From Akkermansiaceae bacterium (GTDB taxonomy: Bacteria > Verrucomicrobiota > Verrucomicrobiia > Verrucomicrobiales > Akkermansiaceae), in contig JAGYIT010000006.1 of the NCBI GenBank assembly GCA_018402445.1, positions 186,001-250,000 of the forward strand: a DNA stretch of 64,000 nucleotides, written 5' to 3'. This document shows, in pieces, positions 1-64,000 of the stretch; position 1 is the first letter of the stretch; every line of letters begins with the position of its first letter. The notes below the pieces were generated by a model. The model ran no database searches and was not told the DNA's origin. It worked only from the letters and a program-made list of their open reading frames with translations. A program made the translations under genes and the position numbers.

Positions 1-1457
1 AGGATGCTGCCCCCGAAGGCGGAGAGGGCTTCTTCTAACATGCGCAGGGAGGGTAAGTCGAGGTCGTTGGTGGGCTCGTCGAGGACGATGAGGTTGCCGC
101 CGGTTTTCAGAACCTTCGCCAACATGAGTCGCGCCCGCTCGCCGCCGGAGAGGAGATCGACGCGTTCGTTGATGCGCTCGTTGTTGAACAGGAAGCGGCG
201 GAGGTAGGCGCGCGCGCCAAGGGTTTCGTTGCCGAACTGGACTTTCTCGTTGCCGTCGGAAATCTCATCCAACAGCGAGCCGGTGCCGTCGAGCTGCATG
301 CGGGTCTGGTCGATGTAATTGATTTTCACGCGTTTCCCGAGGACGGCGGAACCTTCGGTGGGCGTGAGCTGGCCGAGGCAGAGCTTGAGCAAGGTGGTTT
401 TGCCGACGCCGTTTTTGCCGACGATGCCGGTGCAGGTGCCGGGGCGGATCGAGAGATCGAGGTGGCGGAACAGCCAGCGCGGATGCTTCTCGGTGCCGAC
501 GTTGACCCCGGCTTTTTCTAGCTCGATCACGATGTTTCCGAGATCGGTGGCGGGCGGCAGGAGCAGATCCATCTCGCGTTCCTCGGGTGGGCCTTCCTGG
601 CTCTCGATTTCGTAGAAGGCGTCGAGGCGGCTCTGTTGTTTCGTGCCGCGGGCTTTGACACCGGCGCGCACCCATTCGAGCTCGGATTTCAGGAATTTCT
701 GGCGCTTTTGTTCCGATTGCTCGGCGATCTGCTGGCGGATCGCCTTGCTTTCGAGGTAGGCGGTGTAGTTACCGGGGTGGGAGAAGGCGCGGCCGCCGTC
801 GATCTCGATGATGCGGCTGGCGATCACATCGAGGAAATATCGGTCGTGCGTTACAAAGATGACGGCACCGGGGAAATTTTTCAGCACGTCCTCGAGCCAG
901 CGGATGGATTCCGCGTCGAGGTGGTTGGTCGGCTCATCTAACAGAAGTAGATCCGGCTGGCAGGCGAGTGCGCGGCAGAGGGCGACGCGGCGTTTTTCAC
1001 CGCCGGAAAGCGGGCCGGTCGGGGATTCGAGCGGCGGGGTGCCGAGGGCGTTGGAGAGCGAGAGGATGCGGGAATCGAGGTTCCAGCCGTCGGCGTGATC
1101 GATGAGTTCGAGGAAATCGTGGAGCTCGGTTTCCGTGCCGTCGCCGTTTTCGTAGCGGCGGATGGCCTCGACGATGTCCGCGGCGCCGGCGGCGATGTTT
1201 TCGTGGACGGAAAGATCGGGATCGAGCTCGAACTCCTGCGGTAGGTAACCGGTGCGGATGCCGCGGCGGAGGGAGAGTTCCCCGGAATCCGCCATGGACT
1301 CGCCGGTGAGGATTTTCAGCAAGGAGGTTTTCCCACAGCCGTTGCGCCCGACAAGGCCGACTTTTTCCCCGGCAGCGACGGCAAGAGTGACGCCGTCGAG
1401 GAGGTTCTGGTAGGAATAGGCGAGGCGGATCTCGTTGGCGGAGAGGAGGGTGGACAT
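1..1457 (-). CDS. uup: ABC-F family ATPase, Uup-like (C-terminus beyond window edge)
   Basis: Soluble duplicated ATPase of the ABC-F group; members act on ribosomes or, for Uup, in DNA/ribosome homeostasis rather than in transport. The minus frame is not in the ORF track because it runs off the edge. Reading from the ATG gives MSTLLSANEIRLAYSYQ, a first Walker A (GRNGCGKTS), a first signature (LSGGEKRR) and LLLDEPTNHLD. A charged linker follows, then a second Walker A (GKNGVGKTT), LLSGGERARL and VLDEPTNDLD. The last motif is Uup-like. No transmembrane domain is present. The start is preceded at once by a 7-nt-phased repeat. The Uup name is an inference from similarity by eye; ABC-F membership is secure. 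Confidence 0.9.
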   Translation of the reverse strand, partial: MSTLLSANEIRLAYSYQNLLDGVTLAVAAGEKVGLVGRNGCGKTSLLKILTGESMADSGELSLRRGIRTGYLPQEFELDPDLSVHENIAAGAADIVEAIRRYENGDGTETELHDFLELIDHADGWNLDSRILSLSNALGTPPLESPTGPLSGGEKRRVALCRALACQPDLLLLDEPTNHLDAESIRWLEDVLKNFPGAVIFVTHDRYFLDVIASRIIEIDGGRAFSHPGNYTAYLESKAIRQQIAEQSEQKRQKFLKSELEWVRAGVKARGTKQQSRLDAFYEIESQEGPPEEREMDLLLPPATDLGNIVIELEKAGVNVGTEKHPRWLFRHLDLSIRPGTCTGIVGKNGVGKTTLLKLCLGQLTPTEGSAVLGKRVKINYIDQTRMQLDGTGSLLDEISDGNEKVQFGNETLGARAYLRRFLFNNERINERVDLLSGGERARLMLAKVLKTGGNLIVLDEPTNDLDLPSLRMLEEALSAFGGSI

Positions 1458-1490
1458 AACTTTCAACTTTCAATTTCCAACTCTCAAGGA
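1458..1490 (-). repeat. 7-nt-phased TTGAAA-type leader repeat before uup
   Basis: Read on the gene's strand, the bases next to the start codon are AGTTGGA AATTGAA AGTTGAA AGTT followed by ATG, a degenerate repeat with a 7-nt period. It is preceded by CTTCCTTGAGA, a string also present before aroC. The role is unknown; see the finding on phased leaders. Confidence 0.7.
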
Positions 1491-1564
1491 AGAGGTTGAT
1501 TCTCCGCACGCGGATGATCGGGAACGGGCGGGAAGGGAAGGGGAAAACGGCGTGGGAGGCGAAT

Positions 1565-4500
1565 TTACGCTGCGCTCTCCGCTTCCGGCATCGGTTTCCC
1601 CGAGGGATGCCGCCACCAGATCCAGGCCTTGCCGAGGTGGGCACGGATTTCCTCCGCTGCGAGGTAGGCGCAGGGGATAAGGTAGAGGGTGATGGTGGTG
1701 GCGAAGAGGATGCCGAAGGCCAGCGAGACGGCCATGGGGATTAGGAACTGGGCTTGCAGGGAGCGGTCGAAAATGAGCGGCAGCAAACCGGCGAAGGTGG
1801 TGGCAGAGGTGAGGAAAATGGGGCGGAAGCGGCGCGCGCCGGATTGGATCACGGCCTCCCGCAAGTCCATGCCGTCGCGTACCTTGCGGTTGATGAAATC
1901 GACCATCACCAGCGAGTCGTTCACCACCACGCCGGCCAGCGCGAGGATGCCGAAGACGGAAAGATACGACGGGACGATATCGAGGATAATATGGCCGAAG
2001 AGCGCCCCGATCGCGCCAAAGGGCACCGCGAGCATCACGAAGATCGGCTGGTAGAGCGAGCGGAAGGGGATGGCGAGAAGGGCGTAGAGCGCGAAGAACA
2101 GCGCGAGGCCGCCGTAGATCGAGCGTTTTTTCGTCTCCTCATGGTCGGCGACATACCCGGCGTAGCGCCAGGATAGGTCGTGGCGGCTGTTCAGAATCCC
2201 GTCCAGCTCCGGCGAGAGGGCGCGGGAAATGGCGACCACATCGATGGTCTCATCAAGCGGGGTGGCTGTGATCGTGGTGACCTGGGAGCCGTCGATGCGC
2301 TCGATGCGGGAGCGGCCTTTTGCGAAGGTGGCGGTGGCGACGGATGCGAAAGGTGCCTCGCCGCCGGAGGGCGTGCGGATGCGGAGATCGTCGAGGGTGG
2401 AGAGGGATTCGCGTAGCTCACGCGGCATGCGGATCATCACCCGGATGTCGTCCCTGTCACGCTGCACGCGCTGCGCCTGCTCGCCGAAAAACGCGCCGCG
2501 CACCTGCCGGGAAAGATCGAGCTGGGTGAGTCCCAGCGCCTCGCCCTCGGGGCGTATTGTGATTAGCAGCTCGTCGGTGGAGCCGCCGGAATCGCTGTAG
2601 GCGCTCTCGATCCCGTCGTAGGACTCCAGAAGCGCCTCCACCTCGCGGACTACCTCGTCCTTTTCCTCCCCGTCCCGCCCGCGGATCTCCACGCTCAGTG
2701 ACGCCATCTCATCATCGGAACCCATGCGGTGCCCGCGGTCGCCGGAGATGTAAAAGCTCTGCACGTCCGGCATCTCGCCGACAAGTTCCGTCCACCGCGC
2801 GGCGATCTCTGAGTTCTTCGGCCCGGGCACGGAGCGGTCTTTCGGATCGGTGATGCCGATGACGATAAAGCCGGTGCGGGCATCCACGCCGTTGCGGTGC
2901 GGAAAGCCTCCGCCGCTGGCCAGCACATCGGTGATGAAGGACTCGCCGGTCACGGGATCGGAGAACTCCTTTTTGAGCTGCGGTAGGAAGGAGGCGACGT
3001 AATCCGCGCGCACCCAGGTCTCCGGCACCTGGCTGTCAACGGGCATGCGGATCATCGCGAAGATGCGGTTGCGGTCGATGGACGGCATGTTCACGAAGCC
3101 CATCCGCCCGGAGGTGAAATAGCCGACCGAGGCCATGGCCAGCGCGAGGAAGAGCGCGAGCGTGACGTAGCGGTGTCGGGTGGCGGTGCGCAGGGTCGGC
3201 TCGTAGCATTTCTCCACGAACCGCTCGAGGCTGTCGGCGATCTTTTTCTGGAAACGCTCGAAGGCGTTGAGCCTTTTGCGGCCCACCTTGACGTATTTCA
3301 GGTGGCAGGGCAGCGCGAGCTTGCTCTCGATGAGCGAGAAAACCAGCACCGCGGCGACCACCGGCGGGATCTGTTTGGTGAAGGAGCCGTAGAAGCCGTC
3401 GAAAAACATCAGCGGCACGAACGCGACGATAGTGGTCAGGATGCCGAAGGTGACAGGTGTTGCGACCTCCACCGTGCCCTCCGTGGCGGCCTCCAGCGGC
3501 TCCATGCCTTCCTTGAGCTTGATATAGACGTTTTCCGCCGTGACGATCGCGTCGTCCACCACCAGCCCCAGCACGATGATGAAGCCGAAGATCGACATCA
3601 CGTTGGCGGTGATGTCGAGGTAGGGCATGATGATGAAGCCCCCGGCGAAGGCGACGGGAATCCCGAGCACGACCCAAAATGCCAGCATCGGCCGCAGGAA
3701 TAGCCCGAGCAGGATCAGGACGAGCAAGCCCCCTTGCAGCATGGAATTGAACAGTGTGCCGAGCCGCCCCTCCAGCTCCTCCGAGGAATCGTCCCACGCA
3801 TGGACGGTGATCCCCTGCGGGAAACGCTCCCGGGCACCTGCGACATAGTTTTTCACGCTCTGCGCGATCCCCAGCGCGTTCTCATCGCCAAGCCGCAGCA
3901 CCTCCACCAGCAGGCAGGGCTTACCGTTGAACTCCATGATCTTGGTGTTCTCCTCGAAGCCGTCGGAAACCTTCGCCACATTGCTGAGCGTGACCTCCGA
4001 GCCGTTGCGGTTGGTGATCACGATTTTCTCGAAATCCGCGCGGTCGTAAGCCTGTCCCTTGGAGCGAATCGTAAGCGCGCCTTCGTCTGTCTGGATGCGT
4101 CCGGCGGGCAAGTCCATGGACGAACGTCGGATCGCCTCGCTAAGATCCGCGAAGGTCAGGCCGAAATCACGCAGGCGGCGCGGATCCGCCTCGATGGCGA
4201 TCTCAAGCGGCGAGTTTCCCAGCACCTTGGCTTGCGAGATGCCCTGGATCGCGATCAGGTCATCACGGACGGTGCGCGCAGCGCGCAGCAGATCCGCCTC
4301 GCTCATGTCGCCGCAGACGGCCACCTTGATGACATCGAACCACTGCGCGCTGTCCGGGATCGAGACGGTGGGCGGCTCGATCTCGTTGGGAAAGGAGCTG
4401 ATCCTGCTCACCCGGGTTTTGACCTGTTCCTCGAGTGCTTTCAGGTTTCGCTTCGACGTGGAATAGACGATCACACGGCCGGCTCCGCTGTCGGCACGGG

Positions 4501-4741
4501 ATTCCACGGAATCCACCCCTGATAAGCCCTCCAGAGCAGCCTCGATGGGCAGGATCACCGCCTTTTCCACATCCGCCGGGCTACCTCCCCGGTAGGTGAC
4601 ATGGATGCGGATTTCGTTTGTCTCCCACGCGGGCTGCACCTCCAGGGCGACCTTTTCCTTTACCGACCACACGCCCCAAGCCAAGATCCCGAAGAGCAGG
4701 AAATTGGCGGCGATGTCGTTTCGGGCGAACCAGCGGATCAT
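1565..4741 (-). CDS. RND family efflux transporter, AcrB/HAE1-like inner-membrane pump
   Basis: Proton-driven inner-membrane pump subunit that normally works with a periplasmic adaptor and an outer-membrane channel. At 1058 aa it has the full RND length. The start MIRWFARNDIAANFLL carries the first membrane helix, followed by a periplasmic porter region. A helix bundle near residues 330-480 includes the intramembrane acidic pair in GLVVDDAIV. A second loop and a second bundle (near 860-1030) follow, as expected for the duplicated fold. No adaptor or TolC-type gene is next to it: uup lies downstream and the upstream genes are divergent. The partners must be elsewhere, so the substrate is unknown. 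Confidence 0.93.
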   Translation of the reverse strand: MIRWFARNDIAANFLLFGILAWGVWSVKEKVALEVQPAWETNEIRIHVTYRGGSPADVEKAVILPIEAALEGLSGVDSVESRADSGAGRVIVYSTSKRNLKALEEQVKTRVSRISSFPNEIEPPTVSIPDSAQWFDVIKVAVCGDMSEADLLRAARTVRDDLIAIQGISQAKVLGNSPLEIAIEADPRRLRDFGLTFADLSEAIRRSSMDLPAGRIQTDEGALTIRSKGQAYDRADFEKIVITNRNGSEVTLSNVAKVSDGFEENTKIMEFNGKPCLLVEVLRLGDENALGIAQSVKNYVAGARERFPQGITVHAWDDSSEELEGRLGTLFNSMLQGGLLVLILLGLFLRPMLAFWVVLGIPVAFAGGFIIMPYLDITANVMSIFGFIIVLGLVVDDAIVTAENVYIKLKEGMEPLEAATEGTVEVATPVTFGILTTIVAFVPLMFFDGFYGSFTKQIPPVVAAVLVFSLIESKLALPCHLKYVKVGRKRLNAFERFQKKIADSLERFVEKCYEPTLRTATRHRYVTLALFLALAMASVGYFTSGRMGFVNMPSIDRNRIFAMIRMPVDSQVPETWVRADYVASFLPQLKKEFSDPVTGESFITDVLASGGGFPHRNGVDARTGFIVIGITDPKDRSVPGPKNSEIAARWTELVGEMPDVQSFYISGDRGHRMGSDDEMASLSVEIRGRDGEEKDEVVREVEALLESYDGIESAYSDSGGSTDELLITIRPEGEALGLTQLDLSRQVRGAFFGEQAQRVQRDRDDIRVMIRMPRELRESLSTLDDLRIRTPSGGEAPFASVATATFAKGRSRIERIDGSQVTTITATPLDETIDVVAISRALSPELDGILNSRHDLSWRYAGYVADHEETKKRSIYGGLALFFALYALLAIPFRSLYQPIFVMLAVPFGAIGALFGHIILDIVPSYLSVFGILALAGVVVNDSLVMVDFINRKVRDGMDLREAVIQSGARRFRPIFLTSATTFAGLLPLIFDRSLQAQFLIPMAVSLAFGILFATTITLYLIPCAYLAAEEIRAHLGKAWIWWRHPSGKPMPEAESAA

Positions 4742-4813
4742 GGGTTGGGCGGCAGTCTAGGGGCGGAACCAAGGATCAACAACCCCAGGATTTCCTCGCC
4801 GGGAGTCCAGGGC

Positions 4814-4828
4814 GCGCGGTCACCGCGC
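4814..4828. promoter_or_regulatory. Short perfect palindrome in the divergent RND/DUF2256 gap
   Basis: GCGCGGT-C-ACCGCGC is a 7-bp inverted repeat around one base, 73 bp upstream of the RND pump start. Position and symmetry fit a dimeric repressor operator. In GC-rich DNA such a palindrome can also occur by chance, and no regulator gene is adjacent. Confidence 0.2.
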
Positions 4829-4943
4829 ACGACGGCTCCCCGCTTCGCGGAAGGTTGTATCCCCTTGCTGGCCAGTGCTGCGCATCACTGCGCGGATCAT
4901 GCGCGGGATTTGCGCGATGGCGGAAAGCGGCGATGCTTCCTTT

Positions 4944-5087
4944 ATGCCGAAACACGTGGGAAAAGCGGACTTGCCGCAGAAGATTTGTGCCGCGTGCGGG
5001 CGGCCTTTTGCGTGGAGGAAAAAATGGGAGAAGGTCTGGGAGCAGGTGAGGTATTGCTCAGAACGGTGCCGGAGGGAGCGGAAGTGA
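4944..5087 (+). CDS. DUF2256 family small zinc-binding protein
   Basis: A 47-aa protein matching the DUF2256 pattern: [19 protein letters not shown], then a [12 protein letters not shown] tail, with two CxxC/CxxxC-type cysteine pairs suited to one zinc. The family's function is not established, although members often sit near photolyase or cryptochrome genes; none is visible here. I chose the ATG giving [12 protein letters not shown] because family members begin shortly before the LPxKxC segment. An in-frame ATG 27 nt upstream is equally possible, and no good Shine-Dalgarno sequence decides between them. Confidence 0.75.
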
Positions 5088-5176
5088 TTTCAGCGCGAAG
5101 GTGTAAAAGGCAACAAGTCAGCCATGGGGATGATCTACACCACCCCGCCGATGGTCACGGCGAGCACGTTGATGGC

Positions 5177-5890
5177 ATGAGTGAAGCAGGCCGCCAGGCG
5201 GCGTGCATCGCACGGCTTGCGATTGACTACGCGTATCCCGCGCAAAGGGCGCATTTTCGTGTGGCGCTACGGCGGGATGGCATTGAGTTTTGGCGTCGAA
5301 TGCTCCAGCGATTACCCTTTTCCCACGAAGGCACCGACGGCGATATCCGGCGGCTGCGGATGTTGCTGGGGGAGGTGTTTTCGCTGGCCGGGCTGCGTTT
5401 TTCCGGGAAATGCGCGGTGCTGAACCTCGCCTGCGGGCGGGCGGATGAGACGGGCGCGCTGGCCGCGGCGCTGGCTCCGGCGGAGATCGGGTTTTACCTC
5501 GGCATGGATCTGCGGGCGGATGCCATCGGGGAGGCGGGGAAACGCTGGGAACTGCCGGGCGGGGAAATCCATTTCCGCGAAGGCAACGCGGCGGCGATCG
5601 GTCGGATGGAGGGGCTGCCGGAGTTCGATTTGGTTTTCATCCGCCATCAGAACTATTGGCACGAGCCGCTGGTATGGGAGGGCATCCTGGAGGAGGCGCT
5701 GGCCGCGCTCAAGGACGGCGGCCATCTCGTATGCACGTCGTACTTCGATCTCGAGCATGAGCTCATCCTCGCAAGCATGAGGGCGCGCGGTGCGAGGGTG
5801 CTGGCGAACGTCCGGCACGCCGCCTCCCGCCCGCTGCCGGATGCGGAGGGGAAAAGTGTCGACCGTTGGGTGGCGGTGTTCGGGAAGTGA
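5177..5890 (+). CDS. Class I SAM-dependent methyltransferase-like protein
   Basis: A 237-aa protein with a Rossmann-type methyltransferase core. AVLNLACGRADETG fits motif I (usually VLDLGCG), GFYLGMDLRADAI fits the acidic motif after strand 2, and FDLVFIRHQNYWHEP fits motif IV. A DGGHLVCTSY segment follows. The substrate cannot be told. The continuous frame extends upstream to 4601, but that part lies antisense to the RND start and over DUF2256 and has no protein-like character. I therefore use the ATG of MSEAGRQAACIARL. The start is uncertain. Confidence 0.7.
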   Translation: MSEAGRQAACIARLAIDYAYPAQRAHFRVALRRDGIEFWRRMLQRLPFSHEGTDGDIRRLRMLLGEVFSLAGLRFSGKCAVLNLACGRADETGALAAALAPAEIGFYLGMDLRADAIGEAGKRWELPGGEIHFREGNAAAIGRMEGLPEFDLVFIRHQNYWHEPLVWEGILEEALAALKDGGHLVCTSYFDLEHELILASMRARGARVLANVRHAASRPLPDAEGKSVDRWVAVFGK

Positions 5891-5970
5891 AGTGGAGGGC
5901 AAAAACCATCCCCGCCAGTTTGCCGAAAAATCGGCTCTCCAATGCCGCCGCGTTGCGATAACCGTTGCTC

Positions 5971-6495
5971 ATGTCCGAGGAGATCACGCTTTATGAATCG
6001 AAATGGCTGGGCCTTTACCGCATCGGCCATTGGGACTTCGCGCGCCGCCCGAACTCGGATGCCTGCGTGGGCATCCTCGCGATCACGGACAGCGACGAGA
6101 TCGTGCTGGTGGAGCAGTTCCGCATTCCGGTGGGGAAACGGGTCATCGAGATCCCGGCGGGCCTTGTGGGCGACGAGGAGGAGCATCGCGGGGAAAGCCT
6201 GGCCGATACCGCCGCGCGGGAGCTGATGGAGGAAACGGGTTACTGCGCGGCACGCGTGGATCCGCTGCTCTCCTCGCCGACTTCCGCCGGAATGACGCCG
6301 GAGTTCACCCATCTTTTCCTAGCCACCGGCCTGAGCCGCGAGACGGAGGGCGGCGGCATATCGGGGGAAGACATCACCGTGCACCATGTGCCGCTCGCAG
6401 GGCTGAGGGATTTCCTGGCCGGAAAAATGACGGAAGGTCTCGCGGTGGATTTTAAGATCCACGCGGCTCTAGCGGCGGCGAGGATCGCGTTCTAG
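5971..6495 (+). CDS. NUDIX hydrolase, ADP-ribose pyrophosphatase-like
   Basis: Cytoplasmic nucleoside-diphosphate-sugar hydrolase. The Nudix box is present near residues 70-92 as GESLADTAARELMEETGY, with the REx2EE catalytic core. The preceding VLVEQFRIPVGKRVIEIPAG is the typical upstream strand pair of ADP-ribose pyrophosphatases. SAGMTPEFTHLFLATGL after the box also fits that subgroup. The ORF track begins at a TTG two codons upstream; I prefer the ATG giving MSEEITLYESKW. The exact substrate is inferred from the subgroup pattern only. Confidence 0.88.
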   Translation: MSEEITLYESKWLGLYRIGHWDFARRPNSDACVGILAITDSDEIVLVEQFRIPVGKRVIEIPAGLVGDEEEHRGESLADTAARELMEETGYCAARVDPLLSSPTSAGMTPEFTHLFLATGLSRETEGGGISGEDITVHHVPLAGLRDFLAGKMTEGLAVDFKIHAALAAARIAF

Positions 6496-6515
6496 GACTC
6501 GCGGGAAGAACATTT

Positions 6516-7262
6516 TCATAGTCCGAGCGAATTCCGAATTTTTGGATCCTTTAGCGCCTCCGAAAGCAGGGGATGGCGGAGGAGGGTGCTGAAGCGGCCA
6601 TCGCGCGCGAGGTTCAGCAGCTCGGGATCATCGACGATGATCGCTCGGGGATAGGGCCTGCCGGTTTCGGGATTGATCACGGGTTCGAGAGGCTTTGCGG
6701 AGCCTGCGGCGATCATTTTTGCCAGCCGCAGGCGCGGCTCGCTGGCCATAGGATCGAGCCAAGACATGAGTTTTTCCGGGATGGCAGAAGTGAGGGATTT
6801 TTTCATTTCCCCGGCCCAACTTGGATGCACGGAATTCCGGATTTCTGCCACAGATCCGGCATGGTGGATGAAGGTGGCAGCCACGAGGAACAACATTATG
6901 GCGGGTATGAGGGTGGCGATAAGCCGGAAAACAAGCTGCCCGCCGGAGCGCGGCGCGATATCCTCACGGGTTTGGGGAACTGGCGCACGGAAAAAGCCGA
7001 TCACTTTCCGGAGGACAAGCAAGGTGGCGAGGAACGATGCGATCGGCAGGCCGGTTGCGACGATCTCTGAGGGCTTCCCGAACCAATCGATGGCCAGCGA
7101 GGGTGCCTGTTGCCAGACGCGGAAGCCGACCCATGCGCTTAGCGTGAGGCACGCGACGTTGACGATGGTTCGCGCGATCCCGCGCAGAAGCATGTATCCC
7201 GCGCAGCATCCGAAGATGACGAGGGCGGCCGTTCCGAGCGAGATTTCCGGAAGAGTCTCCAT
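6516..7262 (-). CDS. CvpA-like multi-spanning membrane protein, function unknown
   Basis: A 248-aa protein starting METLPEISLGTAALVIFG. Hydrophobic stretches near residues 8-25, 28-48, 68-85 and 110-135 suggest about four membrane helices, followed by a soluble tail of about 110 residues containing LLRHPLLSEALKDPKIRNSL. Topology and size recall the CvpA family, but I cannot see a diagnostic motif. The start follows the aroC stop as TGA-G-ATG, so translation is probably coupled to aroC. The ORF track's longer start reads through aroC and is rejected. Confidence 0.6.
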   Translation of the reverse strand: METLPEISLGTAALVIFGCCAGYMLLRGIARTIVNVACLTLSAWVGFRVWQQAPSLAIDWFGKPSEIVATGLPIASFLATLLVLRKVIGFFRAPVPQTREDIAPRSGGQLVFRLIATLIPAIMLFLVAATFIHHAGSVAEIRNSVHPSWAGEMKKSLTSAIPEKLMSWLDPMASEPRLRLAKMIAAGSAKPLEPVINPETGRPYPRAIIVDDPELLNLARDGRFSTLLRHPLLSEALKDPKIRNSLGL

Positions 7263-7263
7263 C

Positions 7264-8352
7264 TCAGGGAAGCGGACGGATCGCGCGCTGGCGGAGGAAA
7301 TGATCGGTGAGGACGAGGGTGGCCATGGCTTCGACGATGGGCACCGCGCGCGGCAGGACGCAGGCATCGTGGCGGCCTTTTCCTTGGAGGGTGGTGTTCT
7401 CGCCGGTTTCCGTCACGGTATCCTGCGTGGAGATGATCGTGGCGGTGGGCTTGAAGGCGACGCGGAACACGATGTCCTCGCCGTTGGAAATGCCGCCCTG
7501 CACGCCGCCGGAGCGGTTCGTCCGCGTGCGGATTTTGCCCTCGCGCATCTCGAAGGGATCGTTGTGCTCTTTTCCGGTCAGCAAGGTTCCCTGGAAGCCG
7601 GAGCCGATCTCGAAACCTTTCGTCGCCGGGATGGAAAGCATGGCTTTCGCGAGATCCGCCTCTAGCTTGTCGAAAATCGGTTCGCCGATGCCAGCGGGGC
7701 AATGCCGGATCACGCACTCGATGATGCCGCCCACCGAGTTCCCGTCGGAGCGGATTTTCTTGATGTGGTTGATCATCGTATCGACGACCTTCGGATCGCC
7801 GGTGCGGACGATGTTCGATTCCACATGTTGCGCGGTGATGGTCGCGGGATCGACGTTGGCGTGGATGTGCTGGATCGTGCTGACCCATGCGATGATCTCG
7901 ATGCCGGGGCAAAGGGTGGCGAGAACCTGTTTCGCGACGGCGGCGGCGGCTACGCGTCCTATCGTCTCGCGGGCAGAGGCGCGCCCGCCACCGGATTGGG
8001 CGCGGATGCCGTATTTCGCGTCGTAGGTGAAATCGGCGTGGGAAGGGCGGTATTTCACGGCCATCTCCTCGTAGGCGGAGGGGCGCTGGTCGGTGTTGCG
8101 GACGAGGATGGAAATGGGAGTGCCGAGCGTCTTGCCGTCCTGGATGCCGGAGAGAATCTCGGCCACGTCCGCCTCCTTGCGCGGAGTGACGATCTCGGAC
8201 TGGCCGGGGCGGCGGCGGTCAAGCTCGCGCTGGATGTCTATTTGGGAAACCGGAATGGATGGCGGGCAGCCGTCGATGATCACACCGACCCCTCCGCCGT
8301 GGGATTCGCCATAGGTGTGGATGCGGAAAATTTGGCCGTGGGTGGATGACAT
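7264..8352 (-). CDS. aroC: Chorismate synthase
   Basis: Converts 5-enolpyruvylshikimate-3-phosphate to chorismate, the last shikimate step, using reduced FMN. The 362-aa length fits the family. Signature segments are visible: [19 protein letters not shown] near the start, the RADFTY-like segment [22 protein letters not shown], and [13 protein letters not shown] near residue 290. The start [17 protein letters not shown] is chosen over one three codons upstream. A 7-nt-phased repeat abuts the start codon. The CvpA-like gene follows without a gap. Confidence 0.97.
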
Positions 8353-8385
8353 AAATCTCAAATTTCAAATTTCAAGTCTCAAGGA
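8353..8385 (-). repeat. 7-nt-phased leader repeat before aroC
   Basis: On the coding strand the start codon is preceded by ACTTGAA ATTTGAA ATTTGAG ATTT, a 7-nt-phased repeat, with CTTCCTTGAGA just upstream. The layout matches the leader of uup: same flank, same period, same contact with the ATG. Confidence 0.75.
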
Positions 8386-8394
8386 AGAGGAGCA

Positions 8395-8874
8395 TCAATC
8401 GAGGTGTTTCGCGAGCTTGTGGGGGATGAGGAAGCGGAGGGTGGCTCGTGGGGTGGGCGGGCGCAGGTCGAGGCAGGTGACGGAACCTTTGCGGACTTCC
8501 ACGCAATCCGCCGTCGTACCCAGGCAGCGCTCGATGAGGCGGGAGAAATCCGGTTCGTGGCCTACGATCATGATGCACTCGAAATCGGGGAAATGGCCGA
8601 GTTCCGCGAGCGCGGTTTCCGGCGACATGCCGCAGGCGAGCCAGTTTAGCAAGATCGGGCCGGGCATCCCGGCGGCGGCGGTGAAGGTGATGGCGGTTTG
8701 CTTGGCGCGGATGACCGGGCTGCTCAGGACGAGATCCGGCAACAGATCCGCCGCCGCGAGGATGCGCGCCGCGTGCCGCGCCTGCTCGTGGCCTTTCTCC
8801 TCCAGCTCGCGCGAGAAATCCCCGCCCGCGGAGCAGTCCTCGGCCTTGCCGTGTCGGAGTAGGAGAAGTTGCAT
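8395..8874 (-). CDS. sixA: Phosphohistidine phosphatase SixA-like
   Basis: A 159-aa histidine phosphatase with MQLLLLRHGKAED at the N-terminus (catalytic RHG) and a second catalytic histidine in IMIVGHEPDFS near residue 110. LVLSSPVIRAKQTA in between is the usual phosphate-pocket arginine segment. SixA proteins remove phosphate from histidine of phosphotransfer domains; short proteins of this type also include general phosphatases, so the substrate is inferred. It lies between fabG and aroC on the same strand, with a tandem 7-mer directly before the start. Confidence 0.85.
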   Translation of the reverse strand: MQLLLLRHGKAEDCSAGGDFSRELEEKGHEQARHAARILAAADLLPDLVLSSPVIRAKQTAITFTAAAGMPGPILLNWLACGMSPETALAELGHFPDFECIMIVGHEPDFSRLIERCLGTTADCVEVRKGSVTCLDLRPPTPRATLRFLIPHKLAKHLD

Positions 8875-8958
8875 TTCGTTATTGGTTATTGGTTATTGGT
8901 TAATTAGGGAAGATTCGGCTTGGGGAAACGGATAACTTCTAACAAATCACTTCTAACG
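8875..8958 (-). repeat. Two 7-nt-phased repeat blocks between fabG and sixA
   Basis: Read on the minus strand, the block next to the sixA start is ACCAATA repeated three times. Nearer fabG is GTTAGAA GTGATTT GTTAGAA GTTATCC, a 14-nt (2x7) period. The sequence differs from the TTGAAA-type leaders but the phase is the same. No terminator is visible in this gap. Confidence 0.65.
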
Positions 8959-8968
8959 GCGCGAAGCG

Positions 8969-9712
8969 CTACATCGTCATGCCGCCATCGACGGCGATGA
9001 CCTGGCCGGTGATGTAGCGAGCGGCGGGGCTGGCGAGGAAAAGGACGGTGTTGGCGATGTCCTGCGTGTTGCCGAAGGTGCCGAGCGGGATTTTCCCGAT
9101 GATCGCCTCCTTAATGTTTTCCGGAAGCTCATCGGTCATGTCGGTGGTGATGAATCCCGGCGCGATCGCGTTGCAGGTGACGGCGCGGCCAGCGAGTTCG
9201 CGGGCGACGGCCTTGGTGAAACCGATGAGCCCCGCCTTGCTCGCGGAGTAGTTCGCTTGGCCGGCGTTTCCGATGAGGCCGATGACCGAGGCGATGTTGA
9301 TGATGCGGGAATTTTCGCCTTTCATCAGCGGGCGCATGAAGGCTTTGACGGTGTTGAACGCGCCCTTGAGGTTTGTATCGAGCACGGTGTCCCAATCCTC
9401 CTCTTTCATCCGCATCAGCAGGCCGTCGCGGGTGACGCCCGCGTTGTTCACCAGCACATTGACCGCGCCGATCTCCTCGCCGATGCGTTTCGCTAGTTCC
9501 TGCACGGCGTCGTGGGAGGCCACGTCCACGGCGTAGGCGGTGCACGATCCTGGAAAGGTCTTGTTGATTTCCTCCGCCGCGGAACCGCAGCTCGATTCAC
9601 TGCGGCTGATCAGCACGACCTTTGCCCCCTCGGCCGCAAAGGCACGGGCGATTTCTTGGCCGATACCCCTGCCTGCGCCGGTGACGGCGATGATCTTGTC
9701 CTTGAATTGCAT
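8969..9712 (-). CDS. fabG: 3-oxoacyl-[acyl-carrier-protein] reductase
   Basis: NADPH-dependent ketoreductase of type II fatty acid elongation; SDR family, cytoplasmic, usually tetrameric. The 247-aa length is typical. The cofactor motif TGAGRGIGQEIA lies near residue 10, NNAG near residue 88 (LVNNAGVTRDGLLMRM), and the catalytic tetrad is visible as N, then SVIG, then YSASK. IAPGFITTDMTDELP and the ending GQVIAVDGGMTM are FabG hallmarks. No acpP or fabF lies next to it; the xylulokinase stop is 5 bp upstream of its start. Confidence 0.93.
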   Translation of the reverse strand: MQFKDKIIAVTGAGRGIGQEIARAFAAEGAKVVLISRSESSCGSAAEEINKTFPGSCTAYAVDVASHDAVQELAKRIGEEIGAVNVLVNNAGVTRDGLLMRMKEEDWDTVLDTNLKGAFNTVKAFMRPLMKGENSRIINIASVIGLIGNAGQANYSASKAGLIGFTKAVARELAGRAVTCNAIAPGFITTDMTDELPENIKEAIIGKIPLGTFGNTQDIANTVLFLASPAARYITGQVIAVDGGMTM

Positions 9713-9717
9713 ATCTG

Positions 9718-11265
9718 TTATCCGTTGATGGTTTGCTCCAGGAGCTTCCTGAAATCCGTGAGCGCGGTCGAGTATTTACCGGCCAAAGTCGTATCGGGTA
9801 GCAGCAGAGAATCCGCCGCCGGTTTGCAGAAAACGGTTTCAAGCGCGACGAGGTCGTGCCCGCCCGCCGCCGCGGCAATCAGCGCGGCACCCAAAGCCGC
9901 CGAGTTCGCGACCTCCAGCCGTTCCACGGGAGCCTGGAACACATCCGCGACGAGCTGGGCGATGCCGTCGTTTTTCGAGGCGCCACCCGTGAGACGGATG
10001 CGCTCGGTGGCGACGCCCATCCACTCGGAATGAAGCTTCATGTTGAGGAACTGCCCCTCCAGCAGCGAGCGGATACGCAGCGCGGGTGTCGGCTCGTCCG
10101 AGAAACAGGTGACGGGCGTTTCGAAATCATGTCGCGGCGTGATCTCCGCGCCGTAGAAGGGCAAGGTCAGGTTTTTTCCGGCGGAATCCACCGTGGCGGC
10201 GAGCGCCTCTTTCTCGAAAGCCGACCAGTCCGCGCCGAGCTCGTCTCGTAGTGCCTCGCGGGCGAGGGAACCGTTGCGGAAACAGATCAGCGACATGAAG
10301 CCGCCCGCCGGGTTGCCGAAGACGTGGCCGTAGCCCTGCGGATCAGTTTTGGGTTCGTCCATCGCCGCGAAAAACGTATCGCTGGTGCCCAGCGAAATCA
10401 CCGCCTGACCCGGTGAGGTCGCCCCCATGCCGACGAGCGAGGCGGGGTTGTCGCCGGTGAACGGGCAGACACGGCAACTACTGGAAATGCCGTATTTCTT
10501 GGCGAAGTAGGCGGAGACCGTCCCTTGCGGCGTTAGGCAAGAGGCGGGAGGCAAAAGTTTTTCCGCAAGGTTCGGCGCGGTCGCCGCGAGCAGCCCGGAA
10601 TCCCATCCAAGCTCGGAGAGGTTGAGCAGGTTCATGCCCGCGCCGTCGCCGAAGTCGATGGGCAGCGGCTTCCCGGCGAGGACGGAGGCGATGAAGGAGC
10701 TGACGAGATGGATCCTTTTCGTGGCGGCGTAAGCGGCGGGATCCGTTTTGGAAAATTTCTGGATCTGCGGCCCGGTGAAGCGTTCGATTGCGATGGAGCC
10801 GGAACGCGCGCAAACCTCGGCGGCTCCTCCCGTGGCGGCGGTGATTTCCGCGCATTCCGCGCCCGTGGAGGTGTCCATCCAGATCGGCGAGGTGTTCCGG
10901 GAAAGTTGATTTCCGAGCTGCTTTGCTAGGTCTTGTGATGGATTCAGGGTTGCGAGCGCATCGTCAAAACCTCCACCCACATACACCGAGCCATGCTGCT
11001 GGCCGGAACCGGCGATGACCCGAATGCGGGAAAGATCCACCTCTGCGGTAAGCCGCGCGAAAAGCAGGTCGAGCGCGTCGAGCCACATCCGGGGATCGGC
11101 GTGGACCTCGCCGTTTTTTCCGCCCGGTATGAAGCCGCTGGGAGCGCCGTAATCCGGCAAATCCACTCCGAAGTTCACCGAACAGCTCGCGGCGATTTTC
11201 CCGACCACCGCATCGATGACGACAGCGCTGAGGGATTGGGTGGATGAATCGAGGCCAAGGAACAT
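9718..11265 (-). CDS. xylB: Xylulokinase-type FGGY carbohydrate kinase
   Basis: Phosphorylates a sugar, probably D-xylulose, at the entry to the pentose phosphate pathway. The 515-aa protein starts MFLGLDSSTQSLSAVVID (phosphate-binding loop of the ASKHA fold). It carries GSGQQHGSVY near residue 90, typical of xylulokinases, AVISLGTSDTFFA in the second domain, and RLTGGASKNDGIAQLVADVF in the FGGY C-terminal domain. The upstream start in the ORF track adds ten poorly conserved residues. No xylose isomerase or transporter is adjacent, so the substrate assignment is moderate. Confidence 0.85.
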   Translation of the reverse strand: MFLGLDSSTQSLSAVVIDAVVGKIAASCSVNFGVDLPDYGAPSGFIPGGKNGEVHADPRMWLDALDLLFARLTAEVDLSRIRVIAGSGQQHGSVYVGGGFDDALATLNPSQDLAKQLGNQLSRNTSPIWMDTSTGAECAEITAATGGAAEVCARSGSIAIERFTGPQIQKFSKTDPAAYAATKRIHLVSSFIASVLAGKPLPIDFGDGAGMNLLNLSELGWDSGLLAATAPNLAEKLLPPASCLTPQGTVSAYFAKKYGISSSCRVCPFTGDNPASLVGMGATSPGQAVISLGTSDTFFAAMDEPKTDPQGYGHVFGNPAGGFMSLICFRNGSLAREALRDELGADWSAFEKEALAATVDSAGKNLTLPFYGAEITPRHDFETPVTCFSDEPTPALRIRSLLEGQFLNMKLHSEWMGVATERIRLTGGASKNDGIAQLVADVFQAPVERLEVANSAALGAALIAAAAGGHDLVALETVFCKPAADSLLLPDTTLAGKYSTALTDFRKLLEQTING

Positions 11266-11307
11266 GCGCGGAGTTTTCGGCGAGACCCGGATCATTCAAG
11301 TACGAAA

Positions 11308-11342
11308 CAAAAAAAGGGCGGCTGCCGAAGCAACCGCCCTTT
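11308..11342 (-). terminator. Rho-independent terminator downstream of torF-like porin gene
   Basis: On the minus strand a 12-bp stem, AAGGGCGGTTGC paired with GCAGCCGCCCTT (one G-T pair), encloses a TTCG tetraloop and is followed by a T run. It lies 26 bp past the porin stop and upstream of the xylulokinase gene. Confidence 0.9.
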
Positions 11343-11368
11343 GGAATCATCAGTTCGTTAACTTCCGA

Positions 11369-12088
11369 TTAGAAGCTGACGGCGAGGCTCACACCGCCCC
11401 AGAACTCATTCTTGGAACCAAAATAGAACGACGTAGGCGTGTCGCTGAGGCTCCAGGAGTGGGCGAGGTAAGGCGAGAGGGTCGCCGTTTCGGTGAACGC
11501 CCAGTCAAGGGAGACCTTGGTGGTGAGGTGGGCGAGATCGCCTTCCTCAACAAGGTAGCCGAGCTTAGCGCCGGTGTTCAGCGTGAGGCAAGGGCTGAGC
11601 TCGAAGCCTTTTGAGGCACCGGCCTCAAGGTAGCCGTCGGAGCCGGAACCCACATCCTCGATTTCCCAGAAGTAGGTGAGGGAGGTTTCAACACCGAAGA
11701 ATTCCTTCGAAGCGGAGAAATAAATTTCCTGGGCATCGAAACCGGTGGCTCCTACCGAATTCGGGAAGTGGTAGTAGATGTAGCCGACGGCGAAGGTCGC
11801 GAAGCCAAGGTCTTTGGAAACTTCGGCGAAGAGGTCGAGCTCTTCGAAGTCACCTGGGGCATTGTCCCAAGTTGCATACCATGCTCCGGCGCTAACGCCG
11901 AACCCGGCTACTTCGGTTGAAGCGGCGATACCGACTTCGATCAGATCCGTGCCCAAGTCAAGTCCGCGGAAGATGTAGTCCGTGGAGTAACCGGTGTGGA
12001 TTTCGTATTCGACTTCAGCCGAGGCGTTGCCAGCCACGAGGGCGGAGGCAGCGGCCAGGGCGCCAATTGTTTTGCAGTAGTTTTGCAT
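11369..12088 (-). CDS. TorF family putative porin (Gcw_chp type)
   Basis: Predicted outer-membrane beta-barrel of 239 aa. It starts MQNYCKTIGALAAASALVAG with a clear signal peptide ending NASA. The mature part begins EVEYEIHTGYSTDYIFRGLD, the characteristic opening of this family, and consists of alternating amphipathic strands ending in a phenylalanine (SLAVSF), as outer-membrane proteins often do. It is divergent from an ammonium transporter and ends in a strong terminator. A sigma-54-like promoter lies upstream. An involvement in nitrogen uptake is inferred from context. The ORF track's 340-aa version adds an upstream non-protein-like segment. Confidence 0.85.
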   Translation of the reverse strand: MQNYCKTIGALAAASALVAGNASAEVEYEIHTGYSTDYIFRGLDLGTDLIEVGIAASTEVAGFGVSAGAWYATWDNAPGDFEELDLFAEVSKDLGFATFAVGYIYYHFPNSVGATGFDAQEIYFSASKEFFGVETSLTYFWEIEDVGSGSDGYLEAGASKGFELSPCLTLNTGAKLGYLVEEGDLAHLTTKVSLDWAFTETATLSPYLAHSWSLSDTPTSFYFGSKNEFWGGVSLAVSF

Positions 12089-12166
12089 AGTGTTGTTGTT
12101 GTTTTTCGGTTGCTGGTAGCGTCCCTGACTGAGCCGTTGTGGTTCAGAGAAGGATGGTTTGTGGTT

Positions 12167-12182
12167 AGCATCCGGCGTACCA
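12167..12182 (-). promoter_or_regulatory. Sigma-54-like promoter for torF-like porin
   Basis: On the minus strand TGGTACGCCGGATGCT matches the -24/-12 pattern TGGCACG-N4-TTGCW with two mismatches and the required GG-N10-GC spacing. It would give a leader of roughly 70 nt before the porin ATG. It is weaker than the site facing amt. Confidence 0.5.
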
Positions 12183-12385
12183 ATGTTTGCTGGCTGCCAT
12201 CCGCTAGGCAGGTATTTAACCAAACCTAAGGATTTGTCCAGATAAATTTTGGCACGAGTTTGCCTCGCACGAACTAGAGCTAGTCCCATGATTTTCGGCT
12301 GGCAAGTCCTTTTGGAGGATTTTTCGGTCGAGATGGGTAAGTGATAATCTGGTGATTTCGGGGATGGATAGAGAAGAGCAGGTGT

Positions 12386-12401
12386 TGGCACGGGGTTTGC
12401 T
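12386..12401 (+). promoter_or_regulatory. Sigma-54 promoter for ammonium transporter
   Basis: TGGCACGGGGTTTGCT is a perfect match to the sigma-54 consensus TGGCACG-N4-TTGCW with GG-N10-GC spacing. It lies about 77 bp upstream of the amt start, giving a leader of about 65 nt. Sigma-54 control of ammonium transport is established in other bacteria; here it is inferred from the site alone. The activator (NtrC-type) is not in the window. Confidence 0.75.
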
Positions 12402-12477
12402 AGGAGGATGTTGCTGTCTCTCGTGACGACTCATCGATACGGGAAACACAGCGAAATATCCGACAACCCCGACCAAT

Positions 12478-14004
12478 ATGACCAGACGACATCCAATGAT
12501 ATTGCGAGCCCTCTCCCTAGCGGCGGCGGCTTGCTTCGCAGTGCCCCTCATGCCAACGACCGGATACGGTCAGGAGGAGGAGGCCCCCCCCGCGCCCACC
12601 GCAGAACTGGCGGCACCCGAGGCTCCGGAGGAAACGCCGGCTGCCTCCGGCACGACCTCTGCCGAGATCGCTGCAGCGGCCGCCAGTGCGGCCGCCGCCG
12701 AAGAGATCGCGGCCGAGGTGGGCGAGGACGACCAGAAGGCTCCCGCTTATCTGGAGCTGCTCGAAGCGCAGGGCGATTACGCCTACGCGTTCGACTTCTT
12801 CACGACCTCGATGCTCTGGACGGTGATCGCCGCCGCATTGGTGTTCATCATGCACCTCGGTTTCGCGACTCTGGAAGCAGGTCTTTGCCAGCAGAAGAAC
12901 GTGGTGAACGTCCTCTTCAAGAACGTCTTCATCATCTGCATTGGCTTGCTCACCTATGCGTTCATTGGTTTCAATACCCACTATCCCGGAGATTTCAACG
13001 GCTTCTTCAAGCTGGGAGGTCCGTTGTCAGACGGCAATGTCGATGATACCTTCGGCTACGGTGGCGTTTCATTGGCGATGACCGGCTACGGTGACTTCAT
13101 TTTCCAAGCGATGTTCGCCGCAACGGCCGCGACGATCGTTTCCGGTGCGGTCGCGGAGCGGGTGAAACTTAGCAGCTTCATGATCTTCGCTACGATCCTC
13201 GTGGCTCTTGGCTACACGATTGCCGGGTCCTGGCATTGGGGTGGGGGTTTCCTCTCTGGCCTTGCGGTTCCGTTCAAGGACTTCGCGGGTTCCACCGTGG
13301 TTCATGGATTCGGCGGTGCGGCCGCGCTGGCATGTGTTCTCCTTCTCGGCGCACGTCGCGGAAAATACACGAAGGATGGCATCAAGCCGATCATTGGCCA
13401 CAGCATGCCCCTCGCCACGATCGGCGTGTTCCTGCTGTTCTTTGGCTGGTTCGGATTCAATGGTGGTTCCGTTCTTTCCGCCGCTCCTGGTCCGCTCGGG
13501 CTGGTATTTACCACTACCGCCCTCGCAGCGGCAGCAGGCGGCATCACCTCGATCTTCACTTCATGGATTGTTCTCAAGAAGCCCGATCTCTCCATGGCGC
13601 TCAACGGTATCTTAGCTGGTCTTGTGAGTATCACCGCAGCGGCTGATATTGTTTCTCCGATATCTGCGATCATCGCGGGTGCCATCGGCGGCATCTTAGT
13701 GGTGTTCTCGATCTTGTTCTTCGACAAGGTCAAGATCGACGATCCGGTCGGCGCGATCTCCGTCCACGGTGTCTGCGGCATCTGGGGAACACTTGCTGTA
13801 GCTGTCTTCGGTGGTTCTGACTTCAGTTTCCTTTCGCAGATCATTGGGATCGTCTCGGTTTACGGATTCGCGTTCGTCTTCTCGCTCATCGTCTTCGGCA
13901 TCATTAAAGCCGTGATGGGTGTCCGGGTTGATGAGCAGGAAGAAGCAGAAGGCCTCGACGTTGCCGAGCATGGCTCACCGGCTTACAGCGACGGCCACTC
14001 ATAA
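12478..14004 (+). CDS. amt: Ammonium transporter
   Basis: Inner-membrane channel for ammonium. It starts with a signal-like segment (ALSLAAAACFAVPLMPTTG), then an Ala/Glu-rich stretch near residues 35-90. The Amt core has eleven-helix character. FATLEAGLCQQKN, AGSWHWGGGFLSGLAVPFKDFAG, VHGFGGAAALACVLLLG (first pore histidine region) and GAISVHGVCGIWGTLAVAVFG (second) are all present. At 508 aa it is longer than the usual 400-450 because of the extra N-terminal segment. Transcription probably starts at the sigma-54 site upstream. ATGs at 12478 and 12496 are both possible starts. No glnK/glnB gene follows, which is unusual for amt. Confidence 0.95.
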   Translation: MTRRHPMILRALSLAAAACFAVPLMPTTGYGQEEEAPPAPTAELAAPEAPEETPAASGTTSAEIAAAAASAAAAEEIAAEVGEDDQKAPAYLELLEAQGDYAYAFDFFTTSMLWTVIAAALVFIMHLGFATLEAGLCQQKNVVNVLFKNVFIICIGLLTYAFIGFNTHYPGDFNGFFKLGGPLSDGNVDDTFGYGGVSLAMTGYGDFIFQAMFAATAATIVSGAVAERVKLSSFMIFATILVALGYTIAGSWHWGGGFLSGLAVPFKDFAGSTVVHGFGGAAALACVLLLGARRGKYTKDGIKPIIGHSMPLATIGVFLLFFGWFGFNGGSVLSAAPGPLGLVFTTTALAAAAGGITSIFTSWIVLKKPDLSMALNGILAGLVSITAAADIVSPISAIIAGAIGGILVVFSILFFDKVKIDDPVGAISVHGVCGIWGTLAVAVFGGSDFSFLSQIIGIVSVYGFAFVFSLIVFGIIKAVMGVRVDEQEEAEGLDVAEHGSPAYSDGHS

Positions 14005-14026
14005 TTTCCCGCAAGGGTAGTTTCAC

Positions 14027-14064
14027 AAACGGGCGGGCTGGAAACAGTTCGCCCGTTTTCGTTT
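14027..14064 (+). terminator. Rho-independent terminator downstream of amt
   Basis: AAACGGGCG pairs with CGCCCGTTT around an inner CTG-GAAA-CAG hairpin, followed by a T-rich run. It starts 22 bp after the amt stop. Confidence 0.8.
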
Positions 14065-14089
14065 GCCCCTGCGGTGGGATCGGATAGCA

Positions 14090-14569
14090 ATGGCCGTGAT
14101 GAAACGTCCGCTCCTGCGCCTGTCGATCGCCGCGTTGCTGGTCGCCGTGACGTTTCTTGCCGTGAAGATCTGGATGGGTAGATACGACCGCGCTCCGGAT
14201 CCCCGCGCTCGCTACCGGATCGAGGCCGCGCGCCTTGAGAGCGACCGCTCTTATCTATGGCTGGAAATCCACCTCCGGAAAAACGGCGACAAGGATCACG
14301 ATATGCTCCAGCCCGTTCTGCTGGTCACGGCGGATGGGGCGGAGCACGAACCCGCCGACACGACTTTCGGCGGTGGGCCGGAAAAAGGTTTCACGGATAT
14401 CTGGTTCAAGTTCTGGCTGGATGAGCGCGGAGATGGAGGGAAAATCGATCTCCGCATGAATGGCGGGACGCTGCGGGTGAAAACGAACGCAGGCGCGCCC
14501 ACCTTCGACAAGGACGGCAAGGCGGTGATGAAATCCGCGGATTGGGGAAAAACATGGCTTGGCTTCTGA
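14090..14569 (+). CDS. Hypothetical membrane-anchored protein
   Basis: A 159-aa protein of unknown function. The N-terminus MAVMKRPLLRLSIAALLVAVTF holds one hydrophobic anchor; the remainder is soluble and, from its lack of further helices, probably periplasmic. The body contains short strands (YLWLEIHLRKNG, GFTDIWFKFWL, GTLRVKTNAG) consistent with a small beta domain. It overlaps the coaX start by 16 bp in another frame, so the two genes are probably translated together. I recognise no family. Its start may be the internal ATG three codons later. Confidence 0.6.
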   Translation: MAVMKRPLLRLSIAALLVAVTFLAVKIWMGRYDRAPDPRARYRIEAARLESDRSYLWLEIHLRKNGDKDHDMLQPVLLVTADGAEHEPADTTFGGGPEKGFTDIWFKFWLDERGDGGKIDLRMNGGTLRVKTNAGAPTFDKDGKAVMKSADWGKTWLGF

Positions 14570-15297
14570 TCGACAACTCGAACACCCGCACCAAGCTCGC
14601 CCTCGGTGACGCGAACGGCCTGCTGGCATGGCGGGCGGTGATCCCGACGGCCGCTCTCTCCGCCGAAACGCTTGCCGCCGCAGTCGGTGAAATCAACTTC
14701 GACGCGGTCGCCTGCGCCTCCGTGGTGCCGGAAAAGGCGGCGTGGCTCGCGGGGCATTTCAGCGGCCGCCCTTTCCATAACGTCACCTCACGCAGCCCGC
14801 TCGGCTTCGGTTTCTCCGTGCCGCAGCCGGAAACTCTCGGAGCCGACCGCCTCGCGAACGCCGCGGCGCTGAAAAACAAATATGGCAGTCCCGGCATCGC
14901 CATCGACTTCGGCACGGCAGTCACCTTCAGCGTGCTTTCCCCGGACGGAGATTTTGCGGGCGGAGCGATCGCGCCCGGCATGGCGGCGATGACCGGCTAC
15001 CTCGCCGACCGCACCGCGCAGCTCCCATGGGTTGATCTTTCCGAACCCGCCTCGCCCATCGGCGCGACCACCGCCGAGGCCATCCTTTCCGGCGCGGTCA
15101 TCGGCCACCGGGGCATGGTTCGGGAAATCCTGCGGGAAATTATTTCCGCGTGTGGAGACCCGCCCAAGGTCGTGGCCACCGGCGGCGGTGCGGAATTCGG
15201 ATCAAAAGGCATTGCCGAAATCGATGCGACCGATCCCGAACTCACGCTGGAAGGCGTGCGCCTGATTGCGTCAAAAGTATTCGTATCCGCAGGATGA
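14554..15297 (+). CDS. coaX: Type III pantothenate kinase
   Basis: First step of coenzyme A synthesis: phosphorylation of pantothenate, by the CoaX-type enzyme with an ASKHA fold. The 247-aa length is typical. The N-terminal nucleotide loop is MAWLLIDNSNTRTKLAL. PETLGADRLANAAALKNKYG is the pantothenate-binding segment, AIDFGTAVTFSVLSPDG carries the second phosphate loop, and GGAIAPGMAAM follows. panC (pantothenate synthesis) lies at 51.5 kb, so two pathway genes are in the window but unlinked. The start is the ATG inside the previous gene's end. Confidence 0.93.
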   Translation: MAWLLIDNSNTRTKLALGDANGLLAWRAVIPTAALSAETLAAAVGEINFDAVACASVVPEKAAWLAGHFSGRPFHNVTSRSPLGFGFSVPQPETLGADRLANAAALKNKYGSPGIAIDFGTAVTFSVLSPDGDFAGGAIAPGMAAMTGYLADRTAQLPWVDLSEPASPIGATTAEAILSGAVIGHRGMVREILREIISACGDPPKVVATGGGAEFGSKGIAEIDATDPELTLEGVRLIASKVFVSAG

Positions 15298-15321
15298 GCG
15301 TAGCACCACCACATTTGGAGA

Positions 15322-15470
15322 TTTAACCGCGAATGCACGCGAATGAGGGCGAATTTTTGAAAATGAATGATTTTAGTTTTCCTGTGCAGGGGACATGTAG
15401 CCAAACCGAAAGCTCTCGGAATTTTTTCTTCATTAGCGGCCATTCGCGTGAATTCGCGGTTTACTCTTTT
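15322..15470. repeat. Inverted pair of 10-nt-phased CGCGAAT repeats
   Basis: The left arm (about 15322-15357) reads AACCGCGAATGCACGCGAATG and continues in 10-nt steps. The right arm (about 15421-15470) has the reverse complement with 20 of 21 bases matching over the core. The 60-bp centre is unremarkable. A related 10-nt-phased block (ACGCGGATAAACACGGA on the minus strand) lies near 35.4 kb, so this is a dispersed family. Confidence 0.7.
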
Positions 15471-15544
15471 AGAATGATGCAGCCTGAGAACGAGCGGATT
15501 TGTTGTGGCTCTCTCCCCCGTCACCGCATAGGCAGGGCGCGGAA

Positions 15545-16489
15545 ATGAGCGAATCCCCCTTGGCTATAGGCATCGACTTCGGAGGCACCAGCGTGAAAAC
15601 AGGTGTCGTGCGCGGCGGCGAGATCATCGATCACGCACCGCCCATTGCGACCCAAGATTTTAGCCGAGCCGATGAGATCATCGCGGCCATCGTCCGCACC
15701 GTTAGCGACCTGCGCACGCGCCACGAGGGCATCTGCGCGGTCGGCATCGGCGTGCCGGGCTTCGTGGATTTCGAAAGGGGCGTCATCTTCGATCTCACCA
15801 ACGTCCGCGGCTGGGCGAATGTCCCGCTGCGCGAAAAGCTCTCGCAAGCCCTCGGCCTGCCCGTCTCCGCCGACAACGATGCGAACTGCATGGCCTTTGC
15901 CGAGTGGAAACTGGGAGCCGGTAAAGGCCGCGACCACCTCATTTGCGTCGCTCTTGGGACGGGTGTCGGCGCGGGCGTCATCGCGAACGGGCGGATGGTG
16001 CGCGGCGCGAATTTCGGGGCGGGCGAGATCGGCCAGACATCTATCGACTACCAGGGTCGCCCGGGTCATTACGGAAACTTCGGCGCGCTGGAGGACTATA
16101 TCGGCAACCGCGAGATCGCTCGCGACGCGCAGGCCGCCTACGAAGCCGCCGGCATCGCCCGGGGAATCGAGGACTGCTCGCCCCACGCCCTTGCCGAGGC
16201 AGCGCGGAGCGGCGACGTGATCGCGCGGGCGCATTGGGATCTCATCGGGCGCATGTTCGCCACCGCGATGATGAACGCCTGCTGGCTGCTCAACCCCGAG
16301 GCGCTCGTCATCGGCGGCGGCGTCGCCCGCGCCGGGGATCTGCTTTTCACGCCTTTTCGCGAGCATTTGCTCCGCCAGCTTTCCGGTCCGTTCCGCGATG
16401 GCCTTGCCATCCTGCCCGCCGCCTTCGGCCATGAGGCGGGCACCGTGGGAGCCGCCGCGCTTGCGCTGGAGGAAGCCGGATTTCAGTGA
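15545..16489 (+). CDS. ROK family sugar kinase, atypical (no zinc-binding cysteines)
   Basis: Predicted cytoplasmic sugar kinase of 314 aa, glucokinase-like. The phosphate loop is AIGIDFGGTSVKTGVV. GIGVPGFVDFERGVI is the ROK middle segment, SADNDANCMAFAEWKLGAG the sugar-binding region, and VALGTGVGAGVIANGRMVRG the ROK signature. ROK proteins normally have a zinc site CxCGxxGCxE just after GAGEIGH. Here that stretch reads GRPGHYGNFGALEDYIG, with all cysteines missing and GAGEIGQ in place of GAGEIGH. The fold and the GN..G.LE spacing remain, so zinc seems dispensable or replaced. The substrate is unknown. An upstream start in the track is less likely. Confidence 0.85.
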   Translation: MSESPLAIGIDFGGTSVKTGVVRGGEIIDHAPPIATQDFSRADEIIAAIVRTVSDLRTRHEGICAVGIGVPGFVDFERGVIFDLTNVRGWANVPLREKLSQALGLPVSADNDANCMAFAEWKLGAGKGRDHLICVALGTGVGAGVIANGRMVRGANFGAGEIGQTSIDYQGRPGHYGNFGALEDYIGNREIARDAQAAYEAAGIARGIEDCSPHALAEAARSGDVIARAHWDLIGRMFATAMMNACWLLNPEALVIGGGVARAGDLLFTPFREHLLRQLSGPFRDGLAILPAAFGHEAGTVGAAALALEEAGFQ

Positions 16490-16527
16490 TCCTTATCGAA
16501 CGAGGTGACGGGATCCGGACCATCCAC

Positions 16528-16651
16528 GGGGAGCACACGCGCCCTCGCGTGTTGTTTCCGACGCCCTCGTCGGAAACCGCGTGGAATGGCGTGGACGGCC
16601 GGTCTTCGGCGAGGGCGCCAAAGACAACACGCGAGGGCGCGTATGCTCCCC
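16528..16651. repeat. Near-perfect palindromic mini-element (MITE/REP-like)
   Basis: Terminal arms of 28 bp (16528-16555 and 16624-16651) match in reverse complement at 27 of 28 positions; the arms begin GGGGAGCA. Inside, CCGACG-CCCT-CGTCGG forms a further hairpin and the opposite half repeats the same plan imperfectly. The element therefore gives similar peptides on both strands (GEHTRPRVL). It contains no transposase. Confidence 0.85.
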
Positions 16652-16698
16652 AGGATTCTCGCCGCTGCCTGAATCCTTCAAAACCATTTCATGCGATT

Positions 16699-16890
16699 TT
16701 AGGAAACCCCGCGCACTCGGAAAGGCGGTGCATCCAGCGTATCGCCTGCCTTTTTCCCCACCAGCGCCCGGTAGAGCGGACTCTCCGGGCTCAGCAGCGT
16801 GATCTCCCCGCCTCCGGTGGATTTCAGGCTTCCCTCCCCGCGCTGATCGTCGGTGTTTCTCAGGCGGAAAATGCCGACTGAACTCACCAC
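16699..16890 (-). pseudogene. Fragment of a GreA/GreB-type transcription factor C-terminal domain
   Basis: The minus frame after the sulfatase stop reads GEITLLSPESPLYRALVGKK, then AGDTLDAPPFRVRGV and a stop. This matches the end of Gre-family factors (S-P-x-x-RAL-x-GKxxGD). No N-terminal coiled coil is present: upstream the frame runs antiparallel-free into the sulfatase coding region in another frame. It is probably the remnant of a Gre-like gene truncated when the sulfatase gene arrived. Translation of a 60-residue peptide from a GTG is conceivable. Confidence 0.6.
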
Positions 16891-18389
16891 TTCCTGAAAT
16901 CGCCTTTCAGATCCGAGTTCCTGTGGGGCTGCAGGGCTTGGGTCTCGGCGAGGAATGCGTCGATGCGCTGGGAGAGGTCGGCGGTGATGTCGGGCTGGTC
17001 GGCGGCGAGGTTGTTTTTCTCGCCGGGAACGGCCTCGAGGTCGAAGAGTTCGGTGCGCTCGGGCCATTGCCAGCGGATGAGTTTCCATTTCCCGAGGCGG
17101 ACGGCGGTGCCGGGGGAGCCGCCCTGGTTACCCCAATGCGGGTAGTGCCAGAACATCGCGCGACCGCTGGGGGCGGTGTCGGGTTTTTCTAGAAACGGCA
17201 GGAAAGAGACGCCGTCCTTGTGCTGGTCGGGGAGCGGATCGTGGCCGGTGGCGGCGAGGAGGGTGGGGTAGAAATCGGTGGAGTAAACGGGTTCGGCGGT
17301 GGTGGTGCCGCCGTTTCCGGTGGCGGGGTTTCGCACGATCAGGGGGACGCGGATGCCGCCCTCGTAAAGCCAGCCTTTTCCGGCGCGGTAGGGAAGGTTC
17401 GTGGTGGGGGAGCCTTCGGAGGTGGAGAGGCCGCCGTTGTCGGAGGTGAAGACGACGATCGTGGTTTCCGCGAGGCCGTTTTCCTCCAGCGCGTCGAACA
17501 CCTGCCCGCAGGCGGAGTCCATGGCCTCGATCATGGCGGCATAGATGGCGTGGGAGTGGACGGTGCGGTTCTCGCGCGGCGGCTCGGGGGCGAAGGTGTC
17601 GCCGAGACCCATGCGTTTGCGTTTCGCCTCATACTTTTTCACGAGGACGTCGGGAGCCATCAGCGGGGTGTGGACGGCGTAGAAGGAAAGGTAAGCAAGG
17701 AAGGGCATGTCCTTGTTCGCCTTGATAAAACCCGCCGTCTCGCGGCCGAGGCGCTCGGTGAGGTGCTCGCCGGGCGGGCCGTCCTTGATCTGCGGGTTTC
17801 CGTAGGGGGAGAAATATTTCTTTCCGCCGTAGGGTCCGCCGCCGCTCTGGCCGCCGATATTAATATCGAACCCATGATCCTGCGGGAAATGCCCCTCCGG
17901 GCCGAGGTGCCACTTCCCTGCGAAAAAAGTGGAGTAGCCGTGCTTTTTGAAAGCCTGCGCGAGGGTGGTGGTGCCGTCCGGCAGGTGGCCGAGGTAGGGC
18001 GCGGGCCAGAGCGGATACTTGTGGCGGCCGTTGAGGTTTTTCCCGGACTCCAGGAAATCCCGCACCGGATCATAGTCCGCCGGGATCGCGCCGTAAAACT
18101 GGTTGGGCGCGCCGAAGTAGTTCGTGTTCCGCGTGCGTGCGGGGTTCTGGCCGGTCATAACGGCGGAGCGGGTGGGGGAGCAGACCGGACAGCTCGCGTA
18201 GCCGTTGGCGAAAGTGACGCCTGTCCGCGCAAGCTTCTGTAGGTGCGGGGTTTCGTAGAACATGTCGCTGCCGTCCAGATTCAGATCCGTCACGCCCAAG
18301 TCGTCGGCGATGATGAAGACGATGTTGCGGGGCTTTTCGGCGGCGTGGAGGAGAGGGGCGAGGAGGAGCGATATAAAAACTGCTTTCAT
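16884..18389 (-). CDS. Secreted sulfatase (formylglycine type)
   Basis: Hydrolyses sulfate esters, probably on polysaccharide, outside the cytoplasm. The 501-aa protein starts MKAVFISLLLAPLLHAAEKP, a signal peptide. NIVFIIADDLGVTDLN binds the metal. PVCSPTRSAVMTGQNPARTR carries the C-x-P-x-R motif whose cysteine is oxidised to formylglycine. FFAGKWHLG and VVFTSDNGGLS are further family motifs. The maturation enzyme is not in the window. The gene overlaps the DUF2007 gene upstream by 4 bp (ATGA), so the two are co-transcribed. The ORF track's start is eight codons further upstream. Confidence 0.93.
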   Translation of the reverse strand: MKAVFISLLLAPLLHAAEKPRNIVFIIADDLGVTDLNLDGSDMFYETPHLQKLARTGVTFANGYASCPVCSPTRSAVMTGQNPARTRNTNYFGAPNQFYGAIPADYDPVRDFLESGKNLNGRHKYPLWPAPYLGHLPDGTTTLAQAFKKHGYSTFFAGKWHLGPEGHFPQDHGFDINIGGQSGGGPYGGKKYFSPYGNPQIKDGPPGEHLTERLGRETAGFIKANKDMPFLAYLSFYAVHTPLMAPDVLVKKYEAKRKRMGLGDTFAPEPPRENRTVHSHAIYAAMIEAMDSACGQVFDALEENGLAETTIVVFTSDNGGLSTSEGSPTTNLPYRAGKGWLYEGGIRVPLIVRNPATGNGGTTTAEPVYSTDFYPTLLAATGHDPLPDQHKDGVSFLPFLEKPDTAPSGRAMFWHYPHWGNQGGSPGTAVRLGKWKLIRWQWPERTELFDLEAVPGEKNNLAADQPDITADLSQRIDAFLAETQALQPHRNSDLKGDFRKW

Positions 18390-18772
18390 CCCTCGAACCC
18401 TGTGCTGCGGCATTCCTTTGTCAAAGCGATTCGACTCTCCGAAAAGTTACTCGTCGGCTTTTTCCTCCCCAGCAGATACATCGGAAAGCCCAAACAAATC
18501 GAGATCATCAGCATGAAAGGCCAAGCCTTCACGTTGCCGACGACAGGCGGTGCCGCGATCATGTTTTCCTCGTAAACCCTGTAAAGTTCCGCCGCCTCTT
18601 CCGCATCCTCCTCGCTCACGACAACCCGGATTCCACCGATCACATGCGTGTAAAGCCAGTGCACCTGGGGAGTGTATTCGTCAAAAACATGGGCGGAAAT
18701 CCCCTCGGACTCCAAAAACGAACGGCAAAGATAGGCGTCCTCCCCCTTGTAGAATCGTGCGATGGTTTGCAT
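18386..18772 (-). CDS. DUF2007-containing protein with one membrane helix
   Basis: A 128-aa protein. Residues 1-70 (MQTIARFYKGEDAYLCRSFL, then GGIRVVVSEEDAEEA) match the DUF2007 pattern, a small ACT-like fold sometimes called a putative signal-transducing domain. A hydrophobic helix (AWPFMLMISICLGFPMYLLG) follows. The track's longer frame starts upstream in the divergent valS leader. It is the first gene of a pair with the sulfatase (4-bp overlap). Function is unknown. Confidence 0.65.
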   Translation of the reverse strand: MQTIARFYKGEDAYLCRSFLESEGISAHVFDEYTPQVHWLYTHVIGGIRVVVSEEDAEEAAELYRVYEENMIAAPPVVGNVKAWPFMLMISICLGFPMYLLGRKKPTSNFSESRIALTKECRSTGFEG

Positions 18773-18891
18773 GGCTGCGATACGGATAATCGTTGCCACC
18801 CGCCGATATGGAAAGCGGGAAAACAGCCGCATCGGCGAACATTTCCCCGATGCTGGACAAACCGCAATCTCTCCCCGAACATCCGCGCCCG

Positions 18892-21586
18892 ATGTCAGAG
18901 TTAGCGAAAGCCTACGAGCCGCAGGCCGTGGAGGAAAAATGGTATGCCGCATGGCTGGAGGCGGGGTGCTTCCGCGCCGATGAGAATTCCGAAAAGGAGC
19001 CCTACTCGATCGTTATCCCGCCGCCCAACGTCACCGGCATCCTGCACCTCGGGCACGTCCTCAACAACGCGATCCAGGACATCCTCGCCCGCCGCGCGCG
19101 GCAGGAGGGGAAAGAGGTTCTCTGGCTCCCCGGCACCGACCACGCGGGCATTGCCACGCAGGCAAAGGTCGAGCGCGAGCTGCGCGAAAAGGAAGGCAAG
19201 ACCCGCCGCGACCTCGGCCGCGAGGAGTTCCTCAAGCGCGTCTGGGATTTCAAGAACACCCATGGCGACATCATCATCAAGCAGCTCAAGCGCCTGGGCT
19301 GCTCCTGCGATTGGTCGCGCGAGCGCTTCACGATGGACGCGGAATACACGCGCTGGGTCAGTCAGGTGTTCGTCGATCTTTTCAACGAAGGCCTGATCTA
19401 CCGCGGCAAGCGGATGGTGAACTGGTGCCCCGTTTCCCTCACCGCCCTCTCCGATGAGGAGGTGATCATGAAGCCCTCGCGGTCGAAGCTTTTCACCATG
19501 AAATACGAGCTCGCCGACAGCCCTGGCGAGTTCATCGAGATCTCCACCACCCGCCCGGAAACCCTGATGGCGGACGTCGCCGTCGCAGTGCATCCGAAGC
19601 ATCCGAAATACGCAAAGTGGATCGGGAAAATGGTGAAACGTCCTTTTCCTGAGGCGCTCATACCCATCATCGCGGACGACGCCGTGGATCTGGAATTCGG
19701 CACCGGCGCGCTGAAAATCACGCCCGCCCACGACAAGGTCGATTTCGAGATCGGCAAAAAGCACGGCCTGGAAATCGTCGATACGCTCCATCCCGACGGA
19801 CGCATCAACTGCCCCGCCTGCCCGGATCTGGATGGGCTGGACCGTTTCGTCGCCCGCCGCAAGGCCGCCGCGAAGCTGGAGGAAATGGGCCTGCTGATCG
19901 GCATCGAGGAATACGAGAACAGCGTCGGCTACTCCGAGCGCGCCGACGTGCCGATCGAGCCGCGCATCTCCATGCAGTGGTTCCTGCGCTATCCGATGGT
20001 CAAGGAATCCACGGACGCGGTGGCCTCCGGCGAAATCAAGTTCCGCCCCGAGCGCTGGGCGAAAACCTACGCCCACTGGATGGAAAACCTCCAAGACTGG
20101 TGCATCAGCCGCCAGCTCTGGTGGGGGCACCAGATCCCGGTTTGGTATCGGAAAGAAAAGCTCGAAGTTCTCAAGAACGCCGAATCGCTTGAAACGAGGG
20201 ATGCTGCTGCAGGAGATATTTATGTGGGAGTGGAGCCGCCCGCCGATGGCGAATGGGTGCGCGACGAGGACGTCATGGATACGTGGTTTTCCTCATGGCT
20301 CTGGCCGTTCGCTACTATGTCTGACGTAGGTGAAAACTCGCAGACCTTGAGAAAATTCTACCCTACCACCGACCTCGTCACCGGCCCCGACATCATCTTC
20401 TTCTGGGTCGCCCGCATGATCATGGCGGGCTACCGCTTTGCAAACGGGCTGCCGTTCAAGAACGTCTATTTCACCTCCATCATCCGCGACCTCAAAGGCC
20501 GCAAGATGAGTAAATCCCTCGGCAACTCGCCCGACCCCATCGACCTCATGGACAAGTTCGGAGCGGATGGACTCCGCTTCGGCCTGATGCGCATCGCACC
20601 CGTGGGTGCCGACGTCCGTTTCGACGAATCCTCCGTCGAGGAAGGCCGGAACTTCGCCAACAAGCTCTACAATGCCTGCCGTTTCCGGCAGATGGATAAA
20701 GAAATTTCAAATTTCAAAACTCAAATTTCAAAAGATCATAGCCTGCCGGTTTATCATGTTTTAGTCATATCGAAGCTCGACCAGCTCGCCGAAGACCTCA
20801 AAGGCATCTACGCCGAATACCGCTTCGGCGAGATCGCGCAGCGCCTCTACGAATTCCTGTGGAACGATTTCTGCGACAAATGGCTCGAAGCCGTGAAAGC
20901 CGATCTCCGCGAATCCGCCACGCCGGAAGCCCGCGCCGCCGCGCTCGGCACCTTCGATGCCGTGATGAGCCGTTATCTCCAGCTCCTGCATCCCTACATG
21001 CCCCACGTCACCGAGGAGCTCTCCGAGCGGATGGACTACGTTACCGCTGGCGAGTTCGTGATGAGAAAATCCCTGCCGGAGAAACCGTTGCTCGCGGAGC
21101 TTTCCGCAGGTGAAATCGAAGCCGCACAGAAACAGGCCGCCGCCATCTACGAGGCCGCAGGCCGCCTCCGCAACCTCAAGGCGGAATACAACCTCGGCTC
21201 CCGCAAGGATGTGCGCTTCGTCATGAAAGGCGCGGCCGCATGGCTTTCCCCCGAACTCAACGTCCTCGCCCTCCTCGCCGGCTCTACGGAGATCCTAGTA
21301 GATGATGGCTACGAAGCCCCCAAAGGAACCCCCGCCGCCGTCACCCCGGTCGGCGAGGCCTACATGCCTATGGAAGGCCTGATCGATGTCGAGGCGGAGC
21401 GCGCCCGCATTTCCAAGGAGATCGAGAAAATGCGCATCGAGGTGACGAAATCCGAAGGCAAACTCGGCAACGCCAGTCTTCGTGGATCGCGCACCGCCTG
21501 AGGTGGTGGTGCAGGAGAAGCAGCGCCTTGAAGAATGGAAAATCAAGCTCGCCCAACTGGGTGAAATGCTCGAAGCCCTAAATTAA
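18892..21586 (+). CDS. valS: Valyl-tRNA synthetase (single-base frameshift near C-terminus)
   Basis: Charges tRNA-Val and edits mischarged threonine. PPPNVTGILHLGHVLNNAIQD holds the HIGH-type motif (HLGH) and GRKMSKSLGNS the KMSKS motif; the editing domain is near residues 190-340. The track frame ends at 21501 with an aberrant tail. Dropping one base near 21477 restores FVDRAPPEVVVQEKQRLEEW and the usual C-terminal coiled coil to a TAA at 21584-21586, so the gene is probably intact and the shift an error. A 7-nt-phased repeat adds about 20 unusual residues at 20702-20734. The start MSELAKAYEPQAVEEKWY fits homologues better than the upstream ATG. Confidence 0.93.
20702..20734. repeat. 7-nt-phased repeat inside valS
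   Basis: ATTTCAA ATTTCAA AACTCAA ATTTCAA lies in frame inside valS and encodes ISNFKTQIS, in a linker before the anticodon-binding domain. It is the same repeat type as the leaders of aroC and uup, in opposite orientation to the gene. Confidence 0.8.
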
Positions 21587-21589
21587 CCT

Positions 21590-22684
21590 ATGTCCGCACT
21601 CAACAATTTCCCGGAAATCGACGAAGCCTCCCTGCAACTCCTCGAAGCCGCCGGCATCCGCAGCGCCGAGCAGCTTGCAGAGCAGGACATCGATCACCTC
21701 GTCGCCGAGCTGAAGCGTGCGAACGAACTTCTCTCCGTCGCCAAGCGCGCCCCCGGCAAGGCCACCGTGATGAAATGGATCGCGGGAGCCATGGATCTGG
21801 TCGCCGGCGAAACCGCCGACGAAGAACCGGAAGAAACCGCCGAAGAAACCCCGCCCGAGACGCGATCCGTAATCGCCCCGCCGGTAAACTACGAGGCGAG
21901 CGTCGAGGTGGCCGACATGTTATCCCGCGCCCCTTGCGCTATCCCGCTCCCCGGGAGAATCATGATGGAGAAAGGCCTGCGCGTCCCCGACGTGCCCGCT
22001 GGCCTCTTGCTCAACCGTTACTCCGGAGACCTCGACGCACGCATCGGTGAATCCACCGCGCCCAAGTCGGAAGTGCCCTTGCGCCGCCGCACCGGAAACG
22101 TGGAGTCGATCTCCAAGCAGGCCACGCGCCGCCAATTCGACGCGTCTTCCGCAAAGCCCGACGCCTCTTCCGCGCAAGGCGGTAAGCGCGTTCCCGTCTC
22201 GAAGGTCGGGCATGAGAAGGATCGCGTCGCGCTGATCCGCGCGCCGCGCGAGGAGACGAACCGCGGCAAGGATCCCGAATCCCGCCGCTATGTCCGCGGC
22301 GTGCTCCACACCCACCCCTGGAGCTTGCGCCTCGGAGCCGTTTTTTCCCTGCTCCTCCTCATCAATCTGCCCTGCGCCATCCTTTCCGGTTTCCTTTTGC
22401 TCGCATCGGGCGAGGCACCGGACACCTTCGATTGGGTGGGGGAATGGATACTGGCATTCCCCGTCGTCCTGCCGATCACCGGCCTAGGCTACCTTATCTG
22501 GGGCACGACCGGGAAATGCCGCATCTGCACACAGAAGCTCTTCGTCCACAAAGGCGCCCTCAAGCACGCCAAGGCGCACCGCTTTCCGGGATTGGGCTTC
22601 GTCATCCCGATCTGCCTTCACCTCCTCGCATTCAGTTGGTTCCGCTGTTCCTCTTGCGGGACGCCCGTCCGTCTGAAAAAGTAG
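21590..22684 (+). CDS. Hypothetical membrane protein with HhH-like N-terminus and zinc-ribbon-like C-terminus
   Basis: A 364-aa protein of unknown role. Residues 1-60 (EIDEASLQLLEAAGIRSAEQ) resemble a helix-hairpin-helix or DUF4332-type unit. A low-complexity acidic stretch is near 75-95. Two membrane helices lie near 245-270 and 282-303. The C-terminus has CRICTQKLF and CSSCGTPV, two CxxC pairs that could bind zinc. It starts 3 bp after the restored valS stop and ends 3 bp before the next gene, so it belongs to a tight run with both. Confidence 0.6.
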   Translation: MSALNNFPEIDEASLQLLEAAGIRSAEQLAEQDIDHLVAELKRANELLSVAKRAPGKATVMKWIAGAMDLVAGETADEEPEETAEETPPETRSVIAPPVNYEASVEVADMLSRAPCAIPLPGRIMMEKGLRVPDVPAGLLLNRYSGDLDARIGESTAPKSEVPLRRRTGNVESISKQATRRQFDASSAKPDASSAQGGKRVPVSKVGHEKDRVALIRAPREETNRGKDPESRRYVRGVLHTHPWSLRLGAVFSLLLLINLPCAILSGFLLLASGEAPDTFDWVGEWILAFPVVLPITGLGYLIWGTTGKCRICTQKLFVHKGALKHAKAHRFPGLGFVIPICLHLLAFSWFRCSSCGTPVRLKK

Positions 22685-22687
22685 GCC

Positions 22688-23599
22688 ATGGCCATTACCC
22701 GGAAATCCGCCCCCGCGCTTTTCGCCGGCCTGCTGCTGGCCTCCTGCGGCGGTGAGAGGAAGCTCAACCTCAAGGAAGCCATGCCCCCCCCCGGCATAGG
22801 GCCGCGCATCCGCGCCTCAACGGATGGCGGCACGCCCGTCGTGCCCGGCGGCAACGCCCGCCCCGCTCCCGTCAACCTCACCCCCGCCGAGGACATCGCA
22901 TGGACGGGATTCGACGGCGAAGGCATACCCGAGCTGGAGAACCTCATGGCCGCCCCGAAAAAGGGGCCGTGGGAGGATAGCGAGACACTCGCCCGGCAGA
23001 CCGCCGCCCGCGAGGGCAAGCCGATCCTCGTCTGGTTCACCGACTCCGCCCGCAGCCCCATGTGCAAGGTCTTGAGCGCCGAGCTTTTCTCCGATCTCGC
23101 CTTCGGTAAATGGGCGGAAGACAGGCTCGTCCGGCTCCGCGTCGATGCCAATGTCTCGGTGAACGATCCCAACCTTTCCCTCGACCAGAAGGTCACCCGC
23201 GAGGTGGAAATCAAGGACTACGTGAAGCGCATAAAAAAGCGCTACCGCATCCTCGGCCATCCCTCCGTCATCATGCTCAACCCCAGCGGCGAGGTCATAG
23301 CGCGGTACCGCGGCTATAAGCGCGGCGACAAGGATTACTACTGGGGGCTCATCCGGCAGGGTGTCGCTTCCTCCGAGTCCGCCTACCGGGATTGGCGGAA
23401 AGGGCTGGAGGCGAAAGGCTACCGCGAGTGGCGCGGCGAAAGCGGGCGCAAGGTGTTTGCCAAGCTGCTCTCCTACTCCAAGGGCACGCTCATCCTCATC
23501 GAGCCGGGCGGCGAGCGCTTCCGCACCCGCGAGGAAAACCTCTCCAAAGACGACAGAAAATGGATCGAAGAACAGAAAGCGCTGCGAGGCATCGAGTGA
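22688..23599 (+). CDS. Lipoprotein with thioredoxin-like and SHD1-like domains
   Basis: A 303-aa predicted lipoprotein: the signal ends in the lipobox LLLASC near residue 20. A proline-rich spacer leads to a thioredoxin-like domain near 95-205. GKPILVWFTDSARSPMCKVL holds a single cysteine in place of CxxC, so redox activity by disulfide exchange is doubtful. LGHPSVIMLNPSGEVIARYRG is the cis-proline region. The C-terminal WRGESGRKVFAKLL, then GERFRTREENLSKDDRKWI, matches the SHD1 pattern common in Planctomycetes and Verrucomicrobia. It probably acts at the inner face of the outer membrane; partner unknown. Confidence 0.7.
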   Translation: MAITRKSAPALFAGLLLASCGGERKLNLKEAMPPPGIGPRIRASTDGGTPVVPGGNARPAPVNLTPAEDIAWTGFDGEGIPELENLMAAPKKGPWEDSETLARQTAAREGKPILVWFTDSARSPMCKVLSAELFSDLAFGKWAEDRLVRLRVDANVSVNDPNLSLDQKVTREVEIKDYVKRIKKRYRILGHPSVIMLNPSGEVIARYRGYKRGDKDYYWGLIRQGVASSESAYRDWRKGLEAKGYREWRGESGRKVFAKLLSYSKGTLILIEPGGERFRTREENLSKDDRKWIEEQKALRGIE

Positions 23600-23758
23600 G
23601 GTTTTTGCTCCTCGCCACCCGTATTAGCTTTCTCAAAAAGGACGGCTACTCACCATGGCGCTACAAGCACATGGTGCCGCCGAAATCCTCTGTCAGTGAA
23701 ACCCAATACGAAATCGATTACAGCGAAGACCGCTGGTCGATGTGAAACCAAACCCGCT

Positions 23759-25408
23759 ATGAAAACCGCCCTGCTGCTGTTCCTTTTTTCCCCGCTCCTC
23801 CACGCGGAAAAGGAAGCCCCCCGCCCGAACATCGTCCTCATCATGTCGGACGACATGGGCTACTCGGATCCGGGTTGCTACGGCGGCGAGATCGAGACGC
23901 CCACCCTCGACAAGCTCGCCGCCAACGGCCTGCGCTACACCCGTTTCTACAACACCGGCCGCTGCTGCCCCACCCGCGCCTCGCTGCTCACCGGACTCTA
24001 CGCCCACCAAGCGGGCATCGGCCGGATGACCGACGACCTCGGCCAGCCCGGCTACCGCGGCGACCTTTCCCGCAACGCCGTCACCCTCGCCGAGGCGCTC
24101 AAGCCCGCCGGATACCGCACCTACATGTCGGGGAAATGGCACGTCACCACCCAGCTCAAGCCCGACGGCGACAAGGCGAACTGGCCCCGCCAGCGCGGCT
24201 TCGACCGCTTCTACGGCACCATCATCGGCGCGGGCAGTTTCTACGATCCGTGGACGCTCACCCGCGAAAACGACGCGATCACCCCGGAAAACGATCCGCT
24301 CTACCAGCCCGAGCGCTACCACTACACCGAGGCGATCAGCGACAACGCCGTCATGTTTGCCAAGGAGCACGCGGAGAAACACGCGGACGAGCCTTTCCTC
24401 ATGTATGTCGCCTACACCGCCCCGCACTGGCCCATGCATGCTTTCCCGGAGGACATCGAAACATACAAAGGCCGCTACGACGCCGGATACGAGGCGATCC
24501 GCAAGGCCCGCTTCGACCGCATGAGGAAAATGGGCCTGATTCCCGAGGAATGGGAACTCAGCCCCCCTTCGCAGCGTTGGGCGGATGTGCCGGAGGAAAG
24601 GCGCGCCTGGGAACTCCGCTGCATGGAAACCTACGCCGCGATGGTGACCGCCATGGATCGCGGCATCGGACGCCTCGTCGCCGCCCTCGAAGCCAACGGC
24701 CAGCTCGACAACACCCTCATCCTCTACCTCCACGACAACGGCGGCTGCGCCGAGCAACTCGGCCGCAAGCCGCTCAAGAGGGTGCCGCAAGGCATCGTCC
24801 CCATGGCAAAGGACGAGCTCCAGACCCGGATGATCCCCGAGCGCTCCCGCGAAGGCCTGCCGGTGCTCACCGGCCCGGAGGTCATGCCCGGTCCTTCGGA
24901 AACCTACATCGCCTACGGCCAGGGCTGGGCTAACGTTTCCAACACCCCCTTCCGCCTCCACAAATCCAGAAACCATGAAGGTGGCATCGCCACCCCGCTC
25001 ATCGCCCACTGGCCCAAGGGCATCGCCGCGCGCGGCGAGTTCCGCCACCGCCCCGGCCACCTTATCGACATCATGCCCACCGTCGTCGAACTCGCCGGAG
25101 CCGCTTACCCCGCTGGCGAGATCCTCCCCATGGAAGGAGCCAGCCTCGCCGCGAGTTTCACCAAGGACGAAAACCCCGACCGCACCCTCCTCTGGGAGCA
25201 CTACGACAGCCGCGCGATCCTGCGCGGGAAGTGGAAACTCGTCGGCCTCCCCACCAAACCCTGGGAACTCTACGACATCGAGGCCGACCGATCCGAGATG
25301 CATGACCTTTCCGCCAAACACCCGGAAACCGCCAAGGAACTCGCCGACCTCTGGGAAAAGGAAGCCCACCGAACCCTCATCTACCCGAGGCCGACGGGCA
25401 AGAAGTGA
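23759..25408 (+). CDS. Secreted arylsulfatase-type sulfatase
   Basis: Sulfate ester hydrolase of 549 aa. The signal peptide is MKTALLLFLFSPLLHAEKEA. NIVLIMSDDMGYSDPGCYGG is the metal-binding N-terminal motif, NTGRCCPTRASLLTGLYAHQ carries the C-x-P-x-R formylglycine site, and MSGKWHVT the conserved lysine/histidine strand. LYLHDNGGCAEQ contains the Asp-Asn metal ligands. Length and the PMHAFPEDIETYKGRYDAG stretch fit arylsulfatase A-like enzymes of marine and soil Verrucomicrobia. The start excludes 21 upstream residues in the ORF track. The preceding 150 bp hold an unrecognised reading-frame remnant. Confidence 0.93.
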   Translation: MKTALLLFLFSPLLHAEKEAPRPNIVLIMSDDMGYSDPGCYGGEIETPTLDKLAANGLRYTRFYNTGRCCPTRASLLTGLYAHQAGIGRMTDDLGQPGYRGDLSRNAVTLAEALKPAGYRTYMSGKWHVTTQLKPDGDKANWPRQRGFDRFYGTIIGAGSFYDPWTLTRENDAITPENDPLYQPERYHYTEAISDNAVMFAKEHAEKHADEPFLMYVAYTAPHWPMHAFPEDIETYKGRYDAGYEAIRKARFDRMRKMGLIPEEWELSPPSQRWADVPEERRAWELRCMETYAAMVTAMDRGIGRLVAALEANGQLDNTLILYLHDNGGCAEQLGRKPLKRVPQGIVPMAKDELQTRMIPERSREGLPVLTGPEVMPGPSETYIAYGQGWANVSNTPFRLHKSRNHEGGIATPLIAHWPKGIAARGEFRHRPGHLIDIMPTVVELAGAAYPAGEILPMEGASLAASFTKDENPDRTLLWEHYDSRAILRGKWKLVGLPTKPWELYDIEADRSEMHDLSAKHPETAKELADLWEKEAHRTLIYPRPTGKK

Positions 25409-25563
25409 GGAACAGAACAGGCGAGCTATGATTCGGGGCAGCGCTTGTTGGGAAGCGTTTCGCGCAGTTCCTCGGCCGAGGTTTTCCCGAGCCAGTTGAT
25501 CGAAATTTGGAAGCGAAGTGTTTGCCGGGCAAGCGAATGGCGTTTAGAACCCTGCGACACGCT

Positions 25564-26064
25564 ATGCACGAAGACCCCATCATCGACCTCCACAGCGACG
25601 CCCATTTCATGGGGCAGGCGATGCGGGAGGCGATGAAGGCCTATGCCGCCTCCGAGGTGCCGGTGGGTGCGGTGGTGGTGCATGAGGGAAAAGTCATCGG
25701 CCGCGCGTGGAACCAGGTGGAGACGCTGAAGGATGCGACCGCGCACGCGGAAATGCTGGCGCTGACCGCCGCGCAGCAGGCACTCGGCGATTGGCGGCTG
25801 GAGAACTGCACGCTTTACGTCACAAAGGAACCCTGCCCGATGTGCGCGGGGGCGATCGTGCATTGCCGGCCGACGCGGGTGGTCTTCGGCTGCTCCGATC
25901 CCAAGGCGGGTGCGGCGGGAGGATGGATCAACCTTTTGGAATCAAATCCGCCGTTGAACCACCGCTGCGAGGTGACTTCCGGAGTGCTCGGCGAGGAGTC
26001 GCTAGCGCTGCTCCAGAGTTTTTTCCGCGAAGCCCGCCAACGCAAGAAGATGGACGAATCCTGA
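25564..26064 (+). CDS. tadA: tRNA adenosine(34) deaminase
   Basis: Converts adenosine to inosine at the wobble position of tRNA-Arg. The 166-aa zinc deaminase has the HAE motif in ATAHAEMLALTAAQQ near residue 63 and the PCxxC motif in TKEPCPMCAGAIVHCRP near residue 93. EVPVGAVVVHEGKVIGRAWN is the substrate-side strand and GGWINLLESNPPLNHRCEV is typical of TadA. The ATG of MHEDPIIDLHSDAHFMGQAM fits; an in-frame ATG eight codons upstream is possible. Confidence 0.92.
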   Translation: MHEDPIIDLHSDAHFMGQAMREAMKAYAASEVPVGAVVVHEGKVIGRAWNQVETLKDATAHAEMLALTAAQQALGDWRLENCTLYVTKEPCPMCAGAIVHCRPTRVVFGCSDPKAGAAGGWINLLESNPPLNHRCEVTSGVLGEESLALLQSFFREARQRKKMDES

Positions 26065-26101
26065 AAAATCCCCGAAGAAAACCCCGTTAAACAAAAACGA
26101 T

Positions 26102-27955
26102 ATGAGAATCCTCGTTGCCCTAAGCTGCCTTTTCGCACTCACCCAAGCCCACGCCGCCACCTTCCTCGTCGAGGCGGAGCAATTCGCCGACAAGGGCGGC
26201 TGGGGGATCGACACCCAGTTCATCGAGTCGATGGGGTCGCCCTATCTGATCGCCCATGGCCTCGGCAAACCCGTCGCCGACGCTACCACCAAGGCGAGCG
26301 TGCCCGAGGACGGCGATTACCGGGTGTGGGTGCGGACCATCGACTGGACGAAGCGCCTCGACCGGCCCGCCAGCGCGGGGCTTTTCAAGGTGACGGTGAA
26401 CGGCGAGCCGCTGGAAACCGAACTCGGCGGCGGCGATCCTGAGTGGACATGGCAGCTTGCGGGAAATGTCGCGTTGAAGGCAGGGGAAATGACCTTGGGT
26501 CTGCGCGACCTGACAGGTTTCAACGGCCGTGCGGACGCGATCCTTTTTAGCAGCCGCCCGGATTTCACCCCGCCGCCGGACGCGACCTTCGAGGAGCGCA
26601 CCGCGTGGGGGATTCCCGGCGTGCCGGCCACGCAGGTGGACGCCGGTGAATTCGATCTCGTCGTCGTCGGCGGCGGTTACGGCGGGCTCGGCGCGGCGAT
26701 TTCCGCGGCGCGGATGGGCGCGAAGGTGGCCCTGATCCAGAACCGCAAGCTGCTCGGCGGCAACGGTTCCTCCGAGATCCGCGTGTGGGCGAAAGGGAAT
26801 TACCCCGAGAGCGAGTATCCGCTCCACGAGATCATCCAAGAGTTCGAGGACAAAGCCGAGGCCTCGCCCGCGCCTGCCGAGGAGTTCGTGGATGACAAGA
26901 AGGACAAGGCCGTCGCCGCCGAGAAAAACATCACGCTTTTCCTCGGTCACCACGCCTACGGGGTAGTGATGGAGGAAGGGAAAATCGCCGCTGTGCGCGC
27001 GGTGGACATCGAGGCCGGGAAGCTGATCCGCGTGAAGGGACGTTTCTTCGCCGACTGCACGGGGCACGGTTTCATCGGGCTGTGGGCGGGCGCGGATACG
27101 AAATCCACCGAGAAAGGCCGCATGGGCATGAGCAACATGTGGCTGTGGGAAAACCGGGACCAACCCGTCGCTTTTCCCGAGAAACCATGGATGCACAAGT
27201 TCGGCACAGATCAATTTCCCTACCCGAAACTCCGCGGCTCCTACGGTCACGCCGAATGGTTCTGGGAAAGCGGTTACGACAACCATCCGATCAAGGAACT
27301 CGAGAACACCCGCGACCTGAACCTGCTCACCGCCTTCAGCGCGTGGAACTCAATGAAGAACCACGGAGCCCACAAGGAACGCGATCCGAAAGGCCACGCG
27401 AACGCGGAGTTGACATGGCTGGCCTACGTCGGCGGCACCCGCGAGACCCTCCAGATCCTCGGCGACGTGATCCTCACCGGTGACGACGTGCGCGGGAACC
27501 GGAAGTTCGACGACGCAACGTTCAGGGCGACCTGGTCGATCGACCTGCACTATCCGCTTGAGAAATACGTGGACACGATCCCCGGCAAACCTTTCATCGC
27601 CCGCGCCGTGCATGACCGCTCGTTCGATCAGAAGTCCGGCTACGCGGTGTCCTACCGCACGCTATACTCCCGCAACATCCCGAACCTGTTCATGGCCGGG
27701 CGCAACATCAGCGTGGAGCGGGAGGCTCTGGGCACGATCCGCGTGATGAAAACGATCGGCATGATGGGCGTCACGGTCGGCCGCGCCGCCGCGCTGGCCA
27801 CGGTGCGCGAAGGCACGCCGAGGGATGTTTACGCGAAGCACCTCGATGAGGTGAAAACGCTGTGGAGGCTTCCCGGCAACAAGCGCTTCGAAAGCCTCGG
27901 CGAGCTGAAAGGATTCCTCGATGCCCAGACCGGAAGCGCCAAGCCCGAAAACTGA
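26102..27955 (+). CDS. Secreted FAD-dependent oxidoreductase
   Basis: A 617-aa flavoprotein. The signal peptide is MRILVALSCLFALTQAHA. Residues 20-160 form a beta-rich carbohydrate-binding-like domain (TFLVEAEQFADKGGWGIDTQ, DYRVWVRTIDWTKR). The FAD domain starts near 180: DLVVVGGGYGGLGAAISAAR is the dinucleotide fold and LLGGNGSSEIRVWAKGN follows. FADCTGHGFIGLWAGAD and LFMAGRNISVEREALGTIRV complete the FAD site. It is the first gene of an operon with a NosR-like flavinylated membrane protein (35-bp overlap) and ApbE, so it may exchange electrons with that membrane partner. The substrate is unknown. Confidence 0.82.
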   Translation: MRILVALSCLFALTQAHAATFLVEAEQFADKGGWGIDTQFIESMGSPYLIAHGLGKPVADATTKASVPEDGDYRVWVRTIDWTKRLDRPASAGLFKVTVNGEPLETELGGGDPEWTWQLAGNVALKAGEMTLGLRDLTGFNGRADAILFSSRPDFTPPPDATFEERTAWGIPGVPATQVDAGEFDLVVVGGGYGGLGAAISAARMGAKVALIQNRKLLGGNGSSEIRVWAKGNYPESEYPLHEIIQEFEDKAEASPAPAEEFVDDKKDKAVAAEKNITLFLGHHAYGVVMEEGKIAAVRAVDIEAGKLIRVKGRFFADCTGHGFIGLWAGADTKSTEKGRMGMSNMWLWENRDQPVAFPEKPWMHKFGTDQFPYPKLRGSYGHAEWFWESGYDNHPIKELENTRDLNLLTAFSAWNSMKNHGAHKERDPKGHANAELTWLAYVGGTRETLQILGDVILTGDDVRGNRKFDDATFRATWSIDLHYPLEKYVDTIPGKPFIARAVHDRSFDQKSGYAVSYRTLYSRNIPNLFMAGRNISVEREALGTIRVMKTIGMMGVTVGRAAALATVREGTPRDVYAKHLDEVKTLWRLPGNKRFESLGELKGFLDAQTGSAKPEN

Positions 27956-29591
27956 CCGCAAGCGCCGCCTGAAGCGGTGGACCCTCGGCTCCTACCGGCT
28001 CGGCGTCATCCTCGCGGCGCTCGCCTGTCTGCGGGCGCTGCCGCGCGATGAGGTGTCGCTCGATCCGGCGGTGGTTCTGGAGATGTCGCGGGAGGCGATC
28101 CCTGGCGCGGTTTCAGCAGGTGATCCTGCCGATGGACTGTTCCCGCTGCTTGACGGCGATTCCCAAACGGTCGGCTGGGCGACCTCGACCTATCCCCAGG
28201 CCGCGAAGATCCAGGGTTATTCGGGTTCCTCGGAGCTGCTGATGGTCTTCGGTGCGGATCGCAAGGTGAAGGCCGTCCGTTTCCTCGCCAGCGCGGACAC
28301 CGACGGCCATGTGAAAAAAGTGCGCGATGATGAACCGTTCTGGCGGCAGTGGGACGGCAAGGCGGAGGCGGAGTTGGGTGCTCCCGGTTCTCCGATTGTC
28401 GTTTCCGGGGCCACCCTGACCAGCGAGGCGATGGCGCGGGGGGTGGCGGCGCGCTTCGGGGCGGAGGGGATGGACGAGTGGTTTCCCGATGCGCTGAAGC
28501 TGGCGGATGTCGCGAAACAATTTCCCGGGGCGGATCGGATTTCCGAAAGCGATGTCAGCGGGATCCATCAGGTTTGGGAAAAGGAGGAGCTGTTAGGCAC
28601 GGTGCTCCGTAGCAGCCGGATGGGGATTTCCGCGCGCGGTTACAACGGCACCTCGGATGTGATCGTCTGCCTCTCGCCGGATGGGGAAAAGGTTTTGGGA
28701 ATCGGTTTTCTCGGCAGCCGCGACAACGAACCCTACGTGAGCGACGTGCGCGATGAGGTGAAATTTGCGGACGGCTTCGCGGGGAAAAGCGTGGCGACGG
28801 TTCTGGCGGAGGACACGAGGGCGTCGCCTTCGCTTTTCACCAGCGGTGCCAGCTACACGAACCATGCGGTCGTGGAGAGCGTGCGGGAAATGCTGCGCCG
28901 CCACCTCGCGGAGGAGGAGGGAACAGGCTTTCCGTGGAAAGCTTCGCTCGCCTTCGCGTGGATCGGGATTGGGGTTTTCGTGGGTGTCAACAAGGTCGGT
29001 AACAAGTCGGCGGTGCGTCTCGGTTACGCGGCGATATCGGTGGCGGCGGGACTCACGCTCGGCTGGATGGTGAGCCAGGATCAGTTGGTGGGTTGGGGGA
29101 TGAACGGCTTCGGATGGCGCGGCATCCTGCCCTTGCTCGCGCTCACCGCCGCCGCGCTGGTAATTCCGGCTTTCACGGGAAAGAACGTTTATTGCAACCG
29201 GATCTGCCCGCACGGCGCGGCGCAAACGCTCGCCGGGCGGTCTGGTGAAAAACGCTTCCACCTGCCGCCGAAGCTCCACGCCGCGCTCACCCGTTTGCCA
29301 TGGCTCACGCTGCTCGCGATCTGGGCACTCGCCTTTCTCGCCAGCGGCATCCCTTTCGCTTACTTCGAGCCGTTCGAGACGTGGAGCAGCGGCTTCGTCG
29401 CCTTCATTCCCGCCGCGATCCTCACCGTCGGCCTCGTCGCCGCGTTTTTCCTGCCGCAGGCGTATTGCCACTACGGCTGCCCGACGGGTGCCTTGCTGAA
29501 ATTCCTGACCGCGTCGCCGACGGCATGGACACGCCGCGACACCATCGCCGCCCTCCTCATCGTCGCCGCCCTGTCACGCGTGCTGTTATGA
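27921..29591 (+). CDS. NosR-like membrane protein with two FMN-binding domains and polyferredoxin-type Fe-S motifs
   Basis: A 556-aa protein with an N-terminal anchor (LGVILAALACLRAL). Two FMN-binding domains lie near residues 90-180 and 220-330. The flavinylation motifs SGATLTS and SGASYTN are where ApbE would attach FMN through a threonine or serine. About five membrane helices follow, with cysteine motifs NVYCNRICPHGAAQ and YCHYGCPTGALLK, each a CxxxCP pattern, as in NosR/NapH-type membrane proteins. It probably moves electrons across the membrane to extracytoplasmic flavins. It overlaps the FAD oxidoreductase by 35 bp and apbE by 4 bp. No nos genes are nearby, so the NosR label is structural only. 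Confidence 0.78.
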   Translation: MPRPEAPSPKTDRKRRLKRWTLGSYRLGVILAALACLRALPRDEVSLDPAVVLEMSREAIPGAVSAGDPADGLFPLLDGDSQTVGWATSTYPQAAKIQGYSGSSELLMVFGADRKVKAVRFLASADTDGHVKKVRDDEPFWRQWDGKAEAELGAPGSPIVVSGATLTSEAMARGVAARFGAEGMDEWFPDALKLADVAKQFPGADRISESDVSGIHQVWEKEELLGTVLRSSRMGISARGYNGTSDVIVCLSPDGEKVLGIGFLGSRDNEPYVSDVRDEVKFADGFAGKSVATVLAEDTRASPSLFTSGASYTNHAVVESVREMLRRHLAEEEGTGFPWKASLAFAWIGIGVFVGVNKVGNKSAVRLGYAAISVAAGLTLGWMVSQDQLVGWGMNGFGWRGILPLLALTAAALVIPAFTGKNVYCNRICPHGAAQTLAGRSGEKRFHLPPKLHAALTRLPWLTLLAIWALAFLASGIPFAYFEPFETWSSGFVAFIPAAILTVGLVAAFFLPQAYCHYGCPTGALLKFLTASPTAWTRRDTIAALLIVAALSRVLL

Positions 29592-30374
29592 AAGCGCTCT
29601 TCCTGCTTATCCGCGTTTCTGTTCGTTTCCTGCAAGTCGGCGGACGAAATGAAAATCCTCACCGGCGAGTCCATGGGCACCACCTGGAAACTCGCATGGC
29701 GCGGTGCATCCGCCCCCGGCATGGAAAAGGAAATCACCCAGACCCTCGCGAAATGGGAAAACGTGATGAGCCAGTGGCAGCCGGACTCCGATCTTTCCCG
29801 TTTCAACCGGGGTCAACCCGCCACGCCGGAGTTGCAACGTGTCATCGACCTCGCCGACGAAATCCGGCAAGCGAGCGACGGAGCCTTCGACCACCGCCTG
29901 CTCAAGGAAACGGGTGAGGCCGGTTTCGGCCCCGGCGGGAACGGCATTGACCTCTCCGCGATCGGTAAAGGCTTCGCGGTGGACCGGGCCGGGGAGTCGC
30001 TCAGAAAAATGGGCGTTACCGATTTCGTCTTCGAGCTGGGCGGGGAAATCCTCGCAGGCGACGGCGAATGGAAGGTGGCCATCGAGAAACCCGATCCCAC
30101 GACCCAAGAAACCGCGATGACCGTTCTATTGAAAAACCGCGCCCTCGCCACCAGTGGCAACTACCGCCTGTTCCAGCCCGCGGACGGTGGCCTCGCCAGC
30201 CACATCATCGACCCGCGCACCCACCAGCCCATCATCCGCCCACCCTCCTCCGTCAGCGTCCTCGCCAAGGACTGCGCCATCGCCGATGCCTGGGCCACCG
30301 CCCTTTTCGTGCTGGGTCGCGATTTCCCCACACCCGATGGTCTCGAAGTGATCTGGAACGAGGTGGAAAGATAA
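29588..30374 (+). CDS. apbE: FAD:protein FMN transferase, lipoprotein (frameshift in signal peptide)
   Basis: Attaches FMN covalently to threonine or serine of flavinylated proteins, here probably the NosR-like neighbour. The visible ATG ORF (29649) lacks an export signal. Starting at the ATG that overlaps the previous stop (ATGA at 29588) gives MKALFLL; removing one base near 29609 continues SAFLFVSCKSADEMKILTG, a good lipoprotein signal with lipobox FVSC. The core has GESMGTTWKL, GIDLSAIGKGFAVDRAG and ASHIIDPRTHQP, the usual ApbE motifs. The single-base shift may be an error. Otherwise translation would begin inside and the protein would be cytoplasmic, away from its target. Confidence 0.88.
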
Positions 30375-30435
30375 ATCCGACCTCGCTTTGTTGAACGGCG
30401 ATCAGAGATCGCCGCCACGTCTCGACATACCCACC

Positions 30436-33285
30436 ATGGGAATGGCAGATTGGGGCATGGACGGTGAATTCGCTGGAAAGACTATGGCAAACTTCCGCGT
30501 CGTCTTGCATGGGCGCAGTTCTACCGGGGAGAAAATCGCATTGTTCCGCTCGCTGTTCCGGGGACGCGAGGATGTGTATCCGCGCCGTTTCGAAAGCAAG
30601 AAGACCGGACGCTCCGGATATGCGCCGGCTTGTGGCAACGAGTGGGTGCGCGGCATCTGTGAGAAACCCCGGATCAAGTGCGGCGATTGCCCTCACCGCG
30701 CTTTCCTCCATGTGACCGATGAAGTCGTCCGCTGCCATCTATCGGGAAAAGACAAGGCCGGGCAGGAATTCATCGCCGGAGTCTATCCCATGCTCGCGGA
30801 CGAAACCTGCCATTTTCTCGCCATGGATTTCGACAAGGAAACATGGCGGGATGATGTGCTCGCCGTCATGGCAACGTGCCGCGATCTCGATATCCCCGCC
30901 GCGCTCGAACGCTCTCGCTCCGGCAATGGCGGGCATATCTGGATGTTTTTCGCGGATGCCGTTCCTGCCACGCTCGCACGAAAAATCGGCTCCTTTGTCC
31001 TAACAGAAACCATGGAACGGCGACCCGAACTCGGCCTCGCTTCCTATGATCGTCTGTTTCCCAACCAAGACACCCTGCCCAAGGGCGGCTTCGGGAACCT
31101 GATCGCTCTGCCGATGCAGAAAGTCCCGCGGGAAAAAGGCAACAGCGTGTTCGTGGATGAAACCCTGTCGGACTATCCGGATCAATGGGCGTTCCTTTCC
31201 TCGATCCGGCGGTTGTCCCGTGACCGCATCGAATCCATCACCCAGGATGCGGAAAACCGTGGCCGAGTGGTCGGCGTGCGCTTCGCCCTAACAACTGATG
31301 ACGAACCAGAGCCATGGAACACCCTCCCCTCGCGGCGTCATCGTGAACCGCCGATCTCCGATCCCTTGCCAAAGGAGATTGAGGTGGTGCTCGGTGATGG
31401 GGTTTACCTGAGAAAAGCAGACCTCCCGCCCGCTTTGCGGAACCGCCTGCTGCGCCTCGCCGCCTTCCAGAACCCGGAGTTCTACCGCGCCCAAGCTATG
31501 CGGCTGTCCACCTACGAGAAACCTCGTATCATCGCCTGCGGGGAGGATCTTCCCGCCCACATCGGCCTGCCACGCGGTTGCCTAGGGGAAATTCTAACAC
31601 TTTTCTCGGATCTGAAAATCAAGCCGCTGATCCGCGACGAGCGGGTGACGGGAACACCGCTCGAATTCCATTTCACCGGCACACTCCGTCCCGAACAGGA
31701 AACCGCTGCCGACGCGATGCTCGCTCACGATACCGGCATCCTGTCCGCCACCACCGCCTTCGGAAAAACCGTTCTCGCCGCTCACCTCATCGCCGCCCGC
31801 GGAGTGAATACCTTGATCCTCGTCCACCGCCAACAACTGCTGGAACAATGGATTGAGCGCCTCGCCTCTTTCCTCGGCCTGCCCGCCAAGTCCATCGGTC
31901 GCCTCGGCGGCGGGCACAAGAAACTCACCGGAAAAATCGACGTCGCTCTCATCCAAAGCCTCGTCCGCAAAGGGGTCGTCGATGACCGAGTGGCCGATTA
32001 CGGGCATCTCGTGATTGACGAATGCCACCATATGTCAGCGCAAAGTTTCGAGTGGGTTGCGCGCCGCGCCAAGGCGCGCTTTGTTTTGGGACTTTCCGCC
32101 ACGGTGACGCGCAAGGACGGGCACCATCCGATCATCTTCATGCAGTGCGGCCCCGTCCGTCACCGCGTGGATGCGAAACAACAGGCGGATGCCCGCCCGT
32201 TTTCCCATCATGTCATCGTCCGGCCAACCGGCCTGCGCTCCATGGCAGAACCCGATCCCGACCGTCGGCTTGAATACCAGAATCTCTGCGCGGAGATCAT
32301 GCGCTCCGAGCCACGCAACCAGATGATCCGCGACGACGTGGCCGCCGCCTTGCGCGAAGGCCGATCGCCTCTTGTTCTAACAGAACGCACCGAGCATCTC
32401 GCGGTTCTCGCCGAATTGATCCGCCCCCACGCCCCGCATCTGATCATCCTCCAAGGCGGCATGGGACGGAAATCCCTGCGTGAGGCGATCGCGCAACTCG
32501 CCGCCGTTCCCGAAAGCGAATCCCGCGTCGTCATCGCCACCGGCAAATTCGTCGGCGAGGGCTTCGATGACTCCCGTCTCGACACCCTCTTTCTCACCAT
32601 GCCCGTTTCATGGCGCGGCATCATCGCCCAATACGCCGGCCGCCTCCACCGCCTCCACGACGGCAAGCGTGAGGTCAGGGTTCACGACTACGCCGATCTC
32701 GATATCCCGATGCTCTCCCGGATGTTCGACAAACGCTGCGCGGGCTACGAGGCCGTCGGCTACACCATCCTGTTACCAGCCAGCGCCCTGCCCGGCTGGC
32801 CCGCGGAAGTCCCGCTTCCCATCGATCCGGAATGGAAAAAGGACTATGCCGCCAGTGTCCGCCGCCTGATTCGCGATGGAGTGGACGCTCCCCTCGGCAA
32901 TCTGTTCATCACCGCCGCCCGCCCTAACAGCGACCACGAGCGTGCCCGCAGCGCCTCCGAAGCTTTCCTTTTCCACCGCCTAGAATCGCTGCCGGAAACC
33001 GCCGGCCTGTTCCGCCTGAATGCCAAGCTGCCCATTCCCTTCGATGGCTGGAGCGAGATGGAGATCGACCTGTTTTGCGCCGGTCACAAGCTCGCCATCG
33101 AAATCGACGGTCCCCAACATCTATCCGATCCCGCCGCCTACCGCCGCGACCGGCGCAAGGACGCATTGCTCCAGGAAAACGGCTGCCACGTCCTGCGTTT
33201 CCTCGCCGAAGACCTCGGGAAACACCTCGACGCCACGCTCGACGCCATCCTCCGCGCCATCACCCACCTTGAGCGGAAGCGTTGA
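30436..33285 (+). CDS. TOTE-type conflict-system protein: AEP primase, SF2 helicase and nuclease domains
   Basis: A large multidomain protein (about 950 aa). The N-terminal third is an archaeo-eukaryotic primase-like domain: SGYAPACGNEWVRGIC and CGDCPHRAF may bind zinc, CHFLAMDFDKE holds the DxD pair, and ALERSRSGNGGHIWMFF the s-x-H motif. An SF2 helicase follows: TTAFGKTVLAA (Walker A), LVIDECHHMSA (DEAH-like), LGLSATVTRKDG, then YAGRLHRLH. The C-terminus (SEMEIDLFCAGHKLAIEIDG, then PQHLSD and RDRRKDALLQENG) resembles a DUF559/PD-(D/E)XK nuclease. The combination fits TOTE conflict systems, thought to act in defence. mazEF and an ATPase follow. The start is uncertain: TTG 30388, ATG 30436 or ATG 30484. 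Confidence 0.83.
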   Translation: MGMADWGMDGEFAGKTMANFRVVLHGRSSTGEKIALFRSLFRGREDVYPRRFESKKTGRSGYAPACGNEWVRGICEKPRIKCGDCPHRAFLHVTDEVVRCHLSGKDKAGQEFIAGVYPMLADETCHFLAMDFDKETWRDDVLAVMATCRDLDIPAALERSRSGNGGHIWMFFADAVPATLARKIGSFVLTETMERRPELGLASYDRLFPNQDTLPKGGFGNLIALPMQKVPREKGNSVFVDETLSDYPDQWAFLSSIRRLSRDRIESITQDAENRGRVVGVRFALTTDDEPEPWNTLPSRRHREPPISDPLPKEIEVVLGDGVYLRKADLPPALRNRLLRLAAFQNPEFYRAQAMRLSTYEKPRIIACGEDLPAHIGLPRGCLGEILTLFSDLKIKPLIRDERVTGTPLEFHFTGTLRPEQETAADAMLAHDTGILSATTAFGKTVLAAHLIAARGVNTLILVHRQQLLEQWIERLASFLGLPAKSIGRLGGGHKKLTGKIDVALIQSLVRKGVVDDRVADYGHLVIDECHHMSAQSFEWVARRAKARFVLGLSATVTRKDGHHPIIFMQCGPVRHRVDAKQQADARPFSHHVIVRPTGLRSMAEPDPDRRLEYQNLCAEIMRSEPRNQMIRDDVAAALREGRSPLVLTERTEHLAVLAELIRPHAPHLIILQGGMGRKSLREAIAQLAAVPESESRVVIATGKFVGEGFDDSRLDTLFLTMPVSWRGIIAQYAGRLHRLHDGKREVRVHDYADLDIPMLSRMFDKRCAGYEAVGYTILLPASALPGWPAEVPLPIDPEWKKDYAASVRRLIRDGVDAPLGNLFITAARPNSDHERARSASEAFLFHRLESLPETAGLFRLNAKLPIPFDGWSEMEIDLFCAGHKLAIEIDGPQHLSDPAAYRRDRRKDALLQENGCHVLRFLAEDLGKHLDATLDAILRAITHLERKR

Positions 33286-33345
33286 TTTTTCGCCACGTGA
33301 AACAAGCGCCTTGCCACCCGAATCCCGTGTAATTACTGTATCCCC

Positions 33346-33612
33346 ATGAATCAGGTTCAGAAACCGATCCGTATCGGTAATTCCAAGGGTGCGCGGATTC
33401 CCGCCCATCTCATTCGCTCCTACCATCTGGAGCGCGGATTTGTCATGAAACCTGTCCAGGACGGCATACTGATCGCTCCGGCGGATAGCTCGAAACTCAC
33501 CCTTGAGGAATCCTTCGCCGCGATGGCCTTGAATCGCTCCGATATGAAAATTACCCGCGAATGGGCGGAATCAGGACTCACCGATGGGCTCGAAGAAGAC
33601 TCCGGCTTCTAA
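33346..33612 (+). CDS. mazE: MazE-type antitoxin (AbrB/SpoVT fold)
   Basis: An 88-aa DNA-binding antitoxin. KPIRIGNSKGARIPAHLIRS is the swapped-hairpin AbrB/MazE motif at residues 6-26. The acidic C-terminus (SGLTDGLEEDSGF) would wrap the toxin. It overlaps the mazF start by 29 bp in another frame, the usual arrangement. Located 60 bp after the TOTE-type gene. Autoregulation by the pair is typical of the family; no palindrome is evident in the short gap. Confidence 0.85.
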   Translation: MNQVQKPIRIGNSKGARIPAHLIRSYHLERGFVMKPVQDGILIAPADSSKLTLEESFAAMALNRSDMKITREWAESGLTDGLEEDSGF

Positions 33613-33945
33613 AGCCGCTCTTGCTGTCCGCCGCTACGAGATCCACCTCGTCAACCTGGATCCCACGGCGGGACGGAAAACGCAAAAACACGCCCCTGTG
33701 TGGTGATCAGCCCCGATCCCATGCACCGCACCGGCATGGCCGTTGTTTGCCCGCTGACCACAACGCTCCATCCGCTCTGGATCCATCGCCTCCAGATCAC
33801 CTGCGCTTCAAAACCCGCTGAAATCATGGTGGATCAGATTCGTGCCGTCAGCCTTGTGCGGTTCGTCAAAAAAATCGACGTCCTCACACCAACCGACGCC
33901 CAATCGTTGCGGGACACCATCTCCCTGCTTTACGCGACTCCTTGA
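33584..33945 (+). CDS. mazF: MazF/PemK-type endoribonuclease toxin (frameshifted)
   Basis: RNA-cleaving toxin partner of MazE. The first frame (ATG at 33584) gives MGSKKTPASKAALAVRRYEI, then HLVNLDPTAGRKTQK, and stops early. Adding one A to the run at 33684-33688 joins it to RPCVVISPDPMHRTGMAVVC, then PLTTTLHPLWIHRLQ and DQIRAVSLVRFVKKI, restoring a normal PemK/MazF of about 120 aa with the P-G/T and PCVVIS motifs. Not visible as one ORF in the track. A real inactivating mutation cannot be excluded: a dead toxin with a live antitoxin is a common decay path. Confidence 0.75.
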
Positions 33946-34018
33946 GGGTTGATTTCGCGGTGTTTTCCGACTTGCTCAACGGGTAAAAATAATTTACTCA
34001 TTGCCCTGAGTAAATCCA

Positions 34019-35208
34019 ATGAGGCGCACCCCACTCTACTCCCAGCTGCTTTCACGGCTTCGCGAACCGCGTCGTTTCATCCAGGTTTTGGCGGGTCCCC
34101 GGCAGGTGGGAAAAACCACGCTGACCCGGCAAGTCATGGAAGCCTCGGGGCTTCCCGTCCACTACGCCTCCGCGGACGAACCCACCCTCCGCGACCAAGC
34201 ATGGCTTGAGCAGCAATGGGATCTCGCCCGCATCAAAGCCCGCAACCACCCGGAGGGCGCTCTGCTGGTGATCGATGAGATCCAGAAAGCCGCCCGCTGG
34301 CCGGAGGTCGTGAAACTGCTTTGGGATGCCGACACCCATGACTACACGCCACTGAAGGTCGTGCTGCTCGGCTCCTCGCCCCTCCTCATCCAATCCGGCC
34401 TCACCGAGAGCCTGGCGGGACGTTTCGAAACCATTCCCGTTCCTCACTGGTCCTTCGCCGAGATGCAGGAGGCCTTCGGTTGGGATCTGGAAAAATACCT
34501 GCTCTTCGGTGCCTATCCCGGTGCCGCTCCCTGGCGGACGATCCCGACCGCTGGCGGCAATACATCAACGACTCGCTGATCGAAACCACCCTTTCGCGGG
34601 ACATCCTGCTGCTCACCCGGGTGGACAAGCCGGCCCTGCTCCGGCGCATGTTCCAGCTCGCCTGCGCCTATTCCGGCCAGATCCTCGCCTATCAGAAAAT
34701 GCTCGGCCAGCTCGTGGATGCCGGCAACACCGTCACCCTTGCCCATTACCTCCAGCTCCTCGAAGGCGCGGGCATGGTCGCCGGGTTGCACAAATTTTCC
34801 GGAAACCAGATCCGCCAACGCGCCTCCAGTCCCAAGCTCCAGGTTCTCAACACCGCCCTCATGACCGCCCAGTCAGGCCGCAGTCCCGATGCGTGGCGCA
34901 CGGACGGCGATGCTTGGGGACGCCTCATCGAATCCGCCGTCGGCGCTCACCTCGTCAACACCGCCATCGGCACCGGAATCTCCGTGACCTACTGGCGCGA
35001 GCAAAACAAGGAAGTCGATTTCGTGCTCCAACGCGGCGACTCGCTCGTCGCCATCGAAGTCAAAAGCGGCGGCCGCAAACAAACCCTTCCCGGTATCGCT
35101 GCTTTCGACAAGGCCCACCAGCCCACCTCCAAGCTCCTCGTCGGCGGCCAAGGCATCCCCATCTCCGAATTCCTCCAGGCACCCGCCTCTCATTGGATAG
35201 GGCAGTGA
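34019..35208 (+). CDS. DUF4143-type AAA ATPase (frameshifted)
   Basis: Belongs to the AAA_14/DUF4143 ATPases, P-loop proteins often found in accessory islands and of unsettled function. The first part has AGPRQVGKTTLTRQVMEASG (Walker A) and LLVIDEIQKAARWPE (Walker B). The track splits it at 34579 and 34480; one extra C in the run at 34529-34531 joins GAYPGAAP to LADDPDRWRQYINDSLIE. The C-terminal nuclease-like strand is KEVDFVLQRGDSLVAIEVKS. About 397 aa once restored. A second, intact member lies at 56.6-57.8 kb with distinct sequence. Context is the TOTE/MazEF island. Confidence 0.82.
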
Positions 35209-35563
35209 AATCACCCCCACTTCCGCCGTGTGCCATAACCGGAGCCGGGCTGCTTGACCCGAAGGACGCGGAAAGATAGGGGATATGGACTGTTCCACGA
35301 TTCCTGCCGCCACGACGAATACTCTGACCCCGGCCACGGCCCGCGCGGATTTCGTGTTCAATGCTCATTCCTGCCTTCTTGTCCGTGTTTATCCGCGTTC
35401 ATTTGCCGGAAAAATGGGAAGTTTCCAGTCCGACTATCTCCACTTCGCTCCGGTTGTGGTTCGAATTCTTCTCGTCCCTAGTGTAAGAACCCTGCCTTGA
35501 AAGTTGAATTTTGAGGGTTGAAGTTTCCGGGAGCAGCCCCTTGAATCCGCGCTCTCCCAACCC
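35209..35563. other. Gene-poor stretch before lysC with two phased repeats
   Basis: No credible gene. At 35371-35409 the minus strand reads AACGCGGATAAACACGGAC in 10-nt steps, related to the 15.3-kb repeat. At 35496-35530, 34 bp before lysC, CTTGAAA GTTGAAT TTTGAGG GTTGAAG TTTC is a 7-nt-phased leader closely similar to the one before leuC. No clear promoter or terminator could be picked out. Confidence 0.65.
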
Positions 35564-36790
35564 ATGGCTCTGATTGTCCAGAAATACGGCGGCACCTCCG
35601 TCGGCTCCATCGACCGCATCCGCAACGTCGCCGCGCGCATGAAACGCACCCGCGACGAGGGCAACCAAGTCGTCGGCGTCGTCTCCGCGATGTCGGGTGT
35701 GACCGACAAGCTCATCGGCATGGCGAAGGAACTCGGCGAGAACCCCTCCGAGCGCGAACTCGACGTCCTGCTTGCCACCGGCGAGCAGCAATCCATCGCG
35801 CTCGTCGCCATGGCCTTGCACGAGCTGGGCGTGGAGGCGGCATCGATCACCGGACGGCAGGCGGGCATTTTCACCACCGGCAGCCACACCCGCGGGCGCA
35901 TCTCGAACATGGATCCCTGCCTGATGCGGACCTATCTGGAGGAGGGGAAAACCCTCGTCGTCGCCGGCTTCCAGGGCATCACCCCGGCGGGCATGGTTCA
36001 CACCCTCGGCCGGGGCGGCTCCGATCTTACCGCCATCGCCGTCGCCGCCTCGCTCAAGGCCGATGTCTGCCAGATCCTCACCGATGTGGACGGCGTCTAT
36101 ACCTGCGATCCCAGAGTGGTGAAAAACGCCCGCAAGCTGCCGGAAATTTCCTACGATGAAATGTTGGAAATGGCCTCATCCGGCTCCAAGGTCATGCAAT
36201 CGCGCTCCGTCGAATTCGCCAAGAAATTCGGCGTGGTATTTGAAGTCCGCTCCTCCCTCAACGATAACTCAGGAACCCTCGTGCTAGAAGAACATCCCAA
36301 TATGGAAAACGTAGTCATCCGCGGCATCTCGATCGAGCGCTCGCAGGCGCGCGTCACCATCTCCGGCATCCCGGACGAACCCGGCATGTCCGGGAAAATC
36401 CTAGGCGCGCTCGCCGACGCGGAGATCAACCTGGACATGATCGTCTCGAACATCTCCAACGACGGCGCATCGAAGCATTCCTTCACCATGCACTCCACCG
36501 ATCTCGGTAAGGCCCAGGCCGCGCTCAAGCCCGTGCTCGCCGATCTCTCGCCCCTCGCGCAAATCCAGACCGAGGCCGGCATCGCCAAGCTTTCCGCCGT
36601 CGGCATCGGCATGAGATCCCATTCCGGCGTCGCCGCCACCATGTTCAAGGCGCTCGGCGCGAAAGGCATCAACATCGGCATGATTTCCACCTCCGAGATC
36701 AAGATCGCCGTCACTGTGGATGAGATCCACATCGAGGACGCCGCCCGCGCCGTCCACGACGCCTTCCAGCTCGACAAGGAACCGGCCTAG
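35564..36790 (+). CDS. lysC: Aspartate kinase
   Basis: Phosphorylates aspartate, the entry to lysine, threonine, methionine and diaminopimelate synthesis; the last feeds MurE in the cluster downstream. The 408-aa length fits the single-function type. IVQKYGGTSVGSIDRIRNVA is the N-terminal kinase motif, TLGRGGSDLTAIAVAASLKA the substrate loop, and ILTDVDGVYTCDPRVV follows. Two ACT domains occupy the last 150 residues (RVTISGIPDEPGMSGKIL and LSAVGIGMRSHSGVAATMF), the sites of feedback control. A 7-nt-phased repeat precedes the start. Confidence 0.96.
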   Translation: MALIVQKYGGTSVGSIDRIRNVAARMKRTRDEGNQVVGVVSAMSGVTDKLIGMAKELGENPSERELDVLLATGEQQSIALVAMALHELGVEAASITGRQAGIFTTGSHTRGRISNMDPCLMRTYLEEGKTLVVAGFQGITPAGMVHTLGRGGSDLTAIAVAASLKADVCQILTDVDGVYTCDPRVVKNARKLPEISYDEMLEMASSGSKVMQSRSVEFAKKFGVVFEVRSSLNDNSGTLVLEEHPNMENVVIRGISIERSQARVTISGIPDEPGMSGKILGALADAEINLDMIVSNISNDGASKHSFTMHSTDLGKAQAALKPVLADLSPLAQIQTEAGIAKLSAVGIGMRSHSGVAATMFKALGAKGINIGMISTSEIKIAVTVDEIHIEDAARAVHDAFQLDKEPA

Positions 36791-37097
36791 CGCCAAGGCG
36801 GCGATGAACATGTGCCGGTGGTGGCGGTGAAAACCGGCGCATGGGGTGCGGGTATGCCCGGCCTTGCCTCGCCGCCCCCACGCGATACCCATCAGGGACG
36901 CATCCGCAGACCACCGCACCAGCCGGAAAGACAAGCCTTCCAAAACATCCCTCCACCCTGCCACCGTTCGGCGCACCCGCCGCCGCACACATCGCCCCGC
37001 GATATCCGGGAAGTCTCCCATCCCCTCCCTCCAACCCCTCCACCGGCCTGATATACGTATCCGTTCCGGCGAAAATCCTTGATCCACCAACGATTTC
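36791..37097. other. Non-coding or decayed stretch after lysC
   Basis: I see no gene here. Reading frames on both strands are proline/arginine-rich shadows without family character. It may be the decayed front part of the transposase remnant that follows. Confidence 0.5.
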
Positions 37098-37615
37098 CCC
37101 CTTTTCTACCATTTCCATGTCCTGCTGGAGGTGCCGCCAATGCCGGAGGGCGGGATTTCCGATGGACTCCTGTTGAAACGTCTTTCCGCGCATGCATGAG
37201 CCACAAGGGGGCGGGCATCGAGGCGGAGGGGTGGAAGGAGGTTTCGCGGATCTATCGGCGGGCGATGGGGATGGCGCTGGGGCGGAGGAATCCGCAGACG
37301 CAAGACTTGGAGACACAAGACGCAAGAAAAGAAGATAGGACGGTGGGGATGAATGATTCGGAGTATCTGGAGGCCGGGGCAGACAGGTGTCAGCCCCTGC
37401 CCGATCTGGGAATGGCCGGGATGCTCAGGCGGCGTGTGAGATATTTCACGGACGGGGCGGTGATCGGGAGCAAGGCGTTTGTGAACGAGGCGTTCGCAGG
37501 GGCGCGGGAGAGGTTCACGGAGAGGAGAAAGGATGGCGCGAGGAGGATGCGGGGCAGCGGTGCGCCGGCCAAGGGAATGTTGTGGAGTATGCGGGATTTG
37601 AGGGTGGGGGTTTGA
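37098..37615 (+). pseudogene. Degraded REP-associated (Y1/HUH) tyrosine transposase
   Basis: Pieces of a RAYT-like transposase. In one frame FYHFHVLLEVPPMPEGGISD, then GLLLKRLSAHA, matches the HUH histidine motif and the segment after it. After a stop, another frame gives EGWKEVSRIYRRAMGMALG and then VRYFTDGAVIGSKAFVNEAF, FTERRKDGARRMRG and MRDLRVGV, matching the C-terminal part. The middle, including the catalytic tyrosine helix, is missing. A 7-nt-phased repeat is inserted in the C-terminal part and a near copy follows the gene. It is clearly non-functional as read. Confidence 0.7.
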
Positions 37616-37650
37616 AGACCCAAGACTTGGAGAAACAAGACACAAGAAAT
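37301..37650 (+). repeat. Pair of 30-bp direct repeats in and after the transposase remnant
   Basis: CAAGACTTGGAGACACAAGA at 37301 and CAAGACTTGGAGAAACAAGA at 37621 are the starts of two 30-bp copies differing at few positions and spaced 320 bp. Each also shows a loose 7-nt phase (ACAAGAC GCAAGAA). Confidence 0.75.
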
Positions 37651-38084
37651 GAGGGAATGGGCGGAACCTGGGGAGATTATACGGGTAGCACGCCAAGCTC
37701 ATGGGTGCCGTCACTGTCCACGGCGGAAGGCGAAGGTGAGTGGATTTCTCTAACATACCTTGATTATCCGCTCCGGGGAGCGATGTTTCGAACGTTTGTT
37801 GGATGCGGGATGAGGATTTCACATCGGTACACCGGAGTCCCGTTCTCAGGATCTGAGGTACACTTCCTTTAAAAATCGCCCCAAACCCGCCCCGAATTCG
37901 ACTCATTTTTTAGAAAATCCGCCTCATAACTTCCAAATTTCTATAAAATTATCCCACAAAATGTTCCGTAACTCATTGAAAATGAGGGGTTAAAAACTTT
38001 CCTTAAAGTTCCCTCACTTTCTCCTTGTGAGTAATGTGTACCGAAGTGTAGATTGATGGGGTTGACGCGATAGTCAGCCCCCAA
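37616..38084. promoter_or_regulatory. mraZ: AT-rich region upstream of mraZ with candidate promoter and MraZ boxes
   Basis: No gene is seen. From about 37870 the DNA becomes AT-rich compared with the neighbours. AACTTT-CCTT-AAAGTT near 37995-38010 is a short hairpin. TTGTGA (38025-38030) with TAGATT (38049-38054) at 18-bp spacing is a weak sigma-70-like promoter. Over it, GTGTA, GTGTA and ATGGG recur at exact 10-nt steps (38036, 38046, 38056), a layout like the phased boxes bound by MraZ in other bacteria. CTGTCCACGGCGGA at 37714 is repeated at 49.7 kb. Confidence 0.4.
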
Positions 38085-38543
38085 ATGAACGATCCATTCC
38101 AGCAATATAAGGGCACCTACCCTTACAAGACGGACTCGAAGAATCGGGTCAACGTCGTGTCCGCCTGGAGGCCGCAGCCGGGTGAGAACCTGCACCTGAT
38201 GGCGTCGTTCGATAAGAAGAGCGAGCTGCCGATCATCAAGGTGATGACGGATGAGGGTATCGCCAGCCGCCTGCGGACGGTTGACGAATACGTCACCGAT
38301 CCCGGCGAGAAGGCGGAGATCAAGAGCGAGCTGAAGAGGAACCTTCGTGACGCGAGCCTCAACGACCAGGGCAGGCTGCTCATCCCGAAGGATTTCGCGA
38401 ACCATGCGGGGATCGAACCCGATGCGGAGGTTTTTCTCATGGCGGGCGACTCGCATTTCGAGGTCTGGAGCAAGGCGAATCACAACACGGCCTTCGGAGG
38501 CCTCGGAGTCGCCCCCTCGCGCAACAAGCTCGGCATTTTCTAA
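38085..38543 (+). CDS. mraZ: MraZ, DNA-binding regulator of the dcw cluster
   Basis: A 152-aa protein of the AbrB-like double-SpoVT fold that in other bacteria binds phased repeats before its own gene and represses the dcw operon. The first motif is YKGTYPYKTDSKNRVNVVSA and the second LNDQGRLLIPKDFANHAGIE, with the usual D-x-K/Q-G/N-R core in each. The spacing to rsmH is unusually long because of a hairpin array. The gene opens the dcw run. Confidence 0.94.
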   Translation: MNDPFQQYKGTYPYKTDSKNRVNVVSAWRPQPGENLHLMASFDKKSELPIIKVMTDEGIASRLRTVDEYVTDPGEKAEIKSELKRNLRDASLNDQGRLLIPKDFANHAGIEPDAEVFLMAGDSHFEVWSKANHNTAFGGLGVAPSRNKLGIF

Positions 38544-38584
38544 ATACTTTCCCCCATTACCGATCCCACACCCCGCTGACAGAC

Positions 38585-39937
38585 ATGATGTTCAACTCTG
38601 CAACCCTCGCGAACGAGACGGTCCACCTCACGGCGGCTTCCGGCGTGTTCGTTCGTTCGCGGGAGTTGGGTTCCTTTTCACAAGGCCGCGCGCTCGGGAC
38701 AGGGCGCGGTTTTGAAAATACGGACGCCGCCGCCGCTCCTGGCTGGTTGTCGGCGCGGCGTCCGTTTCCCTTTTCTTTAGGTTTTCTGGCTGGGCGGATG
38801 AAGTCTCTCGGGACAGAGCTTCATTCGCTTTTTAATCCGGTGTGTCGCGCTGCTCCTGGCTGGTTGTCAGCGCGGCCACCGGTAAATTTTTCCAAAGGAT
38901 CACAAAACCCCGCGCTCGGGACAGCACGCGATTTTGATTTGTCGGACTCCGCGACCGCTCCTGGCTGGTTGTCGGCCTCGGAGTCCGAATCCCTTTCTCC
39001 GGAAGGCTACCACCTTCCCGTCCTCGCCGATGAGGTGCTGGAAATGATGGATGCCGGCCCTGGCAAATACATCATCGATGGCACTCTGGGCGGCGGGGGG
39101 CACTCGGAGCTGTTCCTGAAAGCCGGGGCGAAAGTCCTCGGCGTGGATCGCGATCCCGAGGCGCTCGCCCATGCCGGTGCGCGCCTTTCCGGTTTCGCTC
39201 CGAATTTCTCGGCCTATCAGGCGAATTTTTCCGAAATCCCCGGCCATCCCGGCATCGCGGCGGGCGAGCTCGCCGACGGCCTGCTGCTCGACCTCGGGGT
39301 TTCCTCGCGCCAGCTCGATTCCGCTCCGCGCGGCTTCTCCTTCATGCGCGAGGGCCCGCTCGACATGCGCATGGGGCCGAACGCGAAAATGACCGCCGCA
39401 GAACTCGTCAACACCTTCCCGGAAGACGAGATCCTCCGCGTGCTGCGCGAATACGGTGAGGAGCCCCGCGCCCGCCGGATTGCCACCGCCATCGTCGAAA
39501 GGCGCGCGGCGAAACCTTTTTCCACCACCACGGAACTCGCCGCCTGCATCGAGAAAGCCGTCGGTCGCAGCGGGAAAACACATCCCGCCACCCGTAGCTT
39601 CCAGGCGATCCGCATGGCGATCAACGAAGAACTCGAATCGCTCGCCGCCGTCCTTTCCTCCGCCACGAGAATCCTGAAACCCGGAGGCCGCCTGCTCATC
39701 ATCACTTTCCACAGCCTCGAAGACCGCGAGGTGAAGAGATACCTCAAGCGGCACTCGCAACCCTACATCGACGATCCCACCTGGCCGGAAGCCCGGCCCA
39801 ACCCCGACCGCATCTTCCGGCTGCTTTCCAAAAAAGCCATCGCGCCCAGCGCCCACGAAACCTCCACGAACCCACGAGCCCGCAGTGCGAAACTGCGGGT
39901 CGCTCAGCTTTTGGGGGATGAACCCCACACCGCCTGA
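38585..39937 (+). CDS. rsmH: 16S rRNA (cytosine(1402)-N(4))-methyltransferase
   Basis: SAM-dependent methyltransferase of 16S rRNA (also called MraW). The conserved protein starts near residue 140 of the frame with GYHLPVLADEVLEMMDAGPG; YIIDGTLGGGGHSELFLKAG is the SAM-binding motif and LLLDLGVSSRQLDSAPRGFS the second family motif. ILKPGGRLLIITFHSLEDRE closes the core. The frame stays open upstream to an ATG at 38585, through the hairpin modules, giving three copies of APGWLSA. Family length is about 310 aa, so a TTG at 38969 (322 aa) may be the true start. I keep the full frame because it is uninterrupted. Confidence 0.93.
   Translation: MMFNSATLANETVHLTAASGVFVRSRELGSFSQGRALGTGRGFENTDAAAAPGWLSARRPFPFSLGFLAGRMKSLGTELHSLFNPVCRAAPGWLSARPPVNFSKGSQNPALGTARDFDLSDSATAPGWLSASESESLSPEGYHLPVLADEVLEMMDAGPGKYIIDGTLGGGGHSELFLKAGAKVLGVDRDPEALAHAGARLSGFAPNFSAYQANFSEIPGHPGIAAGELADGLLLDLGVSSRQLDSAPRGFSFMREGPLDMRMGPNAKMTAAELVNTFPEDEILRVLREYGEEPRARRIATAIVERRAAKPFSTTTELAACIEKAVGRSGKTHPATRSFQAIRMAINEELESLAAVLSSATRILKPGGRLLIITFHSLEDREVKRYLKRHSQPYIDDPTWPEARPNPDRIFRLLSKKAIAPSAHETSTNPRARSAKLRVAQLLGDEPHTA
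38684..38988 (+). repeat. Three tandem modules of paired hairpins with constant loops and variable stems
   Basis: Each module has hairpin A with loop CTCGGGACAG (38693, 38807, 38915) and, 42-45 bp later, hairpin B with loop GCTCCTGGCTGGTTGTC (38735, 38852, 38957). Loops are identical while the stems differ and stay complementary, for example GGACGCC with GGCGTCC, CCGGTG with CACCGG, and TCGGACTCCG with CGGAGTCCGA. Module spacings (114 and 108; 117 and 105) are all multiples of three. The array lies between mraZ and the conserved part of rsmH. Confidence 0.9.
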
Positions 39938-39963
39938 TTTTTCCCCCACAAACAACCACCGCC

Positions 39964-40314
39964 ATGAACCGCCGCCGCCAAGAAGCCACCCAGAGAATCT
40001 CTCCGGTCGTGATCCTCGCCCTCATCCTCGCGGGCGCATTCGGAGCCGTGGGCGGCGTGACCTACGTGGTTTACCGTAATTGCCAGATCCAGACCGCGCG
40101 CGAGATCGACACCGTCGAGCGCCGTATCGAGAAGCACCACCTCGATATCCGCACCGTGCAGATGCGTGCCGACCAGATCCTGAATCTTTTCGCCATCCGC
40201 CAAACCCTGCAGGAGGTTGGCACCAGCCTTGTTCCCATCCCAGTAGGTGTCTCCGAGGACGTTCTTCCGCCGGATGAAACTCCTGCTGTCGCCTCTGCCT
40301 CCGCCAGCTTGTGA
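39964..40314 (+). CDS. ftsL: FtsL-like cell division protein
   Basis: A 116-aa bitopic protein: basic N-terminus, one membrane helix (VVILALILAGAFGAVGGVTYVVY) and a coiled-coil-like stretch (REIDTVERRIEKHHLDIRTV). Its place between rsmH and ftsI and its topology match FtsL, which recruits the septal synthase. Sequence similarity in this family is always low, so the call is mainly positional. It ends in GTGA, overlapping the ftsI start by 4 bp. Confidence 0.7.
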   Translation: MNRRRQEATQRISPVVILALILAGAFGAVGGVTYVVYRNCQIQTAREIDTVERRIEKHHLDIRTVQMRADQILNLFAIRQTLQEVGTSLVPIPVGVSEDVLPPDETPAVASASASL

Positions 40315-42227
40315 ACCGTGCCTTCCAAAACCGCTGCATCGTTCTTTGCTTGGTCTTGGTGACCTTGCTCAGTGCCTTGTCCGCGCGCCTGGTGCAGATC
40401 CAGCTCGTGGACAGGCAGCGCTACGCCGCCTCGTCCTCCAAGGCGTTTCACCGCGTCGAGCGCATCACCGCGATCCGCGGTATGATTGTGGATCGCAATG
40501 AGGAGCCGATCGCGAAAAGCATCCCGGTCGCCTCGGTGTTTGTGGACAAGAACCACCTTATGGATCCGAAGCTCGCCTCTTTCGGCCTCGCATACATGGC
40601 GGCTTCTACCGATCAGGAGTGGCAAAATCTTTCCGCCGAAGATCGTGTCCGCCGCATCTATTCGGTGCGCGGCGCGATCCTCACCCGTGAGACGCCGGAC
40701 GACATCGTGCAGAAGCACCTCGCTCGCGTGATTTCCCTGCTCGCCCGCCCGCTCGGCCTGAGGCGCGACGAGATGCGCGCGACGATTGAGAACAACAGGG
40801 GAAAGTGGTTCCCCATCGCCAAGGACATCCCGGATGACATCGCGGAGCGCCTGCGCGACATCGTGGATGAGAATTACCTGCAGGGCATCGCCTTCGAGAA
40901 CTCGATCAAGCGCTGGTACACGAACCCGAACCTCGCCACCCATCTCACCGGCTTTACAGGGGAGGTCGAGGAGAAATCGGAAACGGGGAAGATTTCCTAC
41001 CATATGGCCGGGCGTTTCGGAATCGAGTCTTCCGAAGAGGAGTTTCTCGCCGGGCGCGACGGACGCCGCGAGCACCGCCGTGATTCGCGCGGCATGATCG
41101 TTCCCGGTAAGGCGAGCAGCCTGCTGCCGCCGCGCGCGGGCCTCAACGTGAAGCTCACCATCGACCTAGGGATGCAGGCCATCGTCGAGGAGGAGCTGGA
41201 CGCGGGTTTGGCCGAATACAAAGCACAGCGCGGCGCGGTGATCGTCATGGATCCGAAGACCGGAGAAGTCCTCGCGATGGTCTCGCGCCCGCACTTCAAC
41301 CTCAACGACAAGAAGGATCTCGCGGAAAGCTCCTTCAACTACGCGATCCAGGCGAAATACGAGCCGGGTTCCACGATCAAGATCATCCCCACCGCCGCTG
41401 CACTGGAGGAGAAACTCGTCACGCCCACCACCGTCATCTACTGCCCGAGGTTCTTGCAGGAGAACAGGTTTACGGTGCGCGACGGCCACTCCGGCGGGAT
41501 GCTCACTTTCGAGCAGATCATCCAGAAATCGAACAACACCGGTTGCTGGAAGCTGGCAAAGCAGCTCGGCGTGAAGCGCTATTACAGCTACGTGCACGGC
41601 TTCGGCTTCGGCGCGCGCAGCGGCATCCAGTTGAGCGGCGAGAACCCCGGCACCGCGAACGTGCCGAAACTGCCCGTTGATTTCTCGCGCTCCTCCTACG
41701 GATATTTCATCGGCGTGACTCCGATCCAGATGGCCACCGCATACTGTGTCATCGCCGGCGACGGGCGTCTGCTGACGCCCAGAATCGTCAAGGAACTGGT
41801 CGCCAACGACGGCACCGTGGTGGAGGAATACCCCGCCGAGACGCGCGGCCAGGTGATCTCCCCGGACACCGCCCGGAAAATGCGCGACGCGCTTCACAAG
41901 GTGACTCAATTGGGCGGCACCGCTCAAAAGGCCACCGTTCCCGGGTACAAGGTCTGCGGGAAAACCGGCACCGCCGTCCGGCACGACCCAAAGCTCGGCG
42001 GCTACATAGACGGGACTTACGTCGTCTCCTTCGCCGGTTTCATGCCCGCCGATGATCCTGCTTTCGTCTGCTACGTGGTCATCGATGATCCGAAAACAAC
42101 CGAGGTGAAGCGCTACGGCGGAACCATCGCCGCGCCGATTTTCTCGAAAATCGCCACGCGCCTCGCCTCGCACATGAACCTCACACCTACCGAGCCGATC
42201 CCTGATTCGCTCGCGAAGTCCCCATAA
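40311..42227 (+). CDS. ftsI: Septal peptidoglycan transpeptidase (class B PBP, FtsI)
   Basis: Cross-links septal peptidoglycan together with FtsW. The 638-aa protein has one N-terminal helix (CIVLCLVLVTLLSALSARLV), a dimerisation domain (IRGMIVDRNEEPIAKS), and the transpeptidase domain. The catalytic serine is in YEPGSTIKIIPTAAALE (SxxK), the second motif in KSNNTGCWKLA (SxN), and the third in VCGKTGTAVRHD (KTG). It starts with GTG inside the end of ftsL. murE follows 5 bp later. Confidence 0.95.
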   Translation: MNRAFQNRCIVLCLVLVTLLSALSARLVQIQLVDRQRYAASSSKAFHRVERITAIRGMIVDRNEEPIAKSIPVASVFVDKNHLMDPKLASFGLAYMAASTDQEWQNLSAEDRVRRIYSVRGAILTRETPDDIVQKHLARVISLLARPLGLRRDEMRATIENNRGKWFPIAKDIPDDIAERLRDIVDENYLQGIAFENSIKRWYTNPNLATHLTGFTGEVEEKSETGKISYHMAGRFGIESSEEEFLAGRDGRREHRRDSRGMIVPGKASSLLPPRAGLNVKLTIDLGMQAIVEEELDAGLAEYKAQRGAVIVMDPKTGEVLAMVSRPHFNLNDKKDLAESSFNYAIQAKYEPGSTIKIIPTAAALEEKLVTPTTVIYCPRFLQENRFTVRDGHSGGMLTFEQIIQKSNNTGCWKLAKQLGVKRYYSYVHGFGFGARSGIQLSGENPGTANVPKLPVDFSRSSYGYFIGVTPIQMATAYCVIAGDGRLLTPRIVKELVANDGTVVEEYPAETRGQVISPDTARKMRDALHKVTQLGGTAQKATVPGYKVCGKTGTAVRHDPKLGGYIDGTYVVSFAGFMPADDPAFVCYVVIDDPKTTEVKRYGGTIAAPIFSKIATRLASHMNLTPTEPIPDSLAKSP

Positions 42228-42232
42228 CCGAA

Positions 42233-43755
42233 ATGCTTCTCCGTGCTCTCATTTCCCCGCTTAAAAAGGTCACCGCGTTTGGCACGTTGGATCTTGAAAT
42301 CGACGGCCTCACCGCGGACTCCCGCGCGGCAGGGCCGGGTCAGCTTTTCGCGGCGATACGCGGCACGAGCATGGACGGGCACAAGTTCATCGGGGAGGTG
42401 ATCGCAAAGGCGCGACCGCGATCCTCGCCGAGACCGCGCCGCCTTCCGATTTTCCCCAGACAGCGGTATGGCTCCACGTCCCCGACAGCCGCGCCGCGCT
42501 GGCCGTGCTTGCGGCCACTTTCCACGGCGAACCTGCCGGGGAACTCAAGCTCGCCGGCATCACCGGTACGAACGGGAAAACAACTACGGCATTTCTCGTA
42601 CATCACATCATGCGGGCTGCTTGGCACCGTGCGGGACTGCTCGGCACGATCTTCGTCGATGACGGCGAGACCCGCACCGCTGCGAAGCACACCACGCCCG
42701 GCTCCATCGAGCTCAACGATATCCTCGCCACCTTCCGCGACAATGCCTGCCGGGGCGCGGCGATGGAGGTTTCCTCGCACGGCATCCACCAGAAGCGCGT
42801 ACATCACATCGCCTTTGACGCCGCCGTTTTCACCAACCTCACCCAGGATCACCTCGACTACCACGGAACGCTCGCAAACTACATGGAGGCGAAAGCCTCG
42901 TGGTTTCACGATCTCGCCGCGAACCCGCTCGGGAAAAAGCCCGTGGCCGTCATCAATACTGACGACGCGCGCGGCAACGAGCTCGCCGTGGCGCTCGAAG
43001 GGAAGATGCCGGTGCTGCGTTACGGCTTCGGCGTGAATTGCGATTTCCGCGCGAACGGTTTCCGGCAGAAGCCTGACGGCATGACCTTCGAGCTGGCGGC
43101 GAAGGGGAAAACCTTCCTCGTCCGCGCGCCGCTCATCGGCCGTTTCAACGCCTACAACCTTCTCGCCGCCATCACCGCCGCCTCCGTCTGCGGCATCAAG
43201 CCGCGCGAAGCCATCGCCGCGCTCGCCGATTCGCCGCAGGTGCCGGGTCGCATGGAAAATGTGGGCAGCGCGGGTGGTGCCACGGTTTTCGTCGATTACG
43301 CCCACACCCCGGATGCGCTGGAAAACGCTTGTCGCACCCTCAAGGAACTCGATCCGCGCCGCCTCATGACCGTCTTCGGCTGTGGTGGTGACCGCGACAA
43401 GGCGAAACGCCCGCTGATGGCCGCCGCCGCCGCGAGGTTCAGCGAGGCGATCATCATCACCTCCGACAACCCCCGCTCCGAAGATCCCGAAGCCATCATC
43501 CGTGAGATCGAGAAAGGCCTGCCCGCGAAGTCCAATTTTCTCTCCATCACCGACCGCGCCGACGCGATCAATGCCGCCGTCCAGAATTCCCGCTCCGGCG
43601 ACATCATCCTCATCGCCGGCAAAGGCCACGAGAATTTCCAGCAGTTCGCCGACTACATCATCGACTTCGACGACCGCAAAAAGGCCGACCTCGCGCTCCG
43701 CAACCGCTCCGCAGAAATTTCCGAAATGCGAGCCAATCCCCAACCCCATTTCTGA
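42233..43755 (+). CDS. murE: UDP-MurNAc-tripeptide ligase (frameshifted)
   Basis: Adds the third amino acid to the peptidoglycan precursor. The first frame gives MLLRALISPLKKVTAFGTLD, then RAAGPGQLFAAIRGTSMDGH; one G added at 42409-42410 continues it as GATAILAETAPPSDFPQTAV and joins LAGITGTNGKTTTAFLVHHI (ATP loop). The DNPR motif (ITSDNPRSEDPEAII), with VFGCGGDRDKAKRP, indicates the meso-diaminopimelate-specific type, in line with Gram-negative peptidoglycan. The gene is essential and cannot be lost unless duplicated, so the break is most likely an error. About 508 aa after repair. Confidence 0.92.
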
Positions 43756-43797
43756 AAATCCGAATCTTTTCCGTCCGAAGCCCGTCCCATAGAGACC

Positions 43798-45153
43798 ATG
43801 CAATCCACCGCGCGACAGATCAGCGAAATCCTCGGCTCCCCGCTCCTTGGGACCGACGGTGACGTGCGCGCCGTCTTCACCGACACGCGCAAGCCCGTCG
43901 AAGGCGGCGCGTTCTTCTCGCTCCGGGGAGAAAATTTCAATGCCGACCTCTTCGCGGAAGCGGCTTTAAAAAGCGGTGCATCTGTCGCGATCGTGCACGA
44001 ATGGAGAAGCGGCGAGGTGCCTGAGGGCAAGGCGATCATCGAGGTGCCGGACACGTTGCTCGCCCTACAGCGGCTCGCGCATTGGTGGCGCAGCCAGCTC
44101 GACATTCCGGTGGTCTGCATCACCGGTTCGAACGGCAAGACATCGACCAAGGATTTCGCCACCGCCGTCCTCTCGCAAGGCTTCAATGTCAACGCGACGA
44201 AGGGCAATCTCAATAACCACATCGGCCTTCCTCTCACGGTGCTGGCTACGGAAAAGGAGCACACCGCCGCCATTTATGAGATCGGTATGAATCACGGCGG
44301 CGAGCTCTCACCGCTCTGCGAGATCTCCCGCCCGAAATTAGGGATCATCACGAACATCGGCACGGCCCACATCGAGTTCCTCGGCTCGCGCGAGGCCATC
44401 GCCGAGGAGAAAGGCACGCTGGCCCGCTACCTTCCTGAAGATGGCCTGCTGTTCACGCCCGCCGCTTGCGATTTCAACGAATACTTCCGCTCCCGCACCC
44501 GCGCTCGACTCGTGCCTGTCGGCAATGGACGCGGCATCGTCCGCGCCGAGAACATCCAGCCGCAGGCCGATGGCACGCGCTTCGATCTGGTCATCGACGG
44601 CGAGGAAACTCACGGCGTTTTTATCCCCGTGCTTGGCAAGCACATGGTCACCAACGCGCTGCTCGCCGCAGCCGTCGGCTGGAGGCTCGGCATCCCGGCG
44701 GATCGCATCGCGCTCGGCCTTTCTTCGGTGAAACTAACCACCGGTCGCTTGCGCCGGATCCAATGGGAGGGCATCACTCTGCTCGACGATACCTACAACG
44801 CGAACCCGGAATCCATGGAAGCGGCCATCGACACGCTTGCGGAAATGCAGGTTCCGGAGGGATCGCAGCGCATCATCGTCCTCGGGAAAATGGGCGAACT
44901 CGGAGCGCACGCCGAGGCCGCGCACGCGCGCATCGGCAAGCTCGCCACCGCGAAGGGGCTGCGCCTCATCGCCGTGGGCGAGGGCGCGGAAGGCATCGCC
45001 GAAGCCGGGCAAGCACCGCATTTCAACGATATCCACACCGCCGCCGATTGGCTGCTCGTAAACTCCCGCCCCGGTGATGTCATCCTCTTCAAGGGCAGTC
45101 GCACCGCAGCCATCGAAAAAGTCCTCCAAACCGCCTTTCCCGCCGCATGCTGA
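43798..45153 (+). CDS. murF: UDP-MurNAc-tripeptide--D-Ala-D-Ala ligase
   Basis: Adds D-Ala-D-Ala to the UDP-MurNAc tripeptide. The 451-aa length is typical. VCITGSNGKTSTKDFATAVL is the ATP loop, NATKGNLNNHIGLPLTVLA and YEIGMNHGGELSPLCEISRP are MurF-specific, and LLDDTYNANPESMEAAIDTL carries the conserved Asn. An overlap of 7 bp with mraY and 42 bp after murE place it within one operon. Confidence 0.96.
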   Translation: MQSTARQISEILGSPLLGTDGDVRAVFTDTRKPVEGGAFFSLRGENFNADLFAEAALKSGASVAIVHEWRSGEVPEGKAIIEVPDTLLALQRLAHWWRSQLDIPVVCITGSNGKTSTKDFATAVLSQGFNVNATKGNLNNHIGLPLTVLATEKEHTAAIYEIGMNHGGELSPLCEISRPKLGIITNIGTAHIEFLGSREAIAEEKGTLARYLPEDGLLFTPAACDFNEYFRSRTRARLVPVGNGRGIVRAENIQPQADGTRFDLVIDGEETHGVFIPVLGKHMVTNALLAAAVGWRLGIPADRIALGLSSVKLTTGRLRRIQWEGITLLDDTYNANPESMEAAIDTLAEMQVPEGSQRIIVLGKMGELGAHAEAAHARIGKLATAKGLRLIAVGEGAEGIAEAGQAPHFNDIHTAADWLLVNSRPGDVILFKGSRTAAIEKVLQTAFPAAC

Positions 45154-46364
45154 CCACTATTTACGATTTCTGGTATGCCGCCCTCCAGGCCGAGATCGCC
45201 GCAGGCGAAACGAACGGCTGGGCGCACACCTTCTCCTTCCTTAACCTTTTCCAATATGTCACCTTCCGCGCGGCCACGGCGGGGCTGCTGGCGTTCGCGA
45301 TCTCGATCCTGATCGGCCCGCGCATTATCCGGAAACTCATCTCACTCAAGGTCGGCCAGCCGATCCGCACCGCCGAGGAAGTCCACAAGCTCGCCGAACT
45401 CCACGGCGGGAAAATCGGAACCCCGACGATGGGCGGCGTGCTCATCATCGCCAGCGTGCTGATCTCCACCCTCATCTGCGCGCGCGTCTTCAACCCTTTC
45501 GTAGCGGTCTGCGCCGTAACCATGTGCGCCTGCGGGCTGCTCGGCTTCGTGGACGATTACACGAAGGTGAAAAAAAAGAACTCCGACGGGGTATCCAGCC
45601 GCACCAAGCTTTTCTGGCAGTTCGTCATCGCGCTCATCGCCGCCTGCTTCATCTATTTCAAAACGGAGATCTCCGGCTTCGGAGCCACCGCCGAGCAGGT
45701 CGCCAGCAACGCGGCCGGATACCGTCTCGGCGACATCAAGATCGGAGTCGGCGACATCTGTTTCCCGCTTTTCAAAACCCCTATCATTAGCCTTGGGATC
45801 CTAGTCATACCGTTCTTCGTGCTGATCATCGTTGGTTGCTCAAACGCGGTGAACCTCACCGATGGTCTCGATGGCCTCGCCACCGGCTGCACAATCTCGG
45901 TTGCGCTCAGCTACTCGATGCTCGCCTATCTGGCCGGCCACTTTTTCATGGCCACCGACTATCTCGTCATCCCGCACAACCGTTACATCGGCGAGCTGGC
46001 GGTCTTCATGATGGCGCTCGCTGGCGCGGCGTTCGGCTTTCTCTGGTTCAACTGCCATCCGGCGAAGGTTTTCATGGGCGACACCGGCTCGCTGGCCATC
46101 GGCGGCGCACTCGGCACCGCGGCGATCTGCGTGAAACAGGAACTGCTGCTCGTCATCATCGGCGGCGTGTTCGTCGCGGAGGCGCTTTCCGTTATGCTCC
46201 AGGTCGGCTCCTTCAAGCTGCGCAAGAAACGCATCTTCAAGATGGCCCCCATCCACCACCACTTCGAGCTGCTCGGCTGGCACGAGTCCCAGGTCATCAT
46301 CCGCTTCTGGATCCTTTCCATCATGCTCGCCCTCTTCGGGTTGGCTCTTCTCAAAATAGCCTGA
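45147..46364 (+). CDS. mraY: Phospho-MurNAc-pentapeptide transferase
   Basis: Inner-membrane enzyme that links the precursor to undecaprenyl phosphate, forming lipid I. A 405-aa protein with about ten helices. Conserved aspartates are in FVDDYTKVKKKNSDGVSSRT and NLTDGLDGLATG; FMGDTGSLAIGGALGTAAI and MAPIHHHFELLGWHESQVII carry the MraY-specific loops (HHHFE). Starts inside the end of murF and ends 4 bp before murD. Confidence 0.97.
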   Translation: MLTTIYDFWYAALQAEIAAGETNGWAHTFSFLNLFQYVTFRAATAGLLAFAISILIGPRIIRKLISLKVGQPIRTAEEVHKLAELHGGKIGTPTMGGVLIIASVLISTLICARVFNPFVAVCAVTMCACGLLGFVDDYTKVKKKNSDGVSSRTKLFWQFVIALIAACFIYFKTEISGFGATAEQVASNAAGYRLGDIKIGVGDICFPLFKTPIISLGILVIPFFVLIIVGCSNAVNLTDGLDGLATGCTISVALSYSMLAYLAGHFFMATDYLVIPHNRYIGELAVFMMALAGAAFGFLWFNCHPAKVFMGDTGSLAIGGALGTAAICVKQELLLVIIGGVFVAEALSVMLQVGSFKLRKKRIFKMAPIHHHFELLGWHESQVIIRFWILSIMLALFGLALLKIA

Positions 46365-46368
46365 AACC

Positions 46369-47688
46369 TTGAACCATCCCATCGACATCAAAGGCAAACG
46401 CGTCGCGGTTTTCGGAGCCGGGCGCTCCGGCCGCGCGGCCGCCGCGCTCGCCTCGCGCGAGGGTGCCTTCGTATCCGTGTGGGATCAGGGCGGCTCGGAC
46501 AAGTTCGGGAAACTGCCTGCGGGCATCGAGACACATCCGAACATGTCGCTCGCCGACGCGGAAAACTTTTCCACCGATCTCATCATCATAAGCCCGGGCA
46601 TCGACACCTGCTCGCCGCTGGTGCAGGCCTTCGCGGCGAAGGCGAAGATGATCGGCGAGACGGAGTTCGCAGCGCGCTACTACGCGGGCGGCATCATCGG
46701 CATCACAGGCACGAACGGCAAGACCACCACTACGGAACTCGTTTCCCTCATACTCAAGGAGGCCGGTCTCGGTGGCACGCCCTGCGGAAACTACGGTGCG
46801 CCATTGTCGGAGATCGTCCTTTCCCCCGAGGTGCCCGCCGCCGTCGCGCTGGAGCTTTCCTCCTTCCAGCTTGAGACCATCGAGGATCTCCGGCCCAAGG
46901 TTTCGATCTGGCTGAATTTCGCGCCCGACCACATGGATCGCTACCCCACCGTGGAGGCCTACAGGAACGCCAAGATGCGGATTTTTGAAAACCAAACCCC
47001 CGAGGATACCGTGGTAACGCGCTACGGCGAGGAATTCGGTGATCTCGTCCCGAACGTCATCACGTTCTCCACGGAAACGAGCGAAGCAGATTTCTTTTCC
47101 GACGGCTTTACGATCATGCAGGGCGGCAGGATACTCCTCGATCTTGAGGCGGAAACCTCCCTGCGCGGCCTGCACAACGCGGAGAACGCCATGGCTGCGA
47201 TGGCCGCGTGCATGGCCTACGGGATATCGCCGTCCATCATCCCCGCCGCGTTGCACGGCTACGCTCCTCCGCCACACCGCTGTGAGCTGATCCGTACCCT
47301 AGATGGGGTCGAATACCTCAACGACTCCAAGGCCACGAACCTCCACGCGCTGCAATGCGCATTGCGCTCACAGAACCGTCCCGTCGTCCTCATCGCGGGT
47401 GGGAAGAACAAGGGGCTCGATTACGCGCCGCTGCTTTCCATGCTCGGCCGTCAGGCAATTTTCGCCGTCACCTTCGGCCAGATCGCGCGGCCGCTGGCGA
47501 CGCTTTTCAATTCCGTCGTGCCGACCACCGCCGTCTCCACTCTGGTCGAAGCGATCCACACCGCACGCTCCCTCGCCCCGCGCGGATCGACGGTGCTGCT
47601 TTCTCCCGGAACCTCTTCCTTCGACCAATTCAACGGCTACGAGCAACGCGGCGACACCTTCCGCGATCTCGTCCACCAACTCAGCTAA
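46369..47688 (+). CDS. murD: UDP-MurNAc-L-alanine--D-glutamate ligase
   Basis: Adds D-glutamate to UDP-MurNAc-L-alanine. The 439-aa length fits. VAVFGAGRSGRAAAALASRE is the N-terminal UDP-binding fold, GIIGITGTNGKTTTTELVSL the ATP loop, ALELSSFQLETIEDLRPKVS the MurD-specific stretch, and YLNDSKATNLHALQCAL the C-terminal domain motif. The start is a TTG just after mraY; no in-frame ATG lies near enough to give the N-terminal fold. Confidence 0.96.
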   Translation: MNHPIDIKGKRVAVFGAGRSGRAAAALASREGAFVSVWDQGGSDKFGKLPAGIETHPNMSLADAENFSTDLIIISPGIDTCSPLVQAFAAKAKMIGETEFAARYYAGGIIGITGTNGKTTTTELVSLILKEAGLGGTPCGNYGAPLSEIVLSPEVPAAVALELSSFQLETIEDLRPKVSIWLNFAPDHMDRYPTVEAYRNAKMRIFENQTPEDTVVTRYGEEFGDLVPNVITFSTETSEADFFSDGFTIMQGGRILLDLEAETSLRGLHNAENAMAAMAACMAYGISPSIIPAALHGYAPPPHRCELIRTLDGVEYLNDSKATNLHALQCALRSQNRPVVLIAGGKNKGLDYAPLLSMLGRQAIFAVTFGQIARPLATLFNSVVPTTAVSTLVEAIHTARSLAPRGSTVLLSPGTSSFDQFNGYEQRGDTFRDLVHQLS

Positions 47689-47715
47689 ACCATCCCAACC
47701 GACCATCAGGACACC

Positions 47716-48513
47716 ATGAAAAACGAACGCATTCCCACCCGCCGCCAACCCGTCCGCAAGACCCTCTACGCGCGCCTGTTCAACAAGGCGAAGCCGAAAA
47801 AACAGCGCGCCGCCGCCGCACCCTCCGCCGATGACATGGACGAGGGCGGGATCAATATCTCCCGCTCGCTCACGATCATTTTCGCGATCCACATCGTGGC
47901 GATCGGCATGATCTTCATCCACAAGCAATACCTCTCCGGACGCACCGCCGCCCCTGAGAGCGGGGCTGCTGTGGCTACCGTCGAGAAAACGCCCGCCGCC
48001 GCCCCGAGCGCGCAGCGCAACGACCATCTCCCCGTTCTTAGCGGCGGCGATAAACCCTACATGGTGAAAAAAGGCGACAATTACGCGATCATCGCCACCA
48101 AGCACAACGTCGATGAAAGCGAACTCCGCGAGATGAACCGCGGCACGGATATCCGTGCGGGCGTCGTGCTCCGCATCCCGCAGCGCCAGCGCATCGTCGC
48201 CGAGATGCCGCCCGAACTCACCGCGATCCGCGATCAGGCAAGGCCCAGCGATTCCGACCTAGGCCTTGTGGAAATCCTGCCTCCCGTCGATGCGACGACC
48301 GCGCAGCTCATCCGCCCGGCCATCAGCGAGAACGGCGAGGTGATCCCGCGTGCGGAACCCGTCGCTTCCGGCCGCACCCATACCGTGAAATCCGGCGAGA
48401 ACATCTGGCGCATCTCGAACCAATACAAGGTCAGCCAGAAGGAACTCATGGCCATCAACAACATCACTGACCCGACCAAGCTGAAGATCGGCCAAACGCT
48501 TAAGCTTCCTTAA
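47716..48513 (+). CDS. LysM-domain membrane protein
   Basis: A 265-aa protein with a basic cytoplasmic N-terminus, one helix (LTIIFAIHIVAIGMIFIH) and a periplasmic part with two LysM units: PYMVKKGDNYAIIATKHNVD near 110-160 and HTVKSGENIWRISNQYKVSQ near 218-263. LysM binds glycan strands of peptidoglycan. Its place between murD and ftsW suggests a septal or wall-remodelling role; no catalytic domain is visible. Some Verrucomicrobia carry a LysM gene here (inference from pattern, not verified). Confidence 0.8.
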   Translation: MKNERIPTRRQPVRKTLYARLFNKAKPKKQRAAAAPSADDMDEGGINISRSLTIIFAIHIVAIGMIFIHKQYLSGRTAAPESGAAVATVEKTPAAAPSAQRNDHLPVLSGGDKPYMVKKGDNYAIIATKHNVDESELREMNRGTDIRAGVVLRIPQRQRIVAEMPPELTAIRDQARPSDSDLGLVEILPPVDATTAQLIRPAISENGEVIPRAEPVASGRTHTVKSGENIWRISNQYKVSQKELMAINNITDPTKLKIGQTLKLP

Positions 48514-48558
48514 CTTTCCTGTATCCCTGAGGGAAAATTTCCGATAGGTTCCCCACAA

Positions 48559-49707
48559 GTGCTTCGCCACAGTTCCACGCTCCTGATCATCGCCGTCGCC
48601 CTCCTTTGCGGACTCGGGCTGGTAATGCTGGCGAGCACCGGCGTCTGGGTTCGCGGGATGGAAAATCCCTACCACTTCGTCACCCGCCAGGCGATGATGG
48701 TTGGTCTAGGTTTGCTGGCCGCCTTCGGCATGGCGAAAATGCCCGGCGACTGGCTCCGCAAGCTCACGCCGGTCGCTTACGTGGGCAGTTGTGTCCTGCT
48801 CGCCCTCTGTTTCATGCCCGGCATCGGCATTGAAGAATACGGCTCGAAGCGCTGGATCAAGTTCCCTATCGTCGGCCAGTTCCAGCCCTCCGAGGCGGCG
48901 AAAATGGTCGTCGTCGTCGCGCTCGCCCTGTGGTTCACGCGCTGGCAGACGGAGGTGCATACTTTCTGGCGCGGCTTCGCCCTGCCTGGTTTGATCATCG
49001 CGATCCCCATCGGCCTGATCGCGGCGGAAACGGATGTGGGCACCGCTCTCTCGCTCGGCGTCGCGGCCGGTGCGGTGATGTTTTGCGTCGGCACCCGGCT
49101 GATCTATATGATTCCCACCGCCCTGGCAGGGATGGCCGGAGCGGCATGGTTCGTTTACAACAACCCGAACCGCTGGGGCCGCATCGAGGCATGGCTCGAT
49201 CTCGAAAACCCCATCCACCAGCTCGACCGGGGCATGCAGCAATGGCGCTCCCTCCTCGCCCTCGGCAACGGCGGCCCTTGGGGCGTCGGCCTCGGCAACG
49301 GAGTGGAGAAATTCGGCACGCTCACCTTCGCCCATATCGATTTCATCTTCCCCGTCATCGGCGAGGAACTCGGCCTGCCCGCCACACTCGGAGTCATCGT
49401 ATGTTATGTGCTGATCGCGGTCGGTGGCGTCGGGATCGCCCTCCAGGCGCGGCAGATCTTCGAGCGCTGCATCGCCCTCGGTCTCACCTGCATGATCGTC
49501 GTCCCCGCCATGGTGAACATCGGCGTCACCACCGCGGTCCTCCCCAACGATGGCCTCCCGCTCCCCTTCGTTAGCTACGGTGGCACCAGCCTCGTCTTCA
49601 GCCTCGCCGCCGTTGGCCTCCTCGTCGGTATCCACCGCCGCTCCCAGGTCGCCGTTGCCAAGGCTTTCCCACTCGGGAAGGAAGTGCGGCTGGCTGTGAG
49701 GCTGTAA
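48559..49707 (+). CDS. ftsW: FtsW, septal lipid II polymerase
   Basis: SEDS-family glycosyltransferase that polymerises lipid II at the septum with FtsI. The 382-aa protein has about ten helices. GSKRWIKFPIVGQFQPSEAA and ETDVGTALSLGVAAGAVMF are SEDS motifs, FIFPVIGEELGLPATLGVIV the catalytic-loop neighbourhood, and LPFVSYGGTSLVFSLAAVGL the C-terminal motif. Starts with GTG, 46 bp after the LysM gene. It is the last dcw gene in the window; no murG follows. Confidence 0.95.
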   Translation: MLRHSSTLLIIAVALLCGLGLVMLASTGVWVRGMENPYHFVTRQAMMVGLGLLAAFGMAKMPGDWLRKLTPVAYVGSCVLLALCFMPGIGIEEYGSKRWIKFPIVGQFQPSEAAKMVVVVALALWFTRWQTEVHTFWRGFALPGLIIAIPIGLIAAETDVGTALSLGVAAGAVMFCVGTRLIYMIPTALAGMAGAAWFVYNNPNRWGRIEAWLDLENPIHQLDRGMQQWRSLLALGNGGPWGVGLGNGVEKFGTLTFAHIDFIFPVIGEELGLPATLGVIVCYVLIAVGGVGIALQARQIFERCIALGLTCMIVVPAMVNIGVTTAVLPNDGLPLPFVSYGGTSLVFSLAAVGLLVGIHRRSQVAVAKAFPLGKEVRLAVRL

Positions 49708-49714
49708 GCCCTTG

Positions 49715-49835
49715 GACTGCGGCAGCCTGCTGTCCACGGCGGAGGACGAAGAAGTGAGCGCGGCGCAAGATGCCAATGCCGTCCGGTCACAGCAAGGCTG
49801 GATGACCGAAAGCGGCAGTAGGCTGCGGTTCGCAG
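49715..49835. repeat. Imperfect inverted repeat after ftsW
   Basis: GCAGCCTGCTG (49722-49732) and CAGTAGGCTGC (49816-49826) form inverted ends with one mismatch. Between them lies CTGTCCACGGCGGA (49730-49743), identical to 14 bp at 37714 before mraZ. A small palindromic element is likely. No transposase is nearby. Confidence 0.5.
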
Positions 49836-50024
49836 ACTAGACCAGCTGCCAAAAGTCCTTTCGTATTGGATTGTGGTGATTGCTAGCAGGAATTTGCTTT
49901 GTGCGGGAGGCCTTTGAAAGAGCCAATGGTCCGGATCGGAGGGCGGGGAAAAGGGGGTTGCCCCACGCGATTGTTTTTTTGCCGCATACGAATGCTTTTT
50001 TCCTCATGCGAATGCCACGGCAAT

Positions 50025-51237
50025 CTAGGTAGGGAGTAGGCTTTGAATGATCTGCTACCCGTGCGTGGGGGCTTTTGGGTGCGCGCGATCCTTCGCCGCT
50101 TTTGTTCATCAGCGAGCTGTTATGACGGGGTGCCTCGAACTTTCCGAGCCAAAGCTGTATCCCGCCTAAGAATACAAAAGCGGTGATTCTCACCGCAGTC
50201 AAAAGGCTCCGCCCCGCAACAGTGAGTCGATCCCTAGGTAGGGAGTAGGCTTTGAATGATCTGCTACCCGTGCGTGGGGGCTTTTGGGTGCGCGCGATCC
50301 TTCGCCGCTTTTGTTCATCAGCGAGCTGTTATGACGGGGTGCCTCGAACTTTCCGAGCCAAAGCTGTATCCCGCCTAAGAATACAAAAGCGGTGATTCTC
50401 ACCGCAGTCAAAAGGCTCCGCCCCGCATCAGTGAGTCGATCCCTAGGTAGGGAGTAGGCTTTGAATGATCTGCTACCCGTGCGTGGGGCTTTTGGGTGCG
50501 CGCGATCCTTCGCCGCTTTTGTTCATCAGCGAGCTGTTATGACGGGGTGCCTCGAACTTTCCGAGCCAAAGCTGTATCCCGCCTAAGAATACAAAGCGGT
50601 GATTCTCACCGCAGTCAAAGGCTCCGCCCGCATCCAGTGAGTCGATCCCTAGGTAGGGAGTAGGCTTTGAGATGATCTGCTACGTGCGTGAGGGCTATCA
50701 GCGAGCTGTTATGACGGGGTGCCTCGAACTTTCCGAGCCAAAGCTGTATCCCGCCTAAGAATACAAAAGCGGTGATTCTCACCGCAGTCAAAAGGCTCCG
50801 CCCCGCATCAGTGAGTCGATCCCTAGGTAGGGAGTAGGCTTTGAATGATCTGCTACCCGTGCGTGGGGCTTTGGGTGCGCGCGATCCTTCGCCGCTTTTG
50901 TTCATCAGCGAGCTGTTATGACGGGGTGCCTCGAACTTTCCGAGCCAAAGCTGTATCCCGCCTAAGAATACAAAAGCGGTGATTCTCACCGCAGTCAAAA
51001 GGCTCCGCCCCGCATCAGTGAGTCGATCCCTAGGTAGGGAGTAGGCTTTGAATGATCTGCTACCCGTGCGTGGGGCTTTTGGGTGCGCGCGATCCTTCGC
51101 CGCTTTTGTTCATCAGCGAGCTGTTATGACGGGGTGCCTCGAACTTTCCGAGCCAAAGCTGTATCCCGCCTAAGAATACAAAAGCGGTGATTCTCACCGC
51201 AGTCAAAAGGCTCCGCCCCGCATCAGTGAGTCGATCC
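50025..51237. repeat. Tandem array of six approximately 208-bp units
   Basis: Units begin with CTAGGTAGGGAGTAGGC at 50025, 50233, 50443, 50649, 50823 and 51030, and the array closes with CTAGGT at 51238. Spacings are 208, 210, 206, 174, 207 and 208 bp; the fourth unit has an internal deletion of about 33 bp. Each holds a perfect hairpin GCGGTGA-TTC-TCACCGC and a looser GGTAG...CTACC pair. A 70-codon minus-strand ORF occurs per unit with overlapping TTGA start/stop, but units differ by single bases in G, C, A or T runs that break it. Not CRISPR (unit too long, no spacers). Confidence 0.95.
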
Positions 51238-51305
51238 CTAGGTTGATCGGCCTGATGCGGATGCTATTGCCGCATGCGAGTGCATTATTTGGGGCGATGG
51301 GAGGA

Positions 51306-51401
51306 TTAGCGTTTTCTTCTGGCGAGTAATGTGTCGCCGGCGAGGAGGATGAGGATTGTAGAAGTGGGTTCGGGGACGGCGTTGTTTGGCATAAATCCCA
51401 T
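51306..51401 (-). pseudogene. Orphan PEP-CTERM sorting-signal fragment
   Basis: The minus frame reads NAVPEPTSTILILLAGDTLL and ends ARRKR, stop. This is the complete layout of a PEP-CTERM tail: VPEP, a hydrophobic helix and a basic end. Only about 30 codons remain upstream before no protein-like frame is left, so it is the end of a lost exported protein next to the tandem array. Missing from the ORF track because of length. Confidence 0.75.
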
Positions 51402-51521
51402 TTTTTGTAAGGGTTGTAGCGGATTGGGCTGATCAAAACATTGGTTTTGTGCAGCCATGTTGGCAAACGGTCTAAGGCATCCGCCGGGTGCGATATCCGG
51501 GAAAGTGTCTCTTGTGACGAT

Positions 51522-52352
51522 CTAGCGTCCGATCGAAACATAATCGAAGAGTCGCACCTCGCCGTAAAACACCGCGCAGGCGAGGATCGCCGGTTTCGAG
51601 AGGTTTTCCGTCGGTGCGAGCGTTTCCGCATCCACCAGTGAGAGGTAGTCGATCTTCGCAAACTCAGACCCGCCGATGATTTTCCCGGCCACGCGGAGCA
51701 TGGATTCGGCATCGCTTTCTCCAGCTGCGGCGAGCAGCGCTTGGTGGATGCGTGGGGCGTCGGCGCGCTGCGCGGTTGTGAGGCGGATGTTGCGCGAGGA
51801 CATCGCGAGGCCGTCGCTTTCCCGGATCGTGGGGTGAGGGATGATCTCCGTCTGCAGGTCAAGATCCCGCACCATGCGGCGGATCGCGGCTAGCTGCTGG
51901 AAATCCTTCTCGCCGAAGACGGCGGAGTTGCAGCCGGTGAGGAGGAAAAGTTTCAGCACTACTGTGCAAACCCCGTCGAAATGCCCGGGCCGCGCGGCTC
52001 CGCAAAGGTGGGTGGAGAGCGAGCTTTCCTTGACGGTTACGGAGTGGTCGGAGAAATACATCTCGCCGTCGTCTGGGATGAACACGCCATCGGCTCCGTG
52101 TGTTTCGCAGACTCCGAGATCGGCCGAGAGGGGGCGCGGATAGGCTGCGAGATCGCCCGCGCGGTCAAACTGGATGGGATTTACGAAAATAGAAACGAGC
52201 ACCGTGCCCTCTGTTCCGGCTTTTTCCTTGGCCAGAGAGATCAGCGAAGCATGGCCTTCATGCAGTGCACCCATCGTCGGCACAAGGATGATGGGACGGG
52301 ACGCTGCATCGAGGCGGGCGCGCAGTTCGGCTTTTGTTTTTGCGATCCACAT
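51522..52352 (-). CDS. panC: Pantothenate synthetase
   Basis: Joins pantoate and beta-alanine to pantothenate, using ATP. The 276-aa length is typical. IILVPTMGALHEGHASLISL holds the HIGH-like HxGH motif, VSIFVNPIQFDRAGDLAAYP the pantoate pocket, FGEKDFQQLAAIRRMVRDLD the KMSKS-like region and SSRNIRL the C-terminal nucleotide loop. Follows pgsA with a 3-bp gap. panB and panD are not seen. Confidence 0.96.
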   Translation of the reverse strand: MWIAKTKAELRARLDAASRPIILVPTMGALHEGHASLISLAKEKAGTEGTVLVSIFVNPIQFDRAGDLAAYPRPLSADLGVCETHGADGVFIPDDGEMYFSDHSVTVKESSLSTHLCGAARPGHFDGVCTVVLKLFLLTGCNSAVFGEKDFQQLAAIRRMVRDLDLQTEIIPHPTIRESDGLAMSSRNIRLTTAQRADAPRIHQALLAAAGESDAESMLRVAGKIIGGSEFAKIDYLSLVDAETLAPTENLSKPAILACAVFYGEVRLFDYVSIGR

Positions 52353-52355
52353 GAA

Positions 52356-52964
52356 TCAATCCCTCTCTCTTTCCGATTCCTGTTCCTCGCCTCCCGCTCC
52401 CCGCATGATCCGCATTCCCTGCCGGATGTATTGCGCCATGGAAAGCAGGATGAACACGGCGGCGAAGGCGCATGGATAGACAGGGGAAATCTCTGTCACT
52501 CGCAGCATCACCCAGCCTAGTACGACAAATAGAAAGAAAGTGCAGACTTTCCCCGTCCAATGCGGGCGGATCTTCACTTTTTTCCGGGCTGACCACATCA
52601 CGCGAATGCCCGCGAGGATCACGGAATCACGCAGCACGACGAGCGCCGCAAACCAGAGCGGGATGCGCCAGCCCTCCACTCCCCAATCAAAGAAAGTGAG
52701 GATCAGCAGCGCACTGAGCACCAGCGCCTTGTCGGCGATGGGATCGAGGAAAGCGCCGAGTTCCGAGACCTGATTGAAACGGCGCGCGATCCAGCCATCG
52801 ATCCCGTCCGTGACAGCAGCCGTCACAAACACCCAGAACGCCGCCCAGCGCAGTGTCTCGTTAGGCGTGCCCGCCGCCGTGCCGAGGCCGTAGCAGATGG
52901 CCAAGAAAGCGAACACCGGCACCAGCACAAGCCGGACGACGGTGAGTTTCGTGGCGAAGGTCAT
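52356..52964 (-). CDS. pgsA: CDP-diacylglycerol--glycerol-3-phosphate 3-phosphatidyltransferase
   Basis: Membrane enzyme of phosphatidylglycerol synthesis. A 202-aa protein with about five helices. The CDP-alcohol phosphotransferase motif D-G-x2-A-R-x8-G-x3-D-x3-D is complete in DGIDGWIARRFNQVSELGAF followed by LDPIADK. The start MTFATKLTVVRLVLVPVFAF fits the family (NxLTxxR). It is co-directional with panC. Confidence 0.92.
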   Translation of the reverse strand: MTFATKLTVVRLVLVPVFAFLAICYGLGTAAGTPNETLRWAAFWVFVTAAVTDGIDGWIARRFNQVSELGAFLDPIADKALVLSALLILTFFDWGVEGWRIPLWFAALVVLRDSVILAGIRVMWSARKKVKIRPHWTGKVCTFFLFVVLGWVMLRVTEISPVYPCAFAAVFILLSMAQYIRQGMRIMRGAGGEEQESERERD

Positions 52965-53012
52965 GCCGCGAGCCTAACAGCCTTATCGGGAAAGGGAATG
53001 CTGAATCGGCGG

Positions 53013-53726
53013 TCACCAGTTCACGTTCGTTCCGCGCGTGTCGATGTGCGTGAACGACGAGTATCTTCCAACGCCGCCCTTGAAGAGACCCCGGTCGCGG
53101 AGGCTGCGGGCAGCGGCAGTGACGTTTCGAGCGGAAGTATCGAACTGGATATCGACGGCGACATTCGCTAGGTGCCAGGATTGCCTTTTGGCTCCTCTGC
53201 AGCGGGCGTTGTAGGCGGGCGAGCGGTAAGCGGAGACGATCTCCTTCACCGGCACGCGCATTTCCGAAGAGACGCGATCGACCACGCGCAGCGTGTAGCC
53301 CATGCGCGTCCACCACTGACGCGGCGGCAGCATGTTCCAGACCGATCCGCGCTCCTTGGCGTGCGCCGCGATCACCTCTTGGGCGCTGATGTTGCGCATT
53401 TTCAGGGAGTTCAGGTAATTCGCGTAATCCTTGAGATTGCGTCCTTGCAGGCGCACCCACTCCTCGGGGAAACCGCCGATGTTTTTGCTCGGCGCGGTGC
53501 CTTTGCTCACCCGGGCATCGCTGGGGACTGATCTCACCTTCACGACCGGCAGTTCGTCCTTTTTTTTCCCAAACCAAGACGCGCTCGCCGTGCCGGAGGT
53601 GGCGCAGAGCGCGGTGGTGGCGAGACCCAGCGTGCCGATGACCTTGCGTCGGCTGGTGAAAGATTCCGACAGTTGCGCCGGTAAAATGAGCGGTTCGGGA
53701 GATTGGAGCGGCTCTTGGGAAGTCAT
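53013..53726 (-). CDS. Tat-exported M15-type (YcbK/DUF882) peptidoglycan peptidase
   Basis: A 237-aa predicted periplasmic zinc peptidase. SRRKVIGTLGLATTALCATSG near residues 25-48 has a twin-arginine signal. The catalytic part has SAYRSPAYNARCRG, then SWHLANVAVDIQF (HxxxxxxD zinc ligands) and THIDTRG near the end (HxH-like). Such proteins cleave peptidoglycan cross-links or D-Ala-D-Ala ends. Alternating with lipid and envelope genes, it fits wall turnover. The upstream gap is long and without a clear promoter. Confidence 0.8.
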   Translation of the reverse strand: MTSQEPLQSPEPLILPAQLSESFTSRRKVIGTLGLATTALCATSGTASASWFGKKKDELPVVKVRSVPSDARVSKGTAPSKNIGGFPEEWVRLQGRNLKDYANYLNSLKMRNISAQEVIAAHAKERGSVWNMLPPRQWWTRMGYTLRVVDRVSSEMRVPVKEIVSAYRSPAYNARCRGAKRQSWHLANVAVDIQFDTSARNVTAAARSLRDRGLFKGGVGRYSSFTHIDTRGTNVNW

Positions 53727-54132
53727 AAATGGGTTACTGAAGTGCTTTCGGGATGGTTCACCGGTAGCTGATAACGTGCCAGACGGAATTCAGACACTCC
53801 ACCAATCGGTAAAATTCCCGGACACCCAAGCAGCCTCAGAACTTGCGACAAGCAAAAAAGGCCGATTTTCCTCTAACAACGGGGGGATTTCGATATCTCC
53901 GGCGATCTCCTATTTCCCCGGGTGATTCCAAACACGAGCGGATCGAGTATTTCGGCACGGTTCGCAGCCGTGGGCATCCACCTCGGATGGCTGGCGGCGG
54001 CGGGGGCGGTGATGACCGCAGGCATCCGAATGCAAGGCGCGGCGCTAATCGGCAAACACGATTTCCGCGGGTGGAGGATGGTTCGCTTAGAATGTTCCTA
54101 CCGTTGGATTCGCTTTGCTGAAAATCTCCGCC
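53727..54132. other. Intergenic region between peptidase and lnt genes
   Basis: No confident gene. A plus-strand frame from 53922 reads RFAAVGIHLGWLAAAGAVMT, a hydrophobic run that could be a small membrane peptide but lacks a supported start. GCATCCGAATGC near 54022 resembles the ATGCGAATGC motifs that flank the tandem array at 50-51 kb. Upstream of the peptidase start I see no recognised promoter. Confidence 0.4.
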
Positions 54133-55869
54133 CTAGTGTTTTCTGAATGCGATTGCCGTCGTTAGGCCGATGAGGGAAAGCAGGATGATGCCCCAATCGC
54201 CGATGAGGGCGTAGAGTGAGAAGCTGGGCTGGACGGGGATGTTGAGTTCGGCGAGGAGGCTGCCGCGGGTGAAATGGCTGCCGTCCGCGTCGGCGAGGAT
54301 CTGGGGCTTTCCGGTGCGCGGATGGGCGGTGGAGCCGATGGTGTCGATGGCGGCACTGACGCCAGTGTTGGCGCAGCGGAGCATGGGGCGGCGCAGCTCG
54401 ATGGCGCGGAAGCGGGCGTTGGCGAAATGCTGGGCGGCGGCGGGGGATTCCTTGAACCAGCCGTCGTTGGTGAGGTTCACAATGATCTGCGGGCCGGAGC
54501 GGACGAATTTTCGCGTCAGGCGCGGCACGGTGTCCTCGAAGCAGACGGCGGGGATGATGCCGATGTCCTTGCCCTTGAGCTTCGCGGGCAAGGGATCGAG
54601 CGAGGGGCCGGCGGTGAACGAGCCGTTGTATTCGGCACCCGCCTGCTGCTCGTAGATTTTTTTGAGCAGCGGGATGGAGTCCACGAAGGGGATCGTCTCT
54701 CCGAAGATGACGAGGTGGTGCTTGCGGTAGGTTTCGAGGTCGCCCTCCGCGTCCTGGAGCGCGATGGAGTTGTAGATCTTCGCGTTCTCCTTTTGGTAAA
54801 GGCCGTCCTCGCGCGCCTCGCCTTCGATCTCCACCACGCCGTAGATCAGGTCGAACGAGCCGCCTTCGCGGACGCGGCTGATGGTGTCGAGGTTTTCCCG
54901 CCACGAACCCCATTCGCCGCTGTCGGTGCGGATGATGCGGCCGGTCAGCGCGGTTTCCGGCCACAGCACCCAATCGGGATGGCTCAGTTCGATTTCCCCC
55001 TCGCCGCCTTCCTTCACGGCGGCCTGGAGTTTTTCCTCATCCGCACTCGCGATCGCTTCCAGCGCGGTTGCGGTCTCGTCCTCGTAGCCCATGTGGACTT
55101 GCTCCGCTGTCCAGAGCTGGCGGGCGCCTTCGTGCGGGATGTTGATCTGCACGAGCAGGGCTTTCAGCGGGATGGATTCCTTGCCGCTTTCCATCGCGAT
55201 ACGCAGAAGGCCGTAGCCGATGAGCAAGCCGACGCAAAGGGCGGTCGCCCCGAAATCCCAGCGCGGGCGGCGGATGCCATCGGACGCGGTTTTCCGAATG
55301 CGGTGGGCGACCTGGATGAGCACGCATTGGAAAAACACGAGCATCAGGGAAAGGCCGGTCACGCCGAGGAGATCGGCGGCCTGGGAAATGACGAGGGTGT
55401 CGTGGAAAGCAACGCCGAGCCCGTTCCAGCCGAAGCCGGTGAACAGCCAGCCGCGCAGCCACTCAAGCCCGGCCCAGGCGGTGGCGTGGGTGAAAGCGGT
55501 GAAGAGGCTGCGGAAGGGGCTTTCGGAAATCTCTTCCGTGCGGTTCCAGGGGTTTCCGATCGTGGCGGCAAAGGCTCCGAAGGCACCGAAAAAAAGCGCG
55601 AGATACGAGGCCAGCACGATAGGGCCGAGCCATGAGACGGTGGAAAGCCACGACACCTGGATGCCGAAGGCGATGGCTCCGGTGAGGTAGCCGATCAGGA
55701 AACCTTTCTTCGCGCGGTGTTTTCCTTTCAGGCTCCACACGGCGATGAGCAATGGGATCAGGCAGACCCACGCGAGGATCTCCGCGTTGAAAGGCGGGAC
55801 GAGCGCGGCGACCATCAGTCCGGAGAGGATGATGGCCAGGGTGCGGAAAATGAGGGCGTGGCCGGGCAT
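54133..55869 (-). CDS. lnt: Apolipoprotein N-acyltransferase
   Basis: Adds the third acyl chain to lipoproteins in the inner membrane; consistent with the lipoproteins predicted in this window. A 578-aa protein with about six N-terminal helices and a periplasmic nitrilase domain. The catalytic triad is visible: Glu in DWVLWPETALTG, Lys in TYRKHHLVIFGETIP, Cys in GIIPAVCFEDTVP. The C-terminal helix (WGIILLSLIGLTTAIAF) closes it. Three bp after the HAD hydrolase gene on the same strand, so an operon is likely. Confidence 0.95.
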   Translation of the reverse strand: MPGHALIFRTLAIILSGLMVAALVPPFNAEILAWVCLIPLLIAVWSLKGKHRAKKGFLIGYLTGAIAFGIQVSWLSTVSWLGPIVLASYLALFFGAFGAFAATIGNPWNRTEEISESPFRSLFTAFTHATAWAGLEWLRGWLFTGFGWNGLGVAFHDTLVISQAADLLGVTGLSLMLVFFQCVLIQVAHRIRKTASDGIRRPRWDFGATALCVGLLIGYGLLRIAMESGKESIPLKALLVQINIPHEGARQLWTAEQVHMGYEDETATALEAIASADEEKLQAAVKEGGEGEIELSHPDWVLWPETALTGRIIRTDSGEWGSWRENLDTISRVREGGSFDLIYGVVEIEGEAREDGLYQKENAKIYNSIALQDAEGDLETYRKHHLVIFGETIPFVDSIPLLKKIYEQQAGAEYNGSFTAGPSLDPLPAKLKGKDIGIIPAVCFEDTVPRLTRKFVRSGPQIIVNLTNDGWFKESPAAAQHFANARFRAIELRRPMLRCANTGVSAAIDTIGSTAHPRTGKPQILADADGSHFTRGSLLAELNIPVQPSFSLYALIGDWGIILLSLIGLTTAIAFRKH

Positions 55870-55872
55870 GGC

Positions 55873-56643
55873 TCAGAGTTTGCCCGGATTTTCGCCGAGG
55901 GCGAGGAGAAGCGCGAGGACGCGGAGGGCTTTTTCCATTTCCGATTTCCACGGGCGCGCGGGGCGGAGGATGGGCCAGCCGTTTTGGACGGCGAGTTTTT
56001 CCAGCGGCGGCTTCGGGTTCACGACGGTGGCCTTTTCGCAAACGGCGAGCATCGGCAGGTCGGCGGTGCTGTCGGTATAGCCGTGCGAGTTCACGAGTTT
56101 TCCGCCGATGAAATACGATGCAGGTAGTAGTTTGCGGAGACGGATGACCTTGTTTTCACCTTTGTGGTTCGTGAGATCGGGGAAGAGGAGATTGTTTTCC
56201 AATACGGTGCCGAGGGAGAGATCGAAGCCGAGCAAACGCCCGACCTCCGCCGCGTAGCACTCGGGGCTCGCGGAGCTGAGGATGGTCAGGTGGCCGGCGG
56301 CCTTGTGTGCGGCGAGGGCGGTTTTCAGTTCGGAATAGATGCTTGGCTGGAGTCTCGCGGCGAATTCACGGGAAAGCTCCGCGAGACGTTCGGGCGGCAT
56401 TTTCCACAGGAAGCAATGGAACACGCGCTTCATGTTTTCCGTGCCCAGCAGCTTCGCGAAGGGCAGGAAGGCGAGGAACAGCGGCACGGAAAACGCGCGC
56501 CACGGCTCCGCGCGGATCACGTGGTGGCGGAAGAGGAGCTGGCAATCCCATGCCAGCAGGGTGCCGTCCATGTCGAAGAGGGCGATGCCGGGCGGTGGGG
56601 ATTCGGAGTGTGGCATGTCTGCAAGTTGACCGTGGATTTTCAT
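55873..56643 (-). CDS. HAD-superfamily subfamily IB hydrolase
   Basis: A 256-aa phosphatase-like protein. IALFDMDGTLLAWDCQLLFR holds the nucleophile DxD near residue 20, LTILSSASPECYAAEVGRLL the second motif, GENKVIRLRKLL the lysine and YTDSTADLPMLAVCEKATVV the final acidic motif. The HAD-IB pattern covers phosphoserine phosphatase-like and lipid-phosphate phosphatase enzymes; the substrate is unknown. Its ATG overlaps the ATPase stop (ATGA). Track start at 56955 runs into the ATPase gene and is rejected. Confidence 0.82.
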   Translation of the reverse strand: MKIHGQLADMPHSESPPPGIALFDMDGTLLAWDCQLLFRHHVIRAEPWRAFSVPLFLAFLPFAKLLGTENMKRVFHCFLWKMPPERLAELSREFAARLQPSIYSELKTALAAHKAAGHLTILSSASPECYAAEVGRLLGFDLSLGTVLENNLLFPDLTNHKGENKVIRLRKLLPASYFIGGKLVNSHGYTDSTADLPMLAVCEKATVVNPKPPLEKLAVQNGWPILRPARPWKSEMEKALRVLALLLALGENPGKL

Positions 56644-57812
56644 GGCTTGGCAAGCGCCAGCAGTTCCACCTGCAATGGCCGCAGGCCGATGGCTTCGATG
56701 CCGGGTTTCAGTTTGAACCGGTCTTCCCCGCCGTAAACGACGAAACTTTTCCCCGGATTTACATCGGCCAGGGCGGAGTGAAACCCCTTGGTTAGGCTTG
56801 GCGAGAGGCCGCGCTTGATCTCGACCGCCCAGATCTCGCCGGTGCGGAATTTCAGGATCAGGTCGATTTTCGCACCCGCGTTGGTGCGGTAGAAGTAGGC
56901 CTCGGTTCGCGGCGGGACGCAGGAAAGCAGATTCTCGATCACAAAGCCCTCCCAACTGGCTCCGACGACAGGATGGCCGGCGAGGGCTTCGAGGTTGCCG
57001 ATCCCAAGGAGTTCGTGCAGCAGGCCCGAGTCCCTAATGTAGATTTTCGGCGATTTAACGAGGCGTTTGCCCACGTTCGCATGCCATGGCTGGAGCTTGC
57101 GGAGCAGGAGCATGTTTTCGAGCAAGTCGAGATGCGCGGTTACGGTGCGACCGTCGATTTCCAGATTCCTCGACAACGCGGCGATGTTGGCAATGCCGCC
57201 CTGGGAGTGAGCCAGCATCGTCCAAAGATTCCTCACCTTTCCCGCAGCGAGGCGGCTGCCCTGGAGCGGCACCTCGCGCTCGAGATAGGACCGGATCAGG
57301 AAATCCCGATACTCGGAACTCTCCGCATCGCTTTCGCGAAGATAGCTGTCAGGAAATCCGCCGCGGAGCCAGAGGACATGAACCGGCGCGGGCGCGGTTT
57401 CGAGGGCATCTAGGGGATTGAGTTCGATGTAGGCGATGCGCCCGGCCAGCGTCTCGCTGCTGCGTTGGATGAGTTCCAGGGAAGCGGAACCGAGCAGCAG
57501 GAAGCGCCCGGTGGTCTTGCCATTTTTGCGGCCTTCGTCGATCAGCCCGCGCAAGGAAGGGAAAAGTTCCGGGACGCGCTGGATCTCATCCAGGATGACC
57601 AAATGTTGTTCCCGCGCGGAAAGGTAGTCCTCGGGATCGGAAAGTTTCCTCAGGTCGCGCTGGCTCTCCAGATCGAGATAAATGCCGTCGAATTCCCGGC
57701 CACAAGCCTGCGCGAGGGTGGTTTTACCCACCTGCCGCGCCCCCACGAGAGCGACTGCCGGGAATCGCCCCAGCAAAGCCATCGTCTGCGCGAATGCCCG
57801 CCTTGGAATCAT
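56640..57812 (-). CDS. DUF4143-type AAA ATPase
   Basis: Intact 390-aa member of the AAA_14/DUF4143 family. ALVGARQVGKTTLAQACGRE is Walker A, HLVILDEIQRVPELFPSLRG Walker B, and RFLLLGSASLELIQRSSETL the sensor region. The C-terminal DUF4143 part has YFYRTNAGAKIDLILKFRTG then EIWAVEIKRGLSPS, a nuclease-like D...ExK core. Family function is not settled. It is the second such protein here and shares only motifs with the 34-kb one. The start codon touches a 42-bp palindrome, suggesting self-regulation. Confidence 0.88.
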   Translation of the reverse strand: MIPRRAFAQTMALLGRFPAVALVGARQVGKTTLAQACGREFDGIYLDLESQRDLRKLSDPEDYLSAREQHLVILDEIQRVPELFPSLRGLIDEGRKNGKTTGRFLLLGSASLELIQRSSETLAGRIAYIELNPLDALETAPAPVHVLWLRGGFPDSYLRESDAESSEYRDFLIRSYLEREVPLQGSRLAAGKVRNLWTMLAHSQGGIANIAALSRNLEIDGRTVTAHLDLLENMLLLRKLQPWHANVGKRLVKSPKIYIRDSGLLHELLGIGNLEALAGHPVVGASWEGFVIENLLSCVPPRTEAYFYRTNAGAKIDLILKFRTGEIWAVEIKRGLSPSLTKGFHSALADVNPGKSFVVYGGEDRFKLKPGIEAIGLRPLQVELLALAKP

Positions 57813-57852
57813 CCTTGAAAAATTAGCATTATGATGCTAATAATACAAGGAT
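57811..57852. promoter_or_regulatory. 42-bp two-tier palindrome at the DUF4143 ATPase start
   Basis: The outer arms ATCCTTG and CAAGGAT and inner arms ATTAGCAT and ATGCTAAT are perfect inverted repeats around a TATG centre with 4-base A/T spacers. It reaches the ATG of the ATPase. AT-rich symmetry in a GC-rich genome suggests an operator or translational hairpin. Confidence 0.65.
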
Positions 57853-57869
57853 AATCTACGCGGATCCAT

Positions 57870-58472
57870 TTAAACGTAATGCAGCGCCTTGGCGCGGTCG
57901 TTGATCGCGGCGTCGTTGTCGAGGAGTTCCTGGATGGGATCCCAGCGGCCGGAAACGAGGGCTTCGCGGGCGGACTCGGGCATGTTTACGGGGAACTCGA
58001 GATCGCAGCAGGTGCGGACGGTCATTTTCTCCAGGTCGATGGTGATCTGTGTGTCCGGCTTGGCCTCGACCGCGGTGCGGAGGGCGGCGATGTCGGCGGC
58101 GGAGGCCTTCACGCAGGGCATGGCGAGGGTGGTGGAGTTGCCGTAGAAAATCTCCGCGAACGACTCGGCGATGACCGCGTTGAAGCCGTATTTGCGGAGC
58201 GATTGCGGGGCGTGCTCGCGGGAGGAGCCGCAGCCGAAGTTTACGCCGGCGATGAGGATCGAGGCGTCCTTGAAACGCTCGTCGTTGAGAGGATGGTTCG
58301 TTTTCTCACCGGTTTCGGAATCGAAGCGCACGTCGTAGAACGCGAACTCGCCGAGTCCATCGAAGGTGACGCATTTCATGAAACGCGCGGGGATGATGCG
58401 GTCGGTATCGATGTCCGCGCCGGGGATAAATACTCCGGTGCCGGTGACTTCTTTGACGGGTTCGAGGGCCAT
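57870..58472 (-). CDS. leuD: 3-isopropylmalate dehydratase small subunit
   Basis: Swivel domain of isopropylmalate isomerase in leucine synthesis; pairs with LeuC. The 200-aa protein has GADIDTDRIIPARFMKCVTF, GVNFGCGSSREHAPQSLRKY (substrate loop) and ESFAEIFYGNSTTLAMPCVK, all typical. It ends at 57870; leuC lies upstream but with a Uma2 gene in between. A 7-nt-phased repeat precedes the start. Confidence 0.96.
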   Translation of the reverse strand: MALEPVKEVTGTGVFIPGADIDTDRIIPARFMKCVTFDGLGEFAFYDVRFDSETGEKTNHPLNDERFKDASILIAGVNFGCGSSREHAPQSLRKYGFNAVIAESFAEIFYGNSTTLAMPCVKASAADIAALRTAVEAKPDTQITIDLEKMTVRTCCDLEFPVNMPESAREALVSGRWDPIQELLDNDAAINDRAKALHYV

Positions 58473-58485
58473 GGTGGTGTAATAG

Positions 58486-58516
58486 GAAACTTTAAACTTT
58501 AAATTTTAAACTCTAA
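58486..58516 (-). repeat. 7-nt-phased leader repeat before leuD
   Basis: On the coding strand GTTTAAA ATTTAAA GTTTAAA GTTTCC, just before the leuD start (13 bp gap). The same period as the leaders of lysC and leuC, with TTTAAA instead of TTGAAA. Confidence 0.75.
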
Positions 58517-58524
58517 TTTGGAAA

Positions 58525-59139
58525 TCAGCCGTCCTCGCGGAAGCGGAGGTAGAAGGGGCGTTTCACATCGTCCGGGAAAGGGTTCGACTGGTAGAAATCG
58601 GCGACCTTGATGGTCATACCTACGGATGACAGTTCGATCGCGGAATCCATCATCGTGTAGAGATGGCGTTTCCAGTTGTCCGAGCGGCGGGTGACGAAGA
58701 TCTCGGGCCAGGCCTGCTCCACGATGACGATTTCCTCCACGCTGGGGATGCGCTTGTAGGCAGCCAGTTTCTCACCCCGGTCGTGACGGGCGGTGGAGGG
58801 GGAGACGACCTCGATGATCAGACTGGGTTCGCGCATCACATGGGTGTCGGCTCCGGCCGGCTCGCAGGTGACGAACACATCCGGGTAATAAAACGCGGTG
58901 CCCAGATCATCGGAGAGTTCCACTTTCACGGCCTCCATGAAGACGCGGCATTGGCCGCCGCGCAGATGGCTTTTCAGGGCCGTGTAAACATCTCCGCAAA
59001 TCTCATTGTATTCCGCGCTCGCGCCGGCCATCGCATACACCTTGCCATCGATGTATTCATGGCGGATCTCCGCAACGCGCTCGCCTTCGAGATACTCGGC
59101 GGGCGTGATCGGGAGTTGCTTTGCAGCGCTGGCACTCAT
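58525..59139 (-). CDS. Uma2 family (DUF820) putative nuclease
   Basis: A 204-aa protein of the Uma2/DUF820 family, with a PD-(D/E)XK fold. The family is very abundant in cyanobacteria and some other groups but of unproven function. ITPAEYLEGERVAEIRHEYI, then DGKVYAMAGASAEYN, is the N-terminal hallmark; FYYPDVFVTCEP and PSLIIEVVSPSTARHDRGEK carry the acidic core (PDV, ExxS...D-x-K). Its place between leuC and leuD is unusual; these are mostly adjacent. Start ATG at 59139 is 12 bp after the leuC stop, so it is likely co-transcribed. Confidence 0.88.
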   Translation of the reverse strand: MSASAAKQLPITPAEYLEGERVAEIRHEYIDGKVYAMAGASAEYNEICGDVYTALKSHLRGGQCRVFMEAVKVELSDDLGTAFYYPDVFVTCEPAGADTHVMREPSLIIEVVSPSTARHDRGEKLAAYKRIPSVEEIVIVEQAWPEIFVTRRSDNWKRHLYTMMDSAIELSSVGMTIKVADFYQSNPFPDDVKRPFYLRFREDG

Positions 59140-59151
59140 TTCACGGGGATC

Positions 59152-60576
59152 TTATGCGACCGCGGCAGGCGTTTCCAGATCGAAAAGATCGCGGGCGTCG
59201 GTGATGTGGCCCTTGATCGCGGCGGCGGCGACCATGACGGGGGACATCAGGACGGTGCGACCGGTGGGGGAGCCTTGGCGGCCTTTGAAATTTCTGTTAG
59301 AAGATGAGGCGCAGAGCTGGTCGCCGACGAGCTTGTCGGGATTCATGGCAAGGCACATGGAGCAACCGGCAGCGCGCCACTCGAAGCCCGCGGCGCGGAA
59401 AATCTCCGGGATGCCTTCCTGCTCGCACTGGATCGCGACGATCTGCGAGCCGGGGACGGCGATGGCTTGCACACCCGCCGCGACCTTGTGGCCCTGGATG
59501 TATTTCGCGACCTCGCGGAAATCCGAGATGCGGCCGTTCGTGCAGGAGCCGATGAACGCCACGTCGATCTTGGTGCCTGCGATGGGTGCGCCTGCGGGCA
59601 GTTTCATGTAGGCGAGGGCTTCCTCGATGGACGCCTTTTCCTCGGGGGTCTTGGCCTTGAGCGGGTCGGGGATGCTTTCGGTGATGGAGATCCCGGCGTC
59701 CGGGGAAATGCCCCAGGTGACGGTTGGCTCGATGTCGGCGGCGTTGATGCGGACGATGTCGTCGTAATGCGCATCGGCATCCGAGGCGAAGGACAGCCAG
59801 CGGGCGGCGGTTTCGTCGAAATTCGTGTTGTCCACGTAGGGACGGCCTTGGAGATAGGCGATGGTTTTTGCGTCCGGATTCACGTAACCGCAGCGCGCGC
59901 CGCCCTCGATGGACATGTTGCAGACGGTCATGCGCTCTTCCATGGACATGCGGTCGAAGACGTCTCCCGCGTATTCATAGGCGTAGCCGATGCCGCCGTT
60001 CGCGCCGAGCAGGCGGATGATGTGGAGGATCACGTCCTTTGCGTAAACGCCGGGGCGGAGATCGCCGGTGACCTCGATGCGGCGGACTTTCATTTCCTCC
60101 AGCGCGATGGTCTGCGTGGCGAGAACGTCGCGCACCTGGCTGGTGCCGATGCCGAACGCGATGGCTCCGAACGCGCCGTGCGTGGCGGTGTGCGAGTCGC
60201 CGCAGGCGATGGTCGTGCCGGGCTGGGTGATGCCCTGCTCGGGGCCGACGACATGGACGATGCCTTGCTTGCCGGATTTCAGGTCGAAATAGGTCACGCC
60301 GAAGTCATCGCAGTTCTTGCGGATCGCATCGATCATCTCCGCGGCGAGCGGATCGGCGGGCTGATCCTGATTGATGGTCGGGACGATGTGGTCGATGGTC
60401 GCGAAGGTGCGCTGGGGGAATTTCACTTTCAGGCCAAGATCGCGCAGCATCCCGAAGGCTTGCGGCGAGGTGACCTCGTGGATGAGGTGCGTGCCGATGA
60501 AGAGCTGCGTGCGACCGTCCCCGAGGGTGCCGACGCGGTGAGAGTCCCAGACTTTCTGAAAGAGGCTTTTTCCCAT
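59152..60576 (-). CDS. leuC: 3-isopropylmalate dehydratase large subunit
   Basis: Iron-sulfur subunit of isopropylmalate isomerase. The 474-aa length is normal. [56 protein letters not shown] and [20 protein letters not shown] are family motifs; cluster cysteines lie in SCTNG and in [15 protein letters not shown]. The start [16 protein letters not shown] is preferred over the track's start 21 codons upstream. A 7-nt-phased leader lies 50 bp upstream. Confidence 0.97.
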
Positions 60577-60879
60577 GGTGAGTGTCCGCCGTGGTTCGCG
60601 GCGGGGCGGGAAGATGGATAGGCGGGATTGAAACTTCAACCCTCAAAAATCAACTTTCAAATCAGGGCGATCAAGCGAGGAGTGAAAACCGGCTACTTTA
60701 GGATTTTACTAGAGAGGGCACGGAGAACAGACTCTTCTTACTGATCTACAGGTTGCGAACCAAGACCTCCTCCGTGGTTGAAATTCTTCCATCCATGAAC
60801 CCGGACTTGCTCATTTAGCTGCTCCAAAGGATGAACAGACCTTGATTTCCCCTTGCTTGATGGCCGTGCAAAGATTGCC
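60577..60879. other. Divergent region between leuC and the spermidine-synthase-like gene
   Basis: Contains a 7-nt-phased leader at 60626-60664 (minus strand ATTTGAA AGTTGAT TTTTGAG GGTTGAA GTTTC) before leuC, nearly the same as the one before lysC. The remainder has mixed composition and no gene or terminator that I recognise. Confidence 0.6.
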
Positions 60880-63473
60880 ATGCGCGGCTTCCGGCACTAT
60901 CTACGCCCGGACATGCGCAGCCGATCGAAATATGACCGGGAGAAGGTGATCCCATCCCCGAAAGGCGGCGGGCTCATCGTTTGGCTGGTATTTGCGTCGG
61001 GATTCGCGGGACTGGTCTATCAGGTGCTTTGGATGAAACAGCTCGGCCTGCTTTTCGGCAACACGTCCCATGCGGCTGCGGCGGTGCTCGCGGCGTTTTT
61101 CGCGGGGCTGGGAACGGGGAGCTGGTGGTGGGGCGGGCGGGTGTCCAAAGTGGCGCGTCCGCTGCGCCTGGTCGCCTGGATGGAGTTCGGGATCGCCGAC
61201 GGCCGCGCTCACCTATTTCGGGGTGCTTGAGCTGTTTTACGCGATCTATCCGTCGCTATACGGCTCGCTTGGAGGGACGGGCATGGATGACGGCGGTGAA
61301 ATTCGCGCTGGCGTTGCTGCTGGTGTTTCCGGCGGCGTTTTTCATGGGCGGCACGGTGCCCGCCATCGCCCAGTCGGTGATCCGGAATCCGGAGCAACTC
61401 GGACGCACCGGGGCGATGCTTTACGCGGTGAACACCCTGGGCGCGGCGCTCGGCGTGGGCTTCGCGGCTTTCGCGCTGATCCCCTCCCTGGGATTCACGG
61501 CGACCTACTCGCTCTCGCTGCTGCTCTCGGTGACGGTCGGCGCGGTGGCATGGCGTTTGCCGGAAATCAATGCGACGGCGCCAGCGGGGAAAGCTCCGGA
61601 AAAGCCTGCACCGGTTCCCATAACGGAGCGCCTGGCGATCGGCGCGCTTTGTTTCGTCTCCGGCTTCGTGATGCTCGCGCTGGAGGTGGTGTGGACGCGG
61701 GTGTTCGCGCAGGTGCATGAGAACTCGGTGTATTCCTACGCGGTCATCCTGATCGTGGTGCTCCTCGGGTTGGCGGCGGGCGCGGGCATCAGCTCGGTCG
61801 TCGCTCGTTTCGTGACCCGGCCATGGGTGGCCCTAGGGGCGATGGTCGTCGCGGGCGGCGGCTTGCTCGTGCTCGGGCCGGCCATGCTGATGCGCGTCAC
61901 CGAAGGGCTGCGGCCGGTCGATTCGATCGAGCCCTGGGGCGATTACGTCCGCGGGCTGTTCAACACCGGATTCCGCGGCGTGGGCTTCGTCGTGATCGCC
62001 CTGGGGACGGTGTTCCCTTTCCTCATGAAACTGGCCGAGAGGGGCGATGCGGCGCCGGGCTGGAAATTGGGAAAATTGCTGGCCATCAATACCGCCGGGG
62101 CGATCGCCGGGGCCTTGCTCTGCGGGTTCGTGATGCTGCCCCACTGGGGGATGTGGGGCACCCTGCGCGCGCTCGCGGCGGTCTATCTGGCGGTCGCGTT
62201 GCTGCTGCCCTTGGGCTGGGGGAAACCCGGCATCCTCGTGCGGGCCGGCGGCGTGGCATTTCTCGTGCTGGCCTTCACCGCGCTAGATCCCACGGGCTTG
62301 CCGGTCGCGGGCGGCAACCAGGGAAAGGACGAGGGCAAAGTCTTGCAAGCATGGGAGGGCAGCGACGGCACCGTGACCGTGATCGAACGCCCAAGCGGCC
62401 ACCGCGTCATCAAGGTCAACGGGGGATACGGGCTGGGTTCCACCGAGGCATACCTTGAACAAACTTACCAAGCCACCATCCCGCTCCATCTGTTTCCGGA
62501 AACCGAAAGCGTGTTCTTCCTCGGCCTGGGCACCGGGATTTCGGCCGGAGCCTCGCTCGACGAACGTTTTCCCCATGTCCGCCGGGTGCTGAGCTGCGAG
62601 CTGATCCCCGAAGTCGTGGACGCCGCCAAAAAATGGATCCCCTCGGAAATGACCGGCGGGGTCTTCGATGACCCGCGCTCGACGATCGTGGTCGAGGACG
62701 GCCGCCACCTGCTGCGCGCGTCCGGGGAGAAATTCGACATGATCAACTCCGATCTGTTCCTGCCCTACCGCCGCGGCGCGGGCAGCCTCTACAGCCTCGG
62801 GCATTTCCAGGTGGCCGCCTCGCGCCTCAACGAGGGCGGCGTCTTCGTGCAGTGGCTGCCGCTCTATCAGATCACGGATTTCGAGTTCGGGGTCATCGCG
62901 CGGACGATGCTCGAAGCCTTCGGCGAGGTGACGATGTGGCGCAACAATTTCCAGCCCGGCATGGAAAAGGTCGCGCTGATCGGCAGGCGGACGCCCTCGC
63001 CGTTTCCCGTCCCGCCCGCAGGCAAACGCGATGCGATGCTCGCGGCGGTGGACGGCCTCGCATGGCAAGCGACGGCTCCCGACATGTTCCGCGTGGCGGC
63101 CGCTTCCACCCCGTTCCTCTACGCCGGGAATCTCACGGAATCGGCGGAGCTTTTCCGAAACTACCCGATCAACACCGACGACCGCCCGGTCATCGAATAC
63201 CAGACCCCGATCACTTTCCGCAAGGTGGCGGAAAACGACAAGGTGATCTGGTGCGTCGGCCCGCACCTGACGGCATGGATCGACCGCCTGCTCGCCGCCT
63301 GCCCGCCCGAAAAGGATCCGGTGTGGGCGGGGCATCCGGCGGAGTGCAAGCACCTCGTCAGGGCGGGCGCGGCCTTCCACAAGACCATGGTGCGCCGGGC
63401 GCTGGGCGACACCGCATCGCTGGATGCGGAATGGGAGGTTTTCCTGCGCGAATGGCGGGCCGGCGCGCGTTGA
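60880..63473 (+). CDS. Spermidine-synthase-like membrane protein (two frameshifts)
   Basis: Probably a fused membrane/spermidine-synthase-like protein of about 860 aa. FASGFAGLVYQVLWMKQLGL opens the membrane part, AGLGTGSWWWGGRVSKVARP follows; many helices continue to about residue 480. The soluble C-terminus, with VFFLGLGTGISAGASLDE (SAM/dcSAM-binding loop), HVRRVLSCELIPEVVDAA and FDMINSDLFLPYRRGAGSLY, is a spermidine-synthase-like domain; its activity is unproved. The track splits it: single G changes at 61201-61202 and 61271-61272 link GIAD to AALTYFGVLELFYAIYPSLY and then to RAWMTAVKFALALLLVFPAA. The start is among several ATG/TTG choices. Confidence 0.8.
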
Positions 63474-63529
63474 TCCGCCATTTTCGAACCAAAAACTAGC
63501 GAATCTTCATTTCCGGCATAATCTCGCGC

Positions 63530-64000
63530 GTGCCGAAAAAGCCTTCCAAACCGACCGCTCCCGTCATCGCCCTACGTGGTTGCCGCCAGCATAACCTCCG
63601 GGGTTTCGACCTCGATATCCCGCTCGGGAAACTCACCGTCGTCACCGGTCCGTCCGGCTCCGGGAAATCCTCGCTCGCCTTCCACACGCTCTACGCCGAA
63701 GGCCAGCGCCGCTATGTGGAAACCTTTTCCCCCTACGTCCGGCAGTTTTTCGACCGCATGGACAAGCCGCTCGTCGATTCGATCGAGGGCATCCCGCCGG
63801 CCATCGCCATCGAGCAGAAAAACCACGTCCGCACCACCCGATCCACCGTCGGCACGCTCACCGAGATCAACGATTACCTGAAACTCCTCTTCGCCCGCCT
63901 CGCCATCGGATACGACCCACACACCGGCGACACGATCCAGCCCGACTCCCCCGAATCCGCCGCCGCATGGGCCTCTGAAAACCTGCAGGGCGAGGACATC
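63530..64000 (+). CDS. uvrA: UvrA-type excinuclease ATPase (C-terminus beyond window)
   Basis: DNA-damage sensor of nucleotide excision repair; only 157 residues are in the window, not shown in the track. Starting at GTG 63530 it reads [20 protein letters not shown], then [40 protein letters not shown] (Walker A) and [20 protein letters not shown], then [13 protein letters not shown] and [20 protein letters not shown]. These are the standard UvrA signature steps. [11 protein letters not shown] differs slightly from canonical UvrA and may mark a UvrA2 or long-type homologue; the rest of the gene would tell. Confidence 0.88.

Follow-up and report, generated by a model that had tools for sequence, protein, structure and literature searches.

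The tandem array that lies between ftsW and panC in the window (the whole 64,000-nucleotide stretch of DNA that was analysed) is, judging from its sequence, very probably a tandem REPIN cluster: a non-coding mobile element of ~140 bp, repeated head-to-tail and predicted to be mobilised in trans by a cognate RAYT transposase of the Y1/HUH type. Observed features are membership of the array in a dispersed family, the REP architecture of its units, a RAYT gene with this REP on its flanks both in the source genome and in five others, and two sister-array sites that are free of the element in relatives. Most likely the array is a selfish REPIN that RAYT mobilised and that slippage or template switching between microhomologies later multiplied, and most likely it has no dedicated host function. 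The preliminary description of this DNA had included a selfish satellite among its readings, which came close: the unit belongs to a RAYT-linked palindrome family that appears to be mobile and has undergone tandem amplification.

A six-unit array between ftsW and panC

The array occupies window positions 50025-51243, between ftsW (48559-49707, plus strand) and panC (51522-52352, minus strand), and was recovered with scores >1000 by Tandem Repeats Finder, confirming that six units follow ftsW head-to-tail. These units had been described as near-identical and 208 bp long; pairwise identities of 93-100% bear out the first part, while the length applies to only five of them (206-209 bp), the remaining one having 174 bp. 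All units are on the plus strand. Unit 1 (50025-50233, 209 bp) begins with the junction repeat CTAGGT and is followed by unit 2 (50234-50442, 209 bp), unit 3 (50443-50648, 206 bp, with several one-base homopolymer differences), the short unit 4 (50649-50822), from which ~35 bp including the left REP are deleted, unit 5 (50823-51029, 207 bp) and unit 6 (51030-51236, 207 bp), whose closing junction repeat CTAGGT extends to 51243. The left REP of unit 1 lies at 50072-50104 on the plus strand (stem GCG-c-GCGA/TCGC-CGC, with one bulged base) and the right REP at 50175-50205 on the minus strand, where it reads CTTTTGACTGCGGTGAGAATCACCGCTTTTG and also resembles a terminator. The internal perfect hairpins that had been noticed earlier were found in each unit as a 7-bp stem, GCGGTGA-TTC-TCACCGC.

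The source genome is a 3.53-Mb draft in 17 contigs that is 88% complete, with the window on contig C4. Apart from the deletion in unit 4, most differences between units are one-base homopolymer changes, and therefore a part of them may be assembly error. That the array itself is an assembly artefact, the real number of units being lower or different, is nevertheless extremely unlikely: a metagenome-like draft and homopolymer indels typical of long-read error are compatible with it, but the array sits within a contig between unique flanks, similar arrays are present at three further loci here and also in the genomes G168, G156 and G037, and the private deletion in unit 4 is not expected from a collapsed or looped assembly.

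Each unit had also been credited with a minus-strand open reading frame of 70 codons. A frame of this length is present only at 50199-50411; elsewhere it continues for 121, 127 or 219 codons, and it is shifted in unit 3. On the question of selection, for which the preliminary description had proposed Ka/Ks, comparison with the sister array gave 1 synonymous and 11 non-synonymous changes, in addition to the frame shifts between units. A protein-coding repeat was rejected because it failed this test for a conserved frame under purifying selection; the minus-strand frame is a fortuitous by-product.

A dispersed palindrome family and its partner transposase

A whole-genome search, one of the checks suggested at the outset, found that the array unit is not confined to the window locus. 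It returned 46 BLAST matches in the same genome, comprising four tandem arrays, some 12 complete single copies and a small number of partial ones; family copies are present in both orientations at many loci, and most loci hold a single copy. Besides the window array (50025-51243, six units with a step of about 208 bp), the arrays are L009 (C5:90017-90838, four copies of 206 bp), L017 (C4:55071-57439, eleven copies of 166 bp, for which Tandem Repeats Finder reported 8.9 copies plus 1.9 beyond a RAYT gene) and L018 (C4:286135-287834, nine copies of 195 bp, reported as 8.8 copies). Only a core of ~140 bp is common to all members, and the linkers differ among the arrays; only between the window array and the C5 array does the relationship extend to the full unit (87%). 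Identity is high within the window array (93-100%) and lower between loci (69-90%), indicating that amplification took place after dispersal and agreeing with the recent amplification that the homogeneity of the units had first suggested.

The core of this dispersed, multi-copy family consists of two short inverted palindromes around a spacer of ~70 bp, each palindrome being a REP hairpin of the form CTTTTGASTGCG-stem-loop-CCGCTTTTG or, written with its ambiguity, CTTTTGA(G/C)TGCG-stem-loop-CCGCTTTTG. The strict motif CTTTTGASTGCG..CCGCTTT matched 61 times in the genome and the reversed control pattern 0 times. The stem of the left REP usually carries one bulged base. In that of the right REP there is one position where compensatory substitution maintains pairing (UA, GC, CG), although 7 of 22 sequences are unpaired there. 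The stretches GTTCAC, GAACTTTCC and TAAGGATA of the spacer are kept in diverged copies, a feature that a pure REP-spacer-REP model does not require. The 5' foot of the REP, CTTTTGA(G/C)T, has neither GTAG nor GT[AG]G, so that the test for classical GTAG-tagged REPs failed and the repeat is not classed as a GTAG REP. The CTTTTGASTGCG type was also found in tandem arrays of G168, G156 and G037, and such arrays occur in several genera of the order. At one of these loci (L174, G168:C47) the REP arrays are interspersed with other tandem repeats, namely a 35-bp repeat, CAGCCAGCTAGAAAAACCAACCCATCTCCGCAGTT, and a 7-bp repeat, AAAACTG.

The same structure could be read as a structured non-coding RNA array, one of the roles that the preliminary description had offered, here taken to be transcribed over several units and retained for a host function. 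The unit folds better than shuffled sequences, but it does so about equally well on both strands (z -2.2 and -2.1); the hairpins persist across 22 diverged copies, one pair showing compensatory changes, and the spacer is partly conserved, whereas the predicted long-range stem that would join both halves of the unit is conserved with 0 pairs showing a compensatory change. A search of the array against Rfam matched no family, and no promoter-like site was found in the array region. Further, family copies are present in both orientations at many loci, two of the arrays are absent from the orthologous sites of close relatives, and these hairpins also stand on both sides of a transposase gene. With REP explaining the structure equally well, the RNA reading was not upheld and we regard it as very unlikely. 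Such arrays should not be taken for genes or RNAs in annotation. Of 7 terminator-like sites in the region (2.4 expected), 6 are right REPs whose hairpins lie on the minus strand; as a side effect, these may end transcripts between the convergent ftsW and panC.

The genome contains 32 Y1_Tnp matches. One of the corresponding genes, encoding a RAYT, lies inside the 166-bp array (L017 3050-3583, minus strand), with nine of the eleven units to one side and the remaining two beyond it. Its product of ~178 amino acids retains the HUH motif and the catalytic tyrosine: HYH at residues 65-67 and Y127 are invariant in the alignment, and the Y..NNP residues are intact. The protein matched the NCBIfam model for REP-associated tyrosine transposases with an E-value of 1.1e-19, yet below the curated cut-off, and its family profile matched the solved TnpA-REP 4er8 (E 9.6e-10). 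Homologues at 88-91% identity form REPIN-RAYT-REPIN cassettes in four relatives (L181-L184), and a homologue at 72% identity, from another family, is framed on both sides by CTTTTGASTGCG-type REPs; in all, a cognate RAYT flanked by the same REP was found at L017, L088 and L181-L185. More distant homologues are accompanied by CTTTGGASTGCG variants of the REP. The closest homologues found in GTDB come from lake MAGs labelled 'Prosthecobacter debontii'.

The association between this REP and RAYT genes was also apparent on a broader scale. Over 80 RAYT loci, 37 REP matches were located in the 76 kb within 500 bp of the gene and 3 in the 267 kb beyond. Across 142 genomes of the order, 31 had both REP and RAYT, 24 RAYT only, 7 REP only and 80 neither, the RAYT-only and REP-only counts depending on the REP pattern and the RAYT threshold used; the co-occurrence gave an odds ratio of 14.8 (p 4e-10) in a Fisher test, which ignores shared ancestry. 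Two other RAYT types were considered as partners. The most abundant, of about 370-380 amino acids and with many copies, was rejected, as no CTTTTGASTGCG hairpin was found near its genes. Examples of this Y1_Tnp/RAYT type lie in the source genome (G000) at C16:132240, C16:143021, C16:243032, C10:132456 and C5:861364. A second RAYT, of 336 amino acids (L014 600-1750, G000:C17; also L047), adjoins a single REPIN copy, and is the less likely partner because other repeats (TTTTGGGGTCAGGTTCCTCATCGCAACA) stand at its start.

Insertion, the outer MITE and array formation

The window array is bounded on both sides by the terminal inverted repeats of a MITE, at 50016-50035 on the plus strand (CACGGCAATCTAGGTAGGGA, against a family consensus of CAGGGCGATCAAGCTAGGGA) and at 51235-51254 on the minus strand (TCCCTAGGTTGATCGGCCTG). 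Outside these lie the two copies of a possible target-site duplication, ATGCGAATGC at 50006-50015 and ATGCGGATGC at 51255-51264, which match at 9 of 10 positions and are ambiguous because ~20-bp repeats of the TTGCCGCATGCGAATGC type flank the array (49958-50015 and 51255-51290). Within the MITE family the outer repeats occur in pairs 216-259 bp apart around two kinds of interior, and exact 10-bp flanking duplications were found at three copies (L166, L156 and L153). Full-length single MITE copies with a REPIN inside are present in G005 and G192.

The MITE could itself be the mobile unit, its outer repeats being moved by a DDE-type transposase with the REPIN as a passenger. The regular pairing of the outer repeats around two different interiors and the exact 10-bp duplications speak for this, but in many members (L018-L021, L025, L026) the REP core stands without outer repeats, and therefore the core also spreads on its own. 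We consider a purely MITE-driven family a possibility, albeit an unlikely one; MITE transposition and REPIN spread may both be true in turn.

The array had been said to sit where murG is usually found. In the three closest relatives the gene next after ftsW is leuC, and murG of this genome is on another contig (C5:842543); displacement of murG was accordingly rejected, as ftsW of these relatives normally adjoins leuC. In three relatives panC is followed by a different gene, which reads like tatC. From leuC after ftsW and from this other neighbour of panC in the relatives, the order ftsW-array-panC is concluded to be a new junction. The rearranged stretch covers window positions 49707-60869: leuC (59152-60639, minus strand) is ~9.5 kb from ftsW and inverted, and panC is without its usual neighbour. 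At the leuC end of the rearrangement is a second MITE (60663-60869, minus strand) with the same terminal repeats and another interior, of the CACGGAGGACACGGAGAACACGGAGG type, and the homology on the outer side of leuC stops within a few bases of it. No inverted repeats of at least 24 bp were found between the two ends of the rearrangement. Full MITE copies of the CACGGAGGACACGGAGAACACGGAGG type are also present at G000:C17:48265-48484 and C17:291915-292130, and in G184.

While the window site lies in this rearranged junction, insertion polymorphism was observed for two sister arrays. The site of L018 is without the element in G005 and G197, and that of L009 is without it in G005, G192 and G008. 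In G184, G192 and G008 (L270, L271 and L273) the L018 site holds an unrelated palindromic element of ~170 bp (GGGGAGCACACGCGCCCTCGCGTGTTG...), which suggests that this intergenic site is an insertion hot spot. A single REPIN copy at this site in G184 and G192 had been considered and was rejected, the ~170-bp insert being the unrelated element.

The variable occupancy of such sites also bears on a reading in which selection would keep the array as a binding site for a nucleoid, gyrase or partition protein, as has been proposed for BIME-2 clusters of E. coli. Nucleoid and partition proteins had been offered in the preliminary description, and nothing specific was found in favour of a partition-protein array. 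Tandem REP clusters of E. coli bind gyrase (PMC2817692); the window array, for its part, has homogeneous units and separates two convergent genes, a setting in which positive supercoils would be expected to meet. However, the array positions are not common to close relatives, spacers vary between the arrays and most loci are single-copy, and we judge a conserved binding function to be improbable.

Under the favoured REPIN reading, RAYT would cut and rejoin folded single-stranded REPs during replication, allowing the element to spread. The window REPIN may have arrived in, or ridden inside, a MITE of ~220-250 bp with CAGGGCGATCAAGCTAGGGA outer repeats. In the window array the units join at CTAGGT, 6 bp that the two outer MITE ends supply as a direct repeat and at which replication slippage or unequal exchange, aided by the hairpins, could have produced the six copies. 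At the other array related over its whole unit (L009, on C5) the unit junction is GATCCATC. The linker of L018 copies a stretch of the neighbouring gene ~125 bp upstream of the array, and microhomology is present at each of its two joints; head-to-tail repetition that includes flanking DNA, as in tandem REPIN clusters or BIME-2, was thus found in this family. For the arrays in general, hairpin-aided slippage and template switching where microhomologies occur would account for their formation.

A further reading, conceivable if rather doubtful, makes RAYT the driver of tandem amplification: it might, for instance, copy a single-stranded REPIN that is circular or re-replicated. Such activity would be compatible with the share of arrays among the loci (four of about 16), with the position of a RAYT gene inside one array and with the presence of arrays of the same REP in other genera. 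Arrays would then be a regular RAYT product in this lineage and not the outcome of passive slippage.

Comparison with known REP systems

In Pseudomonas fluorescens SBW25, ordered REPIN clusters are found next to RAYT genes, single REPINs being commoner (Bertels and Rainey 2011, PMC3116915). The SBW25 clusters number 16, contain at most four REPINs each and are built from classical REPs (PMC3116915). Here, in contrast, the arrays have 4 to 11 units of a ~140-bp REPIN whose REP is without GTAG, and one of them has the RAYT gene inside. Bertels and Rainey reasoned that tandem REPIN clusters imply a second mechanism besides transposition (PMC3116915), and the present family offers material on this mechanism: its arrays range from 4 to 11 units and differ in their linkers, close relatives have sites without the element, the junctions can be read and show microhomology, one array holds a cognate RAYT, and similar arrays occur in several genera. 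It also adds a GTAG-less REP type with its RAYT from Verrucomicrobia, where we found few such systems described.

Like E. coli BIME-2, the window array consists of tandem units of alternating inverted REPs (PMC2817692). The REP sequence is different, those of E. coli having GTAG and a bulged stem, and gyrase binding is known for BIME-2. Di Nocera and colleagues describe REPtrons/TIRtrons, in which inverted palindromic repeats frame a Y1 transposase gene and recur as a dispersed family, as well as dimers and large REP clusters that carry flanking DNA (Di Nocera 2013, PMC3733652). In the respects set out there the present system is similar, with a Y1 transposase gene framed by dispersed inverted palindromes; the CTTTTGASTGCG-type REP was not found in the passages compared, figures aside. 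In TnpA-Y1 class 2.6 and class 3, the hairpins that flank RAYT-like genes lack GT[AG]G and have copies elsewhere in the genome (PMC6006769). The system reported here likewise has a hairpin without GT[AG]G beside its RAYT, with the foot CTTTTGA(G/C)T in place of the CnGA of class 3 (PMC6006769). To judge by these parallels, the system works like REPIN-RAYT while failing the classical GTAG REP test. Such arrays are known in other bacteria and the window array is a well-preserved new example; what marks it out as a new member is a REP without the GTAG foot, arrays of up to 11 units and a RAYT gene within one of them.
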